Assembly: GCA_019636655.1 (NCBI GenBank)
Contig: JAHBXB010000002.1
Coordinates: forward strand, 942,537 to 1,006,536
Direction of reading: 5' to 3'
DNA length: 64,000 nucleotides
Source of the DNA: Phycisphaeraceae bacterium
GTDB taxonomy: Bacteria > Planctomycetota > Phycisphaerae > Phycisphaerales > UBA1924
Position 1 is the first letter of the stretch. Each line of letters starts with the position of its first letter. The position numbers and the translations under genes are program-made. The notes beneath the pieces were generated by a model. It did no database searches, had not been told where the DNA came from, and was given only the letters and a program-made list of their open reading frames with translations. Of the stretch, positions 1 to 64,000 are shown piece by piece.

Positions 1-245
1 GGCCAGCGGATCCACGATGGGAGTCGCTTGATCCCGAGCGTTTCGGCCTGGCGGGCCAGGGCGCCGGAATCAAAGACCCAGCCGCATTCAGGGCACTGCA
101 CCCCTTGCAGCCCGCGGAGCAGGTAGCCGCACCCTTCGCATTGAACGTCGTGGTCTCGCAGCAGTTCGAGCAGCCGGGTTCGGCGGGCGAGCCGCTCATC
201 GACGCCGTCGGAACCCCGGGCCGGGGCGGGAGCATCACCTGACAT
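1..245 (-). CDS. Zinc-ribbon protein, C-terminal part outside the window
   Basis: About 81 N-terminal codons are visible; the rest lies beyond position 1. After an Ala/Pro/Arg-rich start, a zinc ribbon is formed by Cys36, Cys39, Cys51 and Cys54 (CEGCGY ... CPECGW). The same C-x2-C-G-Y ... C-P-E-C-G signature recurs in at least five other proteins of this window, usually next to membrane segments. The ATG at 245 lies inside the end of ubiX, overlapping its stop by 11 bases, so the two are very probably translated from one message. No enzymatic function can be read from the visible part. Confidence 0.7.
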   Translation of the reverse strand, partial: MSGDAPAPARGSDGVDERLARRTRLLELLRDHDVQCEGCGYLLRGLQGVQCPECGWVFDSGALARQAETLGIKRLPSWIRW

Positions 246-972
246 GCCGCGGCTCACCGCTTGGCCTGGTGGCCTCGCTCCAGCGAGTGCTCAGCGAGTG
301 CTCCACCTTGAGCAGGTCGAGAACCTTGCCGACCATGAAGTCCACTATCTCGTTGATCGACGTGGGGTTGAGGTATAGCCCGGGGTTGGTGGGGCAGACG
401 ATCCCGCCCGCGAGGGTGACCTGCCGCATGCTGTCGATGTCGATCAGGCTCAGCGGCGTCTCGCGGTGGCAGAGGATCAGGGGCCGGCGTTCCTTGAGCG
501 TTACCATCGCCGCGCGGCAGAGGAGGTTGTTCCCCGAGCCGGTGGCGATCGCCCCAAGGCTCGACGAACTGCACGGCATGACCACCATCCCGTCGTGCAG
601 GAACGAGCCGGAAGCGATGACCGCGCCGACGTCCTTGTTGGGGTGGATGACCAGCCGCTGGGCGGCGTGGGCGTCGGTGATGCCGGGGCAGAGCGTGGCG
701 AAATCGACGTGGGTGACCTGGGCCTCATCGAAGAGCAGCCTCCGGCCGTAGTCGGTCACGACCAGGTGCACCTCGGCCCCACCCAGCAGCATCTGCTCCA
801 GCAGCCGCAGGGCGTAGGCGGCGCCGGAGGCCCCGGAAACCCCCAGCACGAACCGGCGGCCGTGCGCCCGCGGCGGGGAGGCGGCGCCAGGCCCGGGCGC
901 GCCGTTGGGCGATGGATGGCCCGGACGGACCGGGTGGGGCGGGCGGGGAGGGGGGGTCGAGGGTGGAGTCAT
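235..972 (-). CDS. ubiX: UbiX-type flavin prenyltransferase
   Basis: UbiX joins a dimethylallyl group to FMN to make the prenylated flavin used by UbiD-type decarboxylases; it is cytoplasmic. The family signatures are present: GVSGASGAAYA near residues 44-54 (flavin-binding Rossmann start), PCSSSSLGAIATG and RETPLS in the middle, and a C-terminal helix ending LDLLKVEHSL. The protein is 245 residues, against about 190-200 normally; the excess is a Pro-rich N-terminus of roughly 38 residues before GRRFVLGVSG, with no alternative ATG inside it. No ubiD gene is visible nearby. A zinc-ribbon gene overlaps the 3' end. A -10-like TAGAAT lies at 1040-1045, in the region shared with the divergent lipoprotein gene. 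Confidence 0.9.
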   Translation of the reverse strand: MTPPSTPPPRPPHPVRPGHPSPNGAPGPGAASPPRAHGRRFVLGVSGASGAAYALRLLEQMLLGGAEVHLVVTDYGRRLLFDEAQVTHVDFATLCPGITDAHAAQRLVIHPNKDVGAVIASGSFLHDGMVVMPCSSSSLGAIATGSGNNLLCRAAMVTLKERRPLILCHRETPLSLIDIDSMRQVTLAGGIVCPTNPGLYLNPTSINEIVDFMVGKVLDLLKVEHSLSTRWSEATRPSGEPRHVR

Positions 973-1038
973 CGGCGTGACGGCCTTCCCGAGTTCGGCC
1001 CAGAAACTGCCGAAATGGGGGGGGTTGGGCCGATGGAC

Positions 1039-1045
1039 TATTCTA
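1039..1045. promoter_or_regulatory. Overlapping divergent -10 elements
   Basis: The sequence TATTCTA reads as a -10 hexamer TATTCT on the plus strand (toward the lipoprotein gene at 1107) and TAGAAT at 1045-1040 on the minus strand (toward ubiX at 972). Both leaders would be about 60 bases. No clear -35 is seen on either side. Confidence 0.35.
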
Positions 1046-1106
1046 GTCGCCGCGGCCGAGCATGCATGCCGGGCGCTGGTTGAATGGTCTTTGAAGGAAC
1101 CGCCTC

Positions 1107-1865
1107 ATGACCGCACGGAAGTCCATCCCGCTGATCGCCCTGCCGGTTCTCGCCCTTGCCGCGCTGCTCTCGGGCTGCGTGGGGTACACCTCCGCGCCGG
1201 CGACGCGGGAGGAATCGGTGTTCGCCGATCCCAACGCGCCGGCCACTCGCGATGTGGCGACTAAGGCGCTGCGTTGGACGGCGTACCGCTACCCGCCGGA
1301 GGGCGGGGACGGGCGCACGCAGGGGTGGGACCAGAAGCAGAGCGATCTCAAGGCCAGCGGCGAGAAGCTCCCGCCGCGGTTCGCGATCAACCTGCCGCCG
1401 ACGACCCGCCCGGAGACGTACCGGCGCGTGGTGGAGGATGTGGGGCTGGGTGCGGTGATGCTGACGCCCGAGACGCAGGGCCTGCCGACCTACTACCTCG
1501 GCCGGGTGTACATCCTGGGCGACCAGGCCTCGGTGGACGTGATCCGGCCGGTGGCGGAGTTCTCAAACCCGGAGAAGGTGACGTACCAGGCGATCACGGT
1601 TCGTCTCCGCGGCGGGCTCAAGCCGTGGACGGTGATCTCGAACACGCCGTGGACGCTCGGCTCGGTGACGCCGCCGGCGCCGAACTTCTATGTGCCCGAG
1701 CCCGAGCCGACGCTGCAGTACGCGTCGCCAGCGAGCACCGAGGAACCGCCCGCGCCCGAGGCGGTGCCGGAGGAGATGGGCGAGCCGGCGCCGACGCCGG
1801 TCGCGGACCCGACCCCGACGTGGGAACCCAGCGACGAGGCCCTGCACGACGCCTCGAACGGATAA
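1107..1865 (+). CDS. Putative lipoprotein, function unknown
   Basis: The N-terminus is a lipoprotein signal: basic MTARK, a hydrophobic stretch, and the lipobox LLSGC with Cys24 as lipidation site. The mature part is acidic, contains no family I recognise, and ends in a Pro/Glu-rich tail from about residue 200 (PEPEPTLQYASPASTEEPPAPE). It is 252 residues and would be anchored in the inner or outer membrane. GGAA upstream of the ATG (gaaGGAAccgcctc) serves as a ribosome site. The stop TAA overlaps the -10-like TAAACT of the following pyrR gene. No function should be assigned. Confidence 0.75.
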   Translation: MTARKSIPLIALPVLALAALLSGCVGYTSAPATREESVFADPNAPATRDVATKALRWTAYRYPPEGGDGRTQGWDQKQSDLKASGEKLPPRFAINLPPTTRPETYRRVVEDVGLGAVMLTPETQGLPTYYLGRVYILGDQASVDVIRPVAEFSNPEKVTYQAITVRLRGGLKPWTVISNTPWTLGSVTPPAPNFYVPEPEPTLQYASPASTEEPPAPEAVPEEMGEPAPTPVADPTPTWEPSDEALHDASNG

Positions 1866-1868
1866 ACT
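1863..1868 (+). promoter_or_regulatory. -10-like TAAACT in front of pyrR
   Basis: TAAACT ends 5 bases before the pyrR ATG at 1874, which fits transcription starting at the start codon; its first three bases are the stop of the preceding gene. Confidence 0.4.
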
Positions 1869-1873
1869 TCGTC

Positions 1874-2395
1874 ATGAAGGTCATTGCCGATGAAGCCGAG
1901 GTTGCTCGACTGATCGATGCCCTGGCGCGCCAGATCGCCGGGTCCGTGCGCGATCAGAAGTCGCTCGGGCTCATCGGCATCCGGCGGCGGGGCGATGTGC
2001 TGGCGGTGCGAGTGGGGGAGCGGTTGGGGCTGATGCCGGGGCAGGTCGGCTCGATCGACATCACGCTGTACCGCGACGACCTGTCCGAGACCGGGCCGAT
2101 GGCGCGGGTCGGCAAGACGCACATCCCCTTCTCGATCCAGGGGCGGGAGATCGTGCTGCTGGACGACGTGATCATGACCGGGCGGTCGGTGCTCGCCGCA
2201 ATCCGTGAGATCCTCGACTTCGGACGCCCGAGCCGGATCTGGCTGGCGGTGCTCGCAGAGCGGCCGGAGCGGGAGATCCCGCTGCAGCCGGAGTTCGCGG
2301 CGCTGCGTCTGGCGCCGGGGCCCGGGGAGAAGATCGACGTTCGGCTGGCGCCGCAGGACGAGATGGACCGGGTGTCCATCAACCCGCGGGTATAA
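1874..2395 (+). CDS. pyrR: PyrR-like bifunctional pyrimidine regulator / uracil phosphoribosyltransferase
   Basis: The protein is 173 residues, the usual PyrR length, with the PRPP-binding loop VLLDDVIMTGRSVLAA near residues 93-108 and the RRRGDVLA segment near 36. PyrR proteins bind pyr mRNA leaders in response to UMP and also convert uracil plus PRPP to UMP. The gene is immediately followed by pyrB (21-base gap), the classical partner. I chose the ATG at 1874 because the upstream part of the same frame overlaps the lipoprotein gene and looks non-coding, and because a -10-like hexamer sits just in front. With an apparently leaderless start there is no room for a PyrR attenuator ahead of pyrR itself, so whether the RNA-binding role is retained is uncertain. 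Confidence 0.88.
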   Translation: MKVIADEAEVARLIDALARQIAGSVRDQKSLGLIGIRRRGDVLAVRVGERLGLMPGQVGSIDITLYRDDLSETGPMARVGKTHIPFSIQGREIVLLDDVIMTGRSVLAAIREILDFGRPSRIWLAVLAERPEREIPLQPEFAALRLAPGPGEKIDVRLAPQDEMDRVSINPRV

Positions 2396-2404
2396 GCCGG
2401 CTCG

Positions 2405-2410
2405 TACACT
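2405..2410 (+). promoter_or_regulatory. -10-like TACACT in front of pyrB
   Basis: TACACT lies in the 21-base pyrR-pyrB gap and ends 6 bases before the pyrB ATG at 2417, suggesting pyrB has its own leaderless transcript besides read-through from pyrR. Confidence 0.45.
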
Positions 2411-2416
2411 GGGGCC

Positions 2417-3460
2417 ATGTCCGACACCGACGCGTCGATCCGCTCCGAAGCGCCCGCGTGGCCGCACCGGCACCTGCTGGGGCTGCAGTCGCTCTCGCCC
2501 CAGGACATCCGGACCATCCTGCAGACGGCCCGCTCGTTCTCCGAGGTCTCCACTCGCTCGGTGAAGAAGGTTCCCGCGCTCCGCGGCAAGGTGGTCGCCA
2601 ACCTCTTCTTCGAGGACTCCACCCGCACCCGCATCTCGTTCACGCTCGCGGCCCAGCGGCTCTCGGCGGACGTGGTCGACCTCACCGGCTCGGGATCCTC
2701 GGTGAGCAAGGGGGAGACAATCGACGACACGGCGGCGAACATCGAGGCGATGGGCGTGGACGCCGTGGTCGTGCGGCACAAGGCCTCCGGGGCCGCGGCG
2801 ACGGTGGCGCAGGCCGTGTCGTGCGCCGTGATCAACGCGGGCGATGGGCGGCATGAGCACCCGACGCAGGGCCTGCTGGATATCTACACGATCGCGGAGT
2901 CGCTCGGGCGGTTCGACTCGTTCGACCTGACGGGGCTGAAGATCGCGATCATCGGCGATCTGGTGTCGTCGCGGGTGGCCCGGTCGGACATCGCGGGGAT
3001 GACGGCGCTCGGAGCGGAGGTGATCTGCGTCGGTCCGCCGACGCTGGCGCCCAAGTCGCTCGAGACGCTGGGGCGGGCGCTGAGCGGCCCGGGCGCCTGC
3101 CGCGTGGAGCACGACATCGAGGCGATCCTTGGCGAGGGCGGGGTGGACGTGGTCAACATGCTGCGGATCCAGTTCGAGAGGCACGGAGGCGGGGGGGGCG
3201 ATGAGAAGGCGGCGGGGGCTCGGAGTTCGCCCGCCTTCCCGAGCCTGCGCGAGTACACGCGCCTGTTCTCGCTGACCGAGGAGCGCGCCGGGCGGCTCAA
3301 GCCCGGCGCGATCGTGATGCACCCCGGGCCGATCAACCGCGGCGTGGAGCTCGCCGCGGCGGTGGCGGACGGGCCGCGGAGCGTCATCCTGAAGCAGGTG
3401 ACCAACGGGCTCGCGGTGCGGATGGCGGTGCTCTACCTGTGCGTCGGGGCGGCCTCGTGA
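2417..3460 (+). CDS. pyrB: Aspartate carbamoyltransferase catalytic subunit
   Basis: Catalyses carbamoyl phosphate plus aspartate to N-carbamoylaspartate, the committed step of pyrimidine synthesis. Diagnostic motifs are FFEDSTRTRISF near residues 64-75 (carbamoyl phosphate loop), the GSSVSKGET loop near 97-105 that reaches into the neighbouring active site, and HPTQGLLDIYTI near 152. MHPGPINRGVEL near 315 is also typical. The length, 347 residues, is somewhat above the usual 305-310; the excess includes an N-terminal tail of about 25 residues and a Gly-rich insert near 255-275 (HGGGGGDEKAAG). No regulatory subunit pyrI is adjacent. Confidence 0.95.
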   Translation: MSDTDASIRSEAPAWPHRHLLGLQSLSPQDIRTILQTARSFSEVSTRSVKKVPALRGKVVANLFFEDSTRTRISFTLAAQRLSADVVDLTGSGSSVSKGETIDDTAANIEAMGVDAVVVRHKASGAAATVAQAVSCAVINAGDGRHEHPTQGLLDIYTIAESLGRFDSFDLTGLKIAIIGDLVSSRVARSDIAGMTALGAEVICVGPPTLAPKSLETLGRALSGPGACRVEHDIEAILGEGGVDVVNMLRIQFERHGGGGGDEKAAGARSSPAFPSLREYTRLFSLTEERAGRLKPGAIVMHPGPINRGVELAAAVADGPRSVILKQVTNGLAVRMAVLYLCVGAAS

Positions 3461-3533
3461 CGGGGCGGGGGACGGTGACCATCGGGGTGGGTACGCTGTC
3501 CCCCACCCATCCACCCTCGGGGCCCGCTGCACC

Positions 3534-4175
3534 ATGCCGACCGATCCCTCGACATCCCCCGCCGGACCATCGTCCGGCCTGCTGCTGATCATCTCCGGCC
3601 CGTCGGGGGTGGGGAAGACGACGATCACGCACGCGATCGAGCAGGAGTTCGCGGGCCGGCCCAGGGACGGCGGGGCGGGGGCGGTCTTCTCGGTATCGGC
3701 GACGACCCGCCCCCGGACCGCCGCGGACCGCGAGGGGCTCGACTACCACTTCGTCGACGACGCCGAGTTTGACCGGCTGGTAGCGCAGGACGCCTTTTTG
3801 GAATGGGCCAACGTCTTCGGCAAGCGGTACGGGACGCTGCGGAGTTGGGTCCAGGAGCGGCTGGCCGAGGGGCGGCTGGTGATCCTGGAGATCGACGTGC
3901 AGGGCGCGATCAGCGTGAAGCAGCAGATGCCGGACGCGTTTGGGCTGTTCGTGCTGCCGCCGAGCGAGAACGTGCTGCTCGACCGCCTGCGGGCGCGCAA
4001 GCGCGAGGAGGAGAGCGCCATCCAGCGGCGCTTCGCCGAGGCCAAGCGCGAGATGGCGACGGCGCGGACCTGCGGGGCCTACGACGTGTTCATCGTCAAC
4101 GACGATCTCAAGCGGGCGATCGGTGAAGCTGTAACCGCCGTGCGGTCTCGGTTGCAGAGCCGCGCCGGCGCCTGA
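3534..4175 (+). CDS. gmk: Guanylate kinase
   Basis: Phosphorylates GMP to GDP with ATP in the cytoplasm. The P-loop SGPSGVGKTTI sits at about residues 20-30, followed by the GMP-binding TTRPRTAADREGLDYHFV near 61-78 and EWANVFGKRYGT near 93-104. The length (213) matches the family apart from a short Ser/Pro-rich N-terminus. It is followed after about 30 bases by gatA and preceded by pyrB, both on the same strand; TACGCT at 3488-3493 could be its own -10 element with a leader of about 35 bases. Confidence 0.93.
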   Translation: MPTDPSTSPAGPSSGLLLIISGPSGVGKTTITHAIEQEFAGRPRDGGAGAVFSVSATTRPRTAADREGLDYHFVDDAEFDRLVAQDAFLEWANVFGKRYGTLRSWVQERLAEGRLVILEIDVQGAISVKQQMPDAFGLFVLPPSENVLLDRLRARKREEESAIQRRFAEAKREMATARTCGAYDVFIVNDDLKRAIGEAVTAVRSRLQSRAGA

Positions 4176-4194
4176 ATCGGCCCCGGGCGGCGGG

Positions 4195-4200
4195 TATGCT
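4195..4200 (+). promoter_or_regulatory. -10-like TATGCT that decides the gatA start
   Basis: TATGCT overlaps the first in-frame ATG (4196) and ends 7 bases before an in-frame TTG at 4208. A transcript from here could not include the ATG, which favours the TTG. Confidence 0.4.
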
Positions 4201-4207
4201 CCCCTCG

Positions 4208-5689
4208 TTGGACGTGTTTCCATACACGGTGGTGCAGACCCGCGACGCGGTGCGGTCGCGCCGGCTTCTCGCCGCGGACGCCGTCCGCGCCGCGCTGGAG
4301 CGTGCCGAGTCGCTCAACCCGCGGCTCAACGCCTTCCTCGAGTTGTTCCCCGGGCGGGCGATGGACCAGGCCCGCGCGATCGACGCGGCGATCGCGCGAG
4401 GGGAGGATCCCGGACCGCTCGCGGGGGTGCCCGTCGCGATCAAGGACAACCTCTGCCTTGCCTGGGGAAAGACGACCTGCGGCTCCCGGCTTCTTGAGCG
4501 CTACGAGTCGCCGTACACCGCGACGTGTGTGCAGCGGCTTATCGATGCCGGCGCGGTGGTCATCGGCAAGACCAACCTGGACGAGTTCGCGATGGGCTCC
4601 TCCGGCGAGCACTCGGCGTTCGGGCCGACCCGCCTCCCGTGGGACCTGGATCGAGTGCCCGGCGGATCGTCGTCCGGGTCCGCCGCGGCGGTCGCCGCGG
4701 GAGTGGTGCCGGCGGCGCTGGGGTCGGACACCGGCGGGTCCATCCGGCAGCCCGCGGGGATGTGCGGTGTGGTCGGCCTCAAGCCGACGTACGGCCGGGT
4801 CTCCCGCTACGGGCTCGTCGCGTTCGCTTCGTCGCTCGACCAGGTGGGCCCGTTCGCGAGGACGGTCGAGGACGCGGCGGTCCTGGCGGGTGTGCTCTGC
4901 GGGCACGACCCGCGCGACGGCACCTCGCTGGACGTGCCCGGCGAGGATCTCGCCGCGACGGTTGAGTCGCCCGTGGACTCGCTGTGCATCGGGATCCCCT
5001 CGCATGCGCGCGGGAGCGCGGGCAACCATCCGGGCGTGAACGCATCACTGGAGTCAGCCGCGGCGGCGCTCGGATCAGCGGGGGCGCGGATCGTCGATGT
5101 CGATCTCCCGCACGCCGACCACGGGATCGCGGCGTACTACATCATCGCGTCGGCGGAGGCGTCGTCGAACCTGGCGCGGTTTGATGGCGTGCGGTACGGC
5201 CGGCGCGCCGCGGTATCCGACGACGAGCCGCTCGAGGCGCTGTACAGCCGGTCCCGCGCGGAGGGATTCGGCGCGGAGGTGCAGCGACGGATCATGCTCG
5301 GAACGCACGTCCTGTCGTCGGGGTACCACGATCAGTACTACACCACCGCGCTGCGGGTGCGACGCCTGATCAAACGGGACTTCGATGCGGCCTTCGCCCG
5401 CGGCTGCCACGCCCTGCTGATGCCCGCCTCACCGACGCCGGCGTGCCGGCTCGGCGAGAAGACGGGCGATCCTTTGGCCCTGTACCTGGAGGACGTGTAC
5501 ACCGTCGGGGCCAACCTCGCGGGCCTGCCGGGGATCACGGTGCCCGCCGGGTTCGCGACCGAGGGAGGGAGCGAGTTGCCCGTGGGCGTCCAGCTCATCG
5601 CGCCGGCGCTGGGCGAAGCGACGCTTCTCCGTGCCGCGAGGATGCTGGAGCGGACAATCGCCCTGAGGCTCCGCCTACCCTCGCTGTAA
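4208..5689 (+). CDS. gatA: Asp/Glu-tRNA amidotransferase subunit A
   Basis: GatA is the glutaminase/amidase subunit of GatCAB, which converts misacylated Glu-tRNA(Gln) or Asp-tRNA(Asn) to the correct aminoacyl-tRNA. The amidase signature is complete: the Lys of VPVAIKDNL, the cis-Ser in PGGSSSGSAAAV and the nucleophilic Ser in GSDTGGSIRQPA. Two starts are possible, ATG 4196 and TTG 4208. I prefer TTG 4208 because the ATG lies within a -10-like hexamer and because the catalytic residues then fall at Lys79, Ser154 and Ser178, the numbering of the well-studied S. aureus enzyme. gatC is 2.5 kb downstream rather than adjacent, and gatB is not in the window. Confidence 0.94.
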   Translation: MDVFPYTVVQTRDAVRSRRLLAADAVRAALERAESLNPRLNAFLELFPGRAMDQARAIDAAIARGEDPGPLAGVPVAIKDNLCLAWGKTTCGSRLLERYESPYTATCVQRLIDAGAVVIGKTNLDEFAMGSSGEHSAFGPTRLPWDLDRVPGGSSSGSAAAVAAGVVPAALGSDTGGSIRQPAGMCGVVGLKPTYGRVSRYGLVAFASSLDQVGPFARTVEDAAVLAGVLCGHDPRDGTSLDVPGEDLAATVESPVDSLCIGIPSHARGSAGNHPGVNASLESAAAALGSAGARIVDVDLPHADHGIAAYYIIASAEASSNLARFDGVRYGRRAAVSDDEPLEALYSRSRAEGFGAEVQRRIMLGTHVLSSGYHDQYYTTALRVRRLIKRDFDAAFARGCHALLMPASPTPACRLGEKTGDPLALYLEDVYTVGANLAGLPGITVPAGFATEGGSELPVGVQLIAPALGEATLLRAARMLERTIALRLRLPSL

Positions 5690-5714
5690 CGCCGAAGCGA
5701 GGACCTCGGGAGGC

Positions 5715-6605
5715 ATGAGCCAGACGACCGACAGCACGCCGATCAATGCGGAGGCGCCGGTCGTGTCCGGAGCAGCCCCCACGATCGCCCCGCGCCGTGT
5801 CGCGGCGGCGTGGCGCGCCGTCCGGACCCACCTTCCGCGCCTCCGGCGCGGCCGGCTGCGGCTGTACGTGGCGACGGCGGGGGTCGGGCTTGTCGCGTTC
5901 CTCTGCGCCGCGCTGCTGGTGAGCCTCGCGCTCGCACAGGAGGCGCCGCGCTGGTGGCGGGCGATCGATTCGGGGAGCGCCGACGTCAAGCGCCTCGGGG
6001 TCGGCCTTGAGAACAGCATCGCCAACACGCTGCACGAGCCCCGGCCGACCCGGCAGGGTGGGCCCTACGGCGAGTCCAAGCCGTGGGAACTCGTCATCAC
6101 CGCCGACGCCGCGAACGCGTGGCTCAACACACGGCTCCGCCCGTGGCTGAAGAACCAGTCCGACCGGATCGAGTGGCCCGAGGAGGTAGTCGGCGTGCAG
6201 GTGGCCTTCCGGCCCGGCGAGATCGCGGTCGGCGCGATGATGCGCAGCGGCGAATCGGTGCAGGTCTTCTCCGCCGCGCTCAAGCCGGAGATCGACGAGC
6301 GGGGCTCGCTCTGGGCCCCGGCGCAGTCGGTCGCGCTCGGGCGGCTGCCGCTGTCGACCCGCTGGGTGCTCTCGACCTCCGGCCCATCGGTGGCGACGCG
6401 CCGCGTCCCCGACGAACTCCGCGAACTCCCGGAGACGTCGTCGCTGCTGCGGGCCTTCGCGGGGTCGCAGCCGATGATCGAGTCGCCGGCGTTCCCGATT
6501 CAGGGTGGGCGGCGGGTCCGGATCCTCGCGGTGCGGGTCGATCAGGACCGGCTCGTCCTCACATGCCAGACCGAGACCAGGGCCCGGGCCTCGAGCGGTC
6601 CCTGA
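5715..6605 (+). CDS. Membrane-anchored protein of unknown function
   Basis: The protein has 296 residues, a basic cytoplasmic N-terminus of about 49 residues, one membrane helix at about 50-74 (YVATAGVGLVAFLCAALLVS) and a roughly 220-residue exported domain. I recognise no family. The domain begins with conserved-looking aromatic residues (APRWWRAIDSG) and contains no catalytic motif. A good ribosome site, GGGAGG, sits just before the ATG. It follows gatA by 25 bases and may be cotranscribed with it. Confidence 0.7.
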   Translation: MSQTTDSTPINAEAPVVSGAAPTIAPRRVAAAWRAVRTHLPRLRRGRLRLYVATAGVGLVAFLCAALLVSLALAQEAPRWWRAIDSGSADVKRLGVGLENSIANTLHEPRPTRQGGPYGESKPWELVITADAANAWLNTRLRPWLKNQSDRIEWPEEVVGVQVAFRPGEIAVGAMMRSGESVQVFSAALKPEIDERGSLWAPAQSVALGRLPLSTRWVLSTSGPSVATRRVPDELRELPETSSLLRAFAGSQPMIESPAFPIQGGRRVRILAVRVDQDRLVLTCQTETRARASSGP

Positions 6606-6634
6606 TGAGATTTTTGTGAGCGCCTCGCGGCGGG

Positions 6635-6648
6635 CGTGGTATACCACG
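6635..6648. promoter_or_regulatory. Perfect 14-base palindrome in a promoter region
   Basis: CGTGGTATACCACG is fully self-complementary and contains TATACC, a plausible -10 for the gene at 6692. It could be a regulator site overlapping that promoter. No -35 at normal spacing is visible. Confidence 0.3.
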
Positions 6649-6691
6649 TCTCAGCAAGCCGCGTTGTCACCACACCGGGAGGACCAGCACC

Positions 6692-7192
6692 ATGGCGAAG
6701 AAGAAGGGCAAGAAGAAGAAGGCCGCGCCGCGAACGTCCGCCAAGAAGTCGGCGCCGAAGAAGAAGCGGGGCGCCAAACGGTCGGCCGCACGGGCCTCGT
6801 CGCTGGCCCCCAAGCCCGTGAAGACCGGACGCGGCGCGACGCCGATGCAGATCGGTCGCGAGCTGGTCGACTCCTTCAACCGCGGCCAGATCGCCATCAA
6901 CGACAAGTTGTGGTCGCCGAAGATCGTGTCGGTCGAGGGCCTGGGCGTCGAGTCGGCCTGGCACGGCCGCAAAGCGGTCGATGCGAAGAACGCGTGGTGG
7001 AACGAGGGCCATGTCATCCACGGCGCTTCGGCCGAGGGCCCCTACGTCGGCGCCTCGGGGTTCGCGGTGAAGTTCCGCATGGACGTCGAGGAACGGGCGA
7101 CCGGGACTCGACAGTTGATCGAGGAGATCGGGACCTACTCGGTCAAGGACGGGAAGATCGTTCGCGAGGAGTTCATGTACTTCCTCGCATAA
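6692..7192 (+). CDS. SnoaL/NTF2-fold protein with a histone-like Lys-rich N-terminal tail
   Basis: The first 45 or so residues are almost entirely Lys, Arg, Ala, Ser and Pro (MAKKKGKKKKAAPRTSAKK), resembling histone H1-like tails; residues 50-166 match the SnoaL-like/NTF2 fold, with IGRELVDSFNRGQ at the start and KFRMDVEERATGTRQLIEEIGTYSV near the end. The fold often holds a small-molecule pocket or forms dimers, and the tail could bind nucleic acid or simply solubilise. A second SnoaL-like protein without the tail is encoded at 41090-41524 and shares the pattern F.V...MDV ... E...YSVK(D/N)GKI. GGGAGGA precedes the ATG. A strong terminator follows within the next gene. Confidence 0.75.
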   Translation: MAKKKGKKKKAAPRTSAKKSAPKKKRGAKRSAARASSLAPKPVKTGRGATPMQIGRELVDSFNRGQIAINDKLWSPKIVSVEGLGVESAWHGRKAVDAKNAWWNEGHVIHGASAEGPYVGASGFAVKFRMDVEERATGTRQLIEEIGTYSVKDGKIVREEFMYFLA

Positions 7193-7316
7193 ACGTCCTG
7201 AAACCGCTCGCATCCCCGAACATCCGCCGCGTGCCCGTCCTTTCCGCGGCGGAAAAGCTCGCCCCGATTCGCCAGCCAAGACGAACAAAGGGTCCACGAA
7301 CCCCGTAGTAGGGGTA

Positions 7317-8144
7317 TCACATGGACTTCCTACTCCTCCTGCGACGCGGCCCTGAAACCAGGGCCGCGTTGGTTTTTGCCACGATCGTCGAGCCACATTC
7401 CGGGCAGATCGCCTCTTCGACGCCGGTAAGGTCGTAGCCGCACGTCGGGCACCGTCCCTGGCTCTCGCGCCGGCGGCCCCGGACGCTGAGGAGCCGGGCC
7501 CATGCCTGCGGCACCCAGCCGAGTGAATAGACAAGCAGTCCAAGCGCGACGATGGTCGCCGCGTTGAACAGCCAGCCGCTCCACACGATCCGCCGCTCGT
7601 CGATGTCGTGCGCGGCGGCCCGCTCCGCGAGACGCCGCCACTGCGACTTGTCCAGCCACACCCGCGCCAGTTCGGGCAGCCTCGCCGCTCCCTGGCGACG
7701 GGCGCTCTGCAGCTCCGATTCGGTCGTCGCCTCCGGTACAAAAGGCAGAACATCTACCACCACCCGCCGCTGCTCGCTGGTGAGACCCCAGAAGCCGGTG
7801 CGCCCGACGCCGACCTCGATGCTGACGGTCATCACCCGCTCCGGTTCGCGCTCCCAGATCGTCGAGACCTCCCCCATACTCTCGCTCTCGGGGTCGATTA
7901 GCCGCACCGTGCCGTTGCCATCGCGGAGCGCGTACATGTCCGGGTACCGCAGCGGGCCGGGGATCTCCGGCATCTGCCGCAGCACGGTGCCGATCACGCC
8001 GGGGCCGGCGGCGCCACGGTCGTCGATGCGTCCCAGCGCCCGCCACGACAAGCCGGCGAGCGCGGCGAGCAGCAGCAGCGTCACCAATGGACGCTGGATC
8101 GAGGCGCCGATCCGTGGTGTTCTCGAAGTGGCTGGTCGGTCCAC
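7317..8144 (-). CDS. Membrane protein with C-terminal zinc ribbon
   Basis: Two membrane helices, near residues 18-35 (PLVTLLLLAALAGLSW) and 193-213 (LFNAATIVALGLLVYSLGW), flank an exported domain of about 155 residues; a zinc ribbon (CPTCGYDLTG ... CPECGS) follows near 228-250, then a basic tail. The zinc ribbon would therefore be cytoplasmic. The function is unknown. The frame opens with GTG at 8150, but TACAGT at 8152-8157 fits better with the GTG at 8144 as the start of a leaderless message. The 3' end overlaps the terminator of the convergent SnoaL gene. Confidence 0.75.
   Translation of the reverse strand: MDRPATSRTPRIGASIQRPLVTLLLLAALAGLSWRALGRIDDRGAAGPGVIGTVLRQMPEIPGPLRYPDMYALRDGNGTVRLIDPESESMGEVSTIWEREPERVMTVSIEVGVGRTGFWGLTSEQRRVVVDVLPFVPEATTESELQSARRQGAARLPELARVWLDKSQWRRLAERAAAHDIDERRIVWSGWLFNAATIVALGLLVYSLGWVPQAWARLLSVRGRRRESQGRCPTCGYDLTGVEEAICPECGSTIVAKTNAALVSGPRRRRSRKSM
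7344..7376 (+). terminator. Rho-independent terminator of the SnoaL gene, lying inside the opposing gene
   Basis: An 11-base-pair perfect stem (ACGCGGCCCTG at 7344-7354 with CAGGGCCGCGT at 7359-7369), a 4-base loop and TGGTTTTT. The stem also encodes the last residues of the minus-strand gene ending at 7317. Confidence 0.8.
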
Positions 8145-8151
8145 GCTCACG

Positions 8152-8157
8152 ACTGTA
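8152..8157 (-). promoter_or_regulatory. -10-like TACAGT for the zinc-ribbon gene
   Basis: On the minus strand TACAGT ends 7 bases before GTG 8144 and only 1 base before GTG 8150, so it favours the former. Confidence 0.4.
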
Positions 8158-8187
8158 CCGGCCAGCCCCTTGGGCGATGCCGCGGAC

Positions 8188-8193
8188 TAGGCT
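8188..8193 (+). promoter_or_regulatory. -10-like TAGGCT in front of gatC
   Basis: TAGGCT ends 7 bases before ATG 8201 and rules out using the earlier in-frame start at 8087. Confidence 0.4.
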
Positions 8194-8200
8194 TTCGGTG

Positions 8201-8539
8201 ATGTCCGCAGAACCACGACCAGCGACTGGCCCCGCCGAACCGCTCTCGATCGAACAGGTCCGCAAGATCGCTTCGCTCGCGCGTCTGGCCCTGAGCCCGG
8301 CACAGGCCGAGGAGTTCCGCTCGACGCTCTCCGCGGTGCTGGCCTATGCGGAGAGGCTGGGCGCCCTGGACCTCTCTGGCGTCGAGCCCATGGCCAGCCC
8401 GCTGGATGCAACCAGCCGCCCGCAGGCGGACGATCCCGAGCCACCGCTTTCGGGCGAGTTGGCCATGCGGCTGTCGCCGGAGTCCTTTGGCGGCTTCATC
8501 AAGGTGCCCAAGGTGCTCGGCGAAGGCGGCGGGGCGTAA
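8201..8539 (+). CDS. gatC: Asp/Glu-tRNA amidotransferase subunit C
   Basis: GatC is the small belt-like subunit that holds GatA and GatB together. The 112-residue protein shows the family pattern: IEQVRKIASLARLALS near residues 17-32, EEFRSTLSAVLAYAERL, then LDLSGVEPMASPLD and a C-terminal FIKVPKVLGE. The true start is ATG 8201, not the longer open frame, because the upstream part overlaps the divergent zinc-ribbon gene and a -10-like hexamer precedes 8201. The partner gatA is 2.5 kb upstream on the same strand, separated by three unrelated genes. Confidence 0.9.
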   Translation: MSAEPRPATGPAEPLSIEQVRKIASLARLALSPAQAEEFRSTLSAVLAYAERLGALDLSGVEPMASPLDATSRPQADDPEPPLSGELAMRLSPESFGGFIKVPKVLGEGGGA

Positions 8540-8571
8540 AGGGGCGTGAAACCCGGGCCGGAAGGGACCTA

Positions 8572-8577
8572 TATACT
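8572..8577 (+). promoter_or_regulatory. -10 element TATACT of the secreted-protein gene
   Basis: TATACT, one base off the TATAAT consensus, lies about 80 bases before ATG 8659; the -35 region is not obvious. Confidence 0.4.
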
Positions 8578-8658
8578 CGGTGTCGTTTGATCGGAAGCAC
8601 CCGAACGGATGCCCCGGCAGTGGGCCGGACGTGGCGTCCCTAGGACGAAAGGGATCAC

Positions 8659-10464
8659 ATGAAGACTCGCTGTGGATTGGTGCGGGGCCTGCTGTGCGGC
8701 GTGGGCCTTTGCACGGGGCTGTCGTTCGCGGTGCAGGCCGCGCCGCCGGTGTTCGACCGCGTGCCGACCGATGCCTTGATCGTCGTTGCGGCGCCGAGCC
8801 TGGACCGTGTCAACAAATCGATGGAGTTCCTGAAGGCCTCGATCGAAGCGGCCGCCGCGATGCCCAGCCCCGCGGACGCCCTCAAGATGGGCGGCATCGA
8901 GAAGGGGTTGGACACCACGAAGCCCTTCGCGATCATCGGCATGGCCGATCCCGCGGACGCCGCCAAGAAGGACGCGGCCGACGACATGGACTTCGATGAC
9001 GACGAGCCGAAGAACTTTGTCATCCTGGTTCCGACCTCGGACTACAAGGCCCTGCTCTCCAACTTCGGCGCCGAACCCGGGGCCGCGGGCTCGATCGACA
9101 CCGTCCGCGTCCCCGATCAGGACCAGGATGTGTACCTCAAGTCCATCGGCGACGGCTACGCCGCCATGAGCCCGACCAGGGACATCCTCGAGAAGTTCTC
9201 GGGCAAGGCCGGCAACCTCAAGGCCTTCGAGGCCGCGATGGGCAAGACCTGCAACGCGATCTCCGACGCGGCGGACATGGTGTTCTACGCCAACATCCCC
9301 GCCATCAAGGCCCAGCCGGGGCCGACCGTGTCGGAGCGGCTGCAGTCGGCGATGGAGATGTCGCCCCTGGGCATGATGGGGGGTGGCGGAGATATGGATG
9401 GAATGGGCCAGTCGGTCGACGCCTTCATGGACCAGGCCCAGGCCGCGGTCATCGGCATGAAGATCGACGCCCTTGGCGTGTCGATCGACAGCGCAGCCCA
9501 GTTCAAGGAGGGGAGTGACTACGCCAAGACCTTCAGCAAGCCCGGCGATGCCGGCACGCTGATCAAGAAGCTGCCCAAGCAGGACTACCTGTTCGCCTTC
9601 GCGGCGGACCTCTCCGACCCGCAGATCAAGTCCACCCTGCGGAAGTGGGGCGAGATGAACGACGCCGACAAGGGCATGCCCAACATGGCCGGCATTCAGG
9701 TCGACGACGTGGACGGCGCGGCGTTCGAGATGGGCTTCTCCCCCGCGATGCTCGCCCCCGGCGCGTTCTTCTCCGGCGCCGTGGCGTACCTGAAGGCGAA
9801 CCCGGATGCGTACCTCGAGAAGTTCCAGACCGCCATCACGGAACTCAACGGCAAGACGATCAACGGCTTCCAGATGGCCACCACCTTCGGACCGCCCAAG
9901 AGCAACCCCGTGGTGAACGGCGCGGCGGTCAACGCCTGGGCGGTCAAGATGACCCCGGACGAGGATGCGGACGACGGCGGCGAATCCGCGATGATGATGC
10001 AGGTGCTGTTCGGCCCCGCAGGCGGCCCCTCGGGCTTGATCGCCAAGGCCGACGGCGGCGTGATCCAGACCATGTCGAAGAACTCGACCCTGCTCTCCGC
10101 AGCGCTCGACGCGGCGAAGGGTCAGAACTCGCTGGCCGCCGACACCCTCATGGGTCAGGTGGCCGAGAAACTGCCGACGGGCCGGTTCATCGAGGGGTAC
10201 CTCGGCGCCAAGACGATTCTTGAGATGGCCAAGATCCCCCTGGCCCAGTTCGTGGGCGAGATCGACGTTGAGATCCCCGACACCCTGCCCCCGGTCGGCC
10301 TTGCGGCCGCCGGAAACGGGGGGGCGGCGCGGGCGACTGTGTATGTTCCGATGATCGTGATCAAGACCGCCGGTGAGATGGTCAAGGCCATGAACCGGGC
10401 CGGCGGGGATGGCGACATGGATATGGACGAGGGTGACCACGGCGGCATGCACGACGCCGGCTGA
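8659..10464 (+). CDS. Large secreted protein of unknown function
   Basis: The 601-residue protein begins with a Sec signal peptide (MKTRCGLVRGLLCGVGL...FAVQA, cleavage near 27). The mature part contains an acidic patch near 112-120 (DDMDFDDDEP) and a Met/Gly/Asp-rich stretch near 240-260 and at the C-terminus (GGDGDMDMDEGDHGG). Its opening, VFDRVPTDALIVVAAPSLD, and its general layout resemble the large exported proteins with DUF3352-like organisation common in planctomycetes, but I cannot confirm a family. It has no transmembrane anchor. A terminator with a 12-C tract follows. Codon use matches neighbouring genes. Confidence 0.75.
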   Translation: MKTRCGLVRGLLCGVGLCTGLSFAVQAAPPVFDRVPTDALIVVAAPSLDRVNKSMEFLKASIEAAAAMPSPADALKMGGIEKGLDTTKPFAIIGMADPADAAKKDAADDMDFDDDEPKNFVILVPTSDYKALLSNFGAEPGAAGSIDTVRVPDQDQDVYLKSIGDGYAAMSPTRDILEKFSGKAGNLKAFEAAMGKTCNAISDAADMVFYANIPAIKAQPGPTVSERLQSAMEMSPLGMMGGGGDMDGMGQSVDAFMDQAQAAVIGMKIDALGVSIDSAAQFKEGSDYAKTFSKPGDAGTLIKKLPKQDYLFAFAADLSDPQIKSTLRKWGEMNDADKGMPNMAGIQVDDVDGAAFEMGFSPAMLAPGAFFSGAVAYLKANPDAYLEKFQTAITELNGKTINGFQMATTFGPPKSNPVVNGAAVNAWAVKMTPDEDADDGGESAMMMQVLFGPAGGPSGLIAKADGGVIQTMSKNSTLLSAALDAAKGQNSLAADTLMGQVAEKLPTGRFIEGYLGAKTILEMAKIPLAQFVGEIDVEIPDTLPPVGLAAAGNGGAARATVYVPMIVIKTAGEMVKAMNRAGGDGDMDMDEGDHGGMHDAG

Positions 10465-10527
10465 CCCCGGACTGGACAACGAGCCGTCAGGAGGTATACT
10501 GATGGCATAACCAAGCCCCCCCCCCCC

Positions 10528-10568
10528 GAGGGCCTGCCGGCGTTGTGCCGCGGGCCCTCTTTATTTTT
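10528..10568 (+). terminator. Rho-independent terminator after the secreted-protein gene
   Basis: GAGGGCC at 10528 pairs with GGCCCTC near 10553-10559 and an inner CCGGC/GCCG pairing closes the loop GTTGT; it is followed by TTTATTTTT. A run of 12 C (10516-10527) precedes it. The convergent gene ends inside the T tract at 10561. Confidence 0.75.
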
Positions 10569-11259
10569 GCCCAGTGTTCGCTGGGTTTGGTTCGGGCGTC
10601 CCAAACCGGGCTTCCCACGAGTCGCCGCACTCCGGGCACTGTGGCTGCAGCAGCCCGTGGATGGCGTATCCGCATGTCGGACACCGGCCACACGCCAGGG
10701 CCCGGGCGCGCCGACGGGCGGGGCTCCCGCGGAGAGTGGCGATAACCACCAGGACCCAGAGCGCCGGCAACGCCATGACCGCGCCGTTGCTCACGTATCC
10801 ATCCCAAAGGAGGACGACGGCTGTCCCCCCGCCCTGGGCCACGAGCGCCGGGTGCTTCACCCGGCCGAAGCGGGCCAGCAAGTCCGAAGCCTCGTGGAGC
10901 AGGCGTAACCGCTCCTCATCGGTGAGCGTTCCGCCCCCGTAGAGCACGATGTTGACCATGCACCGCTCGTGCCGGCTCGTTGGCGCCCAGCGGCCACGCA
11001 GCGCCTCGCCTTGGAAGATGCTGATCTCGCCGATGCGCTCCTTGGCGGAGCGGGGGAGCGGCGGATCGGGGACCGCCGGGCCGGTCGGCGTGCTGATGAT
11101 CTGCGTCGACGCCGTCAGGGTGACCGGGATGACCCGCAGCCGATCGCGGAACAGGCCCGAGTTGGAAACCACAATCCACGCGGCGATCGGCAGGGCCACC
11201 AGGAGCCAGGGCCGCCGGAGTTGATCGAACAGGTCTCGCCTCGGTGATGGGGTGGTCAC
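10561..11259 (-). CDS. Membrane protein with C-terminal zinc ribbon
   Basis: 232 residues from GTG 11259: one helix near 16-30 (PWLLVALPIAAWIVVSNSG), an exported domain of about 120 residues, a second helix near 160-177 (GAVMALPALWVLVVIATL) and a cytoplasmic zinc ribbon CGRCPTCGYAIHG ... CPECGD near 190-212. The architecture is the same as the protein encoded at 7317-8144, but the exported domains are not obviously similar. The start was chosen because the longer frame runs into the upstream TVP38-type gene; the GTG lies 26 bases behind that gene's stop, so the two are probably cotranscribed. Function unknown. Confidence 0.72.
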   Translation of the reverse strand: MTTPSPRRDLFDQLRRPWLLVALPIAAWIVVSNSGLFRDRLRVIPVTLTASTQIISTPTGPAVPDPPLPRSAKERIGEISIFQGEALRGRWAPTSRHERCMVNIVLYGGGTLTDEERLRLLHEASDLLARFGRVKHPALVAQGGGTAVVLLWDGYVSNGAVMALPALWVLVVIATLRGSPARRRARALACGRCPTCGYAIHGLLQPQCPECGDSWEARFGTPEPNPANTGQK

Positions 11260-11285
11260 GGGTCGGTCCGCGACGACGGGTGGAA

Positions 11286-12086
11286 TCAGGCGGCCTGGCC
11301 CGGCCGCTCGATCGGAGGAGCGGCCGCGGCGTGCGCCTGCGGCCTCGTGATGGTGACGTGTTCGATCGCCTTGTTGGCAATCCGGGCGATCACCGCGAGG
11401 ACGATGACAAACGTGGCGATCCCCGCGATGGTGAGCCACCACGGGGTTTCCTCGATCAGTTGGGCTATATCGCGGGCCCCGCCGGACCGGGCAATAGCCG
11501 CGAAATACACGGCGATCGCCGTGCGGGGCGCCATGCCGATGGCCGTTCCGAGGATGTAGGGCACCATCCCCACCCCGGTCGAGGCCAGCACGAGGTTCGT
11601 CAGGGCGAAGGGGGAGTTGGGGGGGACGCGGATGAGGGTGACGATCCCGAGGGTCTTCCAGAACCCCCGGCCGATGAGGGCGTCACGGACGGCCTTGGCC
11701 TTGGGGTTGGACTCGAGCAGGTCCAGCACCTTGTGGCGAGAGACGGTCTTGGCGATGAGGTGGCCGATCACGGATCCCCCGACAAACCCGACCATCGCCC
11801 CGGGGAACCCGGTCGCGAACCCGAAGGTCCACCCGCCGAGGAACGACTGGCCGTACGTCGGGAGGAACCCGACCCCCGCGGACACGACAAAGACCGCGGC
11901 GTACACCGCCAGGCCCCACTCGCCCAGGTCCCGGAGCCATTCGGAGATGGGCCCCAGGTAGACCAGCAGCATGGTGCCGAGGATTGCGGGGGAGGCTGTC
12001 CAGAGCGCACCGAGAATGGCTGTCGGGCCCAGGGCCTTGAGCCAGTTGCGGGTGGGGGGACCGGACGACGGATCGGGTGGAGGCAT
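11286..12086 (-). CDS. TVP38/TMEM64-family membrane protein
   Basis: A polytopic inner-membrane protein of 266 residues with the TVP38/VTT (SNARE-associated, DedA-related) domain: FLPTYGQSFLGGWTFGFATG near 77-96, GSVIGHLIAKTVSR, and the re-entrant signature RVPPNSPFALTNLVLASTG near 152-170 with GTAIGMAPRT near 180. Members act in lipid or small-molecule handling at membranes, and some are lipid scramblases in eukaryotes; the bacterial role is not settled. I chose ATG 12086 rather than the earlier 12167 because a -10-like TAACGT lies 8 bases in front and because the extra N-terminus (Pro/Thr/Arg-rich) looks non-coding. Confidence 0.85.
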   Translation of the reverse strand: MPPPDPSSGPPTRNWLKALGPTAILGALWTASPAILGTMLLVYLGPISEWLRDLGEWGLAVYAAVFVVSAGVGFLPTYGQSFLGGWTFGFATGFPGAMVGFVGGSVIGHLIAKTVSRHKVLDLLESNPKAKAVRDALIGRGFWKTLGIVTLIRVPPNSPFALTNLVLASTGVGMVPYILGTAIGMAPRTAIAVYFAAIARSGGARDIAQLIEETPWWLTIAGIATFVIVLAVIARIANKAIEHVTITRPQAHAAAAPPIERPGQAA

Positions 12087-12094
12087 GTGAATGC

Positions 12095-12100
12095 ACGTTA
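12095..12100 (-). promoter_or_regulatory. -10-like TAACGT in front of the TVP38-type gene
   Basis: On the minus strand TAACGT ends 8 bases before ATG 12086. Confidence 0.35.
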
Positions 12101-12139
12101 GGCGGGCCGGAAAGGTTCGGAAGTCGGTGGGGAACCGAG

Positions 12140-12167
12140 TTGACGGGTTCGGAGGATGGTGTAGCAT
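12140..12167 (+). promoter_or_regulatory. Promoter of the MBL-fold hydrolase gene
   Basis: TTGACG (12140-12145), a 16-base spacer and TAGCAT (12162-12167) form one of the few recognisable -35/-10 pairs here. The leader to ATG 12272 is about 100 bases and holds the palindrome CGACTCGAGTCG at 12204-12215, followed by another GAGTCG. Confidence 0.45.
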
Positions 12168-12271
12168 CGTCGCACTCGCCGGCTTGGTGCTGGAGGAGTG
12201 AGACGACTCGAGTCGAACGAGTCGGGGTTGTGAGACGCGACCGGGGAAAGCCCGGCGCGGAGGGTTGACGC

Positions 12272-13273
12272 ATGATTCCGAAGCCGCCGCCCCGCGAGGG
12301 GACTCTGGGCTTTTTGTACCTGCCCCCGTACCGCGTGCAGGGCACGAGCGTCGCCGGCGAGGCGACCTGTGTGGCGATTCCCGAGTTGGATATCTGCTTC
12401 GATATGGGCTGCTGCCCGCGCGCGATGCTGCCGAGCAAGTACGTCGCCGTGACGCACGGCCACATGGACCACATCGGCGGCCTTGCCTACTGGTGCTCGC
12501 AGCGGCACTTCCAGGGGATGGGGGCGGGCAACATCATCTGCGACAAGCGGATCGCGCCGGCGATCGAGCGGATGATGCAGGGCTACGTGGAGCTCGAGCG
12601 GCAGGAGACGCCGTACGCCCTGATCCCGGTCGAGCCCGGGCAGGAGATCGAGATCAAGAACAACATCCGCCTGCGGCCCTTCACCGTGGAGCACACTGTG
12701 CCCGCGATGGGGTACTCGATCATCGAGCGTCGCAGCAAGCTGAAGGAGGAGTACCTCGGCCTTCCGCAGGAAAAACTGCGTGAACTCAAGGACCGCGGCG
12801 AGGAGATCACCCGCGTCCTGGAGATCCCGCTGCTGTCGTACCTCGGCGATACGGCGCCGGGTCCGCACCTGGTACGCGAGGACGTGCGCAAGTCGCAGAT
12901 CGTGATCTGTGAGTGCACGTTCACCGAGCGGGATCACAAGGAACGGGCCAAGGTCGGGATGCACATGCACGCCGACGACATCGCCGAGTGGCTGCGCGTC
13001 CTCGAGGCGCAGTACCTGGTGCTGATCCACCTGTCGCGGCGCACGAACTTGGCCGAGGCCCGCAAGCAGCTCGGGCAGATCGTGGGGATGGAGAAGACCA
13101 AGAAGGTCCACCTGCTGATGGACTACCGCGCCAACCTGGAGCGGTACGCGCAGCAGGAGATCGACGCGGGCGTTCCGCCGGAGCAGCGGGTCGGGGCTCC
13201 GGGCGCCAAGAAGGGACCGCCGCGGCGTCCGCCTGCGGGGCAGGGCGCGGGCCGGCCGGCTCCGCGCCGGTAG
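12272..13273 (+). CDS. Metallo-beta-lactamase-fold hydrolase, RNase Z-like
   Basis: The 333-residue protein carries the metal-binding motif THGHMDHIGG (His62, His64, Asp66, His67), a later ligand region FTVEHTVPAMGYSI near 136-149, SYLGDTAPG near 190-198 and LVLIHLSRR near 248-256, in the order typical of the RNase Z-like branch. That branch includes tRNA 3' endonucleases, but the sequence GYSI...RRSKLKEEY and the lack of a clear exosite arm leave the substrate open. A basic, Pro-rich tail (residues 298-333) suggests contact with nucleic acid. GGAGG just before the ATG is the ribosome site. dnaA follows on the same strand. Confidence 0.8.
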   Translation: MIPKPPPREGTLGFLYLPPYRVQGTSVAGEATCVAIPELDICFDMGCCPRAMLPSKYVAVTHGHMDHIGGLAYWCSQRHFQGMGAGNIICDKRIAPAIERMMQGYVELERQETPYALIPVEPGQEIEIKNNIRLRPFTVEHTVPAMGYSIIERRSKLKEEYLGLPQEKLRELKDRGEEITRVLEIPLLSYLGDTAPGPHLVREDVRKSQIVICECTFTERDHKERAKVGMHMHADDIAEWLRVLEAQYLVLIHLSRRTNLAEARKQLGQIVGMEKTKKVHLLMDYRANLERYAQQEIDAGVPPEQRVGAPGAKKGPPRRPPAGQGAGRPAPRR

Positions 13274-13277
13274 ACGG

Positions 13278-13307
13278 TTGACAGCACAGGCGGGTAGACC
13301 GTACGTT
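13278..13307 (+). promoter_or_regulatory. Promoter of dnaA
   Basis: TTGACA (13278-13283), an 18-base spacer and TACGTT (13302-13307). CCGTACG occurs twice here (13299-13305 and 13317-13323), with palindromic CGTACG cores 18 bases apart, overlapping and following the -10; these could be a repressor or DnaA-independent control site. Confidence 0.45.
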
Positions 13308-13443
13308 TGGCCTCGTCCGTACGCTGGCGTGGGAGGCCGGAGATCGGACCGGTTCGGTCGGAGCGGTGGCCATCAAGGGAACGGAGGATCGGCGCCACGA
13401 CGGCGCGTGCGGGTGCGCGCGTCATCGCGGCGGCGTCGAACGG

Positions 13444-14856
13444 ATGATCGAGCAGGACCGACAAACCTGGCGCACGATGCTCCAGCACCTGCGCGCCACC
13501 CACCCCGGGCTGTGCAGGCAGTGGTTCGAGGACCTCGAGCCCATGGGTATCGAGCGGGGGATGCTCCGCCTGCGAGCCCACAGTGGTGTGCACCGCGACT
13601 ACCTCCAGCGCCAGTGCGTTGAGCAGTTCAAGGAGGCCGCGCAGGCGGTGTCGGGCCGCCTCCTGTCGGTGACCTTCCTCGGCCCCGACGAGGAGCCCGA
13701 GCCCACCCGGGCCGGCGCGGAGAGCGCCGCCGCCGCGGCCGCCTCGACGGGAACGGTCTCGACGGCGCCCTCGCCCGCAGCGGTCATCGAGTTCGCCGAG
13801 GTGGATGACGAGGACCTGTACGCGGACGGGCTGGTCTTCAACCCCGACTACACGTTCGAGAACTTCGTCGTCGGGCCGGGCAACCGCTTGGCGCACGCCG
13901 CGGCACAGGCCGTCGCCGCGAACCCGGGCCGGACGTACAACCCGTTCTTCGTCCACGGCGACGTCGGGCTGGGCAAGACGCACCTGTTGCAGGCCGTGTG
14001 CCTGCGGATCAAGGAGCAGCGCCCGCAGACCAAGATCTACTACACCTCCTGCGAGGCGTTCATGACCCAGTTCGTGGACGCGGTGCAGCGCGGCGCCCTG
14101 GCCCGCTTCCACCACAAGTTCCGCGATGTCGATGTGCTCGTGGTGGACGACATCCACTTCCTGGCCAAGCGCGACCGCACGCAGGAGGAGTTCTTCCACA
14201 CCTTCAACAGCCTGTACCAGGCGCACCGGCAGATCGTGCTCTCGTCCGATGCGCCGCCGGAAGAGATCCCCGACCTCGAGGACCGGCTCGTCAGCCGCTT
14301 CAAGTGGGGCCTGGTGACCAACGTGGACTCGCCGGGGTACGAGACCCGCGTTGAGATCCTCAAGAACAAGGCCCGCCTCCGCGGGTTCGAGCTGCCCGAG
14401 GAGGTCGCCTCCTACGTCGCGGCGAAGATCGACACCAACATCCGCGAACTCGAGGGTGCGGTCGTGCAGATCCAGATGCGGGCGACGATCGACAAGCAGG
14501 AGATCGACCTGGACCTCGCCAAGCAGGCCCTGGGCGAGGAGCCCGAGCGATCGCCCGAGCGCCAGGTGCAGATCCAGATGATCATCAACGTCGTCACCGA
14601 GTACTACGGCGTGAAGACGACCGATCTGCAGAGCAAGCGCCGCCACCGGAGCGTGGCCCAGCCCCGACAGGTGTGCATGTACCTCGCCCGGCGGCTCACG
14701 CGGTACTCGCTCGAGGAGATCGGCGGCTACTTCGGCGGCCGCGACCACACCACGGTCATGCACGCGATCAAGACCGTGGACGAGCGCGGCGTCGAGGACC
14801 CCGAGTTCGCCACCACCTTGACCATGCTGGAAGATCGCGCCCGCACCCGACACTGA
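13444..14856 (+). CDS. dnaA: Chromosomal replication initiator DnaA
   Basis: Binds DnaA boxes and ATP, melts the origin and loads the helicase. From ATG 13444 the protein has 470 residues in the usual four-domain order: domain I with TWRTMLQHLRATHP near the start, an Ala/Glu-rich linker, the AAA+ domain with Walker A GDVGLGKTHLL near 172-182 and Walker B VLVVDDIHFL near 230-239, and the DNA-binding domain with RRHRSVAQPRQVCMYLARRL near 400-419 and GGRDHTTVMHA near 432. The in-frame GTG at 13366 would add 26 poorly conserved residues without a ribosome site. dnaN is 32 kb away in the opposite direction rather than next door. Confidence 0.95.
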   Translation: MIEQDRQTWRTMLQHLRATHPGLCRQWFEDLEPMGIERGMLRLRAHSGVHRDYLQRQCVEQFKEAAQAVSGRLLSVTFLGPDEEPEPTRAGAESAAAAAASTGTVSTAPSPAAVIEFAEVDDEDLYADGLVFNPDYTFENFVVGPGNRLAHAAAQAVAANPGRTYNPFFVHGDVGLGKTHLLQAVCLRIKEQRPQTKIYYTSCEAFMTQFVDAVQRGALARFHHKFRDVDVLVVDDIHFLAKRDRTQEEFFHTFNSLYQAHRQIVLSSDAPPEEIPDLEDRLVSRFKWGLVTNVDSPGYETRVEILKNKARLRGFELPEEVASYVAAKIDTNIRELEGAVVQIQMRATIDKQEIDLDLAKQALGEEPERSPERQVQIQMIINVVTEYYGVKTTDLQSKRRHRSVAQPRQVCMYLARRLTRYSLEEIGGYFGGRDHTTVMHAIKTVDERGVEDPEFATTLTMLEDRARTRH

Positions 14857-15269
14857 TCCCGACCGGTCGATACAGACTCATCCCCAAACAACCGACGCGG
14901 GGGCCACCGACAGGCGCTGGTGGAGACTCCGTGGATATCCGGTATGTGGATGTCGCCGAGACTCGGTACACAAACGCGGGACGACCGTTGGCGGGGTCTC
15001 CAAGCGCCAGCGCAGCCTCCGGGCCACCCGGGGCCGACACGCAACCGACAGATGGCCCACATCCCCGACCTGTCCATACTCCCTTTGCTCTCCATGGGTT
15101 ATGGCGATCTCAACCGATTCATCCCGGTCGCGCCAGGCCCTAATTCGACGAAGACGGTTGAATTGCTCTGTAGTGAGTAAGAACACCCATCCGGGTCCCG
15201 TCCGCCGGACTGGTGAGACCCCTCGGAACCCACGAAGTTGTGGCATCTGGAAAACTCCCGCCGGACGCT
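14857..15269. other. Non-coding stretch behind dnaA
   Basis: 413 bases without a gene I can support; short open frames in it have no start signals or recognisable products. It is less GC-rich than its surroundings. CGTGGATAT at 14930-14938 and TGTGGATGT at 14945-14953 each resemble a DnaA box read on the minus strand (TGTGGATAA) with two mismatches. That is too weak to call an origin, although a position next to dnaA is where one would be expected. Confidence 0.35.
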
Positions 15270-16160
15270 TCACCGGACTTGGCAGGTTGGGCAGAAGGTC
15301 GTGGTTCGTTGGGCCACCGTCATGGACCGCAGGGCGCGGCGGCACCGGGTGCACGGCTGGCCCGATCGGGAATACACCTCCAGGGCCGTCTGGGCCGTTC
15401 CGGGGCTCATCGAGCCATCCCGGTAGTCCCGCAACGTGGAACCTCCCAGGGCGACCGCCTGGGCCAGCACGGCGCGGATCGCCTCGGCCAAGGCGTCGAT
15501 GCGCGGGGCTCTCAGGCGGCTGGCCCGCGCGAGCGGGTGGATGCCGGACCGGAACAGGGCTTCGTCCGCGTAGATGTTCCCGACGCCGGCGATGAGCCCC
15601 TGGTCCAGCAGCGCGGCCTTCGTGGGGCGACTCGCTCGCGACAGCGCCCCGGCAAGGTCGGAGGCGCTGATCGAGAGCGCATCGGGACCCAGCGACTCCC
15701 AATGAGCGTCCAGTGCCGCCGTCGTTGGAAAGAACCGCAGACCTCCGAACCGGCGAGGATCGCGGAAGACCAGGATGCGGTGTGGCGCCGGATTGCGGGA
15801 GCGGCCGGCGATTGCCCACCGCGCGTGGATGTGGGTTGCCGTCGGAGCCTCCCCGCGCGGCAGCACGAAGAACTGGCCCGACATCCCCAGTTGCACCACC
15901 AGCACCCGCCCGTCCGCCGCCACGATCGCGAGCTGCTTGCCGCGGCGCCGCATCTGGGAGATCGTCGCCGACTCGAGCAGGTGCTCCGGAGCCGCGCGGG
16001 CCGCGCGACCGGTCCTTCGGTGGCGGGCATTTCCGCCGGCGGGATCGTTGGGGAGGATGAGCATGTCCCGGCGCAGAAGTTCCGCTGCGGCGATGGTGCG
16101 GCCGAGCAGGTGGGGCTCAAGGGACCGTCGCGTCTGCTCAACCTCCGGCAGTTCGGGCAT
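15270..16160 (-). CDS. mutM: Formamidopyrimidine-DNA glycosylase (Fpg)
   Basis: Removes oxidised purines such as 8-oxoguanine and nicks the abasic site. The N-terminus MPELPEVE supplies the catalytic Pro2 (after Met removal) and Glu3; RRRGKQLAI near 66-74 provides the conserved Lys; LLDQGLIAGVGNIYADEAL is the helix-two-turn-helix; the C-terminal zinc finger is C-x2-C near 269-272 (PCTRCRRAL) and CPTCQ near the end. The length is 296, against about 270. The hexamer TACACT ends 6 bases before the ATG, so it has its own promoter in the 42-base gap behind tadA. Confidence 0.95.
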   Translation of the reverse strand: MPELPEVEQTRRSLEPHLLGRTIAAAELLRRDMLILPNDPAGGNARHRRTGRAARAAPEHLLESATISQMRRRGKQLAIVAADGRVLVVQLGMSGQFFVLPRGEAPTATHIHARWAIAGRSRNPAPHRILVFRDPRRFGGLRFFPTTAALDAHWESLGPDALSISASDLAGALSRASRPTKAALLDQGLIAGVGNIYADEALFRSGIHPLARASRLRAPRIDALAEAIRAVLAQAVALGGSTLRDYRDGSMSPGTAQTALEVYSRSGQPCTRCRRALRSMTVAQRTTTFCPTCQVR

Positions 16161-16166
16161 TCCCGG

Positions 16167-16172
16167 AGTGTA
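16167..16172 (-). promoter_or_regulatory. -10-like TACACT in front of mutM
   Basis: On the minus strand TACACT ends 6 bases before ATG 16160. Confidence 0.45.
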
Positions 16173-16202
16173 CGAGGCGCCGGCGAGATCCTGGCATGGC
16201 GG

Positions 16203-16721
16203 CTATCTGGACCGCAGCGATTTGAAGAACGTCTTGAGCAGGTCCGAGGCCTCGGCGGCCAGCACACCGGTGATCGGCGCGACGCGGTGGTTCAGCCGCG
16301 GGTCCGCCGTGAGGCGGTAGAGGGATTCGACGCCGCCGGCCTTGGGGTCGGCGCAGCCGTAGAGGAGCCGGCCGACGCGGGCGTTGACGATCAGCCCGGC
16401 GCACATGCAGCAGGGTTCGAGCGTCACGGCAAGCGAGCAGTCATTGAGCCGCCAGTCGCCCAGCGCGGCGCAGGCCTCGCGGATGGCAAGGAACTCGGCG
16501 TGCGCGGCGGGGTCATGGAGGGACTCGCGCTGGTTGAATCCCTCGCCGAGCACGCGCCCGTCGCTGGTGTAGACGACCGCGCCGACCGGCACCTCGCCAA
16601 GGCCCGCGGCACGGGCGGCCAGGAGCAGTGAGCGGCGCATCATCTCGAGATCCAGCGCCGAGGGGACCTCGCGGGGCGCATCCGGCCGATCGTCCGACGG
16701 GTTGGCAGGGGGCGGGGTCAC
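16203..16721 (-). CDS. tadA: tRNA-specific adenosine deaminase TadA
   Basis: Deaminates the wobble A34 of tRNA-Arg(ACG) to inosine. The zinc-dependent cytidine-deaminase fold shows HAE (His74, catalytic Glu76) and PCCMC (Cys104 and Cys107 as ligands), with EVPVGAVV near 43-50 and LLYGCADPKAGG near 118. The protein is 172 residues with an additional Pro/Asp-rich N-terminus of about 20. Its ATG overlaps the stop of tatC by 4 bases, so translation is coupled. Guanine or cytosine deaminases share the fold, but PCCMCAG with the following VNARVGRLLYGC is characteristic of TadA. Confidence 0.92.
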   Translation of the reverse strand: MTPPPANPSDDRPDAPREVPSALDLEMMRRSLLLAARAAGLGEVPVGAVVYTSDGRVLGEGFNQRESLHDPAAHAEFLAIREACAALGDWRLNDCSLAVTLEPCCMCAGLIVNARVGRLLYGCADPKAGGVESLYRLTADPRLNHRVAPITGVLAAEASDLLKTFFKSLRSR

Positions 16722-17779
16722 GGTTCGTCGTCGGGTTCACGGGCCTGCGTGGGAACACGGGGACGGCCGGCGCCGGGCGCGGATGGCGGCGGGGATTGCT
16801 CCTCTGTTCCGCGGGGGGGAGCGCCGAGGTGGCCGACGCGCGAAGCCGGGAGCACGCGGAGGAGCAGGACCCCCAGCTCGTAGAGCCCATAGAGCGGCAC
16901 GGTCAGGAGCATCATCGAGAGCGGGTCGCCCGTTGGCGTTACCACAGCGCCGACGACGGCGCAGATGAAGATCGCGTGCCGTCGATACTTGGAGAGCCAT
17001 TTGGGCGTGAGGACGCCGATCCATCCAAGCAGCAGCACGACCACCGGCATCTGGAACGCGATGGCAAACGCCAGCGCCATGCCAAGCAGCAGCGCGACAT
17101 ATTCGGCCACGCGGAAGTTGAGTTCGATCGTCGTGTTCTGCGCCAGGGGGAGTTCGTAGATGAGGGGCTTGCCCTGCGCGTCGATCGAGAGCGTGATCCG
17201 CAAGCACTTGAGGCTGGAGTTGATCCACATCTGCCCCACCGCGGGCGCGGGAGGATCGGCGGCGAGCACCGGGATCTGCGCCAGCACCACGCCCTGGGGC
17301 GGCGGGGCGGTGTCGTAGTGGCGCGGCGCGATGTCCATGCCGAACGTCACGAAGAACGCGAGCATGATCGGCAGCATCGCGAGGAACAGAAAGACCACCC
17401 CCGCGACGCTCATCACCAGGCTGAACGGGGCCAGGATGTACACGAACCGCCGTTCGTTGAGGTACAGCCCCGGCGAGATGAACCTCCACGCCTGGTACAG
17501 GATCCATGGCCCGCCGACGACCAGCGTGGCCACAAACGAGATCTTCAGGTAGGTGTTGAAGTTCTCGAGCGCCCCGGTCGTGATCAGCTTCGGAGGCAGG
17601 CCCGCCGCGGCCTGGGCGGCGAGCAGGGGCTGGATCATCCAGGTCAGGACCTGCTCGCCGAAGAACAGCGAGATGCAGAAAATCGGCAGCAGCCCGACCA
17701 GACCGAAGATGAGCCGACGGCGCAGCTCGTCGAGGTGCTCGGTGAACGGCATGAGGGCTTCGGTCAGCGATTCGCGCAT
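16718..17779 (-). CDS. tatC: Twin-arginine translocase subunit TatC
   Basis: The signal-recognition core of the Tat system that exports folded proteins, often cofactor enzymes such as the molybdoenzyme encoded at the window end. Conserved motifs are FTEHLDELRRRL near 12-23, YQAWRFISPGLYLNER near 95-110, and TPTGDPLS near 281-288, with six hydrophobic segments. At 353 residues it is about 100 longer than usual: an exported loop of about 70 residues (150-220) is inserted before the fifth helix, and the C-terminus has a Pro/Arg-rich tail. ATG 17779 was chosen over the longer frame because the conserved N-terminus begins just after it. It is followed by tadA with a 4-base overlap. Confidence 0.92.
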   Translation of the reverse strand: MRESLTEALMPFTEHLDELRRRLIFGLVGLLPIFCISLFFGEQVLTWMIQPLLAAQAAAGLPPKLITTGALENFNTYLKISFVATLVVGGPWILYQAWRFISPGLYLNERRFVYILAPFSLVMSVAGVVFLFLAMLPIMLAFFVTFGMDIAPRHYDTAPPPQGVVLAQIPVLAADPPAPAVGQMWINSSLKCLRITLSIDAQGKPLIYELPLAQNTTIELNFRVAEYVALLLGMALAFAIAFQMPVVVLLLGWIGVLTPKWLSKYRRHAIFICAVVGAVVTPTGDPLSMMLLTVPLYGLYELGVLLLRVLPASRVGHLGAPPRGTEEQSPPPSAPGAGRPRVPTQAREPDDEP

Positions 17780-17917
17780 GAATTGGGGCCCGATTGGAGC
17801 CGTGCGGCCGGGTCCGCGGAGGGTAGGTGCGTGGAAGCGGCAGGTTCGGAACAAGGCCGGGATCGAGCGGAGATGCGGAGGTTATCGGTACGGGAGGACC
17901 GGGCGAACTCGGCACCG

Positions 17918-17930
17918 CCACGAATCGTGG
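17918..17930. promoter_or_regulatory. Inverted repeat between tatC and the ECF sigma gene
   Basis: CCACGA-A-TCGTGG, 6 + 1 + 6, perfect. It lies in the divergent promoter region and could bind a regulator of either gene. Confidence 0.25.
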
Positions 17931-17986
17931 AATCCTGACGGGAGCCGCCGGGTGGAGCGTCCAAGTTTCCTGGGAGTAGACACGGC

Positions 17987-18619
17987 TTGAGCGACGGCCA
18001 GCAGGTGGCAGCAGCCCCGGACCGGACCGGGCTTGGGGGGTGGGGCTCCGGGTGGGCCGCGATCGACGGCGAGGACGCCATCTGCGCGGTCTGGGAGCAG
18101 CATCGGCGGTGGGTCGCGGCGGTGCTGCTGGCCCACAAGCCGCGGGAGGCGGACCTCGAGGATCTGTTGCAGGAAGTCGCCCGGCTGGTGGTGGCCAAGG
18201 TGGGGGAGGTTCGAGACCCGGGGGCCCTGAAGGCGTGGCTGCGTGTGGTGGCGATCAGCGTGGCCAAGACCGCCGCGCGTCGCAAGAGACCGGAGCAGTG
18301 GTGGCGCCGGGCGGCGGCGCACAGCGCCGGGGGCACGATGGACGAGGCGCCCGCCCCGGACCGCGTGGCGGCGGCCGAGGAGGGGCGGAGGCTGATGGTT
18401 CTGGCCCGCGAACTGCCCGAGGGGTACCGCGAGCCGTTGCTGATGAAGTGCATCCGTGGGATGAGTTACCGGCAGATCGGCGAGTTGATGGGCCTGCCCG
18501 AGACGACCATCGAGACGAGGATCGCCCGCGGGCGGCGGATGCTGAGGGAGTTGGCTGATGGAAGGGGAGTGGACCAGGTCGAACGGCCCCTGGCGGGCGT
18601 GCCGGCGAAGGCGAGGTGA
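17987..18619 (+). CDS. ECF-type RNA polymerase sigma factor
   Basis: The 210-residue protein has sigma region 2 (EADLEDLLQEVARLVVAKV near 53-71, then GALKAWLRVVAISVA near 79-93) and region 4 (LPEGYREPLLMKCIRG, then MSYRQIGELMGLPETTIETR, near 140-178), the helix-turn-helix that reads the -35 box. The frame is closed by a TGA at 17936-17938, and TTG 17987 is the only reasonable start; GGGAG at 17972-17976 is its ribosome site. It is followed after 4 bases by a membrane protein with the layout of an anti-sigma factor. I see no GGAAC-type ECF target box in front of it. Confidence 0.85.
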   Translation: MSDGQQVAAAPDRTGLGGWGSGWAAIDGEDAICAVWEQHRRWVAAVLLAHKPREADLEDLLQEVARLVVAKVGEVRDPGALKAWLRVVAISVAKTAARRKRPEQWWRRAAAHSAGGTMDEAPAPDRVAAAEEGRRLMVLARELPEGYREPLLMKCIRGMSYRQIGELMGLPETTIETRIARGRRMLRELADGRGVDQVERPLAGVPAKAR

Positions 18620-18623
18620 CGCG

Positions 18624-19352
18624 ATGAGCACGGACTTTGGGCGGGAACAGATCGGCGTCGACGGCGGGACGAGCGACGGCGTCGGCGTCCACCGGCGCGA
18701 GGTGCTGATGTCGCGTCTGGTGGACGGCGAGGCCAGCGAACAGGAGTGGGGGGAGTTCTGCGCGCTCGCCGACACGGAGGCGAAGGCGGGCTCGACCGGC
18801 GCGTGGCGCGAACTCGCGCGGGCGCAGCGCGACCACGCGGCGCTGACCGCGGCGGTCGAAGCGGAACTGGCGCGGGCCGATGGGGTCCGGCTGCCGCATG
18901 CAGGGGTGATCCACGCCGGGCACGCGGCCGAGCCGCCGCGCCGGGTAGTGACCCGCGTCTCGGCGCTGGCCGGCTGGGCGGCGCTCGCGGCGGTGCTGTC
19001 GCTTGGGTGGTTCAACGGCTGGCTCTCGCCGCGCGCGGGAAGCCCGGATCCGAGGCCCGGCGTTCAGGCCGCGGGCGCGTTCGCGACGCCCGAGGCCGGC
19101 CTGCAGCACTACCTGACCAAGGGCATGGAGAGCGGGCAGGTCATGGGCGAGGAGCCGAACCCGGAACTGGTGCTCACGCGCCGCAAGGTCGGCGAGCCGG
19201 GCGTCATCGAGGTCTTCTACTTCCGCAAGATCCTGGAGCGGACCGAGGTCAAGAACCTGTACCGGATCGAGGAGGACGAGGCGGGCGGGCAGGTGCTCGT
19301 CCCCGCGGGGCTCCCGGCGGTGCAGCAGGTCAAGGGACGATTGGGAGTGTGA
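18624..19352 (+). CDS. Probable membrane anti-sigma factor
   Basis: 242 residues: an N-terminal cytoplasmic part with MSRLVDGEASEQEWGEFCAL near 29-48, which is the RseA-like opening of many anti-sigma proteins, a single membrane helix near 113-130 (LAGWAALAAVLSLGWFNGW) and an exported domain of about 110 residues. It lacks the H-x3-C-x2-C zinc motif of ZAS-type anti-sigma factors. The ATG lies 4 bases after the sigma gene's stop, and the pairing with an ECF sigma is the main reason for the call. The exported domain would be the stress sensor; I do not recognise its fold. Confidence 0.7.
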   Translation: MSTDFGREQIGVDGGTSDGVGVHRREVLMSRLVDGEASEQEWGEFCALADTEAKAGSTGAWRELARAQRDHAALTAAVEAELARADGVRLPHAGVIHAGHAAEPPRRVVTRVSALAGWAALAAVLSLGWFNGWLSPRAGSPDPRPGVQAAGAFATPEAGLQHYLTKGMESGQVMGEEPNPELVLTRRKVGEPGVIEVFYFRKILERTEVKNLYRIEEDEAGGQVLVPAGLPAVQQVKGRLGV

Positions 19353-19455
19353 CGGAGCGCCATGCCTGGCGCATCAGGGTTGAACAGCGGCGAACACCGC
19401 AGACCGTGTCGTACGGGGAGTTGGCGGGCCGCTGGGCCCACGATCGAAGGGAGCG

Positions 19456-20634
19456 ATGAACATGGACCAGGGCGCGTGGAAGATGGGGGTGATCGGCACG
19501 GCGGCGGCGGCGCTCGTCGGGTGGGCGGGGGTGGATCGCGCGGCGGCGCAGCCGAGCGCGGCCCCGCCGACCGGCCGGGCGGTCGTCGATGTCCGGATCG
19601 CGGAAGTCGAGAGCGGGCCCGACAACGGCGTGTGGGTCTTCAAGAGCAACGGCGAGGACATCCGCATCGAATCCCGCGACGGCACGATCACCAAGGCCGA
19701 ACGCAACGGGAAGGAGATCCCGGTGGACCGCGTCAGCCGGGCTGGCGGCGGCATCACGATCGTTGACGAGAACGGCAAGGTCATCTTCGAGATGAGCGCG
19801 CCGCCGGCGCCGCCCACCCCTCCCTCGGCGCCCGCCGCGATCCGTGTCCGCCCGCAGGTGCAGGCGTGGCGGCTTGGTCCCGGCGGGGCGAACAGCCTTC
19901 CGGGCGGGGCGGATGTGTGGCTGGGCTCGGCGCCCGCGCCGGCCGAGCCGCCGGCGGTCATGCTCGGCATCACCATGGCCGACCCGGAGTACGGGCTCCA
20001 GCGGCATTGCGGCGTGGACGCCAAGTCCGGCGGCACGATGGTGAACGAGGTCTACAAGGATCTCCCCGCCGCGAAGGCGGGCATCCACGCGTACGACGTG
20101 ATCGTGGAAGTCGACGGCAAGTCGCCGGCGACGCAGGACGTGGTGCGGGAGATGCTCCGGTCCAAGAAGCCCGGGGACGAGATCGCGGTCACGGTGCTTC
20201 ACAAGTGCGAGCCCAAGGCGGTCACCATCACGCTCGAGGCGTACGACCCCAAGCGGCTTGAGGCCGCGCGGCAGGAGCAGATGCGGGCCGCCGGCGTGCC
20301 CCTGCCGTCGGCGCTCGGCATCGGCGAGGACGAGACCGTCGCGCGGAGCCCGCTCTTTGCCCTCAAGGGCCTCAGTGGCGACCGGCTGATGCAGTTTGAT
20401 CCCGCCGGGAACGAAGAGATGGTGCGGCGAATCCAGGAGCAGGTGCTCCAGGCGCTGCAGCGGAGCGGGCTGAACCAGGAGACGATGAAGCAACTGACGG
20501 AGCGGATTCAGACGACGGCGCCGGCGACCCGGCTCGCCGAGGTGGAACTCAAACAGGTGCAGGAGCGGCTGGCCCGTCTCGAGGCCCTGCTCGAACGAAT
20601 GGCCGACCAGCAGGACAAGGCCGGGCAGGATTGA
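19456..20634 (+). CDS. Exported PDZ-domain protein
   Basis: 392 residues: a signal peptide (GVIGTAAAALVGWAGVDRAAA, residues 11-31), a beta-rich segment, a Pro-rich linker near 116-140, a PDZ domain at about 167-262 (GGTMVNEVYKDLPAAKAGI, DVIVEVDGKSP, VREMLRSKKPGDEIAVTV) and a C-terminal helical region with EVELKQVQERLARLEALLERM, likely coiled coil. There is no protease domain, so it is not a HtrA homologue. The location directly after the sigma/anti-sigma pair suggests it senses or signals envelope state to the anti-sigma factor, which is an inference. AAGGGAG precedes the ATG and a terminator follows. Confidence 0.78.
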   Translation: MNMDQGAWKMGVIGTAAAALVGWAGVDRAAAQPSAAPPTGRAVVDVRIAEVESGPDNGVWVFKSNGEDIRIESRDGTITKAERNGKEIPVDRVSRAGGGITIVDENGKVIFEMSAPPAPPTPPSAPAAIRVRPQVQAWRLGPGGANSLPGGADVWLGSAPAPAEPPAVMLGITMADPEYGLQRHCGVDAKSGGTMVNEVYKDLPAAKAGIHAYDVIVEVDGKSPATQDVVREMLRSKKPGDEIAVTVLHKCEPKAVTITLEAYDPKRLEAARQEQMRAAGVPLPSALGIGEDETVARSPLFALKGLSGDRLMQFDPAGNEEMVRRIQEQVLQALQRSGLNQETMKQLTERIQTTAPATRLAEVELKQVQERLARLEALLERMADQQDKAGQD

Positions 20635-20675
20635 CGCCGCACCCGCCGCCTCCGACAAACGGACACACCTCACCA

Positions 20676-20717
20676 GGCCGCGCCAGCGGGAAACCGCCGG
20701 CCGCGGCCGTTTTCTTT
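20676..20717 (+). terminator. Rho-independent terminator after the PDZ-protein gene
   Basis: GGCCGCG (20676-20682) pairs with CGCGGCC (20702-20708), and an inner GCGG-GAAA-CCGC hairpin with a GNRA loop sits at 20686-20697; GTTTTCTTT follows. Confidence 0.75.
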
Positions 20718-20745
20718 GATGCGGACCCCCAGCCGAGCCGGCCGG

Positions 20746-20751
20746 TATGAT
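20746..20751 (+). promoter_or_regulatory. -10 element TATGAT of the MoxR gene
   Basis: TATGAT ends 11 bases before an in-frame ATG at 20763 and 56 bases before the ATG with a ribosome site at 20808, so either a very short or an ordinary leader is possible. Confidence 0.4.
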
Positions 20752-20807
20752 CCGGTGCGTTCATGGACGTGGCAGGGGCGCACAGGGGAGGCGAAGGAGC
20801 GCGCGGT

Positions 20808-21920
20808 ATGGGCGACGCGATCAGCGAAGGGGTCGGTTCCGGCGGGGGCTCGAACGGGTCCGGCGCGGTCGCGCAGGTCCGCGGCGTGCACGACCGGCTC
20901 AAGGAGCAGATCCACAAGGTCATCGTCGGTCAGGACGAGGTCGTCGACCAGATCCTGCTGGCGATGTTCTGCCGCGGCCACACGCTGGTCGAAGGCGTGC
21001 CGGGGCTCGCCAAGACGCTGCTGATCTCGACGATCGCCCGGACGCTGAGCCTGGGCTTCAGCCGCATCCAGTTCACGCCGGACCTGATGCCCAGCGACAT
21101 CACGGGCACCGAGGTGATCGAAGAGGACAAGAGCACGGGCACGCGCGAACTTCGGTTCGTGAAGGGCCCTATCTTCGCGAACGTCATCCTCGCCGACGAG
21201 ATCAACCGCACGCCCCCCAAGACGCAGGCGGCGCTGCTGGAGGCGATGCAGGAGCGGCAGGTGACGGTGGGCGGGACCCAGCACAAGCTCCCGGAGCCGT
21301 TCTTCGTGCTCGCGACGCAGAACCCCATCGAGCAGGAGGGGACCTACCCGCTGCCCGAGGCCCAGTTGGACCGGTTCATGTTCCAGGTCCGCATCGGCTA
21401 CCCCAACGCCGTCGAGGAGGCGGAGATCGTGCGGCGCTCGACCAGCGGCGCCCGCGGCACGCCGGAGGCGGTCCTCAACGCCCAGGACATCGCTCGGACG
21501 CAGGAACTGGTCCGCGCGACGCCCGTGCCGGACTACGTGATCCGTTACGCCCTCCGGCTGGTCCGCGCCACCAGGGTGGGCGAGCCGATGGAGGGCGGGG
21601 TCGCCCGTCCCAAGCTGGTCAAGGACTACGTGGGCTGGGGCGCCGGGCCGCGCGCCAGCGAGTACCTCGTGCTCGCGGCGAAGGCCAGGGCCCTGCTGGA
21701 ATCCAGCCGCAACGGACAATCCGGTCCGGGTGTTGTGGTGACCCCGGAGCACGTGCAGTCGATCGCGAAGCCCGTGCTGAGGCACCGCGTCCTGACCAAC
21801 TTCAATGCCGAGGCGGACCAGGTGACGACCGACATGATCATCGATGCGATGATCAAGGAAGTGCCGATCGAGGGCGCCACTGCGGAGGAGAAGCGGCAGA
21901 TGGGGGCGGTGATGCGGTGA
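20808..21920 (+). CDS. MoxR-family AAA+ ATPase
   Basis: 370 residues with Walker A GVPGLAKT at 63-70, Walker B VILADEINR near 126-134, the sensor segment FFVLATQNPIEQEGTYPLPEAQLDRF and the MoxR lid at the C-terminus. MoxR ATPases act as chaperones that help mature metal- or cofactor-containing complexes, usually with a von Willebrand-type partner, which is not adjacent here. ATG 20808 is preceded by AAGGAG at a 9-base spacing; the alternative ATG 20763 would add 15 residues. It stands behind the terminator of the sigma block and 95 bases ahead of the metal ATPase. Confidence 0.88.
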   Translation: MGDAISEGVGSGGGSNGSGAVAQVRGVHDRLKEQIHKVIVGQDEVVDQILLAMFCRGHTLVEGVPGLAKTLLISTIARTLSLGFSRIQFTPDLMPSDITGTEVIEEDKSTGTRELRFVKGPIFANVILADEINRTPPKTQAALLEAMQERQVTVGGTQHKLPEPFFVLATQNPIEQEGTYPLPEAQLDRFMFQVRIGYPNAVEEAEIVRRSTSGARGTPEAVLNAQDIARTQELVRATPVPDYVIRYALRLVRATRVGEPMEGGVARPKLVKDYVGWGAGPRASEYLVLAAKARALLESSRNGQSGPGVVVTPEHVQSIAKPVLRHRVLTNFNAEADQVTTDMIIDAMIKEVPIEGATAEEKRQMGAVMR

Positions 21921-21962
21921 GTGCGCCGTCCGGGGGGCGGGAAACTCTGCAACAGGCCATAG

Positions 21963-21979
21963 ATGAGACATTGTCTCAT
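21963..21979. promoter_or_regulatory. Perfect inverted repeat, candidate operator of the metal ATPase gene
   Basis: ATGAGACA-T-TGTCTCAT, 8 + 1 + 8 without a mismatch, centred about 45 bases before ATG 22016. A TANNNT element at 22004-22009 would place the transcript start at the ATG, so the repeat would sit just upstream of or over the -35 region. Rrf2, encoded immediately after the ATPase, is the natural candidate to bind it. Confidence 0.55.
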
Positions 21980-22003
21980 TCGATCAAGCATTCTGTAGGG
22001 GTG

Positions 22004-22009
22004 TAGCGT
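22004..22009 (+). promoter_or_regulatory. -10-like TAGCGT in front of the P1B-4 ATPase gene
   Basis: TAGCGT ends 6 bases before ATG 22016. Confidence 0.4.
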
Positions 22010-22015
22010 TCGATC

Positions 22016-24124
22016 ATGACCGACACCGCCCTGGCGACGGCGGACGACGAACCGGCGGGCCTCGCCGGCCGGCTCTTCTCACCCCGGGGAGAGTTGGTGT
22101 CGTCCCTCGCCGCCGGGGCATTGCTCCTGACCTCGTGGCTGCTCAAGGCGGTCGGCGCGGGCGAGATCGCGGCCGTGCTGGTCTGGGCGAGCCTCGCGAT
22201 CGGCATGGTCCACGGGGTCCGGGCGGCGTGGGATTCCCTCCGCGGCGGGGCGTTCGACATCGACTGCCTGATGGTCATCGGCGCCGCGCTGGCCGCGTAC
22301 ATCGGTGCTCCCGCCGAGGGGGCGCTGCTGCTGTTCCTGTTCGTGCTCGCGGGCGCCCTTGAGGGGCTCGCGATGGCCCGCACCAAGCGGGCGGTCGAGG
22401 CCCTTCACAAGCTCATGCCGACCGAGGCGGTGCGTTGGAGCGATTCCACGAACCAGTGGGAGAGCGCTCCCCCCGAGGCCCTTGCCGCGGGCGACCGGAT
22501 CAAGATCATGCCGGGCGAACTGGTGCCCGCCGACGCCTCGGTGCTCGCCGGTGATTCCGCGATGGACCAGGCGAGCCTTACGGGGGAGAGCATGCCGCGG
22601 AACGTCGGTGTGGGCGACGACCTGTACGCCGGCACCGTCAACGTGGGGAACTCGCTCGAAGCGCGGGTGACTCGCCCGGCGAGCGAGTCGAGCCTCCAGC
22701 GCGTGCTCAACCTCGTGCTCCAGGCCCAGCAGCAGCGGGAGCCCGTGCAGCGGCTGATCGACCGCGTGAGCCAGCCGTACGCCATCGGCGTGATGGTCGC
22801 GAGCGCGGCGGTGCTGCTGGTGTGGTGGCAGGTGTTCAAGGTGCCGCTGGTCGTCCAGGAATCAGGAGGGGTCGGTGGCTCGCTGTACACCGCGATTACG
22901 CTGCTGGTGGTGATGTCGCCGTGCGCGGTGATCATCGCAACACCGACGGCGACCCTCGCGGCGATCGCGCGGGCCGCCCGGGGCGGCGTGCTGTTCAAGG
23001 GCGGACAGGCGATCGAGCGGCTGGCGCGGATGCGGGCGCTGGCGATGGACAAGACCGGTACGCTGACCGTCGGGCACGCCGAGGTGCACGAAATGAAGGG
23101 CATCGGGTGGTCCGACACCGAGCGACTGCTGGCCGTCGCGGCGGGGCTGGAGCAGGACTCGACGCACCCGATCGCCGCGGCGATCCGGGCGGCCGCTGCC
23201 GCGCGCGGAATCAAGCCGATGCGAGCGACGCGGACGACCTTCGAGCCGGGGCGCGGCGTCAGCGGGGTCTTCGACGGTCACCCGGCGCGATTGGGGACGA
23301 TCGAGCACACGCAGAAACTCGTGCCCGTCTGCCTCCGGGCGAAGCTGAAGGAGTTCAGCGAGGCCGCGAGGGGCCGCGGCCACATCGCGACGATCATCGC
23401 CTGGAACGGCCAGGCCGGGGTCGTGGTCATCCACGATGAGCTCAGGCCGGGGGCGGACCAGGTCGTGGGTCGGCTGCACGCAATGGGGATCGGGCCGGTG
23501 GTCATGCTCACCGGCGACAACGCACGGACCGCGGAGAACCTGGCGAAGGCGGTCGGTATCGATCGCTGGCGGGCCGAACTGATGCCCGACGGAAAGGTCG
23601 AGCAGATCAGGGCCCTCAAGGCCGAGGTACGCTCGGTCGGATCGGGCCGCGGCGGGGTTGGGCTCGTCGGCGACGGGGTCAACGACGCTCCCGCCCTCGC
23701 GGCCGCGGATGTGTCGCTGGCGGTGGGGTCGATCGGGTCCGATGCGGCGCTCGAGTCCGCGGACGTCGTGCTGATGGGGGACGACCTGGCAGCCCTGCCG
23801 TGGGCAGTCGACATCGCCCGCCGGGCCCGCCGGACCATTGCCGCAAACCTGACGTTCGCCCTCGTCGCGATCTGCGCGATGGCGGTTGCTACTCTGGTTG
23901 GGTCCAGACTAGGGTTTGCCCTACCCCTGTGGATGGGTGTAATCGGGCACGAGGGCGGGACGCTGCTGGTGGTGGCGAACTCGCTCCTGCTCCTTACGGT
24001 TCCGAAGATGATCCCGTCAGAAAAGCGACCAGTCAGCCTCAATTCTCATGCCGTCGATCCGGCCCATGGGGGCGAAGCCACGCCGGCCGGAGGGGCGCTG
24101 CAACCGGTTACGTCGCTAAAGTAG
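22016..24124 (+). CDS. P1B-4-type metal-exporting ATPase
   Basis: 702 residues with the P-type ATPase core: TGES near 189-192, DKTGTLT with phosphorylated Asp345, TGDN and GDGVNDAP. The ion-binding motifs are SPC at 301-303 in the sixth hydrophobic segment and HEGGT at 645-649 near the C-terminus. SPC plus HEG(G/S)T defines the P1B-4 class, whose members export Co(II) or Fe(II) from the cytoplasm (CoaT, CtpD and PfeT types), rather than the CPC type for copper or zinc. As is usual for this class there is no N-terminal heavy-metal-binding domain. The C-terminal tail of about 40 residues is hydrophilic and of no known family. Rrf2 follows after 40 bases. Confidence 0.9.
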   Translation: MTDTALATADDEPAGLAGRLFSPRGELVSSLAAGALLLTSWLLKAVGAGEIAAVLVWASLAIGMVHGVRAAWDSLRGGAFDIDCLMVIGAALAAYIGAPAEGALLLFLFVLAGALEGLAMARTKRAVEALHKLMPTEAVRWSDSTNQWESAPPEALAAGDRIKIMPGELVPADASVLAGDSAMDQASLTGESMPRNVGVGDDLYAGTVNVGNSLEARVTRPASESSLQRVLNLVLQAQQQREPVQRLIDRVSQPYAIGVMVASAAVLLVWWQVFKVPLVVQESGGVGGSLYTAITLLVVMSPCAVIIATPTATLAAIARAARGGVLFKGGQAIERLARMRALAMDKTGTLTVGHAEVHEMKGIGWSDTERLLAVAAGLEQDSTHPIAAAIRAAAAARGIKPMRATRTTFEPGRGVSGVFDGHPARLGTIEHTQKLVPVCLRAKLKEFSEAARGRGHIATIIAWNGQAGVVVIHDELRPGADQVVGRLHAMGIGPVVMLTGDNARTAENLAKAVGIDRWRAELMPDGKVEQIRALKAEVRSVGSGRGGVGLVGDGVNDAPALAAADVSLAVGSIGSDAALESADVVLMGDDLAALPWAVDIARRARRTIAANLTFALVAICAMAVATLVGSRLGFALPLWMGVIGHEGGTLLVVANSLLLLTVPKMIPSEKRPVSLNSHAVDPAHGGEATPAGGALQPVTSLK

Positions 24125-24164
24125 TCCGCCGTCCTTGCCGGCCACCTGTTTAGGGAGTCCATGA

Positions 24165-24629
24165 ATGTTCTCTCAGACGACCGAGTACGCCCTTCGGGCG
24201 ATGGCGTGGCTGGCCCTGAGTCCCGGGCAGTTGGTCTCCACCACGGCCCTTGCCCAGGCGACCAAGGTTCCCGAGCACTACCTCGCCAAGGTGCTCCAGC
24301 AGTTGGCCGCGGCGGGGCTGGTGCGGGGGCGCCGGGGCGTCGGGGGTGGGTATCAACTGTCGCGCCCGGCGTCGCAGATCACGATGACCGAGGTCGTGCG
24401 CTCCACCGGCCGCATCGAGCGGATCACGGTGTGCCCGCTCGGGCTCTCCTCGCACGGGACGAACCTGTGCCCGCTGCACCGCATGCTCGACTCGGTCGCG
24501 AAGGACGCCCTCGCGATGCTCGACGGCAAGACTCTCGCCGACCTGATCGACCAGCCGGGGATGAGCACGCCGCTCTGCGATGAGAGAGTGCGACCGGTGA
24601 CCCTCAGCCTCTCCGCGAACGGGGCCTGA
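24165..24629 (+). CDS. Rrf2-family transcriptional regulator
   Basis: 154 residues: an N-terminal winged helix (QTTEYALRAMAWLA, VSTTALAQATKVPEHYLAKV) and the Gly-rich wing VRGRRGVGGGYQLSRP, both typical of Rrf2. In IscR and NsrR an Fe-S cluster is held by three cysteines at positions 92, 98 and 104 with a His or Asp; aligned here these are Cys90, Ser96 and Cys102, with His105 in the IscR His position and Glu7 at the N-terminus. The central Cys is therefore missing, and His97 next to it is a possible replacement. AGGGAG just before the ATG is the ribosome site. It is downstream of the P1B-4 ATPase, so it may sense iron or another metal. Confidence 0.88.
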   Translation: MFSQTTEYALRAMAWLALSPGQLVSTTALAQATKVPEHYLAKVLQQLAAAGLVRGRRGVGGGYQLSRPASQITMTEVVRSTGRIERITVCPLGLSSHGTNLCPLHRMLDSVAKDALAMLDGKTLADLIDQPGMSTPLCDERVRPVTLSLSANGA

Positions 24630-24646
24630 GAAGGCTCCGTGCGGGC

Positions 24647-24652
24647 TAGCAT
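24647..24652 (+). promoter_or_regulatory. -10-like TAGCAT in front of lysS
   Basis: TAGCAT ends 7 bases before ATG 24660, favouring it over the GTG at 24639. Confidence 0.4.
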
Positions 24653-24659
24653 CGTCGCG

Positions 24660-26285
24660 ATGTCATCCACACCGGAATCAGGGCCCGCCGCCGCGGGGAT
24701 CCACGAGCTCGAGCAGCAGCGCCGGAAGAACCGGGACGAAGCCGCTCGCCTTGGGTTCCCGCCCTACGGGAAGCGCACCGACGGTCTCGACACCCTTGCG
24801 GCGGCCAAGGGCAAGTACGACGAAGCAGCGGACAAGGCGTTCGCCGCCGCGGGCAAGGAACCCCCGGCCGGATTCACGGATCCGCGTCCGGCCGCGGCGA
24901 TCGCCGGGCGGATCGTGCTCCGGCGCGACGGCGGCAAGCTGCTCTGGCTGACCCTGCGGGACGAGACCGGCGACATGCAGGCGGCGGTGAGCGAGCGGGA
25001 CTGCGACACGCGATCCTTCGCCCTGGCCAAGTCGCTGGACCTGGGGGACGTGATCGTGGTGCGGGGTCGGATGATGAAGACGCGGACCGGCGAGATCACC
25101 TGCTGGGCCGGGCTGGGCGCGGCGGGGCAGGAGCCGGCGGTCGAACTCGCGAGCAAGTGCCTCACGCCCCCGCCGGAGAAGCACGCCGGGCTCGCGGATG
25201 TGGAGCTGCGGTACCGGCGACGGTACGTGGACATGTGGGCGACGCCCGAGACCGTGCGGGTGTTCCAGATGCGGTCACGCATCGTCTCGCGGATCCGGAG
25301 GCACCTGGACGAGCGGGGGTACCTCGAGGTCGAGACGCCGATGCTCCAGCAACTGGCCGGCGGCGCCGCGGCGCGGCCGTTCAAGACGCACATGAACGCG
25401 CTGGACATCGAGCTGTTCCTGCGGATCGCGCCGGAGCTGTACCTCAAGCGGCTGCTCGTGGGCGGCATGCCCAGGGTGTACGAGATCAACCGGAACTTCC
25501 GCAACGAGGGGGTGGACAAGAGCCACAACCCCGAGTTCACGATGCTCGAGGTGTACCACGCGTTCGGCGATGTCGAGACGATGATGGAGCTGATCGAGGG
25601 CACCATCCGCTCCTGCGCGATGATGGTGAAGATGGCGAGCGAGGACGCGTCGGGCGCCGTCGGCGACGAGGACGCGGTCCCCAGCGACCTTGTGCTCCCC
25701 TTCGGCGACGTGATGATTGACTACGGCAAGCCGTTTCTTCGGGTCGCCTACTCGGATCTGTTCCAACGGGCACTTGGATTCCCGATCTCCGATGGCGCCC
25801 GGGCTCGCGAAGAGGCCAGGAAGCGGGGGCTCAAGGTCACCGGCGAAAAGGGCGAGCCGCTCGCGGATGTCCTGGTCGTCAACGAGTTGTTCGAGGAAGT
25901 CGCCGAGCCGACCCTCGACATCACCCGCCCGACGTTCATCACGCGGTACCCGTCCGCGATCAGCCCGCTCACCCGGCCCAACCCGGAGCACCCGGAGCTC
26001 GCGGACCGGTCGGACCTGTTCATCGGCCACATGGAGGTGGCCCCCCTCTACACCGAGTTGAACGACCCCGACGTGCAAGCGGCGAAGTTCCGCGAGCAGC
26101 TGGCCGGGTTGGACGACGAGGAGAGCACCTTCCGCACGTTCGATCAGGACTTCATCGATGCGCTGAAGGTGGGGATGCCGCCGGCGGGCGGGCTTGGGCT
26201 GGGCATCGACCGGCTGGTGATGCTGCTGACCAACCAGCGGACGATCCGCGATGTCGTGCTCTTCCCGATGATGCGGCCGGAATAG
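24660..26285 (+). CDS. lysS: Lysine-tRNA ligase, class II
   Basis: Charges tRNA-Lys. The 541-residue protein has an N-terminal OB-fold anticodon-binding domain ([21 protein letters not shown] near 81-101), the class II motif 1 region ([10 protein letters not shown] near 221-230), motif 2 ([20 protein letters not shown] near 274-293) and motif 3 ([15 protein letters not shown] near 511-525). [19 protein letters not shown] is typical of LysRS rather than AspRS or AsnRS. The start ATG 24660 is chosen over GTG 24639 because a -10-like hexamer lies between them. Confidence 0.95.
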
Positions 26286-26301
26286 CCGGCGCCGCGCGGG
26301 T

Positions 26302-27210
26302 TTACGGCTTCGCCGCACCCTCGGGCGCCATGGCGCCAAGCACCGCACCGAGCTGTTCGGGAGTCAGGTCGGTCAGGCAGATGTCGATCGCCAGTCGCGA
26401 AGCGGCCGGGGCATCCCCCGCCGCGTTGGCCTTGGCCAGGGCCTGGAGCTTGGGCTTGATCGCGGCGCGCTGGTCGGCCGACAGGCCGGCGCTGTCCAGC
26501 AGGGGCGCGAGCTGCGCGGCCGCCGCGGCGGCCTGGCGCACCAGCGAGCGGTCCGCATCGCCGCTGAGGTCCACAAAGGCCCTCCGCAGCGAGAGAGAGA
26601 TCGTCTTCTGCACATCGTTCCCGGACTGCTTGGTGAGGTTCTCGGTGGACGCGGTCGAATACTCGCGCAGCACCAGTTCGGCCTGCTGCCGCTGGCGGGC
26701 CGTGATGGTGTTGGTGGTCATGAGGCGATCAAGCAGGACGCCCGGCCGCAGGGGCTTAAGGCTCTTGGCGAGTTCCTGCAGCTGGGCCAGGTCGGCGCTC
26801 GGGCTGTCGCCGCTCAGCGCCTCGCGGGCCCGGTGGATCTCCAGGGCCAAGGCGAGGTTGTCGCGCACGCGCTGGTCCATCTCCGCGTCGTGGATCGAGA
26901 CCTGCTTCCGGATGTTGGCCCTGGTCTGGTCGTCGAGGTCCAGGGCGAGCACCGCGGCGAGTTCAACGCTGCCCTCGATGGGGATCAGGTTGCCGCCGGC
27001 ATCGCGCTTCACGAGCGAGGGAAGCGGCGCATCGGGCGCCGGATCCGGGCGAGGCGGCGGCTGGACGACCGGGTGCGACGCGGGCTCGGGGGCCTGATAC
27101 GGAGGCGTCTTCTCCGCCGCGGGCGGCGCGGGCGGCACGATCTGGGCCGCGGCGACTGAACCGAGCAGGAGGGAAAGGCACGCGGCGGGGGCCAGTGGGT
27201 TACGCAGCAT
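26302..27210 (-). CDS. Secreted protein, first of three paralogues in this region
   Basis: 302 residues with a signal peptide (MLRNPLAPAACLSLLLGSVAAA), a Pro-rich linker to about 75, and an all-helical mature part. It shares a layout with the proteins at 27804-28730 and 29541-30347: a short lead-in with an R/H-D-x-x-G motif (here VKRDAGGNLIPI), then helices with a VRDNLALAL-type segment, a PLR segment (SLKPLRPGVLLDRL) and an REYxxA-like segment. The last part ends in LTPEQLGAVL, reminiscent of LTxxQ/Spy-type periplasmic proteins. Function unknown. A GGAG site precedes the ATG. This copy is the most divergent of the three. Confidence 0.7.
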   Translation of the reverse strand: MLRNPLAPAACLSLLLGSVAAAQIVPPAPPAAEKTPPYQAPEPASHPVVQPPPRPDPAPDAPLPSLVKRDAGGNLIPIEGSVELAAVLALDLDDQTRANIRKQVSIHDAEMDQRVRDNLALALEIHRAREALSGDSPSADLAQLQELAKSLKPLRPGVLLDRLMTTNTITARQRQQAELVLREYSTASTENLTKQSGNDVQKTISLSLRRAFVDLSGDADRSLVRQAAAAAAQLAPLLDSAGLSADQRAAIKPKLQALAKANAAGDAPAASRLAIDICLTDLTPEQLGAVLGAMAPEGAAKP

Positions 27211-27266
27211 CGTGGGCTCCGGGCGGGTGAACGGCGATCGTAGGGTGGGGAGCCACGTGGGTGGAG

Positions 27267-27752
27267 TCAGCCAGGTGTGAGGCCGCACTCGGGGCAATTG
27301 GAACCGGTAGTCAGGCTGTATCGGGGGTACCCGCAGGCGAGGCACAGGTTCAGCTGGATCCGGTGGAGCCGACGCCGGTCCCGCACGTATCGCCACCAGA
27401 CCCAGGTTGTCCTGGCCATGATGAGAGCGATGATGGCCCACAACTGAACGGCTACGACAAACGCACCAGGCGATTCGAACACGCCAAAATGCCACCATCG
27501 CTGGGGCCAGTCACCCTTTGTTGAATAGAACCCCCAGTGGGGCGACGGATGCTCCTGTGCAACCCACGATTGATATCGCAAGGAGATGGTGCCAGCGCAA
27601 GTGGTAAGAACCCCTTGGTGGTCCCCGATCACGATCCACCCCATCTCGCATCTCGACAGGCTGTCGACCCAGACCGCCACCAGGATGGCGGATAGGGCTA
27701 ACCCTCCCCAGCGGGTGAAGACTCGACGTGGCAACGGCTGCTGCGCGGACAC
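27267..27752 (-). CDS. Small membrane protein with C-terminal zinc ribbon
   Basis: 161 residues from GTG 27752, with hydrophobic helices near 14-28 (WGGLALSAILVAVWV) and 97-115 (GAFVVAVQLWAIIALIMA), an exported Trp-rich middle part and a C-terminal zinc ribbon (CLACGYPRYSL ... CPECGL near 137-158). It sits between two of the paralogous secreted proteins on the same strand. The base composition is lower in GC than the neighbours, noticeable near 27500-27600. The start codon is uncertain because no ribosome site is evident. Function unknown. Confidence 0.65.
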   Translation of the reverse strand: MSAQQPLPRRVFTRWGGLALSAILVAVWVDSLSRCEMGWIVIGDHQGVLTTCAGTISLRYQSWVAQEHPSPHWGFYSTKGDWPQRWWHFGVFESPGAFVVAVQLWAIIALIMARTTWVWWRYVRDRRRLHRIQLNLCLACGYPRYSLTTGSNCPECGLTPG

Positions 27753-27803
27753 ATCTCGCCCCAGGACTGATGATCAACGTCCGCGGATGCGTACCGCCAG
27801 TGC

Positions 27804-28730
27804 CTACTTGGATCCGCCGTGCGCGTGCGGCCCGCCGATCCGCTCGAGAATCTGCTTCTTCTGCGTCTCGTCGAGCTCGGCGTAAACCTTCCAGAAGACC
27901 TGGGCCCGCTCGTTGGGGGTGGCCTTGCCGAAGGACTTGTTGAACGAGTCCCCGACAATCTTGCGGACCTTGGACTCCTGGGCGGGAGTCAGCGAGAGCT
28001 GGGCGATCAGGGCGTCGAAGTCGCGGGACTGCTGGCCAATGGTCCGCTCGTAGGCGCTCTTGATCTCCTGCCCGGCGATCCGGGCGAACTCGGTGCGGGC
28101 CGAATCGCGGACGCCGGCCATGCGAGTCGCTCCCGGAGACTTGTCCTCGCGTTCGGAGGCGGGCTTGGCGAGGTCCTCGTCGACGACGGCCTTCCAGTAC
28201 TCCTGCACCATCCGCTTGAGTTCCTTCCCCTCGTCGGGCGGGAGCGCGGCGATGAGTTCCTGGGCCAGCACACCGCGGTCGCGGAGCGGCTTGGCCTTCG
28301 CGGCGAGTTCTTGCACGAGGCGGGTCGCCTCGGCCTTGTCGCCAGCCTCACGAGCGTTGTGCAGCAGCGAGATGGTCTGCAGGTTCTCGGTGACGAGCTG
28401 GTCGAGCAGACGGGAGCGTTCCAGGAGGATGCGGTCCACGGCGGCGCGGCTGGCCGCGTCGAGCGGCATCACGCGGACGGCGGCCTCGGCGGGGTTCGTC
28501 TCCAGACGCACGACCTTGCCGGAGAAGTCCCGCTGCACCAGCGTCGGCGCGACCGCGGCCGCGGTGACGGCGGGGCCCTTGAGCGCGGAGCCGTCGGATG
28601 TCGGATCGGCCGGGGTCGAGGCGGGCTTGGCCGGCGCGGTCTTGCCCGTGGCCTTGCCGGGCTGGGCCAGCGCGGACGCGGCGGTGAGCGAGAGGCCGAG
28701 AACCGAGGCAGCGAGCAGACAGCGAATCAT
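27804..28730 (-). CDS. Secreted protein, second of three paralogues
   Basis: 308 residues with a signal peptide (MIRCLLAASVLGLSLTAASALA), an Ala/Thr/Pro-rich linker to about 70, and a helical domain: VQRDFSGKVVRL near 78-89, VMPLDAASRAAVDRIL, LVTENLQTISLL, AKPLRDRGVLAQEL, VQEYWKAVVDE, then IAQLSLTPAQESKVRKIV and AELDETQKKQILERI. The final two segments are like the LTxxQ motif of Spy/CpxP-type periplasmic proteins, but the protein is longer and I would not assign their chaperone role. GGAGG precedes ATG 28730. It is much closer to the third paralogue (29541-30347) than to the first. Confidence 0.72.
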   Translation of the reverse strand: MIRCLLAASVLGLSLTAASALAQPGKATGKTAPAKPASTPADPTSDGSALKGPAVTAAAVAPTLVQRDFSGKVVRLETNPAEAAVRVMPLDAASRAAVDRILLERSRLLDQLVTENLQTISLLHNAREAGDKAEATRLVQELAAKAKPLRDRGVLAQELIAALPPDEGKELKRMVQEYWKAVVDEDLAKPASEREDKSPGATRMAGVRDSARTEFARIAGQEIKSAYERTIGQQSRDFDALIAQLSLTPAQESKVRKIVGDSFNKSFGKATPNERAQVFWKVYAELDETQKKQILERIGGPHAHGGSK

Positions 28731-28991
28731 GTGGGTCCTCCGCGAGCGATCGGGACAACGAGCCGGGAACAGCGGACTCGGGGTCAACGAGGGTGGTCTA
28801 TCGTCGGTGCACTATCGGCAGAACGCCAGCCCCCCGAGGCGGATTGCCCTCAACGGGACTGAGGGGCTATACGGGTTGCGCCGGGATCGGTTTCTGCACA
28901 ACCCGCCCGCGGGCCTATAGGGTGGGCGACGGGCGGCGGGCTCGGGGCTCAGTTATCGGGCTTGGTTGGGGACTGGTTTGGGAGGCCGCGG

Positions 28992-29537
28992 ATGAACTCG
29001 AAGGAACTCGCTGGGCGGATCGCCGAACTGGCCCTGTTGCGCGGGCAGTTCACCCTTCGGTCGGGAAAGACCAGCACGTATTACCTGGACAAGTACCTGT
29101 TCAGCACCCGCCCGGAGGTGCTCAAGGAACTCGGGCGGCTGTTCGCCGAGCGGATCCGCGAGATCGAGCGGTCGTCGGGGCAGCGGGTCGACCGCCTGGC
29201 CGGGGCGGAACTCGGGGGCATCCCCCTGGTGACCGCGGCGAGCCTGGAGACGGGGCTGCCGTGCATCTTCGTCCGCAACGCGAAGAAGGAGTACGGCACC
29301 GCGAAGCAGATGGAGGGGAAACTCGAGAAGGGCGAGACGGTGGTGTTCGTGGAGGATGTCGCGACCACCGGCGGGCAGGCGCTCGAGGCGGTCGGCGTGC
29401 TCAAGGATGCCGGCGCCCGGGTGCTGGCGGTGATCGCGACGATCGACCGTCTGGAGGGCGCGCGGGAGAACATCGAGAAGAGCGGGGCCCGGTTCGAGGC
29501 GCTCTTCACCACGCGAGATCTTGGCGTCGTCCAGTAG
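28992..29537 (+). CDS. pyrE: Orotate phosphoribosyltransferase
   Basis: Joins orotate to PRPP to give OMP, the fifth step of pyrimidine synthesis. The 181-residue protein has the PRPP loop VVFVEDVATTGGQALEA near 117-133, the orotate/loop region FTLRSGKTSTYYLDKYLF near 20-37 and GAELGGIPLV near 75-84. ATG 28992 has a ribosome site GGGAGG 6 bases in front. It is isolated from pyrR-pyrB by 25 kb and stands alone between two minus-strand secreted-protein genes, ending 3 bases before the end of the third paralogue. Confidence 0.93.
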   Translation: MNSKELAGRIAELALLRGQFTLRSGKTSTYYLDKYLFSTRPEVLKELGRLFAERIREIERSSGQRVDRLAGAELGGIPLVTAASLETGLPCIFVRNAKKEYGTAKQMEGKLEKGETVVFVEDVATTGGQALEAVGVLKDAGARVLAVIATIDRLEGARENIEKSGARFEALFTTRDLGVVQ

Positions 29538-29540
29538 CGG

Positions 29541-30347
29541 TCACCCGAGCGACTTGAGCGTGCGGATCAACTGGATCCGCTGCGTCCGGTCCAGTTCCGC
29601 GGCGACCTGCAGGAAGAGCCAGCCGTAGAGCTTCTTGTCGGCGTTCTCGCCGTGCTCATCGACAAACTCTCCTACCAGGGTGCGGATCTTCGCCGCCTGG
29701 GATTCGGTGAGGTTCAGGTCCTTGGTCACGATCGTGTAGACGAGGTCCCCGGACTTGAGCATCCGCTCGAACGCGCGCCCGATCTCCTGCCCGAACGATT
29801 CGAGCTTCGCCGCGGCGACGGCCTCGAAGCGCGACTTCACCTTGCCATCGGGACCCGGCCGAGCCACGGCACTGGCGGCGACCGCGGCCCAGTAGTCGCG
29901 GAGGATGCCGTCGTACTCGGCCCGCTGATCGGGCGGGAGCGCCGCCCGGATCGCGGCTTGGAGCGAGCGTCCGCCGGTCGCCTCGCGGACGGGCCGCAGG
30001 CGGGCGTACGCCTCGGAGGCGAGATCGAGCTGGTCCAGTTTGTCGCCCGCGGCGCCGGCCGAGTTCAGGCGTGTGAGCAGGTCGATGTTGTCGGCGACGA
30101 ACTCGTCAATCGCGGCCGCGCGCCGGTCGATGATGGCGCGGATGCTGGCGGCGGCTTCCTCATCGAGCGGCAGCAGCCTCGCCGCGGCGATCTCGGCGGG
30201 CATCTCCGGCGGCACGATGCGCCCGGCAAAGTCGTGGACGACGATGGTGGGGCGGGGAGCCGGGTCCTCGCTCGGCGTGGTCGACGGCCCGGCCAGCGGT
30301 GGAGGTGGGGCAACGACCAGTGCGAGTGTCAGGACGAACTGGAGCAT
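29541..30347 (-). CDS. Secreted protein, third of three paralogues
   Basis: 268 residues with a short signal peptide (MLQFVLTLALVVAPPPPLAG) and then the shared domain: VVHDFAGRIVPPEMPAEIAA near 35-54, LLPLDEEAAASIRAII, FVADNIDLLTRL, LRPVREATGGRSL, LRDYWAAVAAS, then TKDLNLTESQAAKIRTLVGE and AELDRTQRIQLIRTL. This copy aligns with the 27804-28730 protein along its whole mature length. AAGGAG is placed normally before the ATG. It ends 3 bases from the convergent pyrE stop, with no space for a separate terminator. Function unknown. Confidence 0.72.
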   Translation of the reverse strand: MLQFVLTLALVVAPPPPLAGPSTTPSEDPAPRPTIVVHDFAGRIVPPEMPAEIAAARLLPLDEEAAASIRAIIDRRAAAIDEFVADNIDLLTRLNSAGAAGDKLDQLDLASEAYARLRPVREATGGRSLQAAIRAALPPDQRAEYDGILRDYWAAVAASAVARPGPDGKVKSRFEAVAAAKLESFGQEIGRAFERMLKSGDLVYTIVTKDLNLTESQAAKIRTLVGEFVDEHGENADKKLYGWLFLQVAAELDRTQRIQLIRTLKSLG

Positions 30348-30375
30348 GCAAGCGCTCCTTCAACGACGCGGCGTG

Positions 30376-30750
30376 CTACCGGAGCATGGTGAACGCGAAC
30401 GCGGCGATCGCCACGACCGCGGCGACGATCACCCACACGGGCATCCGGGCGGCCGCGGGCGACATCGATTCGCCGCAGTGGTAGCAGATCTCCGCGTCGT
30501 CGTAGACCTCTTTCCTGCAGTGCGGGCAGGTGCGGGTGACGTCGGAGAACCTCGCGACATCATCCTCGGACGGGGCCTCGAGGTCGACATCGAGCGGCCC
30601 AAGGTCCTTGCCGCAGCACCCGCCGACAGGCCGCGCGGAGGCGCCGGCGCGAGCGGGCCCGCAGCAGCCCTTGCCGACGACGTCTCCGGTAGCGGGGGCG
30701 CGCCGCAGGGCGCGGGGGTCGTGTGAACGGGACTCGGGTGACGGGGCCAT
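30376..30750 (-). CDS. Small tail-anchored zinc-ribbon protein
   Basis: 124 residues: a Cys-containing N-terminal part (GKGCCGPARA near 27-36, VGGCCGKDLG near 42-51), a zinc ribbon CPHCRKEVYDDAEICYHCGE near 75-94, and a single C-terminal membrane helix (VWVIVAAVVAIAAFAFTML). The ribbon would face the cytoplasm if the helix is a tail anchor. The two CC pairs could bind metal as well. ATG 30750 is supported by TACTCT 6 bases in front; the longer frame upstream is Arg-rich and non-coding in appearance. Function unknown. Confidence 0.75.
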   Translation of the reverse strand: MAPSPESRSHDPRALRRAPATGDVVGKGCCGPARAGASARPVGGCCGKDLGPLDVDLEAPSEDDVARFSDVTRTCPHCRKEVYDDAEICYHCGESMSPAAARMPVWVIVAAVVAIAAFAFTMLR

Positions 30751-30756
30751 GGCCAA

Positions 30757-30762
30757 AGAGTA
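30757..30762 (-). promoter_or_regulatory. -10-like TACTCT in front of the tail-anchored zinc-ribbon gene
   Basis: On the minus strand TACTCT ends 6 bases before ATG 30750. Confidence 0.4.
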
Positions 30763-30830
30763 CCCGGCCGTCGCCCGAGAGCGACCACTAACCTGATTTC
30801 GGCGTATCGGCACGCTGGCTGTGACGGACC

Positions 30831-33401
30831 TCAACACCCTCCGTTGACAGCCCCGAGCCAAACCTTGACGAACGCGGCGACATCGACTGGGGTCACGACG
30901 TGGTCGGCGTCGAAGTCTCCGCCGAGCGTGCCGGAGGCGACGGAAGCGGCCCACACCTGGATGAAGCGGGCGATGTCAGAAGCGTTCACCTCGCCGCTGT
31001 CGTCGAAGTCCGCCGGGCAGCGCGGGCAGCCGGTAAGCAGGGCGACATTCGACGAGGCAACGCCGCCGACCGTGGCGAAATAGCCGGCGACGTACAGGCG
31101 CGCCGGGCCATGCATCGACGCGGGCACGGAGACCGCCGAGCGGACCACGGGCCGACCGCTGGCGGCGGCGGTCATCGGCAGTTGCGTCCAGCCCGCGCCG
31201 TCGAACGCGGCGAGGCCCAAGAACGCGGACCCTGCTAGGAAGTCGCCTCCGACGATCAGGACCGGATGCGTCGGCCCGCCCGGCCCGTCCACATCGTGGA
31301 CGGTCAACGAATACACCGACAACGGCGGTGAAACCGCGGCGGGCGCCTCCCACCGCGTGCCATTCCATCGGGCAAATGCCTGTGCCTCGGGCGAACCATC
31401 AATGCCGAACGTTCCGCCCGCGTAGAGCCGCGCCGGGTTCGGTCCTTCGCCATCGTCGTCATAGACCGCCAGGGCGCTGACGTTGCTGCCGGTCAGGCCG
31501 TCCATCGGTGACCACGCAACGCCGTCCCACGACGCAACGAGATTCGCCACGGTCCCGCCCGCCAGTTTGAAGCTTCCCCCGGCGATAAGCCGTGGGCCGC
31601 CGCCGGAGCCGTCGTCAAACACGACGACGGCTTCCACCGCCGTGGGACCGGGCGTACCGGATACGCCCGTCCCCAGCGGCCGCCACACCGCGCCGTCGTA
31701 CGCCCCGATGCCGTTCAGGAGCGTCCCGCCGATGGTCGTGAACTGCCCCCCGACGACCAACTCGGGCCCCGGCCGCCCAGGCAGTGTGAGCGAAGCAATC
31801 GTGGCGACCGCACCGTTGGGAGCACCGCCGACCGCCGACCAGGATGTCCCATCAAGCCTTGAGAGCAGGTTTGAGCCCAGAAGACCTCCGCCGACGATGA
31901 GGCTGGCGCGCGGCTCGCCGGGGAAGGTGTGCGAGTGCAGGACCCTGGCATCAATCGGGCTTCCGGCTCCGGCAACGTACTCCCAGCGGTCCTCGTCGAG
32001 CCTGCTTACGGATCGCCGAGAAGTCGATGAGCCCACCGGGCATGTCAAATACACCGATCCACCGGGGTTCATCCCGTCGTCATGAAGTTCGATCCCGTAC
32101 GCTTCTCGCAGCAGACCGGCGCCGAGAGCGACCAGTCTGGTTCCTCGGCGCAGGGCCACGTCGCCCGACATCACATTGCCGAAGATCCCAAATTTCCCGC
32201 CGATGACCAGTGCGGGCCCCTCGTCGTCCTCGATGGGCGCCATCACCCAGACCGCCACTTGGGAGTCTCCTCCCAATTCACCCGCGTACAGCGGGGCTCC
32301 GATCGCCGAATCCGCCCATTGCGTTCCGGTCCATTTGACCAGCCCCGGCCGAATCGCACCGCCCGCGACCAGGAAGTTCCCGCCAACGTACAACTGCGGC
32401 CCCGCGCCATCATCAACGACCGCGAGGGCGGTCACACTATGGTTCAAAGACACCCCGGCGCCAACGCCGACGCCGGTCCAGTTCGAACCGTCCCACCGCG
32501 CGACGCCCCGCGCCTCGACGCCGCCGACTTCGGTGAACTGACCGCCGACAAAGAGCCGCGGCGGATTGGGCCCCGCGCCATCTTCGTCAAACACCTCAAC
32601 CGCGGTAATGGCGCTGTTGAAACCGCCTGGCGCCAGCGGGGTCCACACCCCGCCATCAAAACGGAACAGGCCGTCACCCACAGCCACGAGAGTCGGTCCT
32701 TCCGGGCCAGGGCCGTCGAGATCCAGCACCTTGAGAACACTCACCCAGCCGAAGGGGAACCCGGCGCTGGTCCAAACCTGGCCATCAAACTGGGCGACGC
32801 CGCCCAGCGAGGCACCGCCTTCCCCGGTATTCGACGAGGCACCGACATAGAGCCGCGGTCCATCGCCCGCATCAAACACGGCGGCGGAGTTGAATCCGGC
32901 ATCGGTGCTAAGCCCCGCTCCCGGGATCTCCCACGAGTTGGAGATCGGATCGTGGCGCCGAACCCGGGATGTCGGGAACATGCCGACCGCGTACAGCCGC
33001 GGGAACCCCGTCGAGCCGTCGTCAAACGTGATCAGTTGAAAGATCTGCGTAACACCCGATCCGATCCGCGCCCATGACGAGCCCGTCCACTTCGCAGCGC
33101 TCTCGACCGGAACCCCACCCGCCTCGCGAAAGGCGCCGGCAACGACAACCGAGCGTCCGGCAGGCCCCTGCGGCCCATCCTCGTCGTACGCCACCGCCGT
33201 CTGCACTCCAATATACTGCGAGCCCGCAGTCCCCGGCCGCTGGAAGCCGTCGCTCCACCCCGGCGCACACGGCTGGGCTCCGGCTGCCGCCGCGGCCATC
33301 ACAACAACCCCGGCGCCGAGGAGCGCCACCCGGCTCTGGAGCAAGACACAAGACTTTGCCGCGTCGAAGACCGACGCAAGTTCATTTCGTTGGAACAACA
33401 T
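30831..33401 (-). CDS. Large secreted repeat protein with C-terminal dockerin-like domain (copy 1)
   Basis: 856 residues: a signal peptide ending near AGAQ (about residue 43), then CAPGWSDGF, and about a dozen repeats of 55-65 residues of the type VFDDG.G..P.L.VGG.F...GG.......A.W.G..W, which would form beta-propeller blades. The end has a linker LLTGCPRCPADF and two Asp-rich dockerin-like repeats (DFDDSGEVNASDIARF, DFDADHVVTPVDVAAF), then GGC at the C-terminus. In planctomycetes this end piece is common on secreted proteins and is thought to bind calcium; a cohesin partner is not known to me. GGAG precedes the ATG. It is transcribed after copy 2, 63 bases behind it. Confidence 0.8.
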   Translation of the reverse strand: MLFQRNELASVFDAAKSCVLLQSRVALLGAGVVVMAAAAAGAQPCAPGWSDGFQRPGTAGSQYIGVQTAVAYDEDGPQGPAGRSVVVAGAFREAGGVPVESAAKWTGSSWARIGSGVTQIFQLITFDDGSTGFPRLYAVGMFPTSRVRRHDPISNSWEIPGAGLSTDAGFNSAAVFDAGDGPRLYVGASSNTGEGGASLGGVAQFDGQVWTSAGFPFGWVSVLKVLDLDGPGPEGPTLVAVGDGLFRFDGGVWTPLAPGGFNSAITAVEVFDEDGAGPNPPRLFVGGQFTEVGGVEARGVARWDGSNWTGVGVGAGVSLNHSVTALAVVDDGAGPQLYVGGNFLVAGGAIRPGLVKWTGTQWADSAIGAPLYAGELGGDSQVAVWVMAPIEDDEGPALVIGGKFGIFGNVMSGDVALRRGTRLVALGAGLLREAYGIELHDDGMNPGGSVYLTCPVGSSTSRRSVSRLDEDRWEYVAGAGSPIDARVLHSHTFPGEPRASLIVGGGLLGSNLLSRLDGTSWSAVGGAPNGAVATIASLTLPGRPGPELVVGGQFTTIGGTLLNGIGAYDGAVWRPLGTGVSGTPGPTAVEAVVVFDDGSGGGPRLIAGGSFKLAGGTVANLVASWDGVAWSPMDGLTGSNVSALAVYDDDGEGPNPARLYAGGTFGIDGSPEAQAFARWNGTRWEAPAAVSPPLSVYSLTVHDVDGPGGPTHPVLIVGGDFLAGSAFLGLAAFDGAGWTQLPMTAAASGRPVVRSAVSVPASMHGPARLYVAGYFATVGGVASSNVALLTGCPRCPADFDDSGEVNASDIARFIQVWAASVASGTLGGDFDADHVVTPVDVAAFVKVWLGAVNGGC
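30848..31057. repeat. 210-base direct repeat, copy 1
   Basis: Encodes the dockerin-like end of copy 1. By eye it differs from 33482-33691 at about 10 of 210 positions, far fewer than the rest of the two genes. Confidence 0.85.
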
Positions 33402-33464
33402 ACGAATTCTCCTGCGGCTCGTGCCGCGATTGATTGGTTTATCTGCGGATCTGGCCGTCTCGGC

Positions 33465-36110
33465 TTAGCACCCACCCTGCACAGCCCCGAGCCAGACCTT
33501 GACGAACGCGGCGACATCGACTGGGGTCACGACTTGGTCGGCGTCGAAGTCTCCGCCGAGCGTGCCGGAGGCGACGGAAGCGGCCCACACCTGGATGAAG
33601 CGGGCGATGTCGGAGGTGTTCACCTCGCCGCTGTCATCAAAGTCCGCCGGGCACCGCGGGCAGCCGGTAAGCAAGGCCACATTCGACGAGGGGACGTTGT
33701 TGAGTGTTTCAAAGTGGCCCCCGACGAACAGTCGCGCCGGACCGTGCATCGAGGCGGGAATAGAGATCGACGCGTTGACCTTGGAGGAGGAGGTTGGGCC
33801 TGGAATGCCCGTGACCTGCGACCACTCCGACCCGTCGAACGCAGCGAGACCAAAGTAAGTCACCGAGCCAACACGAGAGAACCCGCCTCCCACGATCAGC
33901 AGCGGCCGTGCCGGGCCACCGGGGCCGTCGGGGTCATGAACAGTCATGGACGCCACGGTGTAATCCGGCAGCGCCGAGGCCGGGGGCTCCCACTGCACGC
34001 CGTTCCAGCGAGCGAAGTTGCGAGCCGAGGAACCCGGGATGTCGAACCGCCCCCCTGCGTACAGGCGCGGCGGGTTCGGGCCCTCGGCGTCGTCGTCAAA
34101 GACGATGAGATGAACCTCATCGGAAGTGAGAGTGGGGGAGAGCCCATCTCCCATGGCCGACCAGGAGGCGCCATCCCAGGCCGCAACCCGGCTCGCCGGC
34201 ACGCCGCCGGCGCTGTCGAAGGTTCCCCCCACGATCAGCCGCGGCCCGGCGCCCGTCCCATCGTCAAACATGACCGCTGAAGTGACCTTCGAGAAGCCCG
34301 CCGTGTGGCCCACTCCCATCCCCAATGGCCGCCACACGGCTCCATCGAAGTAGGCGATTCGATTGAGAACCGTTTCGCCGATGTTCTGAAAGGCGCCGCC
34401 GGCGACAAGCACCGGGTGCGTCTGGCCCGGCAGCGTCAGCGATGACACCGTGCTGATGAGCCCGTCCGGATCCCCCCCGCCGAGCGAGGACCACGCCTGA
34501 CCATTGTACTTCGCGATTCCCTTGATTGACTGATTACCGATTACCGTGAACTGTCCGCCCGCGACCAGGCTCGGCCGCGAATCACCGGGAAAAGTGTGAG
34601 AGGTCAATGCATTGACGGAGCCGGATTCCCTGGCGGAAACGTACTCCCATCCATCAGGCCGGTATCGGCAAACGGACATTGAAGTAATTGTGCCGTTCCT
34701 GGCGGAGACAGGTATGAGGCCGTAGATCGCGCCCCCCGGGGTCTGGCCATCATCGTGGAGCAACAGTCTCCACACATCACCGAGCGACCCGGCGCCAAGC
34801 GATCGCCATGTGGTGCCGCGTCGAAGCGCCACATCGCCCGACATGACGTTGCCGAAGAGGTTGAACTTGCCGCCGACAAGCAGGGCCGGGCCGTCCTCAT
34901 CCTCGAGTGTCCTAAGAATAAAGACCGTTCCGCCGGTTGTTGCTGGGTTGATTGGGGGTAATACAAGGCCAGATCCGATCGCCGAATCCGCCCACGCCGA
35001 GCCGGTCCACTTGGCGAAGCAACTGCGGAAGAAACTACCGCCCGCGGTCCAAAAATCTCCGCCGACATAGAGCTGCGGACCGGCTCCGTCGTCGATCACA
35101 GACAAGGCGTACACACTGCCACCGGTCACCCCGGTGTCAAGCCCTGTCCAGTTCGTGCCGTCCCAGCGAGCGACACCGCGGATATCAACGCCCGACACGG
35201 TTGAGAAACTGCCCCCGACGAAGAGTCGTGGCGGATTGGGGCCATCTCCGTCCTCGTCAAAGACCGCAACACTCAAGATGCTCGAGTTGAATCCTCCTGT
35301 CGTCACCCTCACCCAAGCCCCATCGATGAGCCTGAAAACGCCGTCGTAACCGCAGGCTACAAGGTCAGGCGCCCCCGGCCCCGGGCCATCCAAGTCGATC
35401 ACACTGAGGAGGGTGACCGGTCCAAACGGGAAGTCTGCACTCGTCCACGTCACGCCGTCGAACACGGCAATGGTCCCCAGCGACACTCCGCCCGAAATCT
35501 GATTGAAGCCGCTTGATAGGTACAGACGTGGGCCGGCGCCGTTGTCAGCGTCAAAGACCGCCGCGCAGTTCCAGTACCCGTGGTTCGTGATGTCAGCCCC
35601 GGCGGGGACCTCCCACGAGTTGGTGGCGGGCTCGAAACGACGGAAACGAGACGTGCTATTCCAGAAGTCTCCAATCATGTACAGCCGCGGGAATGGCGCC
35701 GAGCCATCGTTAAAGGTCAGCAGTTGCCAAGCGTGCTGTGGGCGGACGGCCGTGAAGTCAAGGGGCCCCAACGGGGCCCACGAGGAACCAGTCCATCTTG
35801 CTACATTCTGGACACGCTCACCACCCGCACTCTCAAACACACCCCCAATAACCAGCGCCGGTCTCGCGGGCCCCTGCGGTCCATCCTCGTCGTACATCAC
35901 CGCCGTCTGCACTCCGGCATACGGATATCCAGATGTCCCCGGCTGCCGGAAACCGTCGCTCCACCCCGGCGCACACGGCTGGGCTCCGGCCACCGCCGCG
36001 GCGACCGCAACAACCCCGGCGCCGATGAGCGCCATCCGGCCTCGGCGCACACCGGAACTCACCACCTCAAGAACACGCCTCAGACCGACGCGATGGATTG
36101 GCACAGCCAT
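33465..36110 (-). CDS. Large secreted repeat protein with C-terminal dockerin-like domain (copy 2)
   Basis: 881 residues with the same plan as copy 1: a signal peptide (MALIGAGVVAVAAAVAGAQ), CAPGWSDGFRQPGTSG, many blade-like repeats (for example VFDEDGDGPNPPRLFVGGSF, LYVGGDFWTAGG), then LLTGCPRCPADF, two dockerin-like repeats and a final GGC. ATG 36110 has AGGAGA directly before it. The upstream part of the frame to 36308 has no signal-peptide features. GC content drops in parts of the gene (about 34600-35900), unlike its neighbours. The putative calcium ligands are the Asp residues in DFDDSGEVN and DFDADQVV. The ligand is unknown. Confidence 0.8.
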   Translation of the reverse strand: MAVPIHRVGLRRVLEVVSSGVRRGRMALIGAGVVAVAAAVAGAQPCAPGWSDGFRQPGTSGYPYAGVQTAVMYDEDGPQGPARPALVIGGVFESAGGERVQNVARWTGSSWAPLGPLDFTAVRPQHAWQLLTFNDGSAPFPRLYMIGDFWNSTSRFRRFEPATNSWEVPAGADITNHGYWNCAAVFDADNGAGPRLYLSSGFNQISGGVSLGTIAVFDGVTWTSADFPFGPVTLLSVIDLDGPGPGAPDLVACGYDGVFRLIDGAWVRVTTGGFNSSILSVAVFDEDGDGPNPPRLFVGGSFSTVSGVDIRGVARWDGTNWTGLDTGVTGGSVYALSVIDDGAGPQLYVGGDFWTAGGSFFRSCFAKWTGSAWADSAIGSGLVLPPINPATTGGTVFILRTLEDEDGPALLVGGKFNLFGNVMSGDVALRRGTTWRSLGAGSLGDVWRLLLHDDGQTPGGAIYGLIPVSARNGTITSMSVCRYRPDGWEYVSARESGSVNALTSHTFPGDSRPSLVAGGQFTVIGNQSIKGIAKYNGQAWSSLGGGDPDGLISTVSSLTLPGQTHPVLVAGGAFQNIGETVLNRIAYFDGAVWRPLGMGVGHTAGFSKVTSAVMFDDGTGAGPRLIVGGTFDSAGGVPASRVAAWDGASWSAMGDGLSPTLTSDEVHLIVFDDDAEGPNPPRLYAGGRFDIPGSSARNFARWNGVQWEPPASALPDYTVASMTVHDPDGPGGPARPLLIVGGGFSRVGSVTYFGLAAFDGSEWSQVTGIPGPTSSSKVNASISIPASMHGPARLFVGGHFETLNNVPSSNVALLTGCPRCPADFDDSGEVNTSDIARFIQVWAASVASGTLGGDFDADQVVTPVDVAAFVKVWLGAVQGGC
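33482..33691. repeat. 210-base direct repeat, copy 2
   Basis: Counterpart of 30848-31057, exactly 2634 bases away and of identical length, without any indel. Confidence 0.85.
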
Positions 36111-36372
36111 ATCTCCTGCGGCTCCAGCCGCGGTGGTGACGCGCAACTCGATGAGCCCCCGCGCTCGTGGCCACAGGCCACGCAAGGAACAGGACGATGT
36201 ACACCCCTCGCGTGTGAGCGGGATTCGCCAATATCCGCGGCAATAGGGGCTTGCGCCCAAGCGGGGGCACCGCCCACCCACAACCCCAGCCCCCCCACCC
36301 CTACCCAAGCAACTATCAAAATCCTATCGACCAACCAATCACATTCTGTGCAATGGCTTGGTGCGCCACCTC

Positions 36373-37281
36373 TTACCTCCCATCCTCCGGGATCTTCACC
36401 AGCGGGCAGGGGATGTACCCCGACTTCCCATCGACCTTGCTCTTCTGCTTGTACGCCGCGCCGTTGAACAGGTGGTACGGGTGCAGTTTTCGAGCCTGGT
36501 GCAGCCGCGGGCTGCGCACGAGCGGCTCCTGCGGGTCAAAGTCGGTGTCGTCGAAGACACCGACCGTCACGCTCGACCGGTTGGGACCGTGGAAGTAAAA
36601 CGCCATCTCGCCCTCCGACCGCAACTGCACGGCCGCCTGCTCCGCCGCCTTGCGGAAGTCGGCGAGGTCGTCGGCGCTGGGCCGCTGGGTGTCCGGTCTC
36701 CCGTAGTAGCCGATCTCCAGCGTGTACATCGCGGCGGCGCCGAGGCGCGCGCGCACCTTGCGGAGGTCCAGCTCGGGGATGCTCCCCGCCACCCCGCCCG
36801 CGGCGGGCGGCGCCAGGAACGCCCCCGCGTACGGCCGGCTGCCGTTCACCATGATCGCCTGCACCCGCTTCAACTCCGCCTGGGCCTCGTCCTTCCCGGG
36901 ATCGTCGTACGACCCCAGAACCACCCAGGTCATCGCCCCGCGATCCTGTGTGTACGCCCCCTGCAACTGGCCCACTGTCCGGATCTGGCTCAGTGCCACG
37001 CGCGCCTGCTCCGCGCCGGTCAGCACCTTCTCGCCCGGCACGAGCGACGCGGCTTCGGGATCGTGGAACGAGGCGATGAAGATCACCCATCCCCCGGAGG
37101 CCGCCTGCGCCCCATCCTTCTTCACACCACCCCCGGGCGCCTCCGGCGAGCCGAACAGGCGCTTCCCTTCCTCTCGCAGGCGGCGGGGCGGTTCCGTTGC
37201 GGGCTGGTTCTGCGCCGGAGCGCTGGTCGACCACATCCCAGCCACCACCGCGAATGCCGTAACCACGTGCCGCATGCGCAT
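36373..37281 (-). CDS. Secreted protein of unknown function
   Basis: 302 residues with a signal peptide (MRMRHVVTAFAVVAGMWSTSAPA). The mature part starts with a basic helical stretch (RRLREEGKRLFGSPE) and contains GGWVIFIASFHDPEAA near 60 and WVVLGSYDDPGKDEAQAEL near 117-135, which recalls SPOR-like or repeat-containing exported proteins, but the match is weak. ATG 37281 is chosen because AGGAGA lies 6 bases before it; a second ATG lies two codons later. It is upstream of the dockerin copy 2 on the same strand, 262 bases away, in a stretch without genes. Confidence 0.7.
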   Translation of the reverse strand: MRMRHVVTAFAVVAGMWSTSAPAQNQPATEPPRRLREEGKRLFGSPEAPGGGVKKDGAQAASGGWVIFIASFHDPEAASLVPGEKVLTGAEQARVALSQIRTVGQLQGAYTQDRGAMTWVVLGSYDDPGKDEAQAELKRVQAIMVNGSRPYAGAFLAPPAAGGVAGSIPELDLRKVRARLGAAAMYTLEIGYYGRPDTQRPSADDLADFRKAAEQAAVQLRSEGEMAFYFHGPNRSSVTVGVFDDTDFDPQEPLVRSPRLHQARKLHPYHLFNGAAYKQKSKVDGKSGYIPCPLVKIPEDGR

Positions 37282-37641
37282 ATCCAATCTCCTGCATCCT
37301 CCCCATCTCGCCGCGCTCAACACCAGCACTGAGAACCAAGCGTATGAGCCCCGTCAACCGGGGAGTCGTGGTGCCACAAGTTAGTGTTCATAACACATTG
37401 CGATCACTGGACTTGGGGATATGGATCCGGGGCCGCAATCTGTAGAGTGTTTCCGCGACCGAGGTCGATACTTGGGGTGGCTCGTTCAGGCGTCGAGGGA
37501 AACGCCGCGGGCCCATGAACGGGGGTAGGCGATCTCGGGCCGCTGGCCTGGGCTCGCACCGGCCGAGGGAGTCTCGGCCGGCCAAACCGGCTCACGCCTG
37601 TCCACGGATGGACGGGCCAGGGCGAGGAGTACGGTGCGAGC
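37282..37641. other. Intergenic region between divergent genes
   Basis: 360 bases without a gene. A short AT-richer part near 37330-37450 may hold promoters. At 37443-37471 TAGA followed 17 bases later by GTCGATAC is vaguely like a sigma-28 promoter (TAAA-N15-GCCGATAA), two bases too wide. At 37630-37635 is the -10-like element of the FlgM-like gene. Confidence 0.35.
37630..37635 (+). promoter_or_regulatory. -10-like TACGGT in front of the FlgM-like gene
   Basis: TACGGT ends 6 bases before ATG 37642. Confidence 0.4.
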
Positions 37642-37941
37642 ATGAACGAGATCAGCAACCTCATCGGGCCCGGCAGCGGCTTTTCCACCAGCGATCGCCG
37701 CATCGTCGAGCGGGCCGGCGACGACCGCCCCGCCGCGCCACTGTCGCGCGCCCCGGACAGGGTCGAGATCTCCGAACAGGCAAGGGAGTCGGGCACCGTG
37801 ATCATCAACTCCGACCGGCCGATCCGGCACGAACTGGTTGATCGCCTCCGCGGCGAAATCCGCGCGGGCACCTACGCCACCGAGGACAAGATCGACGCCG
37901 TCGTTGATCGGCTCACGCGCGCCGTCGACCTGCAGGCCTGA
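37642..37941 (+). CDS. FlgM-like anti-sigma-28 factor
   Basis: FlgM binds the flagellar sigma factor FliA and is exported once the hook is built. The 99-residue protein has a flexible N-terminus and the FlgM pattern DRVEISEQARESG near 39-51, then RHELVDRLRGEIRAGTYATEDKIDAVVDRL near 62-91, matching the DxVxLS ... R...V..I...I..G.Y....  signature. There are no flagellar genes in the window. The assignment rests on this pattern alone, so it is likely but not certain. Confidence 0.7.
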   Translation: MNEISNLIGPGSGFSTSDRRIVERAGDDRPAAPLSRAPDRVEISEQARESGTVIINSDRPIRHELVDRLRGEIRAGTYATEDKIDAVVDRLTRAVDLQA

Positions 37942-37980
37942 CCCCTCCACAGGGGGCACCCCCCCTCTCCCCCCCAAGCA

Positions 37981-39084
37981 CTACCGCGGTCGCTCCGGCA
38001 CCTGGCCGGGCGGCTTGCCCATCGGCCCAGGCGCCGCCGCCTCGGGTTCGCCCGAGCGTGGCCGCGGGTCGATCTGGTCCGGCGCGGAATCTGCCGGCGC
38101 GCGCACAGGGCGCGCCACTGCGATCACCCCCGCCGCGAGCCCCTTGACCACCTCGGTGAACCGTTTGGCGTCGATCGTCTCGATGGTGTCCGTCGGCCCG
38201 TGGTAGTGCTTGGACCGGAAGTTCGCCGTGTCCGAGACGATCACCGCGGGGATCCCCATGGCCAGGAAACTCGCGTGGTCGGACCGCATGAAGTCCGGCA
38301 CGGCCAGCGGCAGGATGTCGCCGGCGAACACCTTGACCCCCGGCCCCCCGCGTCGCATGGCCTTGATCAGCGGCTGGCTGAACCCCCGGTGCTGGATGAT
38401 GCCGCCGACGGCGATGAAGTCCGCGGTCGTCGGCAGGTCCACGCTCACGGGGAGGGCCGGCCACTTCTGGCTGTTGGGCTCGTCGTTGAAGTACCCCAGC
38501 ATGTCCAGGGAGAGCATGCCGACGACCTTGATCGTGCCGGCCTTGATCTCCGGCGCCAGGTCCGCCGCGTACCGGCCCGACCCGACCAGGCCGATGCCCA
38601 GCGGCTGGACCTCCTCAAGGTTGAAGAGACACAGGCGGACGGTCCGCTGCATGGGGACGTCCTTGAGCACGCGGGCCAGTTCCAGCACCGCGGCGACGCC
38701 GGTTCCGTTGTCGTCCGCCCCCGGCGCGATCGGCACGGCATCGAAGTGCGCGCCGACGATGATGATCTCCTTCGGCTTGGTCTGGCCGGGGATGTCGACG
38801 ACGATGTTGTGCCAGACGGGCGAGGAGCCCGGTTCGCCGCGGCCCTCGAAGGCGCCGATCTCGTGCAGGGTCGGCTCGTAGCCGAGGGCCTTGAGCCGGT
38901 CCTGGAGCAGGGCCTCGGTCTTGACGAGGCCCTCGCGGTTCTCGTCGTCCCGCCATCCGGCGCGTTTGACGGGCAGGGCCTTGATGGTTTCGAGGAGCCG
39001 CTCCTGGCTGACCATCGCGGGGACCGCCGCGGGATCGGGGCCGGCGAGGAGGGTCAGGCACGCGGCGAGGTGGCAGGCGATCAT
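37981..39084 (-). CDS. Exported M28-family zinc aminopeptidase
   Basis: A secreted exopeptidase of 367 residues with a short signal peptide (MIACHLAACLTLLAG). The M28 dinuclear zinc site is complete: His113 and Asp115 in GAHFDAVP, Asp124 in GADDNGTG, the catalytic Glu157/ligand Glu158 in FNLEE, Asp194 in SLDMLGY and the final His in SKHYHGPTDT near 316-325. The C-terminal tail of about 40 residues is Pro/Arg-rich. The start ATG 39084 fits the signal peptide and a -10-like element; the frame continues upstream but overlaps argB. Specificity cannot be told from the sequence. Confidence 0.88.
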   Translation of the reverse strand: MIACHLAACLTLLAGPDPAAVPAMVSQERLLETIKALPVKRAGWRDDENREGLVKTEALLQDRLKALGYEPTLHEIGAFEGRGEPGSSPVWHNIVVDIPGQTKPKEIIIVGAHFDAVPIAPGADDNGTGVAAVLELARVLKDVPMQRTVRLCLFNLEEVQPLGIGLVGSGRYAADLAPEIKAGTIKVVGMLSLDMLGYFNDEPNSQKWPALPVSVDLPTTADFIAVGGIIQHRGFSQPLIKAMRRGGPGVKVFAGDILPLAVPDFMRSDHASFLAMGIPAVIVSDTANFRSKHYHGPTDTIETIDAKRFTEVVKGLAAGVIAVARPVRAPADSAPDQIDPRPRSGEPEAAAPGPMGKPPGQVPERPR

Positions 39085-39090
39085 GCCCGG

Positions 39091-39096
39091 AGCATA
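39091..39096 (-). promoter_or_regulatory. -10-like TATGCT in front of the M28 peptidase gene
   Basis: On the minus strand TATGCT ends 6 bases before ATG 39084, inside the 44-base gap behind argB. Confidence 0.45.
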
Positions 39097-39128
39097 CCGA
39101 TGAACCGGGGCGGTGGTTGTCGGCGCGG

Positions 39129-40067
39129 CTAGCCGAGCACGATCTGGGTGCCGACGCCGGCGTCCGTGTAGATCTCCAGCAGCAGCGAGTGGGGGATGCG
39201 GCCGTCGATGATGTGGGCCTTGGGGACGCCCGCGGCGAGGGCGGTGAGGCAGGCATCGACCTTGGGGAGCATTCCCTCGCCGATGATCTTCCGGTCCACC
39301 AGCGAGTCGATCTCGGCCCGGGTGAGGGAGGAGACGTAGGAGTCCTGCGAGCCGGCGGGGTCGACGCGGATGCCGTGGGTGTCGGACATCATCACGAGCT
39401 TCTCGGCCTTGAGCGCGGCGGCGACGGTGCCCGCGGCGGTGTCGGCGTTGACATTGAGTTTCCAGACGCCGCCGCCGTCGCCCTCGCGCGGCGTGGCGCC
39501 GCCGGCCTCGGACATCGGTGTGTGGGAGATGGCGACCGGGGCGATGACGGGGATGTAGCCGTCCTCGCAGAGCGCCTCGAGCAGAACGGTGTTGACCTGC
39601 GTCACCTCGCCGACAAAGCCGATGTCGATCCCGGCCTTGTCGTGCGCATCGGGGAGGGTGAGGCGCTTGCCGAACATGACGCACGAGCCCATGGAGTGAA
39701 GGCCCATGGCGAAGGCGCCCGCGTCGGTGAGGTGGCGGACCAGGTCGGCGTTGATCTCCTGGCAGAGGACGCGCTCGGCGATCTCGAGGGTGCGGCGGTC
39801 GGTGTAGCGGCGGCCCTGGACGAAGCGGGCCTGGAGGCCGGCGGACTCCATCGCGGCGGTGATGGCCTTGCCGCCGCCGTGGACCAGCACGGGCCGCATG
39901 CCCACGGCGGACATGAAGGCGACGTCGCCGAGGAGGGAGCGGAGTTTGTCCTGGTCCTCCTGGACCGACCCGCCGACCTTGACGACGACGACGCGGTCCT
40001 TGAACCGCTGGATGTAGCGGTGGGCCTCGACGAGGGCGTTGGCTTTTTCGATGGCGACCGATTGCAT
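39129..40067 (-). CDS. argB: Acetylglutamate kinase
   Basis: Phosphorylates N-acetylglutamate, the second step of arginine synthesis. The 312-residue protein shows VVVKVGGSV near 27-35, VLVHGGGKAIT near 60-70, the substrate-binding NVNADTAAGTVAAALKAEKLV near 200-220 and EGMLPKVDACLTAL near 265. It has an N-terminal helix (SVAIEKANALVEAHRYIQRF) of the type found in arginine-sensitive hexameric enzymes, which suggests feedback inhibition. ATG 40067 follows a TACACT element by 6 bases; the longer frame upstream is not coding in appearance. Other arg genes are not in the window. Confidence 0.93.
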   Translation of the reverse strand: MQSVAIEKANALVEAHRYIQRFKDRVVVVKVGGSVQEDQDKLRSLLGDVAFMSAVGMRPVLVHGGGKAITAAMESAGLQARFVQGRRYTDRRTLEIAERVLCQEINADLVRHLTDAGAFAMGLHSMGSCVMFGKRLTLPDAHDKAGIDIGFVGEVTQVNTVLLEALCEDGYIPVIAPVAISHTPMSEAGGATPREGDGGGVWKLNVNADTAAGTVAAALKAEKLVMMSDTHGIRVDPAGSQDSYVSSLTRAEIDSLVDRKIIGEGMLPKVDACLTALAAGVPKAHIIDGRIPHSLLLEIYTDAGVGTQIVLG

Positions 40068-40073
40068 GGGCGG

Positions 40074-40079
40074 AGTGTA
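40074..40079 (-). promoter_or_regulatory. -10-like TACACT in front of argB
   Basis: On the minus strand TACACT ends 6 bases before ATG 40067. Confidence 0.5.
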
Positions 40080-40242
40080 GGGAGATAGGTAGGGTGATTG
40101 GCTGTGGGATAGCGGGGTGGCGGGTGCGGGTCTATGGGGCAAGCACAGACGGGAATGTCGCCGCAAAACGGCCTCGTTCAGGATGCCGGGCAAACAGGGC
40201 TCCAAAGACAGAGCCACCGGGGTCAGGCTAGAGCTAGGCGAG

Positions 40243-40248
40243 TAGAAT
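40243..40248 (+). promoter_or_regulatory. -10-like TAGAAT in front of the low-GC orphan
   Basis: TAGAAT ends 8 bases before ATG 40257, with an A-rich spacer (GAAAACTA). Confidence 0.4.
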
Positions 40249-40256
40249 GAAAACTA

Positions 40257-40937
40257 ATGGAACACAACAGCAGCACTTTTGCGCAGATTGCGGCGCTAAT
40301 CGGCCTCATTGGAGGCGTCATCGGGATAATCGGAGGTATCGCTGGGCCGTGGCTAGCCAATAGTGCCAATGCGCAAGCAAAGCGATCGGCCGATGCTGCA
40401 GAGCAAGCGAACAAAGACACCCAAAAAGGCCTCGCCGCGGCCGAAGTCGCAAACCGCCTCTTGCGGGAGCAGTTGCGGCTATCAATATCGGTGGACAATC
40501 CAAGCATCAGAATCACGGCAGAGGGAGGCTATGCAGATAGGCAAACAGCACTTCTCCACATCAACATCGTGAATACATGCGAGAAGTGCCTATACGTCGA
40601 TAGAGTTGAGATTGTCAATAAAGACAGGACGGTGGCGTATGCTGCGCGGCCAGTGGGACCCGATGACTACCGATATCTTCCGACGCACGAGGACGTGCCA
40701 GTATCGACTCCGGTATATCCGGACCCCGACAAGCCTGTGCGGTACCTTGTGCGAGTCGACAAGAACAAGCTCCCGCAGGATGCCCCTGGGAGTCTCATAG
40801 CCTGCAACAGGATACGAGTGCAGCTGCTATCGGGAGAGGTGTTCTATGAGCCGCTCTTGGCCAACAGTTGGTTTAGGGACGTGTACTTCATGTACTTCCT
40901 AGACGAAGCAGGCAATCCGACCAATCGGGCTCCGTGA
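40257..40937 (+). CDS. Low-GC membrane-anchored orphan protein
   Basis: 226 residues: one or two N-terminal membrane helices near 8-33 (AQIAALIGLIGGVIGIIGGI), a helical, probably coiled-coil stretch near 36-75 (ANSANAQAKRSADAAEQANK), and a beta-rich C-terminal domain (LHINIVNTCEKCLYVDRVEI near 99-118) with Cys108 and Cys111. The gene is visibly poorer in GC than all its neighbours and uses AT-ending codons, so it may have been acquired recently. It contains no motif known to me. It stands alone on the plus strand between argB and the terminator of a convergent gene. Confidence 0.72.
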   Translation: MEHNSSTFAQIAALIGLIGGVIGIIGGIAGPWLANSANAQAKRSADAAEQANKDTQKGLAAAEVANRLLREQLRLSISVDNPSIRITAEGGYADRQTALLHINIVNTCEKCLYVDRVEIVNKDRTVAYAARPVGPDDYRYLPTHEDVPVSTPVYPDPDKPVRYLVRVDKNKLPQDAPGSLIACNRIRVQLLSGEVFYEPLLANSWFRDVYFMYFLDEAGNPTNRAP

Positions 40938-40985
40938 CAAGCGGGGTGAATGGGTCGTCGTTGTTGGGGCAAGAGTTTGGGGCAG

Positions 40986-41024
40986 AAAAAAAGGTCGCGG
41001 CGGGATGGTGAATCCCGTCGGACC
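40986..41024 (-). terminator. Rho-independent terminator of the second SnoaL-like gene
   Basis: Read on the minus strand: GGTC-CGA-CGGGAT, loop TCACC, ATCCCG-CCGC-GACC, then seven T. It lies 65 bases behind the stop of the gene at 41090. Confidence 0.75.
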
Positions 41025-41089
41025 TCTTCCAGTGACTCATCGGGCGAGGGTGTCGACTTGCGTGGGGCAGCCAGTGAGGCGGGCCGGGG

Positions 41090-41524
41090 CTACTTCGCGT
41101 CGCAGCCGTAGAAGAAGCGAGCCTCGGAGATCTTGCCGTTCTTGACGCTGTAGAGGCACGTCTCGCTCATCGCCATGCGCTGCCCGGCCATGGGGCCGTC
41201 GCCGCAGGTGACGTCCATCTTCATCTCGACGGTGAACTGGTCGCCGTTGAAGAGGGGCTTGCCGCAGGAGGCGCTGTGGACGGTGTTGGTCTTGCCCCAG
41301 TGCTCGCTCATCTTGAGGAGCGCGGGCTTGCCCTCGGTGATGCGCTTGTAGGGGCTGCCGGGCATCTCCATCGCCTCGATGTGCTTCGCATCGTCGGCGT
41401 AGAGCTCCTGCATCGCCTCGTGGTACTTGCCGGAGTTGCAGAGTTCGTGGAGGCGATTCGCGACCTGCTGGGTGGCGGGGGAGGTGGGGAACGTTGGCGC
41501 GGATTGTGTGGATGTATTGCTCAT
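41090..41524 (-). CDS. SnoaL/NTF2-fold protein
   Basis: 144 residues covering one SnoaL-like domain: VANRLHELCNSGKYHEAMQELY near 22-43, FTVEMKMDVTCGDGPMAGQR and MSETCLYSVKNGKISEARFFYG near 118-139. It contains four or five Cys. It is a paralogue of the domain at the end of the Lys-tailed protein (6692-7192), but without that tail. The ATG is preceded by TACACT at 6 bases and a clean terminator follows, so it is a single-gene transcript. Such domains may bind small polar ligands or catalyse isomerisation or hydrolysis; nothing here identifies the ligand. Confidence 0.8.
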   Translation of the reverse strand: MSNTSTQSAPTFPTSPATQQVANRLHELCNSGKYHEAMQELYADDAKHIEAMEMPGSPYKRITEGKPALLKMSEHWGKTNTVHSASCGKPLFNGDQFTVEMKMDVTCGDGPMAGQRMAMSETCLYSVKNGKISEARFFYGCDAK

Positions 41525-41530
41525 GGCCCG

Positions 41531-41536
41531 AGTGTA
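41531..41536 (-). promoter_or_regulatory. -10-like TACACT in front of the SnoaL-like gene
   Basis: On the minus strand TACACT ends 6 bases before ATG 41524. Confidence 0.5.
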
Positions 41537-41667
41537 CGGGTCTGCTCCGAGGGGTCAACCATTAAGACTGGAGAAGAGAAAGAGCGGCAAAAACCGGCCC
41601 AAATGTGGGGAATTCCGGGGAGGCATGAAGATTGCTCTAATAAGCGAGGGGAGGACGGGCCACCGTG

Positions 41668-42732
41668 TCAGGGGGTCGGCGCATCGGCCCCTTTGAGCCC
41701 GGGCATCAGGCCGGCCTTCTTCATGGCCCGGAAGACGTCCGAGAGGCGGGTGAACGCCGCGAGGTTGCGCATCTGTTCGCCGTGGGGCCGGGCCGGGTAG
41801 CCGAACCAGGTTTCACCCGGGCCGATGTCGTTCATCACGCCGGAACCGGCGGCGACGGTGGCACGGGGTCCGATGGTGAGGTTGTCCGCGATGCCGACGC
41901 GTCCGGCGATGACGGCCCCGTCGCCGATAGTGACCGATCCGGCAATCCCCGAGTGGCCGCAGATGATGCAGGCCCGTCCGACGCGGCAGTTGTGGCCGAT
42001 CTGGACGAGGTTGTCGATCTTGGTGCCGTCGCCGATGAGGGTGCTGCCGAACTTGCCGCGGTCGATGCTCGTGTTGGCCCCGATCTCGACGCCGTTGCCG
42101 ACCTCGACCGAGCCGATGTGCGGGATCTTCACGAGGCCCTTGCCGTCGGGGGCGGGGAGGTAGCCGAAGCCGTCGGCTCCGATGGTCGTGCCCGGCCAGA
42201 GGATGCACATGGCTCCGACCGCGCAGCGGTCGAGCACGCGGACATGCGGGTGCAGGACGGTCCCGGGCCCGATCTTGACCGAAGCGCCGATGTAGACGCC
42301 GGCGTGGAGCACGGCGCCGTCGCCGATGACGCTCCCGGCGCCGATCACGCAGTTGGGCCCGATTGCGACGCCGGCGCCGAGTTTGGCCGTCGCGTCAACC
42401 AGGGCGGCCGGGTGCACCCCGGGCTCTGGGCGGGACTGGGGGGGCGCGAAGAGCTGCAGAACCCGGGTCATGGCCAGGTCGGCGTTGTCAACGACCAGCA
42501 GGGCGCGGGTGGAAGGATCGTGCTCGGGGACCTTGAGCGTGGAGGTGATCAACGCGGCGGCAGCCTTGGAGCCCCGCCAGCCCGCGGCGAAGGAGGCGCT
42601 GCGGATGAACGTCAGCGACTGCGGACCAGCACGGTCCATGGTCTCGAGGGAGGTAATTGGAAGATCATCGCGCCCGATCAATCGAGCGGAGAGCAAGGAA
42701 GCAATAGACCCGGTGGTGTTGGTCGGTGGCAT
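41668..42732 (-). CDS. lpxD: UDP-3-O-acyl-glucosamine N-acyltransferase LpxD
   Basis: Adds the second acyl chain in lipid A synthesis. The 354-residue protein has an N-terminal uridine-binding domain (SLETMDRAGPQSLTFIRS near 28-45) and a left-handed beta helix built of hexapeptide repeats (for example VAIGPNCVIGAGSVIGDGAV), with the catalytic His in NLVQIGHNCRVG near 238-249. The C-terminal helices (NLAAFTRLSDVFRAMKKAG) are usual. It is the last gene of a minus-strand block with ompH and bamA, the same order as in proteobacteria. ATG 42732 is the start that fits the domain. Confidence 0.92.
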   Translation of the reverse strand: MPPTNTTGSIASLLSARLIGRDDLPITSLETMDRAGPQSLTFIRSASFAAGWRGSKAAAALITSTLKVPEHDPSTRALLVVDNADLAMTRVLQLFAPPQSRPEPGVHPAALVDATAKLGAGVAIGPNCVIGAGSVIGDGAVLHAGVYIGASVKIGPGTVLHPHVRVLDRCAVGAMCILWPGTTIGADGFGYLPAPDGKGLVKIPHIGSVEVGNGVEIGANTSIDRGKFGSTLIGDGTKIDNLVQIGHNCRVGRACIICGHSGIAGSVTIGDGAVIAGRVGIADNLTIGPRATVAAGSGVMNDIGPGETWFGYPARPHGEQMRNLAAFTRLSDVFRAMKKAGLMPGLKGADAPTP

Positions 42733-42757
42733 GGAGGACGGGGAGAGGGCCTGGCGT

Positions 42758-43399
42758 TCAGGGCTTGGGCGCGGCGTTCGCACCGGCCTTACCGCCGGCG
42801 GCCTTCGCAGCAGCGTACTGGTTGTTCATCAGGACGAGCAGTTCGTCGGTGATGTCGTGGGCTGGGTCGATGTAGAGCATGCGCTTGAGCGAGATGATCC
42901 GGTTGATGTCGTCCGGCGGGATGTTCTCGGGGATGGTGACCTGCTCGTCGGAGGCCAGGACGATGGAGTAGCCGTTTTTCTTGGCGAGATCTTCGGCGCC
43001 TTTGTCGATGGAGGCGTACACCCCGCGGAGCATCTCGCCGGCCATCCGGGCGAGGTCGGTCCTCTGGTATTCCGTCTCGAACTTGAGCTCGACGCCCAGG
43101 CGGAGCATGCGCTCAAGGGCTGCGTAATACTGCGGTCCTCGCGGGAGTAGCCGTACGGCTTCTTCCTCGGCCTTGAGCTTCTTCTGGAGTTCGGTGACCT
43201 TCTTGCTCGCCGCGTCGCCCTTGGCCTGGATGTCGGCCTTGAGATCCTTCCACTCATCGAGAGAAACGAGGATCTTCTGAAGGTCGACGATGGCGATGAC
43301 GGCTTGGGGGGGCGACAGGCGACCGGCGGTGAAGGCGAGTGATCCAGCCACGAGAACGACGGCGGCGAGGATCATGTGCATCGGTCGTGGGCTCTTCAT
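42758..43399 (-). CDS. OmpH/Skp-family periplasmic chaperone
   Basis: 213 residues with a signal or anchor segment (MHMILAAVVLVAGSLAFTAG near 7-26), then IAIVDLQKILVSLDEWKDL near 35-53 and a long helical arm (ADIQAKGDAASKKVTELQ, KLKAEEEAVRLL), which is the jellyfish-like Skp architecture. Skp holds outer-membrane proteins on their way to BamA. The C-terminus is Ala/Lys-rich. It is longer than Skp (about 160), as in many non-proteobacteria. It lies between bamA and lpxD on the same strand, which supports the assignment. AAGGAA precedes the ATG. Confidence 0.85.
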   Translation of the reverse strand: MKSPRPMHMILAAVVLVAGSLAFTAGRLSPPQAVIAIVDLQKILVSLDEWKDLKADIQAKGDAASKKVTELQKKLKAEEEAVRLLPRGPQYYAALERMLRLGVELKFETEYQRTDLARMAGEMLRGVYASIDKGAEDLAKKNGYSIVLASDEQVTIPENIPPDDINRIISLKRMLYIDPAHDITDELLVLMNNQYAAAKAAGGKAGANAAPKP

Positions 43400-43479
43400 C
43401 GTGATTCCTTTTTGATGACGGCTTCGGGGCAGAATAGTAGGGCCGCTGCGGAGGCTCCTGGCAGCCTTCGGGGGCGATG

Positions 43480-46032
43480 CTACCAGGGGATATCCATGGA
43501 GAACTGGAAGATCTGCTCCTGGTCACCCGGACCTGTGAGGATGGGGAAACCGAAGTCGAAGGCGAGGGGCGTGGGGCCGAGTTGGGCGACGGCGATACGG
43601 AGGCCAAAGCCGACGCTGACGCGGTAATCGTCAAAGCCCGGGGAATCGGTCACGGTGCCGGTATCGATGAAGACAACACCGGAGAGGAGGTCCTCGTACA
43701 GCGGCTGCTCGATCTCGGCGTTGAAGAAGAAGGACCAGGTGCCGCCGACCGGGTCGGTCGTCGGCTCTCCGGTGATGTTGCCGATGCCCTTTGGGGAGAT
43801 CGTCCGGTACTGGAAGCCGCGGAACTGCTGGCCACCCATGTAGTACCGCTCGTAGACGGGCGAATCTTCGACGTTCTGCGGGATGTACCCGATGGCGCTG
43901 TGGAAGCTGAGCACGGTGGTGCGGCCAAGAAAGTTCTCGTAGATGGGCAGGTAGAGCGTGTAGTCGGCGGCGAGTTTGGTGAAGTTGAAGTCGCCGCCCA
44001 GGGCCCCGATCTGCTCGACGCTGAAGTTCATCTTGGTGCCGCGGGTGGTGCGGACGGCGCGGTCGTAGGTGGAGCGCGAGATGCGGAACCCAAGGCCCGT
44101 TACGACGTGGTCGTCGGCGACGGCGTAGACGTCGGTCGGGGCGTTGGGTTCGATGTCGACCAGGTGGGCGTCGTACCCGCGGGCGATGATCGAGGCAACC
44201 CACCGGTCGCCGAATCGCTGGCCAAGGCTGGCGGCGCCGCCGAATCGAAGTTCGGTGTAGTCGGTGTAGTTGCGGGTCCGGTAGTAGGCCTCGACCGAGC
44301 CGGTGTAGTCCGAGCCGAAGAGGGCGGGGTCAGCGATCGATGCCGAGTAGTTCTGGGTCTCGGTGCCGGGTGCGATGGTGAGGTTGAAAACCTGCCCGCC
44401 GCCGCGGAACGCTCGACCGAGGATGAGCTCCTCGAAGGACTCGGGCGTGTCCGTGATATCGAAGTTGCGCTGGGTGATGGAGATCGAGCCGATCAGCCCG
44501 GCGTCGGAGGTGATGCCGACTCCGAAGTTGATGTTGCCGGTGTTGGTCTCCTTGACCTCGACGAGCACGTCGCGGTGGAAGTCGTCGGGCGCGCCCGGAG
44601 GCTGCACGGTGGTCTTGACCGACGTCGGCTGCCCCGGGCCCGGGGCGCCCTCGAAGAGGCGGGAGGCGTCCAGTTTCTGTTTCGCTTCGCGGAGAGCGAC
44701 CGTATCGAGCGGACGCTCGGGACGCAGCGGGTCGATGTACCGGCGGGGCACTTTCTGCTGGGTGATCTCGTTGCCCGCGATGGTGATCAGGCCGGTGATG
44801 TAGCGATTCCCCTCGGTAATGATGATGAGCAGGTCGACTTCAGGCTTGGTGGGGTCGCGCAGTTCGGCGCGGTTGATCCTGGCGTCGTAGTAGCCCATTT
44901 TGCCGTAGGCGTCGCTGATGATCTTCATCGACTTGTTGAGGTCGGTTACGGAGTAGGCGTCGCCGGTCTTGATGAGCATCAGCCCGGCGATCTGTTCGAC
45001 GCTCAGGACTGTCGGCGGGCTGCCGGACCCGGCGCCCGTGCCGCGAGCGTCGCTGAGTTCGGCCTTGACGGATCGGAGCGTGAACTGGGGCCCCTCATCG
45101 ATGACGAAGGTCACGATGGCTTCTTTGCCATCGGGCGAGGGCTGCACCTCTCGGTCGGCACGGACGTCGAGGTAGCCGCGGTCCTTGTAGAAGTTGACAA
45201 GCGAGGCGACGTCCTGGTCGAGGACATCGTCGTCGAGCGGACCGGTTTCGAACAGGCCGGCGACCTTCGTGTGGATCACCGGGCGGAGTTGGTCGGCTTC
45301 GAAGTGCTCGTTGCCGCGGAACCGGATGTCCGTGACCTTGATGCGGTCGCGCTCCCGGATCTGGAAGATCACGTTGCCGGTCTGCTCCAGTTCGCTCTGG
45401 TCCACAGTGACCTCGGCGAGGTAGTACCCCTTCTTGCGGTACAGGTCCTTGATGCGGTTGGCGGCGCGGGAGAGCTCGAACTCATCGACCGGGGTGCCGG
45501 CGAGCGGAGGGAGGACCGCGGCGATCTCCTGGTCGGAGATCTGGCGGTTGCCGACGGACAGGACGTCGGTGATGACCGGGGCTTCCTTGAACGAATAGAT
45601 GAGGGCGACCGACTGGTCGTCAAAGGCCTGGACCCTTGCGTTGATCTCCTTGAAGCGGCCAAGGCGGTTGAGTCGCTTGATGTCCTCGCGGACGACGTCC
45701 GCGGAAAATGGCTGGCCGGACTTGGCCCGGATCTGGTTCTCAACGAGGCGCGGCTGGACCTTCTCAAGGCCGATAATCTGGACATCCCGGATGAGGCGGC
45801 CGTCATAGTCCGCAAGGGTCTCGATGGCGGGGACCAGCGGTGGCGGCGGCAGGTTCGCGGGCTGTGTGGGTGGAGGGGCGGGGGGGCGAGTGGGTTGCGC
45901 GTCGGAGGGCGGGCACAGCGCAAGCAGAACCACCGCGCAGAGGATGGCGCGGAGCGGCAACAGCCGGACGGCGTGCTGTCCGGAGCAGGGGCTCACAACG
46001 GGGAGACGATACTTTGGCGAGGGCTCGATCAC
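43480..46032 (-). CDS. bamA: Outer-membrane assembly factor BamA
   Basis: Inserts beta-barrel proteins into the outer membrane. The protein of up to 850 residues has a signal segment (LLPLRAILCAVVLLALCPPSDA), a Pro-rich linker, POTRA domains in series (IRDVQIIGLEKVQPRLVENQ near 80, APVITDVLSVGNRQIS near 150, IKVTDIRFRGNEHF near 230 and others), and a barrel ending in FQFSMDIPW, a C-terminal aromatic as in other barrels. YYMGGQQFRGFQYR near 726 is the loop 6 VRGF-like motif. The start is uncertain: GTG 46032 or GTG 45996; TATCGT about 9 bases before the latter favours it. ompH and lpxD follow. Confidence 0.92.
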   Translation of the reverse strand: MIEPSPKYRLPVVSPCSGQHAVRLLPLRAILCAVVLLALCPPSDAQPTRPPAPPPTQPANLPPPPLVPAIETLADYDGRLIRDVQIIGLEKVQPRLVENQIRAKSGQPFSADVVREDIKRLNRLGRFKEINARVQAFDDQSVALIYSFKEAPVITDVLSVGNRQISDQEIAAVLPPLAGTPVDEFELSRAANRIKDLYRKKGYYLAEVTVDQSELEQTGNVIFQIRERDRIKVTDIRFRGNEHFEADQLRPVIHTKVAGLFETGPLDDDVLDQDVASLVNFYKDRGYLDVRADREVQPSPDGKEAIVTFVIDEGPQFTLRSVKAELSDARGTGAGSGSPPTVLSVEQIAGLMLIKTGDAYSVTDLNKSMKIISDAYGKMGYYDARINRAELRDPTKPEVDLLIIITEGNRYITGLITIAGNEITQQKVPRRYIDPLRPERPLDTVALREAKQKLDASRLFEGAPGPGQPTSVKTTVQPPGAPDDFHRDVLVEVKETNTGNINFGVGITSDAGLIGSISITQRNFDITDTPESFEELILGRAFRGGGQVFNLTIAPGTETQNYSASIADPALFGSDYTGSVEAYYRTRNYTDYTELRFGGAASLGQRFGDRWVASIIARGYDAHLVDIEPNAPTDVYAVADDHVVTGLGFRISRSTYDRAVRTTRGTKMNFSVEQIGALGGDFNFTKLAADYTLYLPIYENFLGRTTVLSFHSAIGYIPQNVEDSPVYERYYMGGQQFRGFQYRTISPKGIGNITGEPTTDPVGGTWSFFFNAEIEQPLYEDLLSGVVFIDTGTVTDSPGFDDYRVSVGFGLRIAVAQLGPTPLAFDFGFPILTGPGDQEQIFQFSMDIPW

Positions 46033-46258
46033 AAACGGCTTGGTGTTCCCTGTGCGAGGGCATCGGGCCGACGCAGGTTCAGGTTATCCGGGATCGGCCC
46101 GGGGGGCTTGCGGCGGGGGCTTGAGGTCCGTAGGGTTGTCGCTTCACCCCGAGCCGCGGGTGGTCACGATGACCGTACCGGGGCCGGGCACATGGAAGGC
46201 CGAGTTGTTCGAGCGTCCGCGTGATTGAGCACGTGGGGCGCCGCGGGGTCCTGTCGTC

Positions 46259-46639
46259 ATGCGTGACCTGGGGAGAAGACTGAGGCGGACGGGGATTGTG
46301 CTCGCCACGGCGGCGTCCGTGGCCCTGGGGCTGGCGCTGGTGTGGTGGTTCGTCACGCCCCAGAGTCTCTCGCGGATGGCTACAGGGGAGCTGGTCGCGG
46401 TGCTGGGGCTGTTTGTGCTGCCGGTGATCACGGTGGTGACATGGCTGCTGGAGCGGAGGGTGCCGAGGCGGAACGAGGTGGCCGAAGTGCCTCCACTGGC
46501 GCTCCCCAACGCGGTCATTACCGAGCGGGAGCAGACGCTGGCCGCGGGGCGCGAGGCAGGCGAGGCAGCGCGACGCGGGCGCGACGATGCCGATGTCCGG
46601 CCGAAGGCCGCGCCCACGCGGGTCGCCGGACGGGCGTAG
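46259..46639 (+). CDS. Small membrane protein of unknown function
   Basis: 126 residues with two membrane helices, near 11-30 (TGIVLATAASVALGLALVWW) and 44-64 (ELVAVLGLFVLPVITVVTWLL), and a charged C-terminal tail of about 60 residues rich in Arg, Glu and Ala. No recognised family. It stands on the plus strand between bamA (divergent) and dnaN (convergent; the stops are 10 bases apart). No clear ribosome site or -10 element precedes the ATG, so the start is provisional. Confidence 0.55.
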   Translation: MRDLGRRLRRTGIVLATAASVALGLALVWWFVTPQSLSRMATGELVAVLGLFVLPVITVVTWLLERRVPRRNEVAEVPPLALPNAVITEREQTLAAGREAGEAARRGRDDADVRPKAAPTRVAGRA

Positions 46640-46648
46640 GGCCGCGGC

Positions 46649-47863
46649 TTACTGCGGCAGGTTCACGGGCATCACGACATACTTGAAGGTCTCGTCCGCC
46701 GAGCGGATGAGCCCGGGCTTGTTGGAAGCCTTCAGTTCAACAATCACCTCTGCATCGGTGACAACACGGAGGGCGTCGGTGATGAACTGCGGGTTGAACG
46801 AGATATCGATGTCGTCGCCGTCGAAGGAGTTGAGGTCGACGCCGATCTCCGCTTCGCCCATCTCCGGGGCGCGGCTGGAAAGCGTGAGTTTCCTGCCGGA
46901 CTTGGAGAACGACATCCGTACGCCGCGGGACTCCTCGTTGGTGAGCACGGCGGCCTTGCGCACGGCAAGGGAGAGATGCTCGCGATCGGCGGTGATCTTG
47001 CGGTCCTGGTCCTTGGGGATGACATCCTCGTAGGGGGGAAAGGTGCCCTCGACCAGGGTGGAGGAGAGGACGGCCCGCGGCGCGGTGGGCGCGGCGCCCT
47101 TCTTGCCCTCGCCCGCGCCCGCGTGCTCGAAGGCAAAGAAGATGCGGGAGTCGGTGATCGCGACGCGGACGATGTCCTCGTCGTTGTGCACGAGCTTGGG
47201 GACCATGGCCAGCGCCTTGGTGGGGATGATGCACGAGACCGGGGCGGCCTCCTTCCCCGCGCCGGAGCCGGAAACCACGGTGCGGCTGAGCGCCAGCCTG
47301 CGACCGTCGGTCGCGACCATCTCGAGCTTCTTCCCTTCGCGCCGGAGCAGGACGCCGTTGATGGCGTACCGGGAGGTCTCGCGGGCGGTCGCGAAGACGG
47401 AGCGCTGCACCAGCTGCATGAGTTGGCCAGCCGGGCAGGCGAAGACCGTCTTGGGTGCTTCCGCGCCGGTCGCGGCGACAACCGAAGCAAAGTCGGGGAT
47501 CGGTGGGTACTCGCCCGCGGGGCCGAAGACCCTGAAGTGGGCGTTGGCGCCGCGGATGTCGCAGCGGTCGCCCTGGGACTCAAGGGTGAGTGTGGGCTCC
47601 CCCTCTTCCGCGGAGACAATCTGGCGGAGCTTGTCCGCGGGGACGAGGGCGGTGCCGGGCTCGGCGATGTCGACCTGCGAGAGCGACAGGATCAGCGACG
47701 ATTCCGCATCGGAGCCGGCGATGGTCAGTTCGCTCCCGCCGGGACCCTTGGTCGCCACAAGGCGGATGGACGAGAGTTGGGGGGTTGGGGTGCGGGTCGG
47801 GACGACGCCGGCAACGAGGTTGACCGCCTCGAGCAGGGCGCCGCGATCACAGATGACCTTCAT
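46649..47863 (-). CDS. dnaN: DNA polymerase III beta subunit (sliding clamp)
   Basis: The ring-shaped clamp that tethers DNA polymerase to DNA. The 404-residue protein begins MKVICDRGALLEAVNLVAGVVP and holds the three clamp domains in order, for example FACPAGQLMQLVQRSVFATA at the start of domain 2 and GTFPPYEDVIPKDQ between domains 2 and 3. The C-terminus YVVMPVNLPQ matches the usual Y-x-x-M-P ending. It is a little longer than the E. coli clamp (366), owing to small insertions (GAGEGKKGAAPTAP near 273-286). CTGGAG precedes the ATG. In most bacteria dnaN follows dnaA; here it is 32 kb away and in opposite orientation. Confidence 0.94.
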   Translation of the reverse strand: MKVICDRGALLEAVNLVAGVVPTRTPTPQLSSIRLVATKGPGGSELTIAGSDAESSLILSLSQVDIAEPGTALVPADKLRQIVSAEEGEPTLTLESQGDRCDIRGANAHFRVFGPAGEYPPIPDFASVVAATGAEAPKTVFACPAGQLMQLVQRSVFATARETSRYAINGVLLRREGKKLEMVATDGRRLALSRTVVSGSGAGKEAAPVSCIIPTKALAMVPKLVHNDEDIVRVAITDSRIFFAFEHAGAGEGKKGAAPTAPRAVLSSTLVEGTFPPYEDVIPKDQDRKITADREHLSLAVRKAAVLTNEESRGVRMSFSKSGRKLTLSSRAPEMGEAEIGVDLNSFDGDDIDISFNPQFITDALRVVTDAEVIVELKASNKPGLIRSADETFKYVVMPVNLPQ

Positions 47864-48124
47864 GCAGGGGCTCCAGGGCAGAATCGGATAGTGGCGGGGG
47901 CAGTGTACCCGGTCGCGCGGCCGCGGAGAGGGCGTATCGGGGCCCGTCGAAGTTGCGGGCGGCGCCGGGATTGGGGATATTCCCCGCACAGTACGGTGAA
48001 GCACAACCCCCTTCCCGCCTATGGTCTATCTCGGCAGGGGGGCGGTGTTGTGTTTGGTTTGTGTTTGAACCTACAAAGTACCACGCGCCGGCCTTGTGGT
48101 CGCCGTGGAGAAAGGGATTCCGGC

Positions 48125-50089
48125 ATGTCATTCGAAGCGGTGGTGCACGCGCAGGCGATCGAGCTCGACAAGTTGGCGCTGGAGATGACCGCCGCGGCGG
48201 GCAGCGGGCACCCGACGACGGCGATGAGCCTCGGGCACATCGTCACGGTGCTGATGTTCAGCTCCATGCGGTGGTCGCCGGATTACCCCGATTACCCGAC
48301 CTCGGACCGGCTCGTTCTCTCGGAGGGGCACGCGGTGCCGATCGTCTACGCGGCGTGCGCGAAGCTTGGGGTGATGATCGGCAAGGGCGAGACTCGGAGG
48401 CGGATGACGGTCGAGGACGCCATGAAGCTGCGGGCGATGGACTCGGAGATCGACGGGCACCCGAACCCGATCGAGGGGTTCCCGTTCTTTGACGCCGCGA
48501 CGGGCTCGCTGGGACAGGGGTTGTCGGTCGCGGCGGGGCTCGCGGAGGCGGCCCGTCTCGACGGGCTGGATCGGCGGATCTACTGCATCATCGGGGACGG
48601 GGAGAGCCGGGAAGGCCAGGTCAGCGAGGCGCTGGACTTCATCGCCGAGCGGAAGCTCACGGCGGTGCTGCCGATCTTCAACTGCAACGAGTACGGCCAG
48701 TCCGACCGGGTCTCGGGCCAGCAGAGCTGGGAGAAGATCAAGGCCAAGCTCGAGGCGTTCGGGTACGACGCGAAGGTGATCGACGGGCACAACCCGAGCC
48801 AGATCAAGGGGGCCTTCGACGAGTTCGCCCAGCGGGCCGGAACGGACGGCAAGCCGATGGCGGTGGTGGCCAGGACGGTCAAGGGCTGGGGCGTGTCGTC
48901 GATGCACGGCAACGGCTGGCACGGCAAGCCGGCCTCGGGTGACACGCTCAAGAAGGCCCTCGCGGAGCTGGCGGAGAAGCGGCAGGAGGTCACGAGTTCG
49001 CTGGTGTCCTCCGACCAGTTCACGATCCAGCCGCCCAAGGAAATGGCTCCCAAGGAGGTCGCCTTCGGCGAGGCGCCCAGCTTCAACGCGATGATGAAGA
49101 AGCTCGACATGGAGAGTGCCGTGCACTCCGGCAAGATGGCGACGCGCCGGGCCTACGGCGCGGCGCTTCGCGCCATGGGCCAGGCCAACGACCGGATCGT
49201 CGTGCTGGACGCGGACGTTTCGAACTCGACCTACGCCGACATGTTCCGCAAGGACGCGGCGCTGGCCGACCGCTTCATCGAGTGCAAGATCGCGGAGCAG
49301 AACATGTTCTCCGCCGCGGCGGGGCTGTCGGCGGGCGGGAAGATCCCGTTCTGCTCGACCTTCGCGAAATTCGTCACGCGCGGTTACGACCAGATCGAGA
49401 TGGCAATCAACTCCGGGGCCAACCTGAAGATCGTCGGCAGCCACGCGGGCATCACGCTCGCGGCGGACGGCCCGAGCCAGATGTCGCTCCCGGATGTCTC
49501 CTGGTTCCGCTCGTGGACCACCATGCGTGACCACCGCGGCAACCCGGGCTGCTACCTGCTCCAGCCGTGCGACGCCTACTCGGCCTACGGCCTCGCCCAG
49601 GCGATGGCGGAGTACGAGGGCGCCTGCTACATGCGGACGCTTCGGGCCGATACCGAGTTCATCTACGGCGACGACCAGGTCTTCAACCTCGGCGGGATGG
49701 AGGTTCTGAGTCAGGGCCGCGATGTGCTGCTGTGCGCCGCCGGCTACATGGTGCACGAGGCCAACCGGGCCATCGACCTGCTCGACAAGGCGGGCATCTC
49801 GGCCACGCTGGTCGATATGTACTCGATCCCGTTCGACGCCGACGCGCTGCTCGACCTGGCGGGCGCCAACGGCGGCTACGTCATTACGCTCGAGGACAAC
49901 TACGGTGGCGGCCTCGGCTCGGCCGTGGCGGACGCGATCACCAACTCCGGCGACGCGTTCACACTCGAGCAGATGCACGTCCGCCGCATCCCCAAGAGCG
50001 CCAGGACCGAGGCCGAGATGCTCCAGATGTGCGGCCTGACGGCCAAGGACATCGTGCAGACGGCGATGAAGCTGCTGCAGGTCGTGTAA
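48125..50089 (+). CDS. tkt: Transketolase
   Basis: Moves two-carbon units in the pentose phosphate pathway using thiamine diphosphate. The 654-residue protein has the N-terminal Pyr/PP features AAGSGHPTTAMSLG near 22-35, the ThDP-Mg motif GDGESREGQVSEAL near 159-172 with NCNEYGQ, the central domain with catalytic IECKIAEQNMFSAAAGLSAG near 384-403 and the C-terminal domain (GYMVHEANRAIDLLDKAG). The short length and the GDGE...N spacing resemble the animal/archaeal type more than the E. coli type. ATG 48125 is the first Met before the conserved start; GAGAAAGGG lies in front. The same frame upstream overlaps dnaN and is not coding. Confidence 0.92.
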   Translation: MSFEAVVHAQAIELDKLALEMTAAAGSGHPTTAMSLGHIVTVLMFSSMRWSPDYPDYPTSDRLVLSEGHAVPIVYAACAKLGVMIGKGETRRRMTVEDAMKLRAMDSEIDGHPNPIEGFPFFDAATGSLGQGLSVAAGLAEAARLDGLDRRIYCIIGDGESREGQVSEALDFIAERKLTAVLPIFNCNEYGQSDRVSGQQSWEKIKAKLEAFGYDAKVIDGHNPSQIKGAFDEFAQRAGTDGKPMAVVARTVKGWGVSSMHGNGWHGKPASGDTLKKALAELAEKRQEVTSSLVSSDQFTIQPPKEMAPKEVAFGEAPSFNAMMKKLDMESAVHSGKMATRRAYGAALRAMGQANDRIVVLDADVSNSTYADMFRKDAALADRFIECKIAEQNMFSAAAGLSAGGKIPFCSTFAKFVTRGYDQIEMAINSGANLKIVGSHAGITLAADGPSQMSLPDVSWFRSWTTMRDHRGNPGCYLLQPCDAYSAYGLAQAMAEYEGACYMRTLRADTEFIYGDDQVFNLGGMEVLSQGRDVLLCAAGYMVHEANRAIDLLDKAGISATLVDMYSIPFDADALLDLAGANGGYVITLEDNYGGGLGSAVADAITNSGDAFTLEQMHVRRIPKSARTEAEMLQMCGLTAKDIVQTAMKLLQVV

Positions 50090-50165
50090 CCCCGGGCGGA
50101 CTAATCCCGTTGGCGGTTGGATGGCGGCCCGCCGCGCGGTCGATGCACGCCCGCGGGTGGTTGGG

Positions 50166-50171
50166 TATTCT
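50166..50171 (+). promoter_or_regulatory. -10 element TATTCT upstream of the GT2 gene
   Basis: TATTCT lies about 90 bases before ATG 50261, in the gap behind tkt; the -35 is not clear. Confidence 0.3.
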
Positions 50172-50260
50172 CTCGCCACCGGCGACGCCGATGACAGGAC
50201 GGAGCCCGGCGCCCATGATTCGGCGCCGGGTTGGGCCGGTCGCACCCCGAGAGCCCGTTC

Positions 50261-50986
50261 ATGAAGCTGTCCATTGTCATCCCGGTGTACAACGAGCAGG
50301 CGACGATCAAGGCCATCGTCGAGCACGTGCGGGCGGTTGATCTCGGCGATGTCGAGAAGGAGATCGTCTGCGTCGACGATTGCTCGACCGACGCGACGCG
50401 GGAGCGGCTCCGCGAGATGGCGGCCCAGGGGACGATCAGGGCGTACTACCACGAGGTGAACCAGGGGAAGGGTGCTGCGCTGCGGACCGGCTTCGCCTCC
50501 GCGACCGGCGACATGGTGATCATCCAGGATGCCGATCTCGAGTACGACCCGAAGGAGTACCCGCGCCTGATCCGGCCGATCCTCGACGGCAAGGCGGATG
50601 TTGTGTTCGGGTCCAGGTTCGTCGGCGGGGAGTCGCACCGCGTGCTCTACTTCTGGCACTCGCTGGGCAACCGCGTGCTGACGCTGCTCTCCAACGCCCT
50701 GACCAACCTCAACCTTACCGACATGGAGGTCTGCTACAAGGTCTTCAGGCGGGAGGTGATCCAGAGGATCCGGGTGGAGGAGAACCGGTTCGGGTTTGAG
50801 CCCGAGATCACCGCCAAGGTGGCGCGGCTCGGCTGCCGGATCTACGAGGTAGGCGTGTCGTACTCGGGCCGCACGTACGCGGAGGGGAAGAAGATCGGTT
50901 GGAAGGACGGGGTGCGGGCGATCTGGTGCATCCTCAAGTACAACCTCTTCAGGACCGACGACCCGGGGAGCGGCCCGGCGCGGTAG
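50261..50986 (+). CDS. GT2-family glycosyltransferase, polyprenyl-phosphate mannosyltransferase-like
   Basis: 241 residues with the GT2/GT-A fold: [20 protein letters not shown] at the start, [14 protein letters not shown] near 44-57 for UDP/GDP-sugar binding, [18 protein letters not shown] with the DxD motif near 86-103, and FGSRFVGG near 119. It closely resembles DPM1-like enzymes that load a sugar onto a polyprenyl phosphate at the inner face of the membrane. The next gene, 14 bases on, encodes a polytopic membrane protein that could use the lipid-linked sugar. ATG 50261 agrees with the family start. Confidence 0.88.
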
Positions 50987-51000
50987 GGCGGAGCACCGAC

Positions 51001-52614
51001 ATGCCGGAGGCGAACGCACAGGTGCCTGCATTCCGCAACCGGCCGGGCGCCCTGTACTGGCTGCTCGCGGCGGCCCTCGTGGCCTATGTGGCCCTGTGCA
51101 CCGGCAACCGCGACAACAAGATCGGTGCGGACGCGTGGGAGCACCACCGCGTGCTCGTGGCGCTCACGAACAACATCTGGAACCCGGGCAACCCCACACA
51201 GGCGTCGGACGAGCCGTCGATCCGGTACTCGCCCTCGAACGTCGCGCTCGCCGCGGTGTGCCGCCTCACAGGGGCGGATCCGTACCGGGCGCTGAGCGCG
51301 ATGGCCGTGGTGAACACGGTGCTGCTGGTCGCGGGTGTGGCGCTGCTGCTTGCGGGGTTCGGCCGGGCGGGCGCCGCCGGGTCGGCCCTGCTGATCATGG
51401 TGAGTCTCTACGGGGGGGCGCCGGCGTACGCCAACTCGTACGCGCTGAGCGACCTTCCATGGCACCAGGTCAACCCATCGGCGCTCAGCTTCGCGCTGGC
51501 CCTGATCATGATGGCCGCGCTTCGGCGGGTACTGCTGGGCGGCTCGGCGTGGGTGTGGGGCGCGGTGGTCTCGCTGCTTCTCCCGGTGGCCGTGCTCGAC
51601 CACGCCATGACCGGGATCTTCGCGGCGGTGGGCCTCGGGGTGATCGCCGTGCTCGGCGAGCCGCGGCGGCGCTGGCCGGCGATCGCGGTTGTCGGTATCG
51701 CCGGGTGTGTCGCGGCGGGCGCGTGCCTCGCGTGGCCGTGGTTCGATTTCCTCCGCGCCGTGAGGTCCAAGCCGGACCTGGCGTACTGGTTCACCCCGGG
51801 CATCCTCATGCAGATGCTCTTCGTCTGGTGCATGCCCGCGGCGGTGCTGAGCCTGTTCAGCCTGCTCAGCGCCGATCGGCGGACGGTGCAGACGCTCCTC
51901 GCCGGGGCGGGGGCGTGCTTCGGGCTCGGAGTTGGCGCGATGATCGTGAAGTCGCCGACCCTGGCGCGTCTGCCGTTGCCGGGGCTCGTGTTCCTACACA
52001 TGGCGGTGGCGCTGTACGCCGATGAGGCGCGCCTGTTTGATGTTCGGTCGTGGCCGGCCCGCCTGCGCAGCCTGCTGGCCGTTCCCCCGGGCGCCGCGCT
52101 CCAGGCGATCACGCAGACCGCGGTCGCCGCGACCATCGTCTACTTCCTGGTGCCGCAGGCGATCGATGTCATCAAAGAGCCGCATCTGGCTCGCCCGCTG
52201 CTCGCGCCGCTGATGGGTGCAAGGAACCTGCAGATCACCCTCCGCGCCGACCTTGGCCGCCTGCTGGAAGGCATAGGGGAGCGGGACGTCGTGCTGTCGG
52301 ATCTCACGACGTCGTGGGCGATCCCCTCGGCCCGGGGCAGGATCGTCGGCGCGTTGCACTACGAGTTCTTTGCGCCCGACCAGGCAGGCAAGGAATCCGA
52401 CACGGTCCGATTCTTCCAGGAGGGCGTCCCGGGATCGCTCCGTGCCGAGATCATCCGGCGTCAAGGCGTGCGGTGGATTGTGCTCGATTCCACGCAGATC
52501 CCGTCGGGCGTCTACGCATCGCTGATCGAACCTTCTGCTGTAGTGCGCCAGGAAGGATCGCTGGTGCTGATGGACGCGACGAAGTGGCTCGAAGCCGCCG
52601 GGGCTCCGAGGTAA
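51001..52614 (+). CDS. Polytopic membrane protein, possible GT-C glycosyltransferase
   Basis: 537 residues with about ten hydrophobic segments, an early exported loop with ADAWEHHRVLVALTNN near 44-59 and DEPSIRYSP near 69-77, and a soluble C-terminal part of about 130 residues (from LRADLGRLLEGI near 416). The Asp in the first loop after the first helix (DNKIGADAWEHH) is where GT-C enzymes keep a catalytic acid, and the neighbour is a polyprenyl-phosphate mannosyltransferase-like enzyme; both support a GT-C role but do not prove it. The ATG is 14 bases after the upstream stop. Confidence 0.7.
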   Translation: MPEANAQVPAFRNRPGALYWLLAAALVAYVALCTGNRDNKIGADAWEHHRVLVALTNNIWNPGNPTQASDEPSIRYSPSNVALAAVCRLTGADPYRALSAMAVVNTVLLVAGVALLLAGFGRAGAAGSALLIMVSLYGGAPAYANSYALSDLPWHQVNPSALSFALALIMMAALRRVLLGGSAWVWGAVVSLLLPVAVLDHAMTGIFAAVGLGVIAVLGEPRRRWPAIAVVGIAGCVAAGACLAWPWFDFLRAVRSKPDLAYWFTPGILMQMLFVWCMPAAVLSLFSLLSADRRTVQTLLAGAGACFGLGVGAMIVKSPTLARLPLPGLVFLHMAVALYADEARLFDVRSWPARLRSLLAVPPGAALQAITQTAVAATIVYFLVPQAIDVIKEPHLARPLLAPLMGARNLQITLRADLGRLLEGIGERDVVLSDLTTSWAIPSARGRIVGALHYEFFAPDQAGKESDTVRFFQEGVPGSLRAEIIRRQGVRWIVLDSTQIPSGVYASLIEPSAVVRQEGSLVLMDATKWLEAAGAPR

Positions 52615-52671
52615 GGCGGGCCGCGGGCGTCTGCCCCCGGCCTGCCGCACGGACTCATGGATGCCGGAGGC

Positions 52672-54243
52672 TCAGGGGCAGCCGAATGACAACGCGGCAT
52701 TCCACGTGGATACGAACACGGCAATGTCCGACGGGGTGACAAACCCGTCGCAATCGAAGTCTCCGCCGTACGTGCCCGCCATCAGGCTGGCGTTCCACAG
52801 CGTGACGAACTGCGCGATATCGGCCGGGGTCACGACGCCGTCGCCGTCGAAATCCGCCGGGCAGCCGCGGGAGCAGTAGACGATCTCGCCCACTGGCAGC
52901 GGGCTGAACTGCGGCATGAACTCGAACCCTTGAAGGAAGGTCGCCGCGAGTTGCCGGGTGGATGTGGTGATCGCCAGTTGGGTCTCCTGGGGTCCGGGTC
53001 CCTCGAGGCAGGTCGTTACGCCGAGCAGGTTCGGCACGACCAGGTACACATCGTTCCCGCCGTTGGTCGGGGTGATGGTCGTTGTCCCCGCGATCGCGTA
53101 GGCCAGGCGCCGCTGGGGCCGGTTGATCGCGTGGCCCTCCGTGCTCAGGGCGCCGCCGTACTGCCGCGCGAGGCCCAGAGCGCCCGCGCCCGAGAAGCGG
53201 AGCATCGCGGCCGACGTGATGCCGCCCGCCGCGGGCACCGTGGTGCCGGCGATGACGATCGACGGATCGCGCGTCCAGCGAACCGCGGCGAATCCGACAA
53301 CAAACCGGGGGATCTCAACCGTCCATGCCGGAACGAAGACCGGGTCGGTGCGCAACAGGAATGAAGCGCTCACGACCGGCGGCGGCGTGAGCGAGCGGCC
53401 GATCAGGGCGATGTCGCCGGTGGTGTTGACGTCCAAGCCATCCCCGAAGAGGCGCTTGTTGGGCTGGATGAACTCGCGGTACCCCAGTGGATTCCCGCCC
53501 GGGTCGGTCCTCAGGAGGAACGCCCGCTCGAGTCCGATCGCGGCGTCCAGCAGCGTGCCGGAGACGATGAACCCCGCCGCGTCCTCGCGCACGTCGGAGA
53601 AGCTCATGGATCCCTGGATCCCCGGCGCGATGTAGATGCGCTGGAACAGCGGGTTGCCCGCGCCATCGACCTTCAGGAGCGTGCCGGATGTGGGGCCGCC
53701 CGCCGCGGGCTGAATCCGCCCGACGCACACGAACCCGCCGTCGAAGGTCTGCCGAACGGCTACGCCCGCGGGGAAGTCGAGGAACGGCGTTCCCTGGTAG
53801 CAGCGAGCCCAGACATGATTGCCGAGCGCATCGACCCGGAGCAGCACGATGCCGAATCCGGGGAACAAGGTGGTCTCGCCCCCGACGATGTACCCACCGG
53901 TTCGCACACCGTGAACGGAGTAACCGGCAGTCCGGGCGTTGGGTCCGGTGTCGAGCACGCCGCTCCACTCCACGGGCCCTTCGTACTTAAACTTCACGAC
54001 ATGGATCCCGTTGGTCGGGGGCCCGCCGGGGAGGATCGCTCCGCGGATCTCGCCCGCGGTGATGTAGCCGCAGTCAAAGGTCTCTTCGATCGCGTAGGCG
54101 GTCTCGTTCGCCAGTGTTCCCACTGCCCGTTGGTAGATCTGGGCTATCGCGCCGGGGGCCAGCACGACGAGCGCAGCTGCGCCCGCCGCTGCTCGCAGCG
54201 CCGGTACGACAAGGGACACCACGCAACGGATGACGTTGATCAT
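52672..54243 (-). CDS. Secreted protein with dockerin-like C-terminus (third)
   Basis: 523 residues with a signal peptide (LRAAAGAAALVVLAPGAIA), a series of beta repeats of the kind GGYIVGGETTLFPGFGIVL and GGFVCVGRIQPAAGG followed by LLRVDALGNHVWARCYQG, and CSRGCPADFDGDG ... DFDCDGFVTPSDIAVF, ending in FGCP. The dockerin-like part follows the same design as copies 1 and 2 (CPADF then DFD, and a C-terminal Cys) but is not near-identical in sequence. The repeats differ from the blade repeats of the other two. AAGGAG precedes the ATG. It ends 57 bases before the convergent membrane protein. Confidence 0.78.
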   Translation of the reverse strand: MINVIRCVVSLVVPALRAAAGAAALVVLAPGAIAQIYQRAVGTLANETAYAIEETFDCGYITAGEIRGAILPGGPPTNGIHVVKFKYEGPVEWSGVLDTGPNARTAGYSVHGVRTGGYIVGGETTLFPGFGIVLLRVDALGNHVWARCYQGTPFLDFPAGVAVRQTFDGGFVCVGRIQPAAGGPTSGTLLKVDGAGNPLFQRIYIAPGIQGSMSFSDVREDAAGFIVSGTLLDAAIGLERAFLLRTDPGGNPLGYREFIQPNKRLFGDGLDVNTTGDIALIGRSLTPPPVVSASFLLRTDPVFVPAWTVEIPRFVVGFAAVRWTRDPSIVIAGTTVPAAGGITSAAMLRFSGAGALGLARQYGGALSTEGHAINRPQRRLAYAIAGTTTITPTNGGNDVYLVVPNLLGVTTCLEGPGPQETQLAITTSTRQLAATFLQGFEFMPQFSPLPVGEIVYCSRGCPADFDGDGVVTPADIAQFVTLWNASLMAGTYGGDFDCDGFVTPSDIAVFVSTWNAALSFGCP

Positions 54244-54370
54244 GGCCAGCTCCTTTCCCTGTTGGTACGGAGGCGCGGCCGGATGATGAACGCTCGCGCC
54301 ACGGCCACCTTACCGCCTGGTGCCATGCAGCCAAGCGAACAGACTGCGAGCCTGCAGAAAACAAGGGTGT

Positions 54371-54973
54371 TCACGGGATCGGCCGCGCCGAGCGCCGCCA
54401 CGACAGGAAGTCGTCGCTGGTGTTGATGTTGGCCGCGATCCGCTCGGGCACGAGGACGTGCACAACACGGTCGGGAGGCAGCGCGGCGTGCAGCGATCGA
54501 TCCCCACCTGTTGTGAGACGAGATCTGAGTGCGGCGCGGGAGGCCTGTCGGTACACACCAAAGCACGGTTCCGGTCGGTGGCCGTCGGTCGAAGCAAGCA
54601 CGGCCCACATCGTGGGGGAGCGCCCGGCTTTGTTGAGGATGGCGCGGACGACGTCCGGAGTGACCGCCGGCATGTCTCCGGCGAGGACAAAGACATCCAG
54701 GTCCGTGGCCTCGAGCGCGGAGACAACGCCGCCGATGGGTCCGGTGCCCGGGTAGCAATCCGCGATCACGCGGTCGCTCCTCGCGGCGACCTCCGGGTCG
54801 CAGTCCCCGACAAGCACAACACCCCCGCCAAACACGTCGCGGAGCGCCTTGATCGGAACATCAATGAGCCAACGGCCGCCCTCGTCGGGACCGATCGGCT
54901 CGCGGAGTTTGTCGCGTCCAAAGCGGGAACTTCTCCCACCTGCAAGGACCACGGGCTGGATTGCCGGGGCCAC
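54371..54973 (-). CDS. mobA: Molybdenum cofactor guanylyltransferase MobA
   Basis: Attaches GMP to molybdopterin to form the MGD cofactor. The 200-residue protein starts IQPVVLAGGRSSRFGRDKL (the GTP-binding loop LAGGxSxRxGxDK) near 5-23, has GGVVSALEATDLDVFVLAGDMP near 80-101 with the Mg-binding DMP, and continues to a family-like C-terminus. The start is GTG 54973, only 5 bases behind the stop of the preceding moaB-type gene; the longer frame upstream is antisense-like and Arg/Pro-rich. MGD is the cofactor form needed by the DMSO-reductase family, to which the enzyme at the window end belongs. Confidence 0.88.
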   Translation of the reverse strand: MAPAIQPVVLAGGRSSRFGRDKLREPIGPDEGGRWLIDVPIKALRDVFGGGVVLVGDCDPEVAARSDRVIADCYPGTGPIGGVVSALEATDLDVFVLAGDMPAVTPDVVRAILNKAGRSPTMWAVLASTDGHRPEPCFGVYRQASRAALRSRLTTGGDRSLHAALPPDRVVHVLVPERIAANINTSDDFLSWRRSARPIP

Positions 54974-54978
54974 CGCTC

Positions 54979-55533
54979 TTAGTCCTCGTGGGCGATCACC
55001 CTGCCGGTGACGGGGCTTGCGTCGGGGCGGCCGTCGTCCTGCACGTCGCCGCGGAGGGTCTCGATCGCGTGCGGCAGGATGTCGAGCAGGGCTTCGAGGT
55101 TCTCGCGCGAGCCGCGGGGCGATCCGGGGAGGGTGAGAAGAAGCGTCCGGTTGATCACCCCGGCAACCCCCCGCGAGAGGAACGCGCGCGGGGTCTTGGC
55201 AAGGCATCGATGGCGCGCGAGTTCCATCAGCCCCGGGTGCGGGCGCTGGATGACGCGCATCGCCGCCTCTGGCGTGACATCGCGCGGGGCCAGGCCGGTG
55301 CCGCCGGTCGAGAGAATGAGATCGAGCCCGAGCGATGGCGCTGCCCACTCGAGGAACACGGCCGAAAGACGGTCCACTTCGTCGGGAACGGTCCCCGTCA
55401 CGGCGATCACGGCGCCGAGGCGCTCGCGTGCGATCTCGGCGAGCCCGGGGCCGGAAGTGTCCGCCGCCTCGCCGCGGGAGCAGCGGTCCGAGACGGTGAG
55501 CACGCCGACCTTGATGGGCGGCGACAGGGTCAT
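54979..55533 (-). CDS. MoaB/Mog-family molybdopterin biosynthesis protein
   Basis: Members adenylate molybdopterin as a step before metal insertion. The 184-residue protein opens VGVLTVSDRCSRGEAADTSG near 9-28 and has LILSTGGTGLAPRDVTPEA near 77-95, the MPT-binding signature of MogA and MoaB. The C-terminus LPGSPRGSRENLEALLDIL matches the MogA ending, though MogA and MoaB cannot be told apart with certainty. The ATG overlaps the stop of moaC by 4 bases, and mobA follows after 5 bases, so these three genes form one message. Confidence 0.88.
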   Translation of the reverse strand: MTLSPPIKVGVLTVSDRCSRGEAADTSGPGLAEIARERLGAVIAVTGTVPDEVDRLSAVFLEWAAPSLGLDLILSTGGTGLAPRDVTPEAAMRVIQRPHPGLMELARHRCLAKTPRAFLSRGVAGVINRTLLLTLPGSPRGSRENLEALLDILPHAIETLRGDVQDDGRPDASPVTGRVIAHED

Positions 55534-56042
55534 GCGCCGGGACCTCCCGATGGCTCCTTGGCGACGTAGTGACCGCTGCGGCCGCCGGACTTCTCGATGA
55601 TTCGCAGCCCGTCGATACGGATCGCCTTGTCGATGGCCTTCCCCATATCGATGACGGTCAGGGCCGCGACCGCCGCGGCGGTGAGCGCCTCCATCTCGAC
55701 GCCCGTTCGGGCGTGGCACCGGGCCTCGGCGCGGATCACGACGCGAGTGCCATCGAGGGTGATGCGGACGTCGGCGTGGTCCAGCGGCAGCGTGTGGCAC
55801 AGCGGGATGATTTCGTCGGTCCGCTTCGCGGCCTGGATTCCGGCGAGCCGGGCGACCTCGATCAGGTTGCCCTTGGCCAGCGCGTTGGCGTGGATCGCGC
55901 GGGCCAGTTCGGGTGAGACCGTGACGAGCGCCTCGGCTATCGCGGCCCGTTCCGTCACCGGCTTCTCGCCTACCGGCACCATGCGGGCGTTTCCGTCGGT
56001 GCTTAGGTGCGACAACCCGGATGGTGGCGTCGGAGCCGGCAT
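55530..56042 (-). CDS. moaC: Cyclic pyranopterin monophosphate synthase MoaC
   Basis: Converts the MoaA product to cyclic pyranopterin monophosphate. The 170-residue protein has KGNLIEVARLAGIQAAKRT near 57-75, IIPLCHTLPLDHADV near 79-93 and ARTGVEMEALTA near 111-122. The usual DMCKA is here DMGKA near 133-137, with the Cys replaced by Gly; the catalytic Lys stays. The ATG is 6 bases behind a TAGAGT element, so the moaC-moaB/mog-mobA block has its own promoter although moeA lies just upstream on the same strand. Confidence 0.92.
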   Translation of the reverse strand: MPAPTPPSGLSHLSTDGNARMVPVGEKPVTERAAIAEALVTVSPELARAIHANALAKGNLIEVARLAGIQAAKRTDEIIPLCHTLPLDHADVRITLDGTRVVIRAEARCHARTGVEMEALTAAAVAALTVIDMGKAIDKAIRIDGLRIIEKSGGRSGHYVAKEPSGGPGA

Positions 56043-56048
56043 GATGAG

Positions 56049-56054
56049 ACTCTA
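56049..56054 (-). promoter_or_regulatory. -10-like TAGAGT in front of moaC
   Basis: On the minus strand TAGAGT ends 6 bases before ATG 56042, inside the 34-base gap behind moeA. Confidence 0.45.
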
Positions 56055-56076
56055 GCCGGACGCCCCGCGGCCCCGC

Positions 56077-57336
56077 TCAACCGGTCCATGAGTAGAACGG
56101 CCACGGCCCCTCGCCGGAGGCTCCGGGCGGGACCTCGACGAATCCATCCGACGCGGCGGCGCCCGCCACATCGCCGCTGCTGGCCGGGGCGACCAGTTCG
56201 CCAACGCCCGGCTCAAGGAGCCGCACCGGGCGGTGCCACCACAAGGCGATCGTCCCTGAGTCCGGCTTGCGAAGCCGGATGAACCCTGTTGGCCCCAGCG
56301 GTGCGGAGAGGCCGGCCTGCACGGCAAGGGCCGGGAGCACGATGCGCCGCGCCGTCACCATGACCGAGAGCGGATTGCCCGGCAGGCCGAAGACCGGCCG
56401 GCCCGGCGCGAGCACGGCCCCGAGGATCGGCTTGCCCGGCCGCTGGGGGAGCCTGTGGAAGATTACGTGCGCGGCCAGCGACTGCACCGCCGCGGGAACA
56501 TAGTCCCTCGCTCCCATCGAGACGCCGCCGGTCAGGATGATCGCATCGCAGTGCACGGCCAGTTCGGCGGTGGCCCGGGCGATGCCGTCCCGGTCGTCGC
56601 GGGCCCGGGGTCCGACCAGGGGATCGATCCATCCGTGGGCGAAGAGCATCGCCTCCAGCGCCGGGCCGTTGGAATCACGGATCTGCCACGGGGTGATCTG
56701 GTCGCGCAGGTCGCTGATCTCGTCGCCGGTGGTGAGAATGCCAACCTTCACCTGCCGGTACACCAGCGGACGGGCGCACCCGAAGGCCGCCAGCGCCGCG
56801 GCGACCGGGGCCGTGACCTCCCGCCCAGCGGGGATGATCATCTCGCCGGCCCGGACGTTCTCGCCGCGGCGGCGGATCGACTCCCACATGCGGATGGAGG
56901 AGGCCGCGACGGGAGTGAGTGAGATCGAACGCTCCCGCTCCGTCACCAGTTCGCGCTTGATGACCGCGTCGGCGCCCATCGGGATCGCCGCGCCAGTCAC
57001 GATCCGGAGCGCGGCGCCGGCGGGCAGCGCCTGCGGCTCAAGCCCGATGTGGACCTCACCCACGACGGGCATGGGGGCCGGGGGCGCGCCGGTGACGAAC
57101 GGAGCCAGATCGGCCAGTCGCACGGCGTACCCATCCATTGCAGAGACATCGAGCGCTGGGCTGTCGCGGTCGGCAACCACGGCCTCGCCGAGCACCCGGC
57201 CGGGGGCTTCGGCGAGCGGGATCCGCTCCATCTGCAGGCGCCTGATGCGAGGAAGCAGCGCATCAAGCGCCTGCTGCGGCGACTGGTACGCAAACTCGGC
57301 GGCGGGCGTGGCTGAACCGGGGGTGACGCTGGTCAT
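56077..57336 (-). CDS. moeA: Molybdopterin molybdenumtransferase MoeA
   Basis: Inserts molybdate into adenylated molybdopterin. The 419-residue protein has SAMDGYAVR near 65-73, RIVTGAAIPMGADAVIKRE near 111-129, RRRGENVRAGE near 155-165, VGILTTGDEISD near 194-205, ILTGGVSMGARDYVPAAV near 264-281 and FGLPGNPLSVMVT near 316-328, in the usual order. The last domain (IV) is shorter than typical and ends in a stretch with YSWTG. The upstream gap to a zinc-ribbon gene is 94 bases and holds TACGCT near 57388-57393 as a possible -10 element. Confidence 0.94.
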   Translation of the reverse strand: MTSVTPGSATPAAEFAYQSPQQALDALLPRIRRLQMERIPLAEAPGRVLGEAVVADRDSPALDVSAMDGYAVRLADLAPFVTGAPPAPMPVVGEVHIGLEPQALPAGAALRIVTGAAIPMGADAVIKRELVTERERSISLTPVAASSIRMWESIRRRGENVRAGEMIIPAGREVTAPVAAALAAFGCARPLVYRQVKVGILTTGDEISDLRDQITPWQIRDSNGPALEAMLFAHGWIDPLVGPRARDDRDGIARATAELAVHCDAIILTGGVSMGARDYVPAAVQSLAAHVIFHRLPQRPGKPILGAVLAPGRPVFGLPGNPLSVMVTARRIVLPALAVQAGLSAPLGPTGFIRLRKPDSGTIALWWHRPVRLLEPGVGELVAPASSGDVAGAAASDGFVEVPPGASGEGPWPFYSWTG

Positions 57337-57430
57337 GGCCTTGGCTCGGCGAGTGAAGGGACCGGCGGGCCTGCGGGGGTGGACATCTGAGCGTAGGCCC
57401 GGGGTGAGGGCGGGCTCCGCAAGACGGGTA

Positions 57431-59044
57431 CTACGGTTCCGCGGTGTCGGGCGTTTCGGGGGTCTCGTGGGTAGCCGGCGGCTGCCCCGTCGTGGTGGTC
57501 GTTGTCGTCGACCCAGCGGACCATGCGTTGGGAATACCCATGCCCATGAACTGGCTTTCCAGCTTGACCCCGCTGATGACGAGCTCGCCGTTGTAGATGC
57601 GGGTCAGGTCGATGGTGCTCCTGGCGCCGGCGATATCCGGTCGGAAGACCAGTTCGATCGTCGTCGCGTTGAGACCGGTGATCGGGGCGCTCAGGTATCG
57701 AACACCACCTGATTCAACGGACCCGGGCTCCGCGGAGGATTCCACGCTGGTGTTGAGCACGCCAAGCTCAAACTCGGCCGAGCCCTCCGATTCACGAGCA
57801 AAGACGCGAAACGAGAAGTCCAGCGAGGGCTTTGCGAGCTCGAACTGCAGCGCAATCGTGCGCCGGTTGCGATTGTCATCCGGACCCGGGAACATGGCAT
57901 TCTCATAGAACGTTGCTTGGCTCGGCCTCAATCGGTCCAGCAACTCTCGCCGGGATTGGTCCGTCGGTTCCACCAGTTCGATCGCGGCCACCTCCTCGGG
58001 CAGAATCTGTACGGTTGTTGAGAGTCGAGCCACGCGTCGCGCGGAGGGATCAACGGCGCCAGGGTCCTTCCAGGACTGAGCGCGGCTGATTAAGGGCTCA
58101 GCGGTTGACCAGAGTTCGACATCAACCGTGTGCATCCCTGGAGAGAGCTCCCGTGGGAGTCGGTACGACCACGCGGAACTAAAGCTGGACGATCCGCCGC
58201 TCTTGGAGCCGAGAAGGTACACGTAGGCGGCTCGTTTGTCGCCACGCGGCTCGTCGGCAGACGAGGCCTGGGCGAGGGAAGTCTGTCGTCGCATTCGCCA
58301 GCCCGCGGGATCTCCAAGCTCGGCATCGCCGACCCGGACCATGGCTAGGGCCACGCCGCACATCAACTTCGATGTCGCCGCCGTCCGCGATTCCTTGATG
58401 TCGACCATGAGCGAGAGGGGATCTCCGAGCCGGATGCGTGGCCTCGCCTTGAGATTGAACACACCCGCACCGTTCCAGTAGCGAGAGCGCTGTTCGCTGC
58501 TCAAGGAACCGCCCGACTCGGCGAACTCGATCACATTCCCCCAGACTTCGGTCCAGGGCATGGTGGCGTCGGACTGGATATCCAGGGCGGTCTCGACGAT
58601 CGCCCGAATCTGATCGCTGCTGAGCGAGCCGGTGAGGACGCGACTCTCCACTTCGTCCGCGATGGCCTGGTGAACCGGTCCGCGCGAGTGCCTTGCCTGC
58701 CACAGGAGCAGCCCGGTGGGGAGGTACTTGTTAATATCTGTTCCGGTCGTCGATGCATAGACCAGCATCGACAGCGGGGCCAACGGCACGAGCACAAGGA
58801 CCCCGCCGATGACGAGCAAGGGGACCAGCCGCTTGCGAGCCCCGATTCGAATAAAGCCCTCTCGTTTGAGGCCGGCCCCGCATTCGGGGCAGGTGATGGC
58901 TGGCGGGTAAATGCCCTGGAGATCAAACGCGCACTGGCGGCAGATCGGGTGATCGTTGATCCGATAGCCCCGGCGCCCGAAGACAATGCACAGGATGCCA
59001 ACGAAGAACGATCCCAGGAGTGCAAAGAACAGGTTGGGGGTCAT
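57431..59044 (-). CDS. Large membrane protein with N-terminal zinc ribbon
   Basis: 537 residues: a first helix near 4-22 (LFFALLGSFFVGILCIVFG), a zinc ribbon (CRQCAFDLQG ... CPECGAG near 35-57), a second helix near 72-93 (LVPLLVIGGVLVLVPLAPLS) and then a large exported region. The polarity is inverted compared with the other zinc-ribbon proteins here, where the ribbon is C-terminal. The end is a Thr run of eight followed by a Pro/Thr-rich tail. It lies between moeA and moaD but has no obvious link with molybdenum. ATG 59044 was chosen for the helix start. TACACT and TATACC lie upstream at about 59069-59074 and 59055-59060. Confidence 0.75.
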   Translation of the reverse strand: MTPNLFFALLGSFFVGILCIVFGRRGYRINDHPICRQCAFDLQGIYPPAITCPECGAGLKREGFIRIGARKRLVPLLVIGGVLVLVPLAPLSMLVYASTTGTDINKYLPTGLLLWQARHSRGPVHQAIADEVESRVLTGSLSSDQIRAIVETALDIQSDATMPWTEVWGNVIEFAESGGSLSSEQRSRYWNGAGVFNLKARPRIRLGDPLSLMVDIKESRTAATSKLMCGVALAMVRVGDAELGDPAGWRMRRQTSLAQASSADEPRGDKRAAYVYLLGSKSGGSSSFSSAWSYRLPRELSPGMHTVDVELWSTAEPLISRAQSWKDPGAVDPSARRVARLSTTVQILPEEVAAIELVEPTDQSRRELLDRLRPSQATFYENAMFPGPDDNRNRRTIALQFELAKPSLDFSFRVFARESEGSAEFELGVLNTSVESSAEPGSVESGGVRYLSAPITGLNATTIELVFRPDIAGARSTIDLTRIYNGELVISGVKLESQFMGMGIPNAWSAGSTTTTTTTGQPPATHETPETPDTAEP

Positions 59045-59129
59045 CAAAGGCTCCGTGGGTATAGCACCCAGTGTACTTGCGACCAATGTTCACGGAGTGT
59101 TCCGTAGACCCGGAGTCCAATGAAACGCG

Positions 59130-59135
59130 TACCCT
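59130..59135 (+). promoter_or_regulatory. -10-like TACCCT in front of moaD
   Basis: TACCCT ends 6 bases before ATG 59142, setting the start of the moaD-moaE message. Confidence 0.45.
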
Positions 59136-59141
59136 TGCTTC

Positions 59142-59387
59142 ATGATGCGAATCAGGGTCCTGCTCTTTGGTCCCGAGGCTGCCGCGGCGGGGTGCGATGG
59201 GGTTGATGTTGAAGTGGAGGATGCGACGTGCGCCGGAGTGCTCATCGCGCTCGCCGAGCAGCACCCGGCCCTTCGAAGCGCCGCCGCGAGCGCCCGGCTC
59301 GCGGTCAACCGGGAGCTCTCGCCGGCTCAGCGGGAAATCCGGGCTGGGGATGAACTCGCCCTGATCGGCCTGGTGTCCGGCGGATGA
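59142..59387 (+). CDS. moaD: Molybdopterin synthase small subunit MoaD
   Basis: The ubiquitin-like sulfur carrier of molybdopterin synthase. It is 81 residues with MRIRVLLFGPEAAAAG at the start and the C-terminal GLVSGG, whose Gly-Gly end becomes a thiocarboxylate after activation by a MoeB-type enzyme (not in the window). A second ATG follows the first directly. It overlaps moaE by 4 bases, the usual partner order. A leaderless start fits the TACCCT hexamer in front. Confidence 0.92.
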   Translation: MMRIRVLLFGPEAAAAGCDGVDVEVEDATCAGVLIALAEQHPALRSAAASARLAVNRELSPAQREIRAGDELALIGLVSGG

Positions 59388-59788
59388 GCGTGCACGTGGA
59401 CATCCTGACCGGTCCTCTGCCCGAGGCGCCGCCGCGGCGGGACCTGGGCTTGGGCGAAGGCTTCGAGGTGGGGGCCGTCGTTGTCTTTGAAGGGGTCGTG
59501 AGAGAGACGGAGGATCGAAGGCCCCTCGTCGCGCTGGAGTACCAGGCGTACGAACCCATGGCACAGGAGTCGATCCGGAAGATTGCCGGCGACCTGATCG
59601 CCCGGTTCGGGTTGATCGCCGTGCGGGTCGAGCACAGCCGCGGAGCCGTGCCGGTCGGGGCCATCTCGTTCCGGCTGACGGTCGTTGCCGTCCACCGCAA
59701 GGAGGCGCTGGCCGCCGCGGATGAGTTCATCGACGTTCTGAAGCGGGATGTCCCGATCTGGAAGAAGGCGGTGTATCGGGACCCATGA
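59384..59788 (+). CDS. moaE: Molybdopterin synthase catalytic subunit MoaE
   Basis: Transfers sulfur from MoaD to precursor Z. The 134-residue protein has AVVVFEGVVRET near 30-41, VEHSRGAVPVGAISFRLTVVAVHR near 84-107 and the C-terminal motif VPIWKKAVYRDP near 122-134, in which the Lys residues contact the MoaD C-terminus and the substrate. It starts within the last codons of moaD, so both are translated together. It ends 13 bases before the convergent modC gene. Confidence 0.93.
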   Translation: MSVHVDILTGPLPEAPPRRDLGLGEGFEVGAVVVFEGVVRETEDRRPLVALEYQAYEPMAQESIRKIAGDLIARFGLIAVRVEHSRGAVPVGAISFRLTVVAVHRKEALAAADEFIDVLKRDVPIWKKAVYRDP

Positions 59789-59801
59789 GCGGTGCGGCCC
59801 G

Positions 59802-60905
59802 TTATCGCGGGATGACATGAACGCTCGGGGCCTTGACCAGCACAGCCGCGCGCGAGCCAGGCGCCAGCCCGAGATCGGCCACCGAAGCGAGAGTGATGAT
59901 GGCGGCGAGGGCAAACCCGCAGTCCACGCGGACGATGGCGAGCGGCCCTGCCGGCTCGATGGACCGAACGGTCGCGGGGAGTCGATTGCGCGCGCTGTCG
60001 TGGCCAAGTTCGGATGAGTCGGTCAGGATGACATCCGCCGCGCGGATCCGGACTAACGCCGCGCCCGAGTACAGCGTCGGGGCCAGCGCCGAGAGCGTGG
60101 TTCGGCCGACGGCGACGTCCGCGAGGCCGTCTCGCACCCGCTCGACGCGTGCCTCGAGGACGGTCTCGAGCCCCAGCGGCTCGGGGAAGGCCGCGTCCTG
60201 AAGCCGGGAGAAGGCCTCGGCAATCGGGCCGGAATCCACGACGCCGGCGCCGTCCGGGGCGAGCGCCACGGCGTAGTCGGCGAGGGCGAGGGCCTCGAGA
60301 CGATCGTGGGTTACGACCAGCGCCGGGGTACGGGAGAGCAGGATAATGCCTCGGAGGTCGCGCCGGAGTTGGTCTCGCGCTGCCGCATCGAGCGATGACA
60401 GCGGTTCATCGAGCAGCAGCAGCCGCGGCTTCGCGGCGAGAGCGCGGGCGAGGGCCACCCGTTGTCGCTGCCCCCCGGAGAGTTCACTTGGCCGCCGCCG
60501 CTCCAGGCCGGAGAGCGTGAGGGCATCGAGCAGCAGATCCGTCCGCTTCCGCCGCTCCGGGCGGGGGAGATCGCGGATCGGATACTGGATGTTGCGCCGC
60601 ACACTCAGGTGGGGGAAGAGCGATGGCTCCTGCGGCACGTACCCCAGGTCGCGCTGCTGCGGCGGCAGCGAAAGCCCCGCGCGGGAATCGAACCATGTCT
60701 GTGCGCCGCAGCGGATCGTTCCGTCGGCCGCCGTGTCCAGGCCGGCCAGACATCGGAGGATGGTGGTCTTGCCCGAGCCCGACGGTCCGAGCAGCGCCGT
60801 GATGGGCGACTGCCGAAGGGGGATGGCCACCGCGGCGCGCACGGTGGGCCCGGCGGGGTACGCCCGATGAATGTCGATCAGCAGCCCATGGCCGTCATCG
60901 ACCAT
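59802..60905 (-). CDS. modC: Molybdate ABC transporter ATP-binding protein
   Basis: The ATPase of molybdate import. The 367-residue protein has Walker A LGPSGSGKTT near 39-48, the ABC signature LSGGQRQRVALARAL near 138-152, Walker B LLLLDEPLSSLD near 159-170 and the H-loop VTHDRLEAL near 193-201. A C-terminal region of about 110 residues with TVRSIEPAGPLAIVRVDCGF near 320 fits the TOBE/Mop molybdate-binding domain. Its start, ATG 60905, overlaps the end of modB by 28 bases, and no better start is seen; it is the last gene of the moaA-modA-modB-modC run. Confidence 0.9.
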   Translation of the reverse strand: MVDDGHGLLIDIHRAYPAGPTVRAAVAIPLRQSPITALLGPSGSGKTTILRCLAGLDTAADGTIRCGAQTWFDSRAGLSLPPQQRDLGYVPQEPSLFPHLSVRRNIQYPIRDLPRPERRKRTDLLLDALTLSGLERRRPSELSGGQRQRVALARALAAKPRLLLLDEPLSSLDAAARDQLRRDLRGIILLSRTPALVVTHDRLEALALADYAVALAPDGAGVVDSGPIAEAFSRLQDAAFPEPLGLETVLEARVERVRDGLADVAVGRTTLSALAPTLYSGAALVRIRAADVILTDSSELGHDSARNRLPATVRSIEPAGPLAIVRVDCGFALAAIITLASVADLGLAPGSRAAVLVKAPSVHVIPR

Positions 60906-61558
60906 GTCCGCCTCCGCATGAGCGAGTAGGTCAGCACGAGCGCCGCGAACGCGAGGGCGAGCAGAACGATTGATGTACGCGCCGCGGCGCCGTAGTGCAT
61001 GGCCTGCACATCGTCGTAGATCGATATGGAGGCCACACGCGTCCGACCGGGAATGTTCCCGCCGATCATCAGGACCACGCCGAACTCGCCCACCGTATGG
61101 GCAAACGACAGGATCGACCCCGCCAGGAGCCCCGGAGCGGACAACGGCAGCACCAGGCGGAAGAACGTCGCGCGGCGAGAGACCCCGAGGGACCATGACG
61201 TCTCGATCAGCCGCCGGTCAACGCCTGCGAACGCCGCGGCCACGGGCTGCACCATGAACGGGAGGCTGTACAGGACCGACGCGATCACCAATCCGGGGAA
61301 CGTGAAGACCAGCCGAAACCCCGCCAGGGACTCGACGGCGCGGCCCGCGGGGTTCGACGGACCGAGCGCCACCAGCAGGTAGAAGCCAAGGACGGTCGGA
61401 GGAAGTACGATCGGCAGCGCCACGACGGCCTCGACAAGCACCTTCCATTTCCGCGGCGAGAACGCGAGCCACGCGGCGATCGGCACACCGATCAGCAGCA
61501 GCAGCGCGGTTGTCGCGGCGGCGAGTCGCAGGCTCAACAGGATGGCGTCCCAATCCAT
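60878..61558 (-). CDS. modB: Molybdate ABC transporter permease
   Basis: The membrane channel subunit. 226 residues with about five membrane helices and the ABC-permease EAA-like loop IETSWSLGVSRRATFFRLV near 138-156. It follows modA after 9 bases and overlaps modC by 28 bases. WDAILLSLRLAAATTALLL opens the first helix; KVLVEAVVALPIVLPPTVLG is the typical ModB/CysT-type segment. The assignment to molybdate rests on the operon. Confidence 0.9.
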   Translation of the reverse strand: MDWDAILLSLRLAAATTALLLLIGVPIAAWLAFSPRKWKVLVEAVVALPIVLPPTVLGFYLLVALGPSNPAGRAVESLAGFRLVFTFPGLVIASVLYSLPFMVQPVAAAFAGVDRRLIETSWSLGVSRRATFFRLVLPLSAPGLLAGSILSFAHTVGEFGVVLMIGGNIPGRTRVASISIYDDVQAMHYGAAARTSIVLLALAFAALVLTYSLMRRRTWSMTAMGC

Positions 61559-61567
61559 CGCCGCAGT

Positions 61568-62362
61568 TTACGGGGTTGCGGAGACAGGGGTGAGGCCGTG
61601 GCGAGCGAGCGTCTCGCCGCCGCGGGGCGACAAGATCAGGCCTGCGAACTCGCGAGCGGCAGGGCCCTGCGGCGACGACTTCAGCACGACCACGCCGTGT
61701 TCGATTGGCTCGTACGCGGTCGCCGGGATCGCAATCCATCGGCCCGAACCGGACAGCGGGGGCATGGATACGAGGCTCCGTGGCAGGATGGCGGCCTCCG
61801 CCGCGCCGGCGTGTGCAAACTGGGCCGCCTGCTCGACGTTCTCTCCATAGGCAAGTTTCGTCGCGACCAACTCGTAGAGGCCAAGCGACCGGAGTGCCGA
61901 GGTTGCGGCCTGCCCGTAGGGCGCGTGGTCCGGGTTGGCGATGGCGATCTGCCTCACCGCGCCGGAGCGAAGCACATCCAGGGCGAGCCCGTCCGCGCTC
62001 GCGGCAGCGGTGGCCGGCAGCCAGAGTACGAGCTCCCCGCGGGCGTAGGGTCGGGGAGGATCGAGCGTGAGCCCGGCGGCCGCGAGCGCTGCCGGGTAGT
62101 TCATATCCGCGGAGAGGAAGACATCAAACGGAGCGCCGTTGCGCATCTGTGCCACGAGCGTGCCAGAGGCCCCGGGAGTGACCGTGACCCTTACCCCCGG
62201 GTGATCGGACTCGAACTCGCGGGCGAGAGCCTCGGCCACCGCCCGGACCGATGACGCCGCGGCGACCCGCAGAACGCGGTCGTCTTCGTGGCTTGGTGCC
62301 TTCGAACAGCCGGCGGCCAGCAGGGCCAGCACAATGAGAACAAGCGCGCCAAAGCGGGACAT
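61568..62362 (-). CDS. modA: Molybdate-binding lipoprotein of the ABC transporter
   Basis: The periplasmic receptor of ModABC. It is 264 residues with a lipoprotein signal ending in LLAAGC (Cys19), then LRVAAASSVRAVAEALAREF near 31-50, VTPGASGTLVAQMRNGAPFD near 61-80 and VFLSADMNYPAALAAAG near 81-97, which line the oxyanion pocket. Tungstate could also be bound. It starts 3 bases after the stop of moaA and is followed closely by modB. Confidence 0.92.
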   Translation of the reverse strand: MSRFGALVLIVLALLAAGCSKAPSHEDDRVLRVAAASSVRAVAEALAREFESDHPGVRVTVTPGASGTLVAQMRNGAPFDVFLSADMNYPAALAAAGLTLDPPRPYARGELVLWLPATAAASADGLALDVLRSGAVRQIAIANPDHAPYGQAATSALRSLGLYELVATKLAYGENVEQAAQFAHAGAAEAAILPRSLVSMPPLSGSGRWIAIPATAYEPIEHGVVVLKSSPQGPAAREFAGLILSPRGGETLARHGLTPVSATP

Positions 62363-62365
62363 GAA

Positions 62366-63442
62366 TCAACCCCCGATCGCCGACATCGGCCGGTCGGGCT
62401 GGGTGAAGGCCGGCGTGTTGATGCCGTGCCCGGCCTGCTTGGTCCATATCGCATCGACCAGGAACCCGGCGATGGCTTCGTCATCGCGTCCCCCCCTTAG
62501 GAGCGGCCGCACGTCGAACTCATCCAGGCTGAACAGGCACGGGCGAACCTTGCCATCGGCGGTGATGCGGAGCCGGCTGCACGCCCCGCAGAACGGCCGC
62601 GAGACCGGCGCAATCACCCCGATGCGTGATCCCTCGCCCGGAGGCAGGTCGGCGAACTGGTAGGAGAGCGAGGTGCTGTCCGCCGCGTCCCGGCCGGCCG
62701 GGACAATCGGGTACACGGCGCCGATCCGGTCGACGATCTCGCTCGCGGGCACCAACAGCGATGGGTTCCAGTGCCGGCCGGAATCCAGCGGCATGTACTC
62801 GATGTACCGCATCTCTACGCCCAGATCCCGTGCCAGCGACGCGAGCGGAACAACCTCGTCCTCGTTGAAACCGCGGACAATGACCGCGTTGAGCTTGAGA
62901 CGGGCAAACCCGGCACGCTGGGCGGCCCGAATCCCGTCGACCACCGCCGCGGGCGATGATCGGGAACGGGTGATCGCCGCGAACCGGCCGGGCTGGATCG
63001 AATCGATCGACACGGTCAGGCGGGTAAGCCCGGCGTCGCGCCAGGCCCGGAGGCGGTCCAGCTCGAGGCGCGATCCGTTGGTGGTCATGGCGAGATCGTG
63101 AACGCCGGTCGAGGCGATCCCCGCGATGATCCCGTCGAGGCCCGGGTGGATCGTGGGCTCGCCCCCGGTCAGGCGGATCTTCCGGATGCCAAGCCCCACC
63201 GCGATTCCGGCGAGACGGACCATTTCCTGGTCACTCAGCAGGTCCTCCCGCGGCAGGAAGGCGACGTCCGGGTCCATGCAGTAGGTGCAGCGGAAGTTGC
63301 ACCGGTCTGTGATGGACAGCCGCAGATCGCGGATCTCGCGGCCGTGGGAGTCGATGAGCCGGCGCTGCCCGTGGGGGGCCGGTGGCAGGTCCGCCCCGCC
63401 CGAAGCGGACGAAGGCCGCAGTATGGTTAGCCGCAGTGTCAT
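62366..63442 (-). CDS. moaA: GTP 3',8-cyclase MoaA
   Basis: The radical-SAM enzyme that starts molybdopterin synthesis from GTP. The 358-residue protein has the radical-SAM cluster motif CNFRCTYC (Cys48, Cys52, Cys55), the LTGGEPTIHPGL segment near 93-104, the second cluster motif FCGACSRLRITADGKVRPC near 288-306 and a C-terminal Gly-Gly as in active MoaA. The N-terminus (MTLRLTILRPSSASGGADL) is a linker of 30-40 residues before the conserved start. The ATG is 11 bases behind TACCCT at 63454-63459, a very short leader. modA, modB and modC follow. Confidence 0.93.
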   Translation of the reverse strand: MTLRLTILRPSSASGGADLPPAPHGQRRLIDSHGREIRDLRLSITDRCNFRCTYCMDPDVAFLPREDLLSDQEMVRLAGIAVGLGIRKIRLTGGEPTIHPGLDGIIAGIASTGVHDLAMTTNGSRLELDRLRAWRDAGLTRLTVSIDSIQPGRFAAITRSRSSPAAVVDGIRAAQRAGFARLKLNAVIVRGFNEDEVVPLASLARDLGVEMRYIEYMPLDSGRHWNPSLLVPASEIVDRIGAVYPIVPAGRDAADSTSLSYQFADLPPGEGSRIGVIAPVSRPFCGACSRLRITADGKVRPCLFSLDEFDVRPLLRGGRDDEAIAGFLVDAIWTKQAGHGINTPAFTQPDRPMSAIGG

Positions 63443-63453
63443 CGCTCGTGCGT

Positions 63454-63459
63454 AGGGTA
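63454..63459 (-). promoter_or_regulatory. -10-like TACCCT in front of moaA
   Basis: On the minus strand TACCCT ends 11 bases before ATG 63442, giving a leader of only a few bases for the moaA-modABC message. Confidence 0.35.
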
Positions 63460-63519
63460 GGTGGGGCCCGGGTGCTGCCCCGCGGCGTGGACATACCGAG
63501 GGGCAGCCGAAACCGCGGG

Positions 63520-63525
63520 TACGCT
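63520..63525 (+). promoter_or_regulatory. -10-like TACGCT in front of the molybdoenzyme gene
   Basis: TACGCT ends 7 bases before ATG 63533 and supports that start over the three following ATGs. Confidence 0.4.
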
Positions 63526-63532
63526 TGGTTGG

Positions 63533-64000
63533 ATGCGGAGCCGGATGATGAAGCAGATGACGGCTGGAGGGGGTTGGCCGGCGATCTGGTACACGCTGAA
63601 GAAGGCACGCGCAGCCGGCGGAGTCGTTCGCATGGTTCGTGCGCTGTCGTCGCGCAACGCATGCAAGACGTGCGCGCTCGGGATGGGCGGGCAGCAGGGG
63701 GGGATGCGGAACGAGGCCGGACGGTTCCCCGAGGTCTGCAAGAAGTCGGTGCAGGCGATGGCCGCGGACATGCAGGGGCGGATCCGGGCCGGATTCTTCG
63801 ACGAGTTCTCGTTCGACAAGCTGGAGCGGATGTCGCCGCGGGAGCTCGAGGCCGCGGGCCGGCTGACCGAGCCGCTGGTGGCCGGCCCGGGGGATGAGTC
63901 GTACCGGCCGGTCTCGTGGGACGAAGCCTTGCGGCTGGTCACGCAACGCATGGGCGCCGCCCCACGGGATGAGACCTTCTTCTACTTCAGCGGTCGGTCG
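63533..64000 (+). CDS. FdhF/YdeP-family molybdopterin oxidoreductase, N-terminal part
   Basis: 156 codons are visible and the gene runs out of the window. It shows GGGWPAIWYTLKKARAAGG near 12-30, then NACKTCALGMGGQQGGMRNE near 42-61 and FPEVCKKSVQAMAADMQG near 65-82, the opening of the FdhF/YdeP-type alpha subunits of the DMSO reductase superfamily. Cys44 and Cys47 with the later Cys69 occupy the place where formate dehydrogenases bind an Fe-S cluster. The substrate is unknown: some members are called formate dehydrogenases, others are linked to acid resistance. The location right after the molybdenum genes suggests it is the main user of the cofactor. It is divergent from moaA. Confidence 0.85.
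   Translation, partial: MRSRMMKQMTAGGGWPAIWYTLKKARAAGGVVRMVRALSSRNACKTCALGMGGQQGGMRNEAGRFPEVCKKSVQAMAADMQGRIRAGFFDEFSFDKLERMSPRELEAAGRLTEPLVAGPGDESYRPVSWDEALRLVTQRMGAAPRDETFFYFSGRS

Follow-up and report, generated by a model that had tools for sequence, protein, structure and literature searches.

Which protein reads the palindrome that precedes a metal pump gene in a Phycisphaeraceae genome, and does the regulator encoded directly behind the pump take part? Within the 64,000-nucleotide stretch of DNA that was analyzed (the window), an inverted repeat, a gene for a P-type ATPase, and a gene for an Rrf2-family regulator follow one another at 21963-24629. A sequence-only reading of this locus had proposed a self-contained iron or cobalt efflux module, in which the Rrf2 protein, in its Fe-S or apo form, controls the pump through the palindrome.

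The pump gene (22016..24124, plus strand) encodes a 702-aa P1B-4-type metal-exporting ATPase that probably transports Fe(II) and possibly also Co(II). Its product scores 527 bits with TIGR01525 (cut-off 346) and is also above the cut-off of TIGR01512, and a Pfam search found no N-terminal HMA domain. The SPC motif of transmembrane helix 4 (22916..22924, plus strand) is present in 70/70 relatives, and the HEGGT motif of transmembrane helix 6 (TM6; 23948..23962, plus strand) occurs as HEGGT or HEGST in every one of the 70 relatives examined whose sequence covers this region. The ATPase thus combines SPC in TM4, HEG[G/S]T in TM6, and a heavy-metal P-type core with the lack of an N-terminal HMA domain, which bears out the assignment to the P1B-4 exporters that had been made from the two motifs. 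The best structure match is PDB 7qbz (343 bits), a P1B-4-type protein labeled as a cadmium-translocating P-type ATPase; it shares the SPC and TM6 motifs with the ATPase, but metal specificity cannot be transferred between the two by sequence alone.

Upstream of this gene, ATGAGACATTGTCTCAT at 21963-21979 is an exact, perfect 8-1-8 inverted repeat, as had been read, although it ends 36 bases before the ATPase ATG (22016) and not the roughly 45 bases first given. It lies 43 bases past the stop codon of the preceding moxR gene. Taken alone, the palindrome is not above chance, as the window holds four perfect 8-1-8 palindromes compared with 2.8 expected from shuffles; a 9-3-9 palindrome is also present, in the end of moxR. 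The case for the reality of the 8-1-8 repeat comes instead from comparison, since in relatives its motif is found upstream of the ATPase gene as well as of iron genes, which upholds the earlier view of the palindrome as a real operator.

In palindromic EM of the regions upstream of orthologous ATPases, the top motif was nTGAGACnnnGTCTCAn, in genomes where the ATPase is linked to an Rrf2 gene and in genomes where it is not. A degenerate pattern, TGAGAYNNNRTCTCA, was found at 108 sites in 89 genomes, compared with 8 sites for the reversed pattern. Because sites upstream of the ATPase had suggested this pattern, the independent evidence lies in the kind of gene found beside it genome-wide and not in the pattern match itself. 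The genes beside ∼70 of the 108 sites were read, with representatives checked against Pfam. Across sites, the box has the consensus TTGAGACTnAGTCTCAA.

The box precedes feoAB at nine loci, including one in the genome under study (L181), where it departs from the pattern at one position and is separated from feoA by 39 bases. It also precedes genes for haem oxygenase (five directly and two via an upstream gene), cysteine desulfurase (three), FecCD-type iron transporter operons (two), and a ferredoxin (L145), and it occurs in a divergent pair of CtaA-like and multihaem cytochrome genes at 11 loci. Two genes were rejected as members of this candidate regulon, a catalase (L163) and a second ferredoxin (in L146), as in each case the box sits past the stop codon. 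When a matrix derived from the iron genes is used, the palindrome at 21963-21979 scores 19.5 bits. As suggested earlier, iron is the likely substrate of the pump.

The neighbors of the box also include two secreted families without a Pfam match. One, which carries the sequence LDRWMYPFN, follows the box in the genome under study (L164:426-1487, C2 near 49146) and at L151, L252, L262, L282, and L283; a haem oxygenase gene lies downstream in two loci, making this family a candidate iron-related protein. The other has an INPFTE-type start (L184:771-1439 in the genome under study, L272, L278, and L284), and an iron-type box lies at or within ∼70 bases of that start. At L159, L153, L160, L257, L266, L267, L270, L273, L274, and L277, the box is flanked by a COX15/CtaA-like gene on one side and an alternative complex III-like multihaem cytochrome cluster on the other, a position that suggests iron control of respiratory haem proteins.

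The 15-bp core of the box is a 7-1-7 palindrome with a TGA-N9-TCA layout. The Fur box, TGATAATnATTATCA, has this same layout, and, as expected of a Fur box, the 7-1-7 palindrome found here is common to iron-acquisition genes, with sites upstream of feoAB and of genes for haem oxygenase, Fe-S functions, and siderophore transport. The two differ in their half-sites, which have GAC/GTC here where the Fur box has TAA/TTA. Fur is a candidate binder. At the 19 Fur-gene regions examined there was no good box and hence no signature of autoregulation.

A further possibility is a zinc-type (Zur) identity for the ATPase box, with zinc or cobalt as the exported metal. P1B-4 pumps can export Co(II) as well as further divalent metals, and the genome under study encodes a Zur-like Fur protein (L288, C1:376390; an assignment made by eye, the highest NCBIfam score being with a PerR model and below cut-off). 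However, the regions upstream of znuA-like genes contain another palindrome, the 7-2-7 motif TGAGAATnnATTCTCA, which was seen at L341 (C3 of the genome under study), L344, L352, L354, and L360. This motif, probably a zinc-type box, has another spacing and another base 6 than the iron-type box, and in both features the ATPase box agrees with the box of the iron genes. Because znuA-like genes have this different motif, we assign the ATPase box to the iron type and consider zinc control to be most improbable.

We next turn to the relation between the box and the Rrf2 gene. For the scan of ATPase upstream regions, a matrix was built solely from sites that do not precede an ATPase, and a threshold of 8 bits was applied. 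Boxes at or above this threshold were found in 18 of 70 distinct upstream regions (0.27 expected); the remaining 52 have no box at 8 bits. Linkage to Rrf2 makes little difference to these counts (11/40 linked versus 7/30 unlinked ATPases), and the number of boxes per genome is similar whether the Rrf2 subfamily is present (1.38) or absent (1.46). On the ATPase tree, the box changes ∼10 times and the Rrf2 pairing ∼10 times; dependence of one on the other was not seen among the few independent pairs that the tree contains. The inner T/A pair of the motif occurs in 10/34 half-sites of ATPase boxes versus 35/40 half-sites of iron-gene boxes (p = 3e-7, with half-sites not fully independent). Its rarity may reflect a lower affinity of the ATPase boxes, their recognition by another Fur paralogue (PerR, for example), or a looser constraint.

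Candidate readers of the box were compared by their presence in the genomes that carry it. FUR proteins were found in 90/90 genomes searched. The genome under study has four, of which L287 (C4:52245) is nearest to Fur structures and L289 (C2:611667) is nearest to PerR. In the C-terminal half of L287, the most Fur-like of the set, the customary CxxC zinc motifs are absent. DtxR was rejected as the reader, as it is missing from three box-bearing genomes (G124, G025, and G116). For Rrf2, G113 and G124 had no match at all and the matches of G050 and G121 stayed below cut-off, yet all four genomes carry boxes (three in G113, one in G124, and four in G050), and the single box of G124 precedes feoAB (L150). 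The box is thus not confined to genomes with an Rrf2 gene, as would be expected of an Rrf2 operator, and this comparison indicates that Rrf2 is not the general reader of the box, unless its gene is missing from several assemblies that are 91-95% complete. The list of targets alone does not exclude an Rrf2 protein, since RirA, a member of this family, controls iron genes in rhizobia. From the architecture of the box, the universal presence of Fur-family proteins, and the exclusion of Rrf2 and DtxR, we infer that the box is bound by a member of the Fur family.

The Rrf2 gene itself (24165..24629, plus strand) encodes a 154-aa protein that is above cut-off for PF02082 (109 bits) and TIGR00738 (116 bits). 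Its open reading frame begins 40 bases past the ATPase stop codon, the spacing that had been noted before, and lysS, for lysine-tRNA ligase (24639..26285, plus strand; NF001756, 522 bits), is directly next. On the other side of the pair lies a gene for a moxR-type AAA ATPase (20763..21920, plus strand; PF07726, 217 bits), and synteny marks both flanking genes as conserved neighbors in the order sigma factor, anti-sigma-like, PDZ protein, moxR, [ATPase], rrf2, lysS. The Rrf2 relatives with names come mostly from Phycisphaerales metagenome assemblies. This type of rrf2-lysS neighborhood was also seen in records titled Longimicrobiales, Cyanobacteria, and Leptolyngbya (L401, L404, and L431), which are probably mislabeled or misbinned.

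The pairing of ATPase and Rrf2 genes is itself conserved, with adjacency at 40 distinct loci, some of them in different neighborhoods. At the moxR-lysS locus, rrf2 is found without the ATPase in many genomes, and the ATPase is found without rrf2 in three (G074, G034, and G002). At 14 ATPase-rrf2 loci, neither moxR nor lysS is within reach, which makes some functional tie between the two genes plausible.

An alignment of 50 relatives shows that the Rrf2 subfamily retains E7, C90, H97, C102, H105, and C138, an unusual set of putative ligands. The Rrf2 protein was compared with IscR and NsrR sequences, and the alignment was cross-checked against PDB chains. IscR uses Cys92, Cys98, Cys104, and His107 as ligands, and NsrR uses three Cys and Asp8 (PMC5411485). 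In the protein studied here, which has the fold and family of IscR, NsrR, RsrR, and RirA, C90, C102, and H105 match Cys92, Cys104, and His107 of IscR, and the acidic E7 corresponds to Asp8 of NsrR. Unlike in these proteins, H97 replaces the middle Cys and C138 is an additional conserved residue. With two loop Cys and a His in place of three Cys, the protein falls outside the IscR and NsrR equivalogs, whose NCBIfam models score far below cut-off. The ligand set would suit a putative Fe-S cluster.

To seek a site for the Rrf2 protein, palindromic EM was applied to four sets of upstream regions: those of Rrf2 genes with and without a linked ATPase, those of Rrf2-linked ATPases that have no Fur box, and those of lysS. 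No convincing second motif was found in any of these sets. Early EM matches proved to be moxR codons, and some scores barely over those of shuffles are suggestive of coding bias. More distant Rrf2 relatives (L417, L418, L420, L424, L439, and L440) have A/T-rich palindromes such as GATAAGAATATATTCTTATC and GATAAAAGGACCTTTTTATC upstream, which are possible sites of true Rrf2 autoregulation.

These results bear on two roles for the Rrf2 protein. The first is the one originally proposed, in which it binds the palindrome and controls the pump without a further regulator. Adjacency at 40 distinct loci, 14 of them with neither moxR nor lysS nearby, the retained cluster-type ligands, and the precedent of RirA, an Rrf2 protein able to run an iron regulon, all speak for this wiring. 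The occurrence of the box does not depend on the Rrf2 gene, however: it is carried by Rrf2-free genomes, precedes unlinked ATPases equally often, has the architecture of a Fur box, and is tied to feoAB and haem oxygenase. A similar sequence before an Rrf2 gene was seen only in G058. The self-contained module is not supported, and we regard it as very improbable. The other role is that of a partner, with a Fur-family protein on the box and Rrf2 at a second site of the same promoter or operon. The persistence of the pair when the moxR/lysS neighborhood changes, its spread over the ATPase tree, and intergenic gaps short enough to permit an operon are consistent with such dual control. There is, however, no second conserved motif before linked ATPases or Rrf2 genes, and each gene is found at the locus without the other, so dual control is possible but doubtful. 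Co-control of a P1B-4 iron exporter by a Fur-family protein and an Rrf2 protein with the specific mixed ligands Glu7, Cys90, His97, Cys102, His105, and Cys138 is a tentative and rather unlikely proposal.

Very probably, this P1B-4 pump exports Fe(II), its most likely metal, under an iron regulon, with the palindrome serving as a Fur-family box read by Fur or a PerR-like paralogue. Iron-loaded Fur, or the PerR-like paralogue, would bind the box at 21963-21979 and switch the pump according to the iron or peroxide state of the cell, as for pfeT of Bacillus subtilis, so that the pump would adjust Fe(II) export as a member of the iron regulon of the cell; Rrf2 would add at most a second layer of control. 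A scan for sigma-70 promoters recognized no sigma-70-like promoter. PfeT, the P1B-4 pump of B. subtilis, is activated by Fur and repressed by PerR (PMC9993123), and Fur and/or PerR are the regulators of the known iron-exporting P1B-4 pumps according to a review (PMC7762939), the kind of control that the sequence-only reading had called usual for such pumps. Like PfeT and FrvA of Listeria monocytogenes, which are under Fur and PerR, the ATPase has P1B-4 motifs and an upstream Fur-type 7-1-7 box, and it shares a regulon with iron uptake and haem genes. It differs in having TGAGACTnAGTCTCA and not TGATAATnATTATCA as its box and in adjoining an Rrf2 gene. The likely reading is that a Fur-family protein controls an efflux pump for Fe(II) that resembles PfeT and FrvA. 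Both the metal and the direction of the control are taken from pfeT and frvA; the box, the genes that accompany it, the type of pump, and the independence from Rrf2 are what the analysis shows.

Fur-type boxes upstream of P1B-4 iron exporters are of an already known kind. The new elements are the sequence of the planctomycete box, its candidate regulon, and the neighboring Rrf2 subfamily; a search of literature drawn mostly from outside the subscription journals found neither a paper on a planctomycete Fur box nor a report of an iron-efflux ATPase controlled by Rrf2. The proposed wiring is corrected to a probable Fur-type box in place of an Rrf2 operator, and Phycisphaerales-type planctomycetes gain an apparent iron-regulon box with a list of candidate members, distinct from the box that is probably of the zinc type. 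Control of P1B-4 iron exporters by Fur-type regulation would thus reach a further phylum. The Rrf2 subfamily with its unusual ligands poses a testable question: if co-control is true, Fe-S or redox status and free iron would both be read at one planctomycete export operon.
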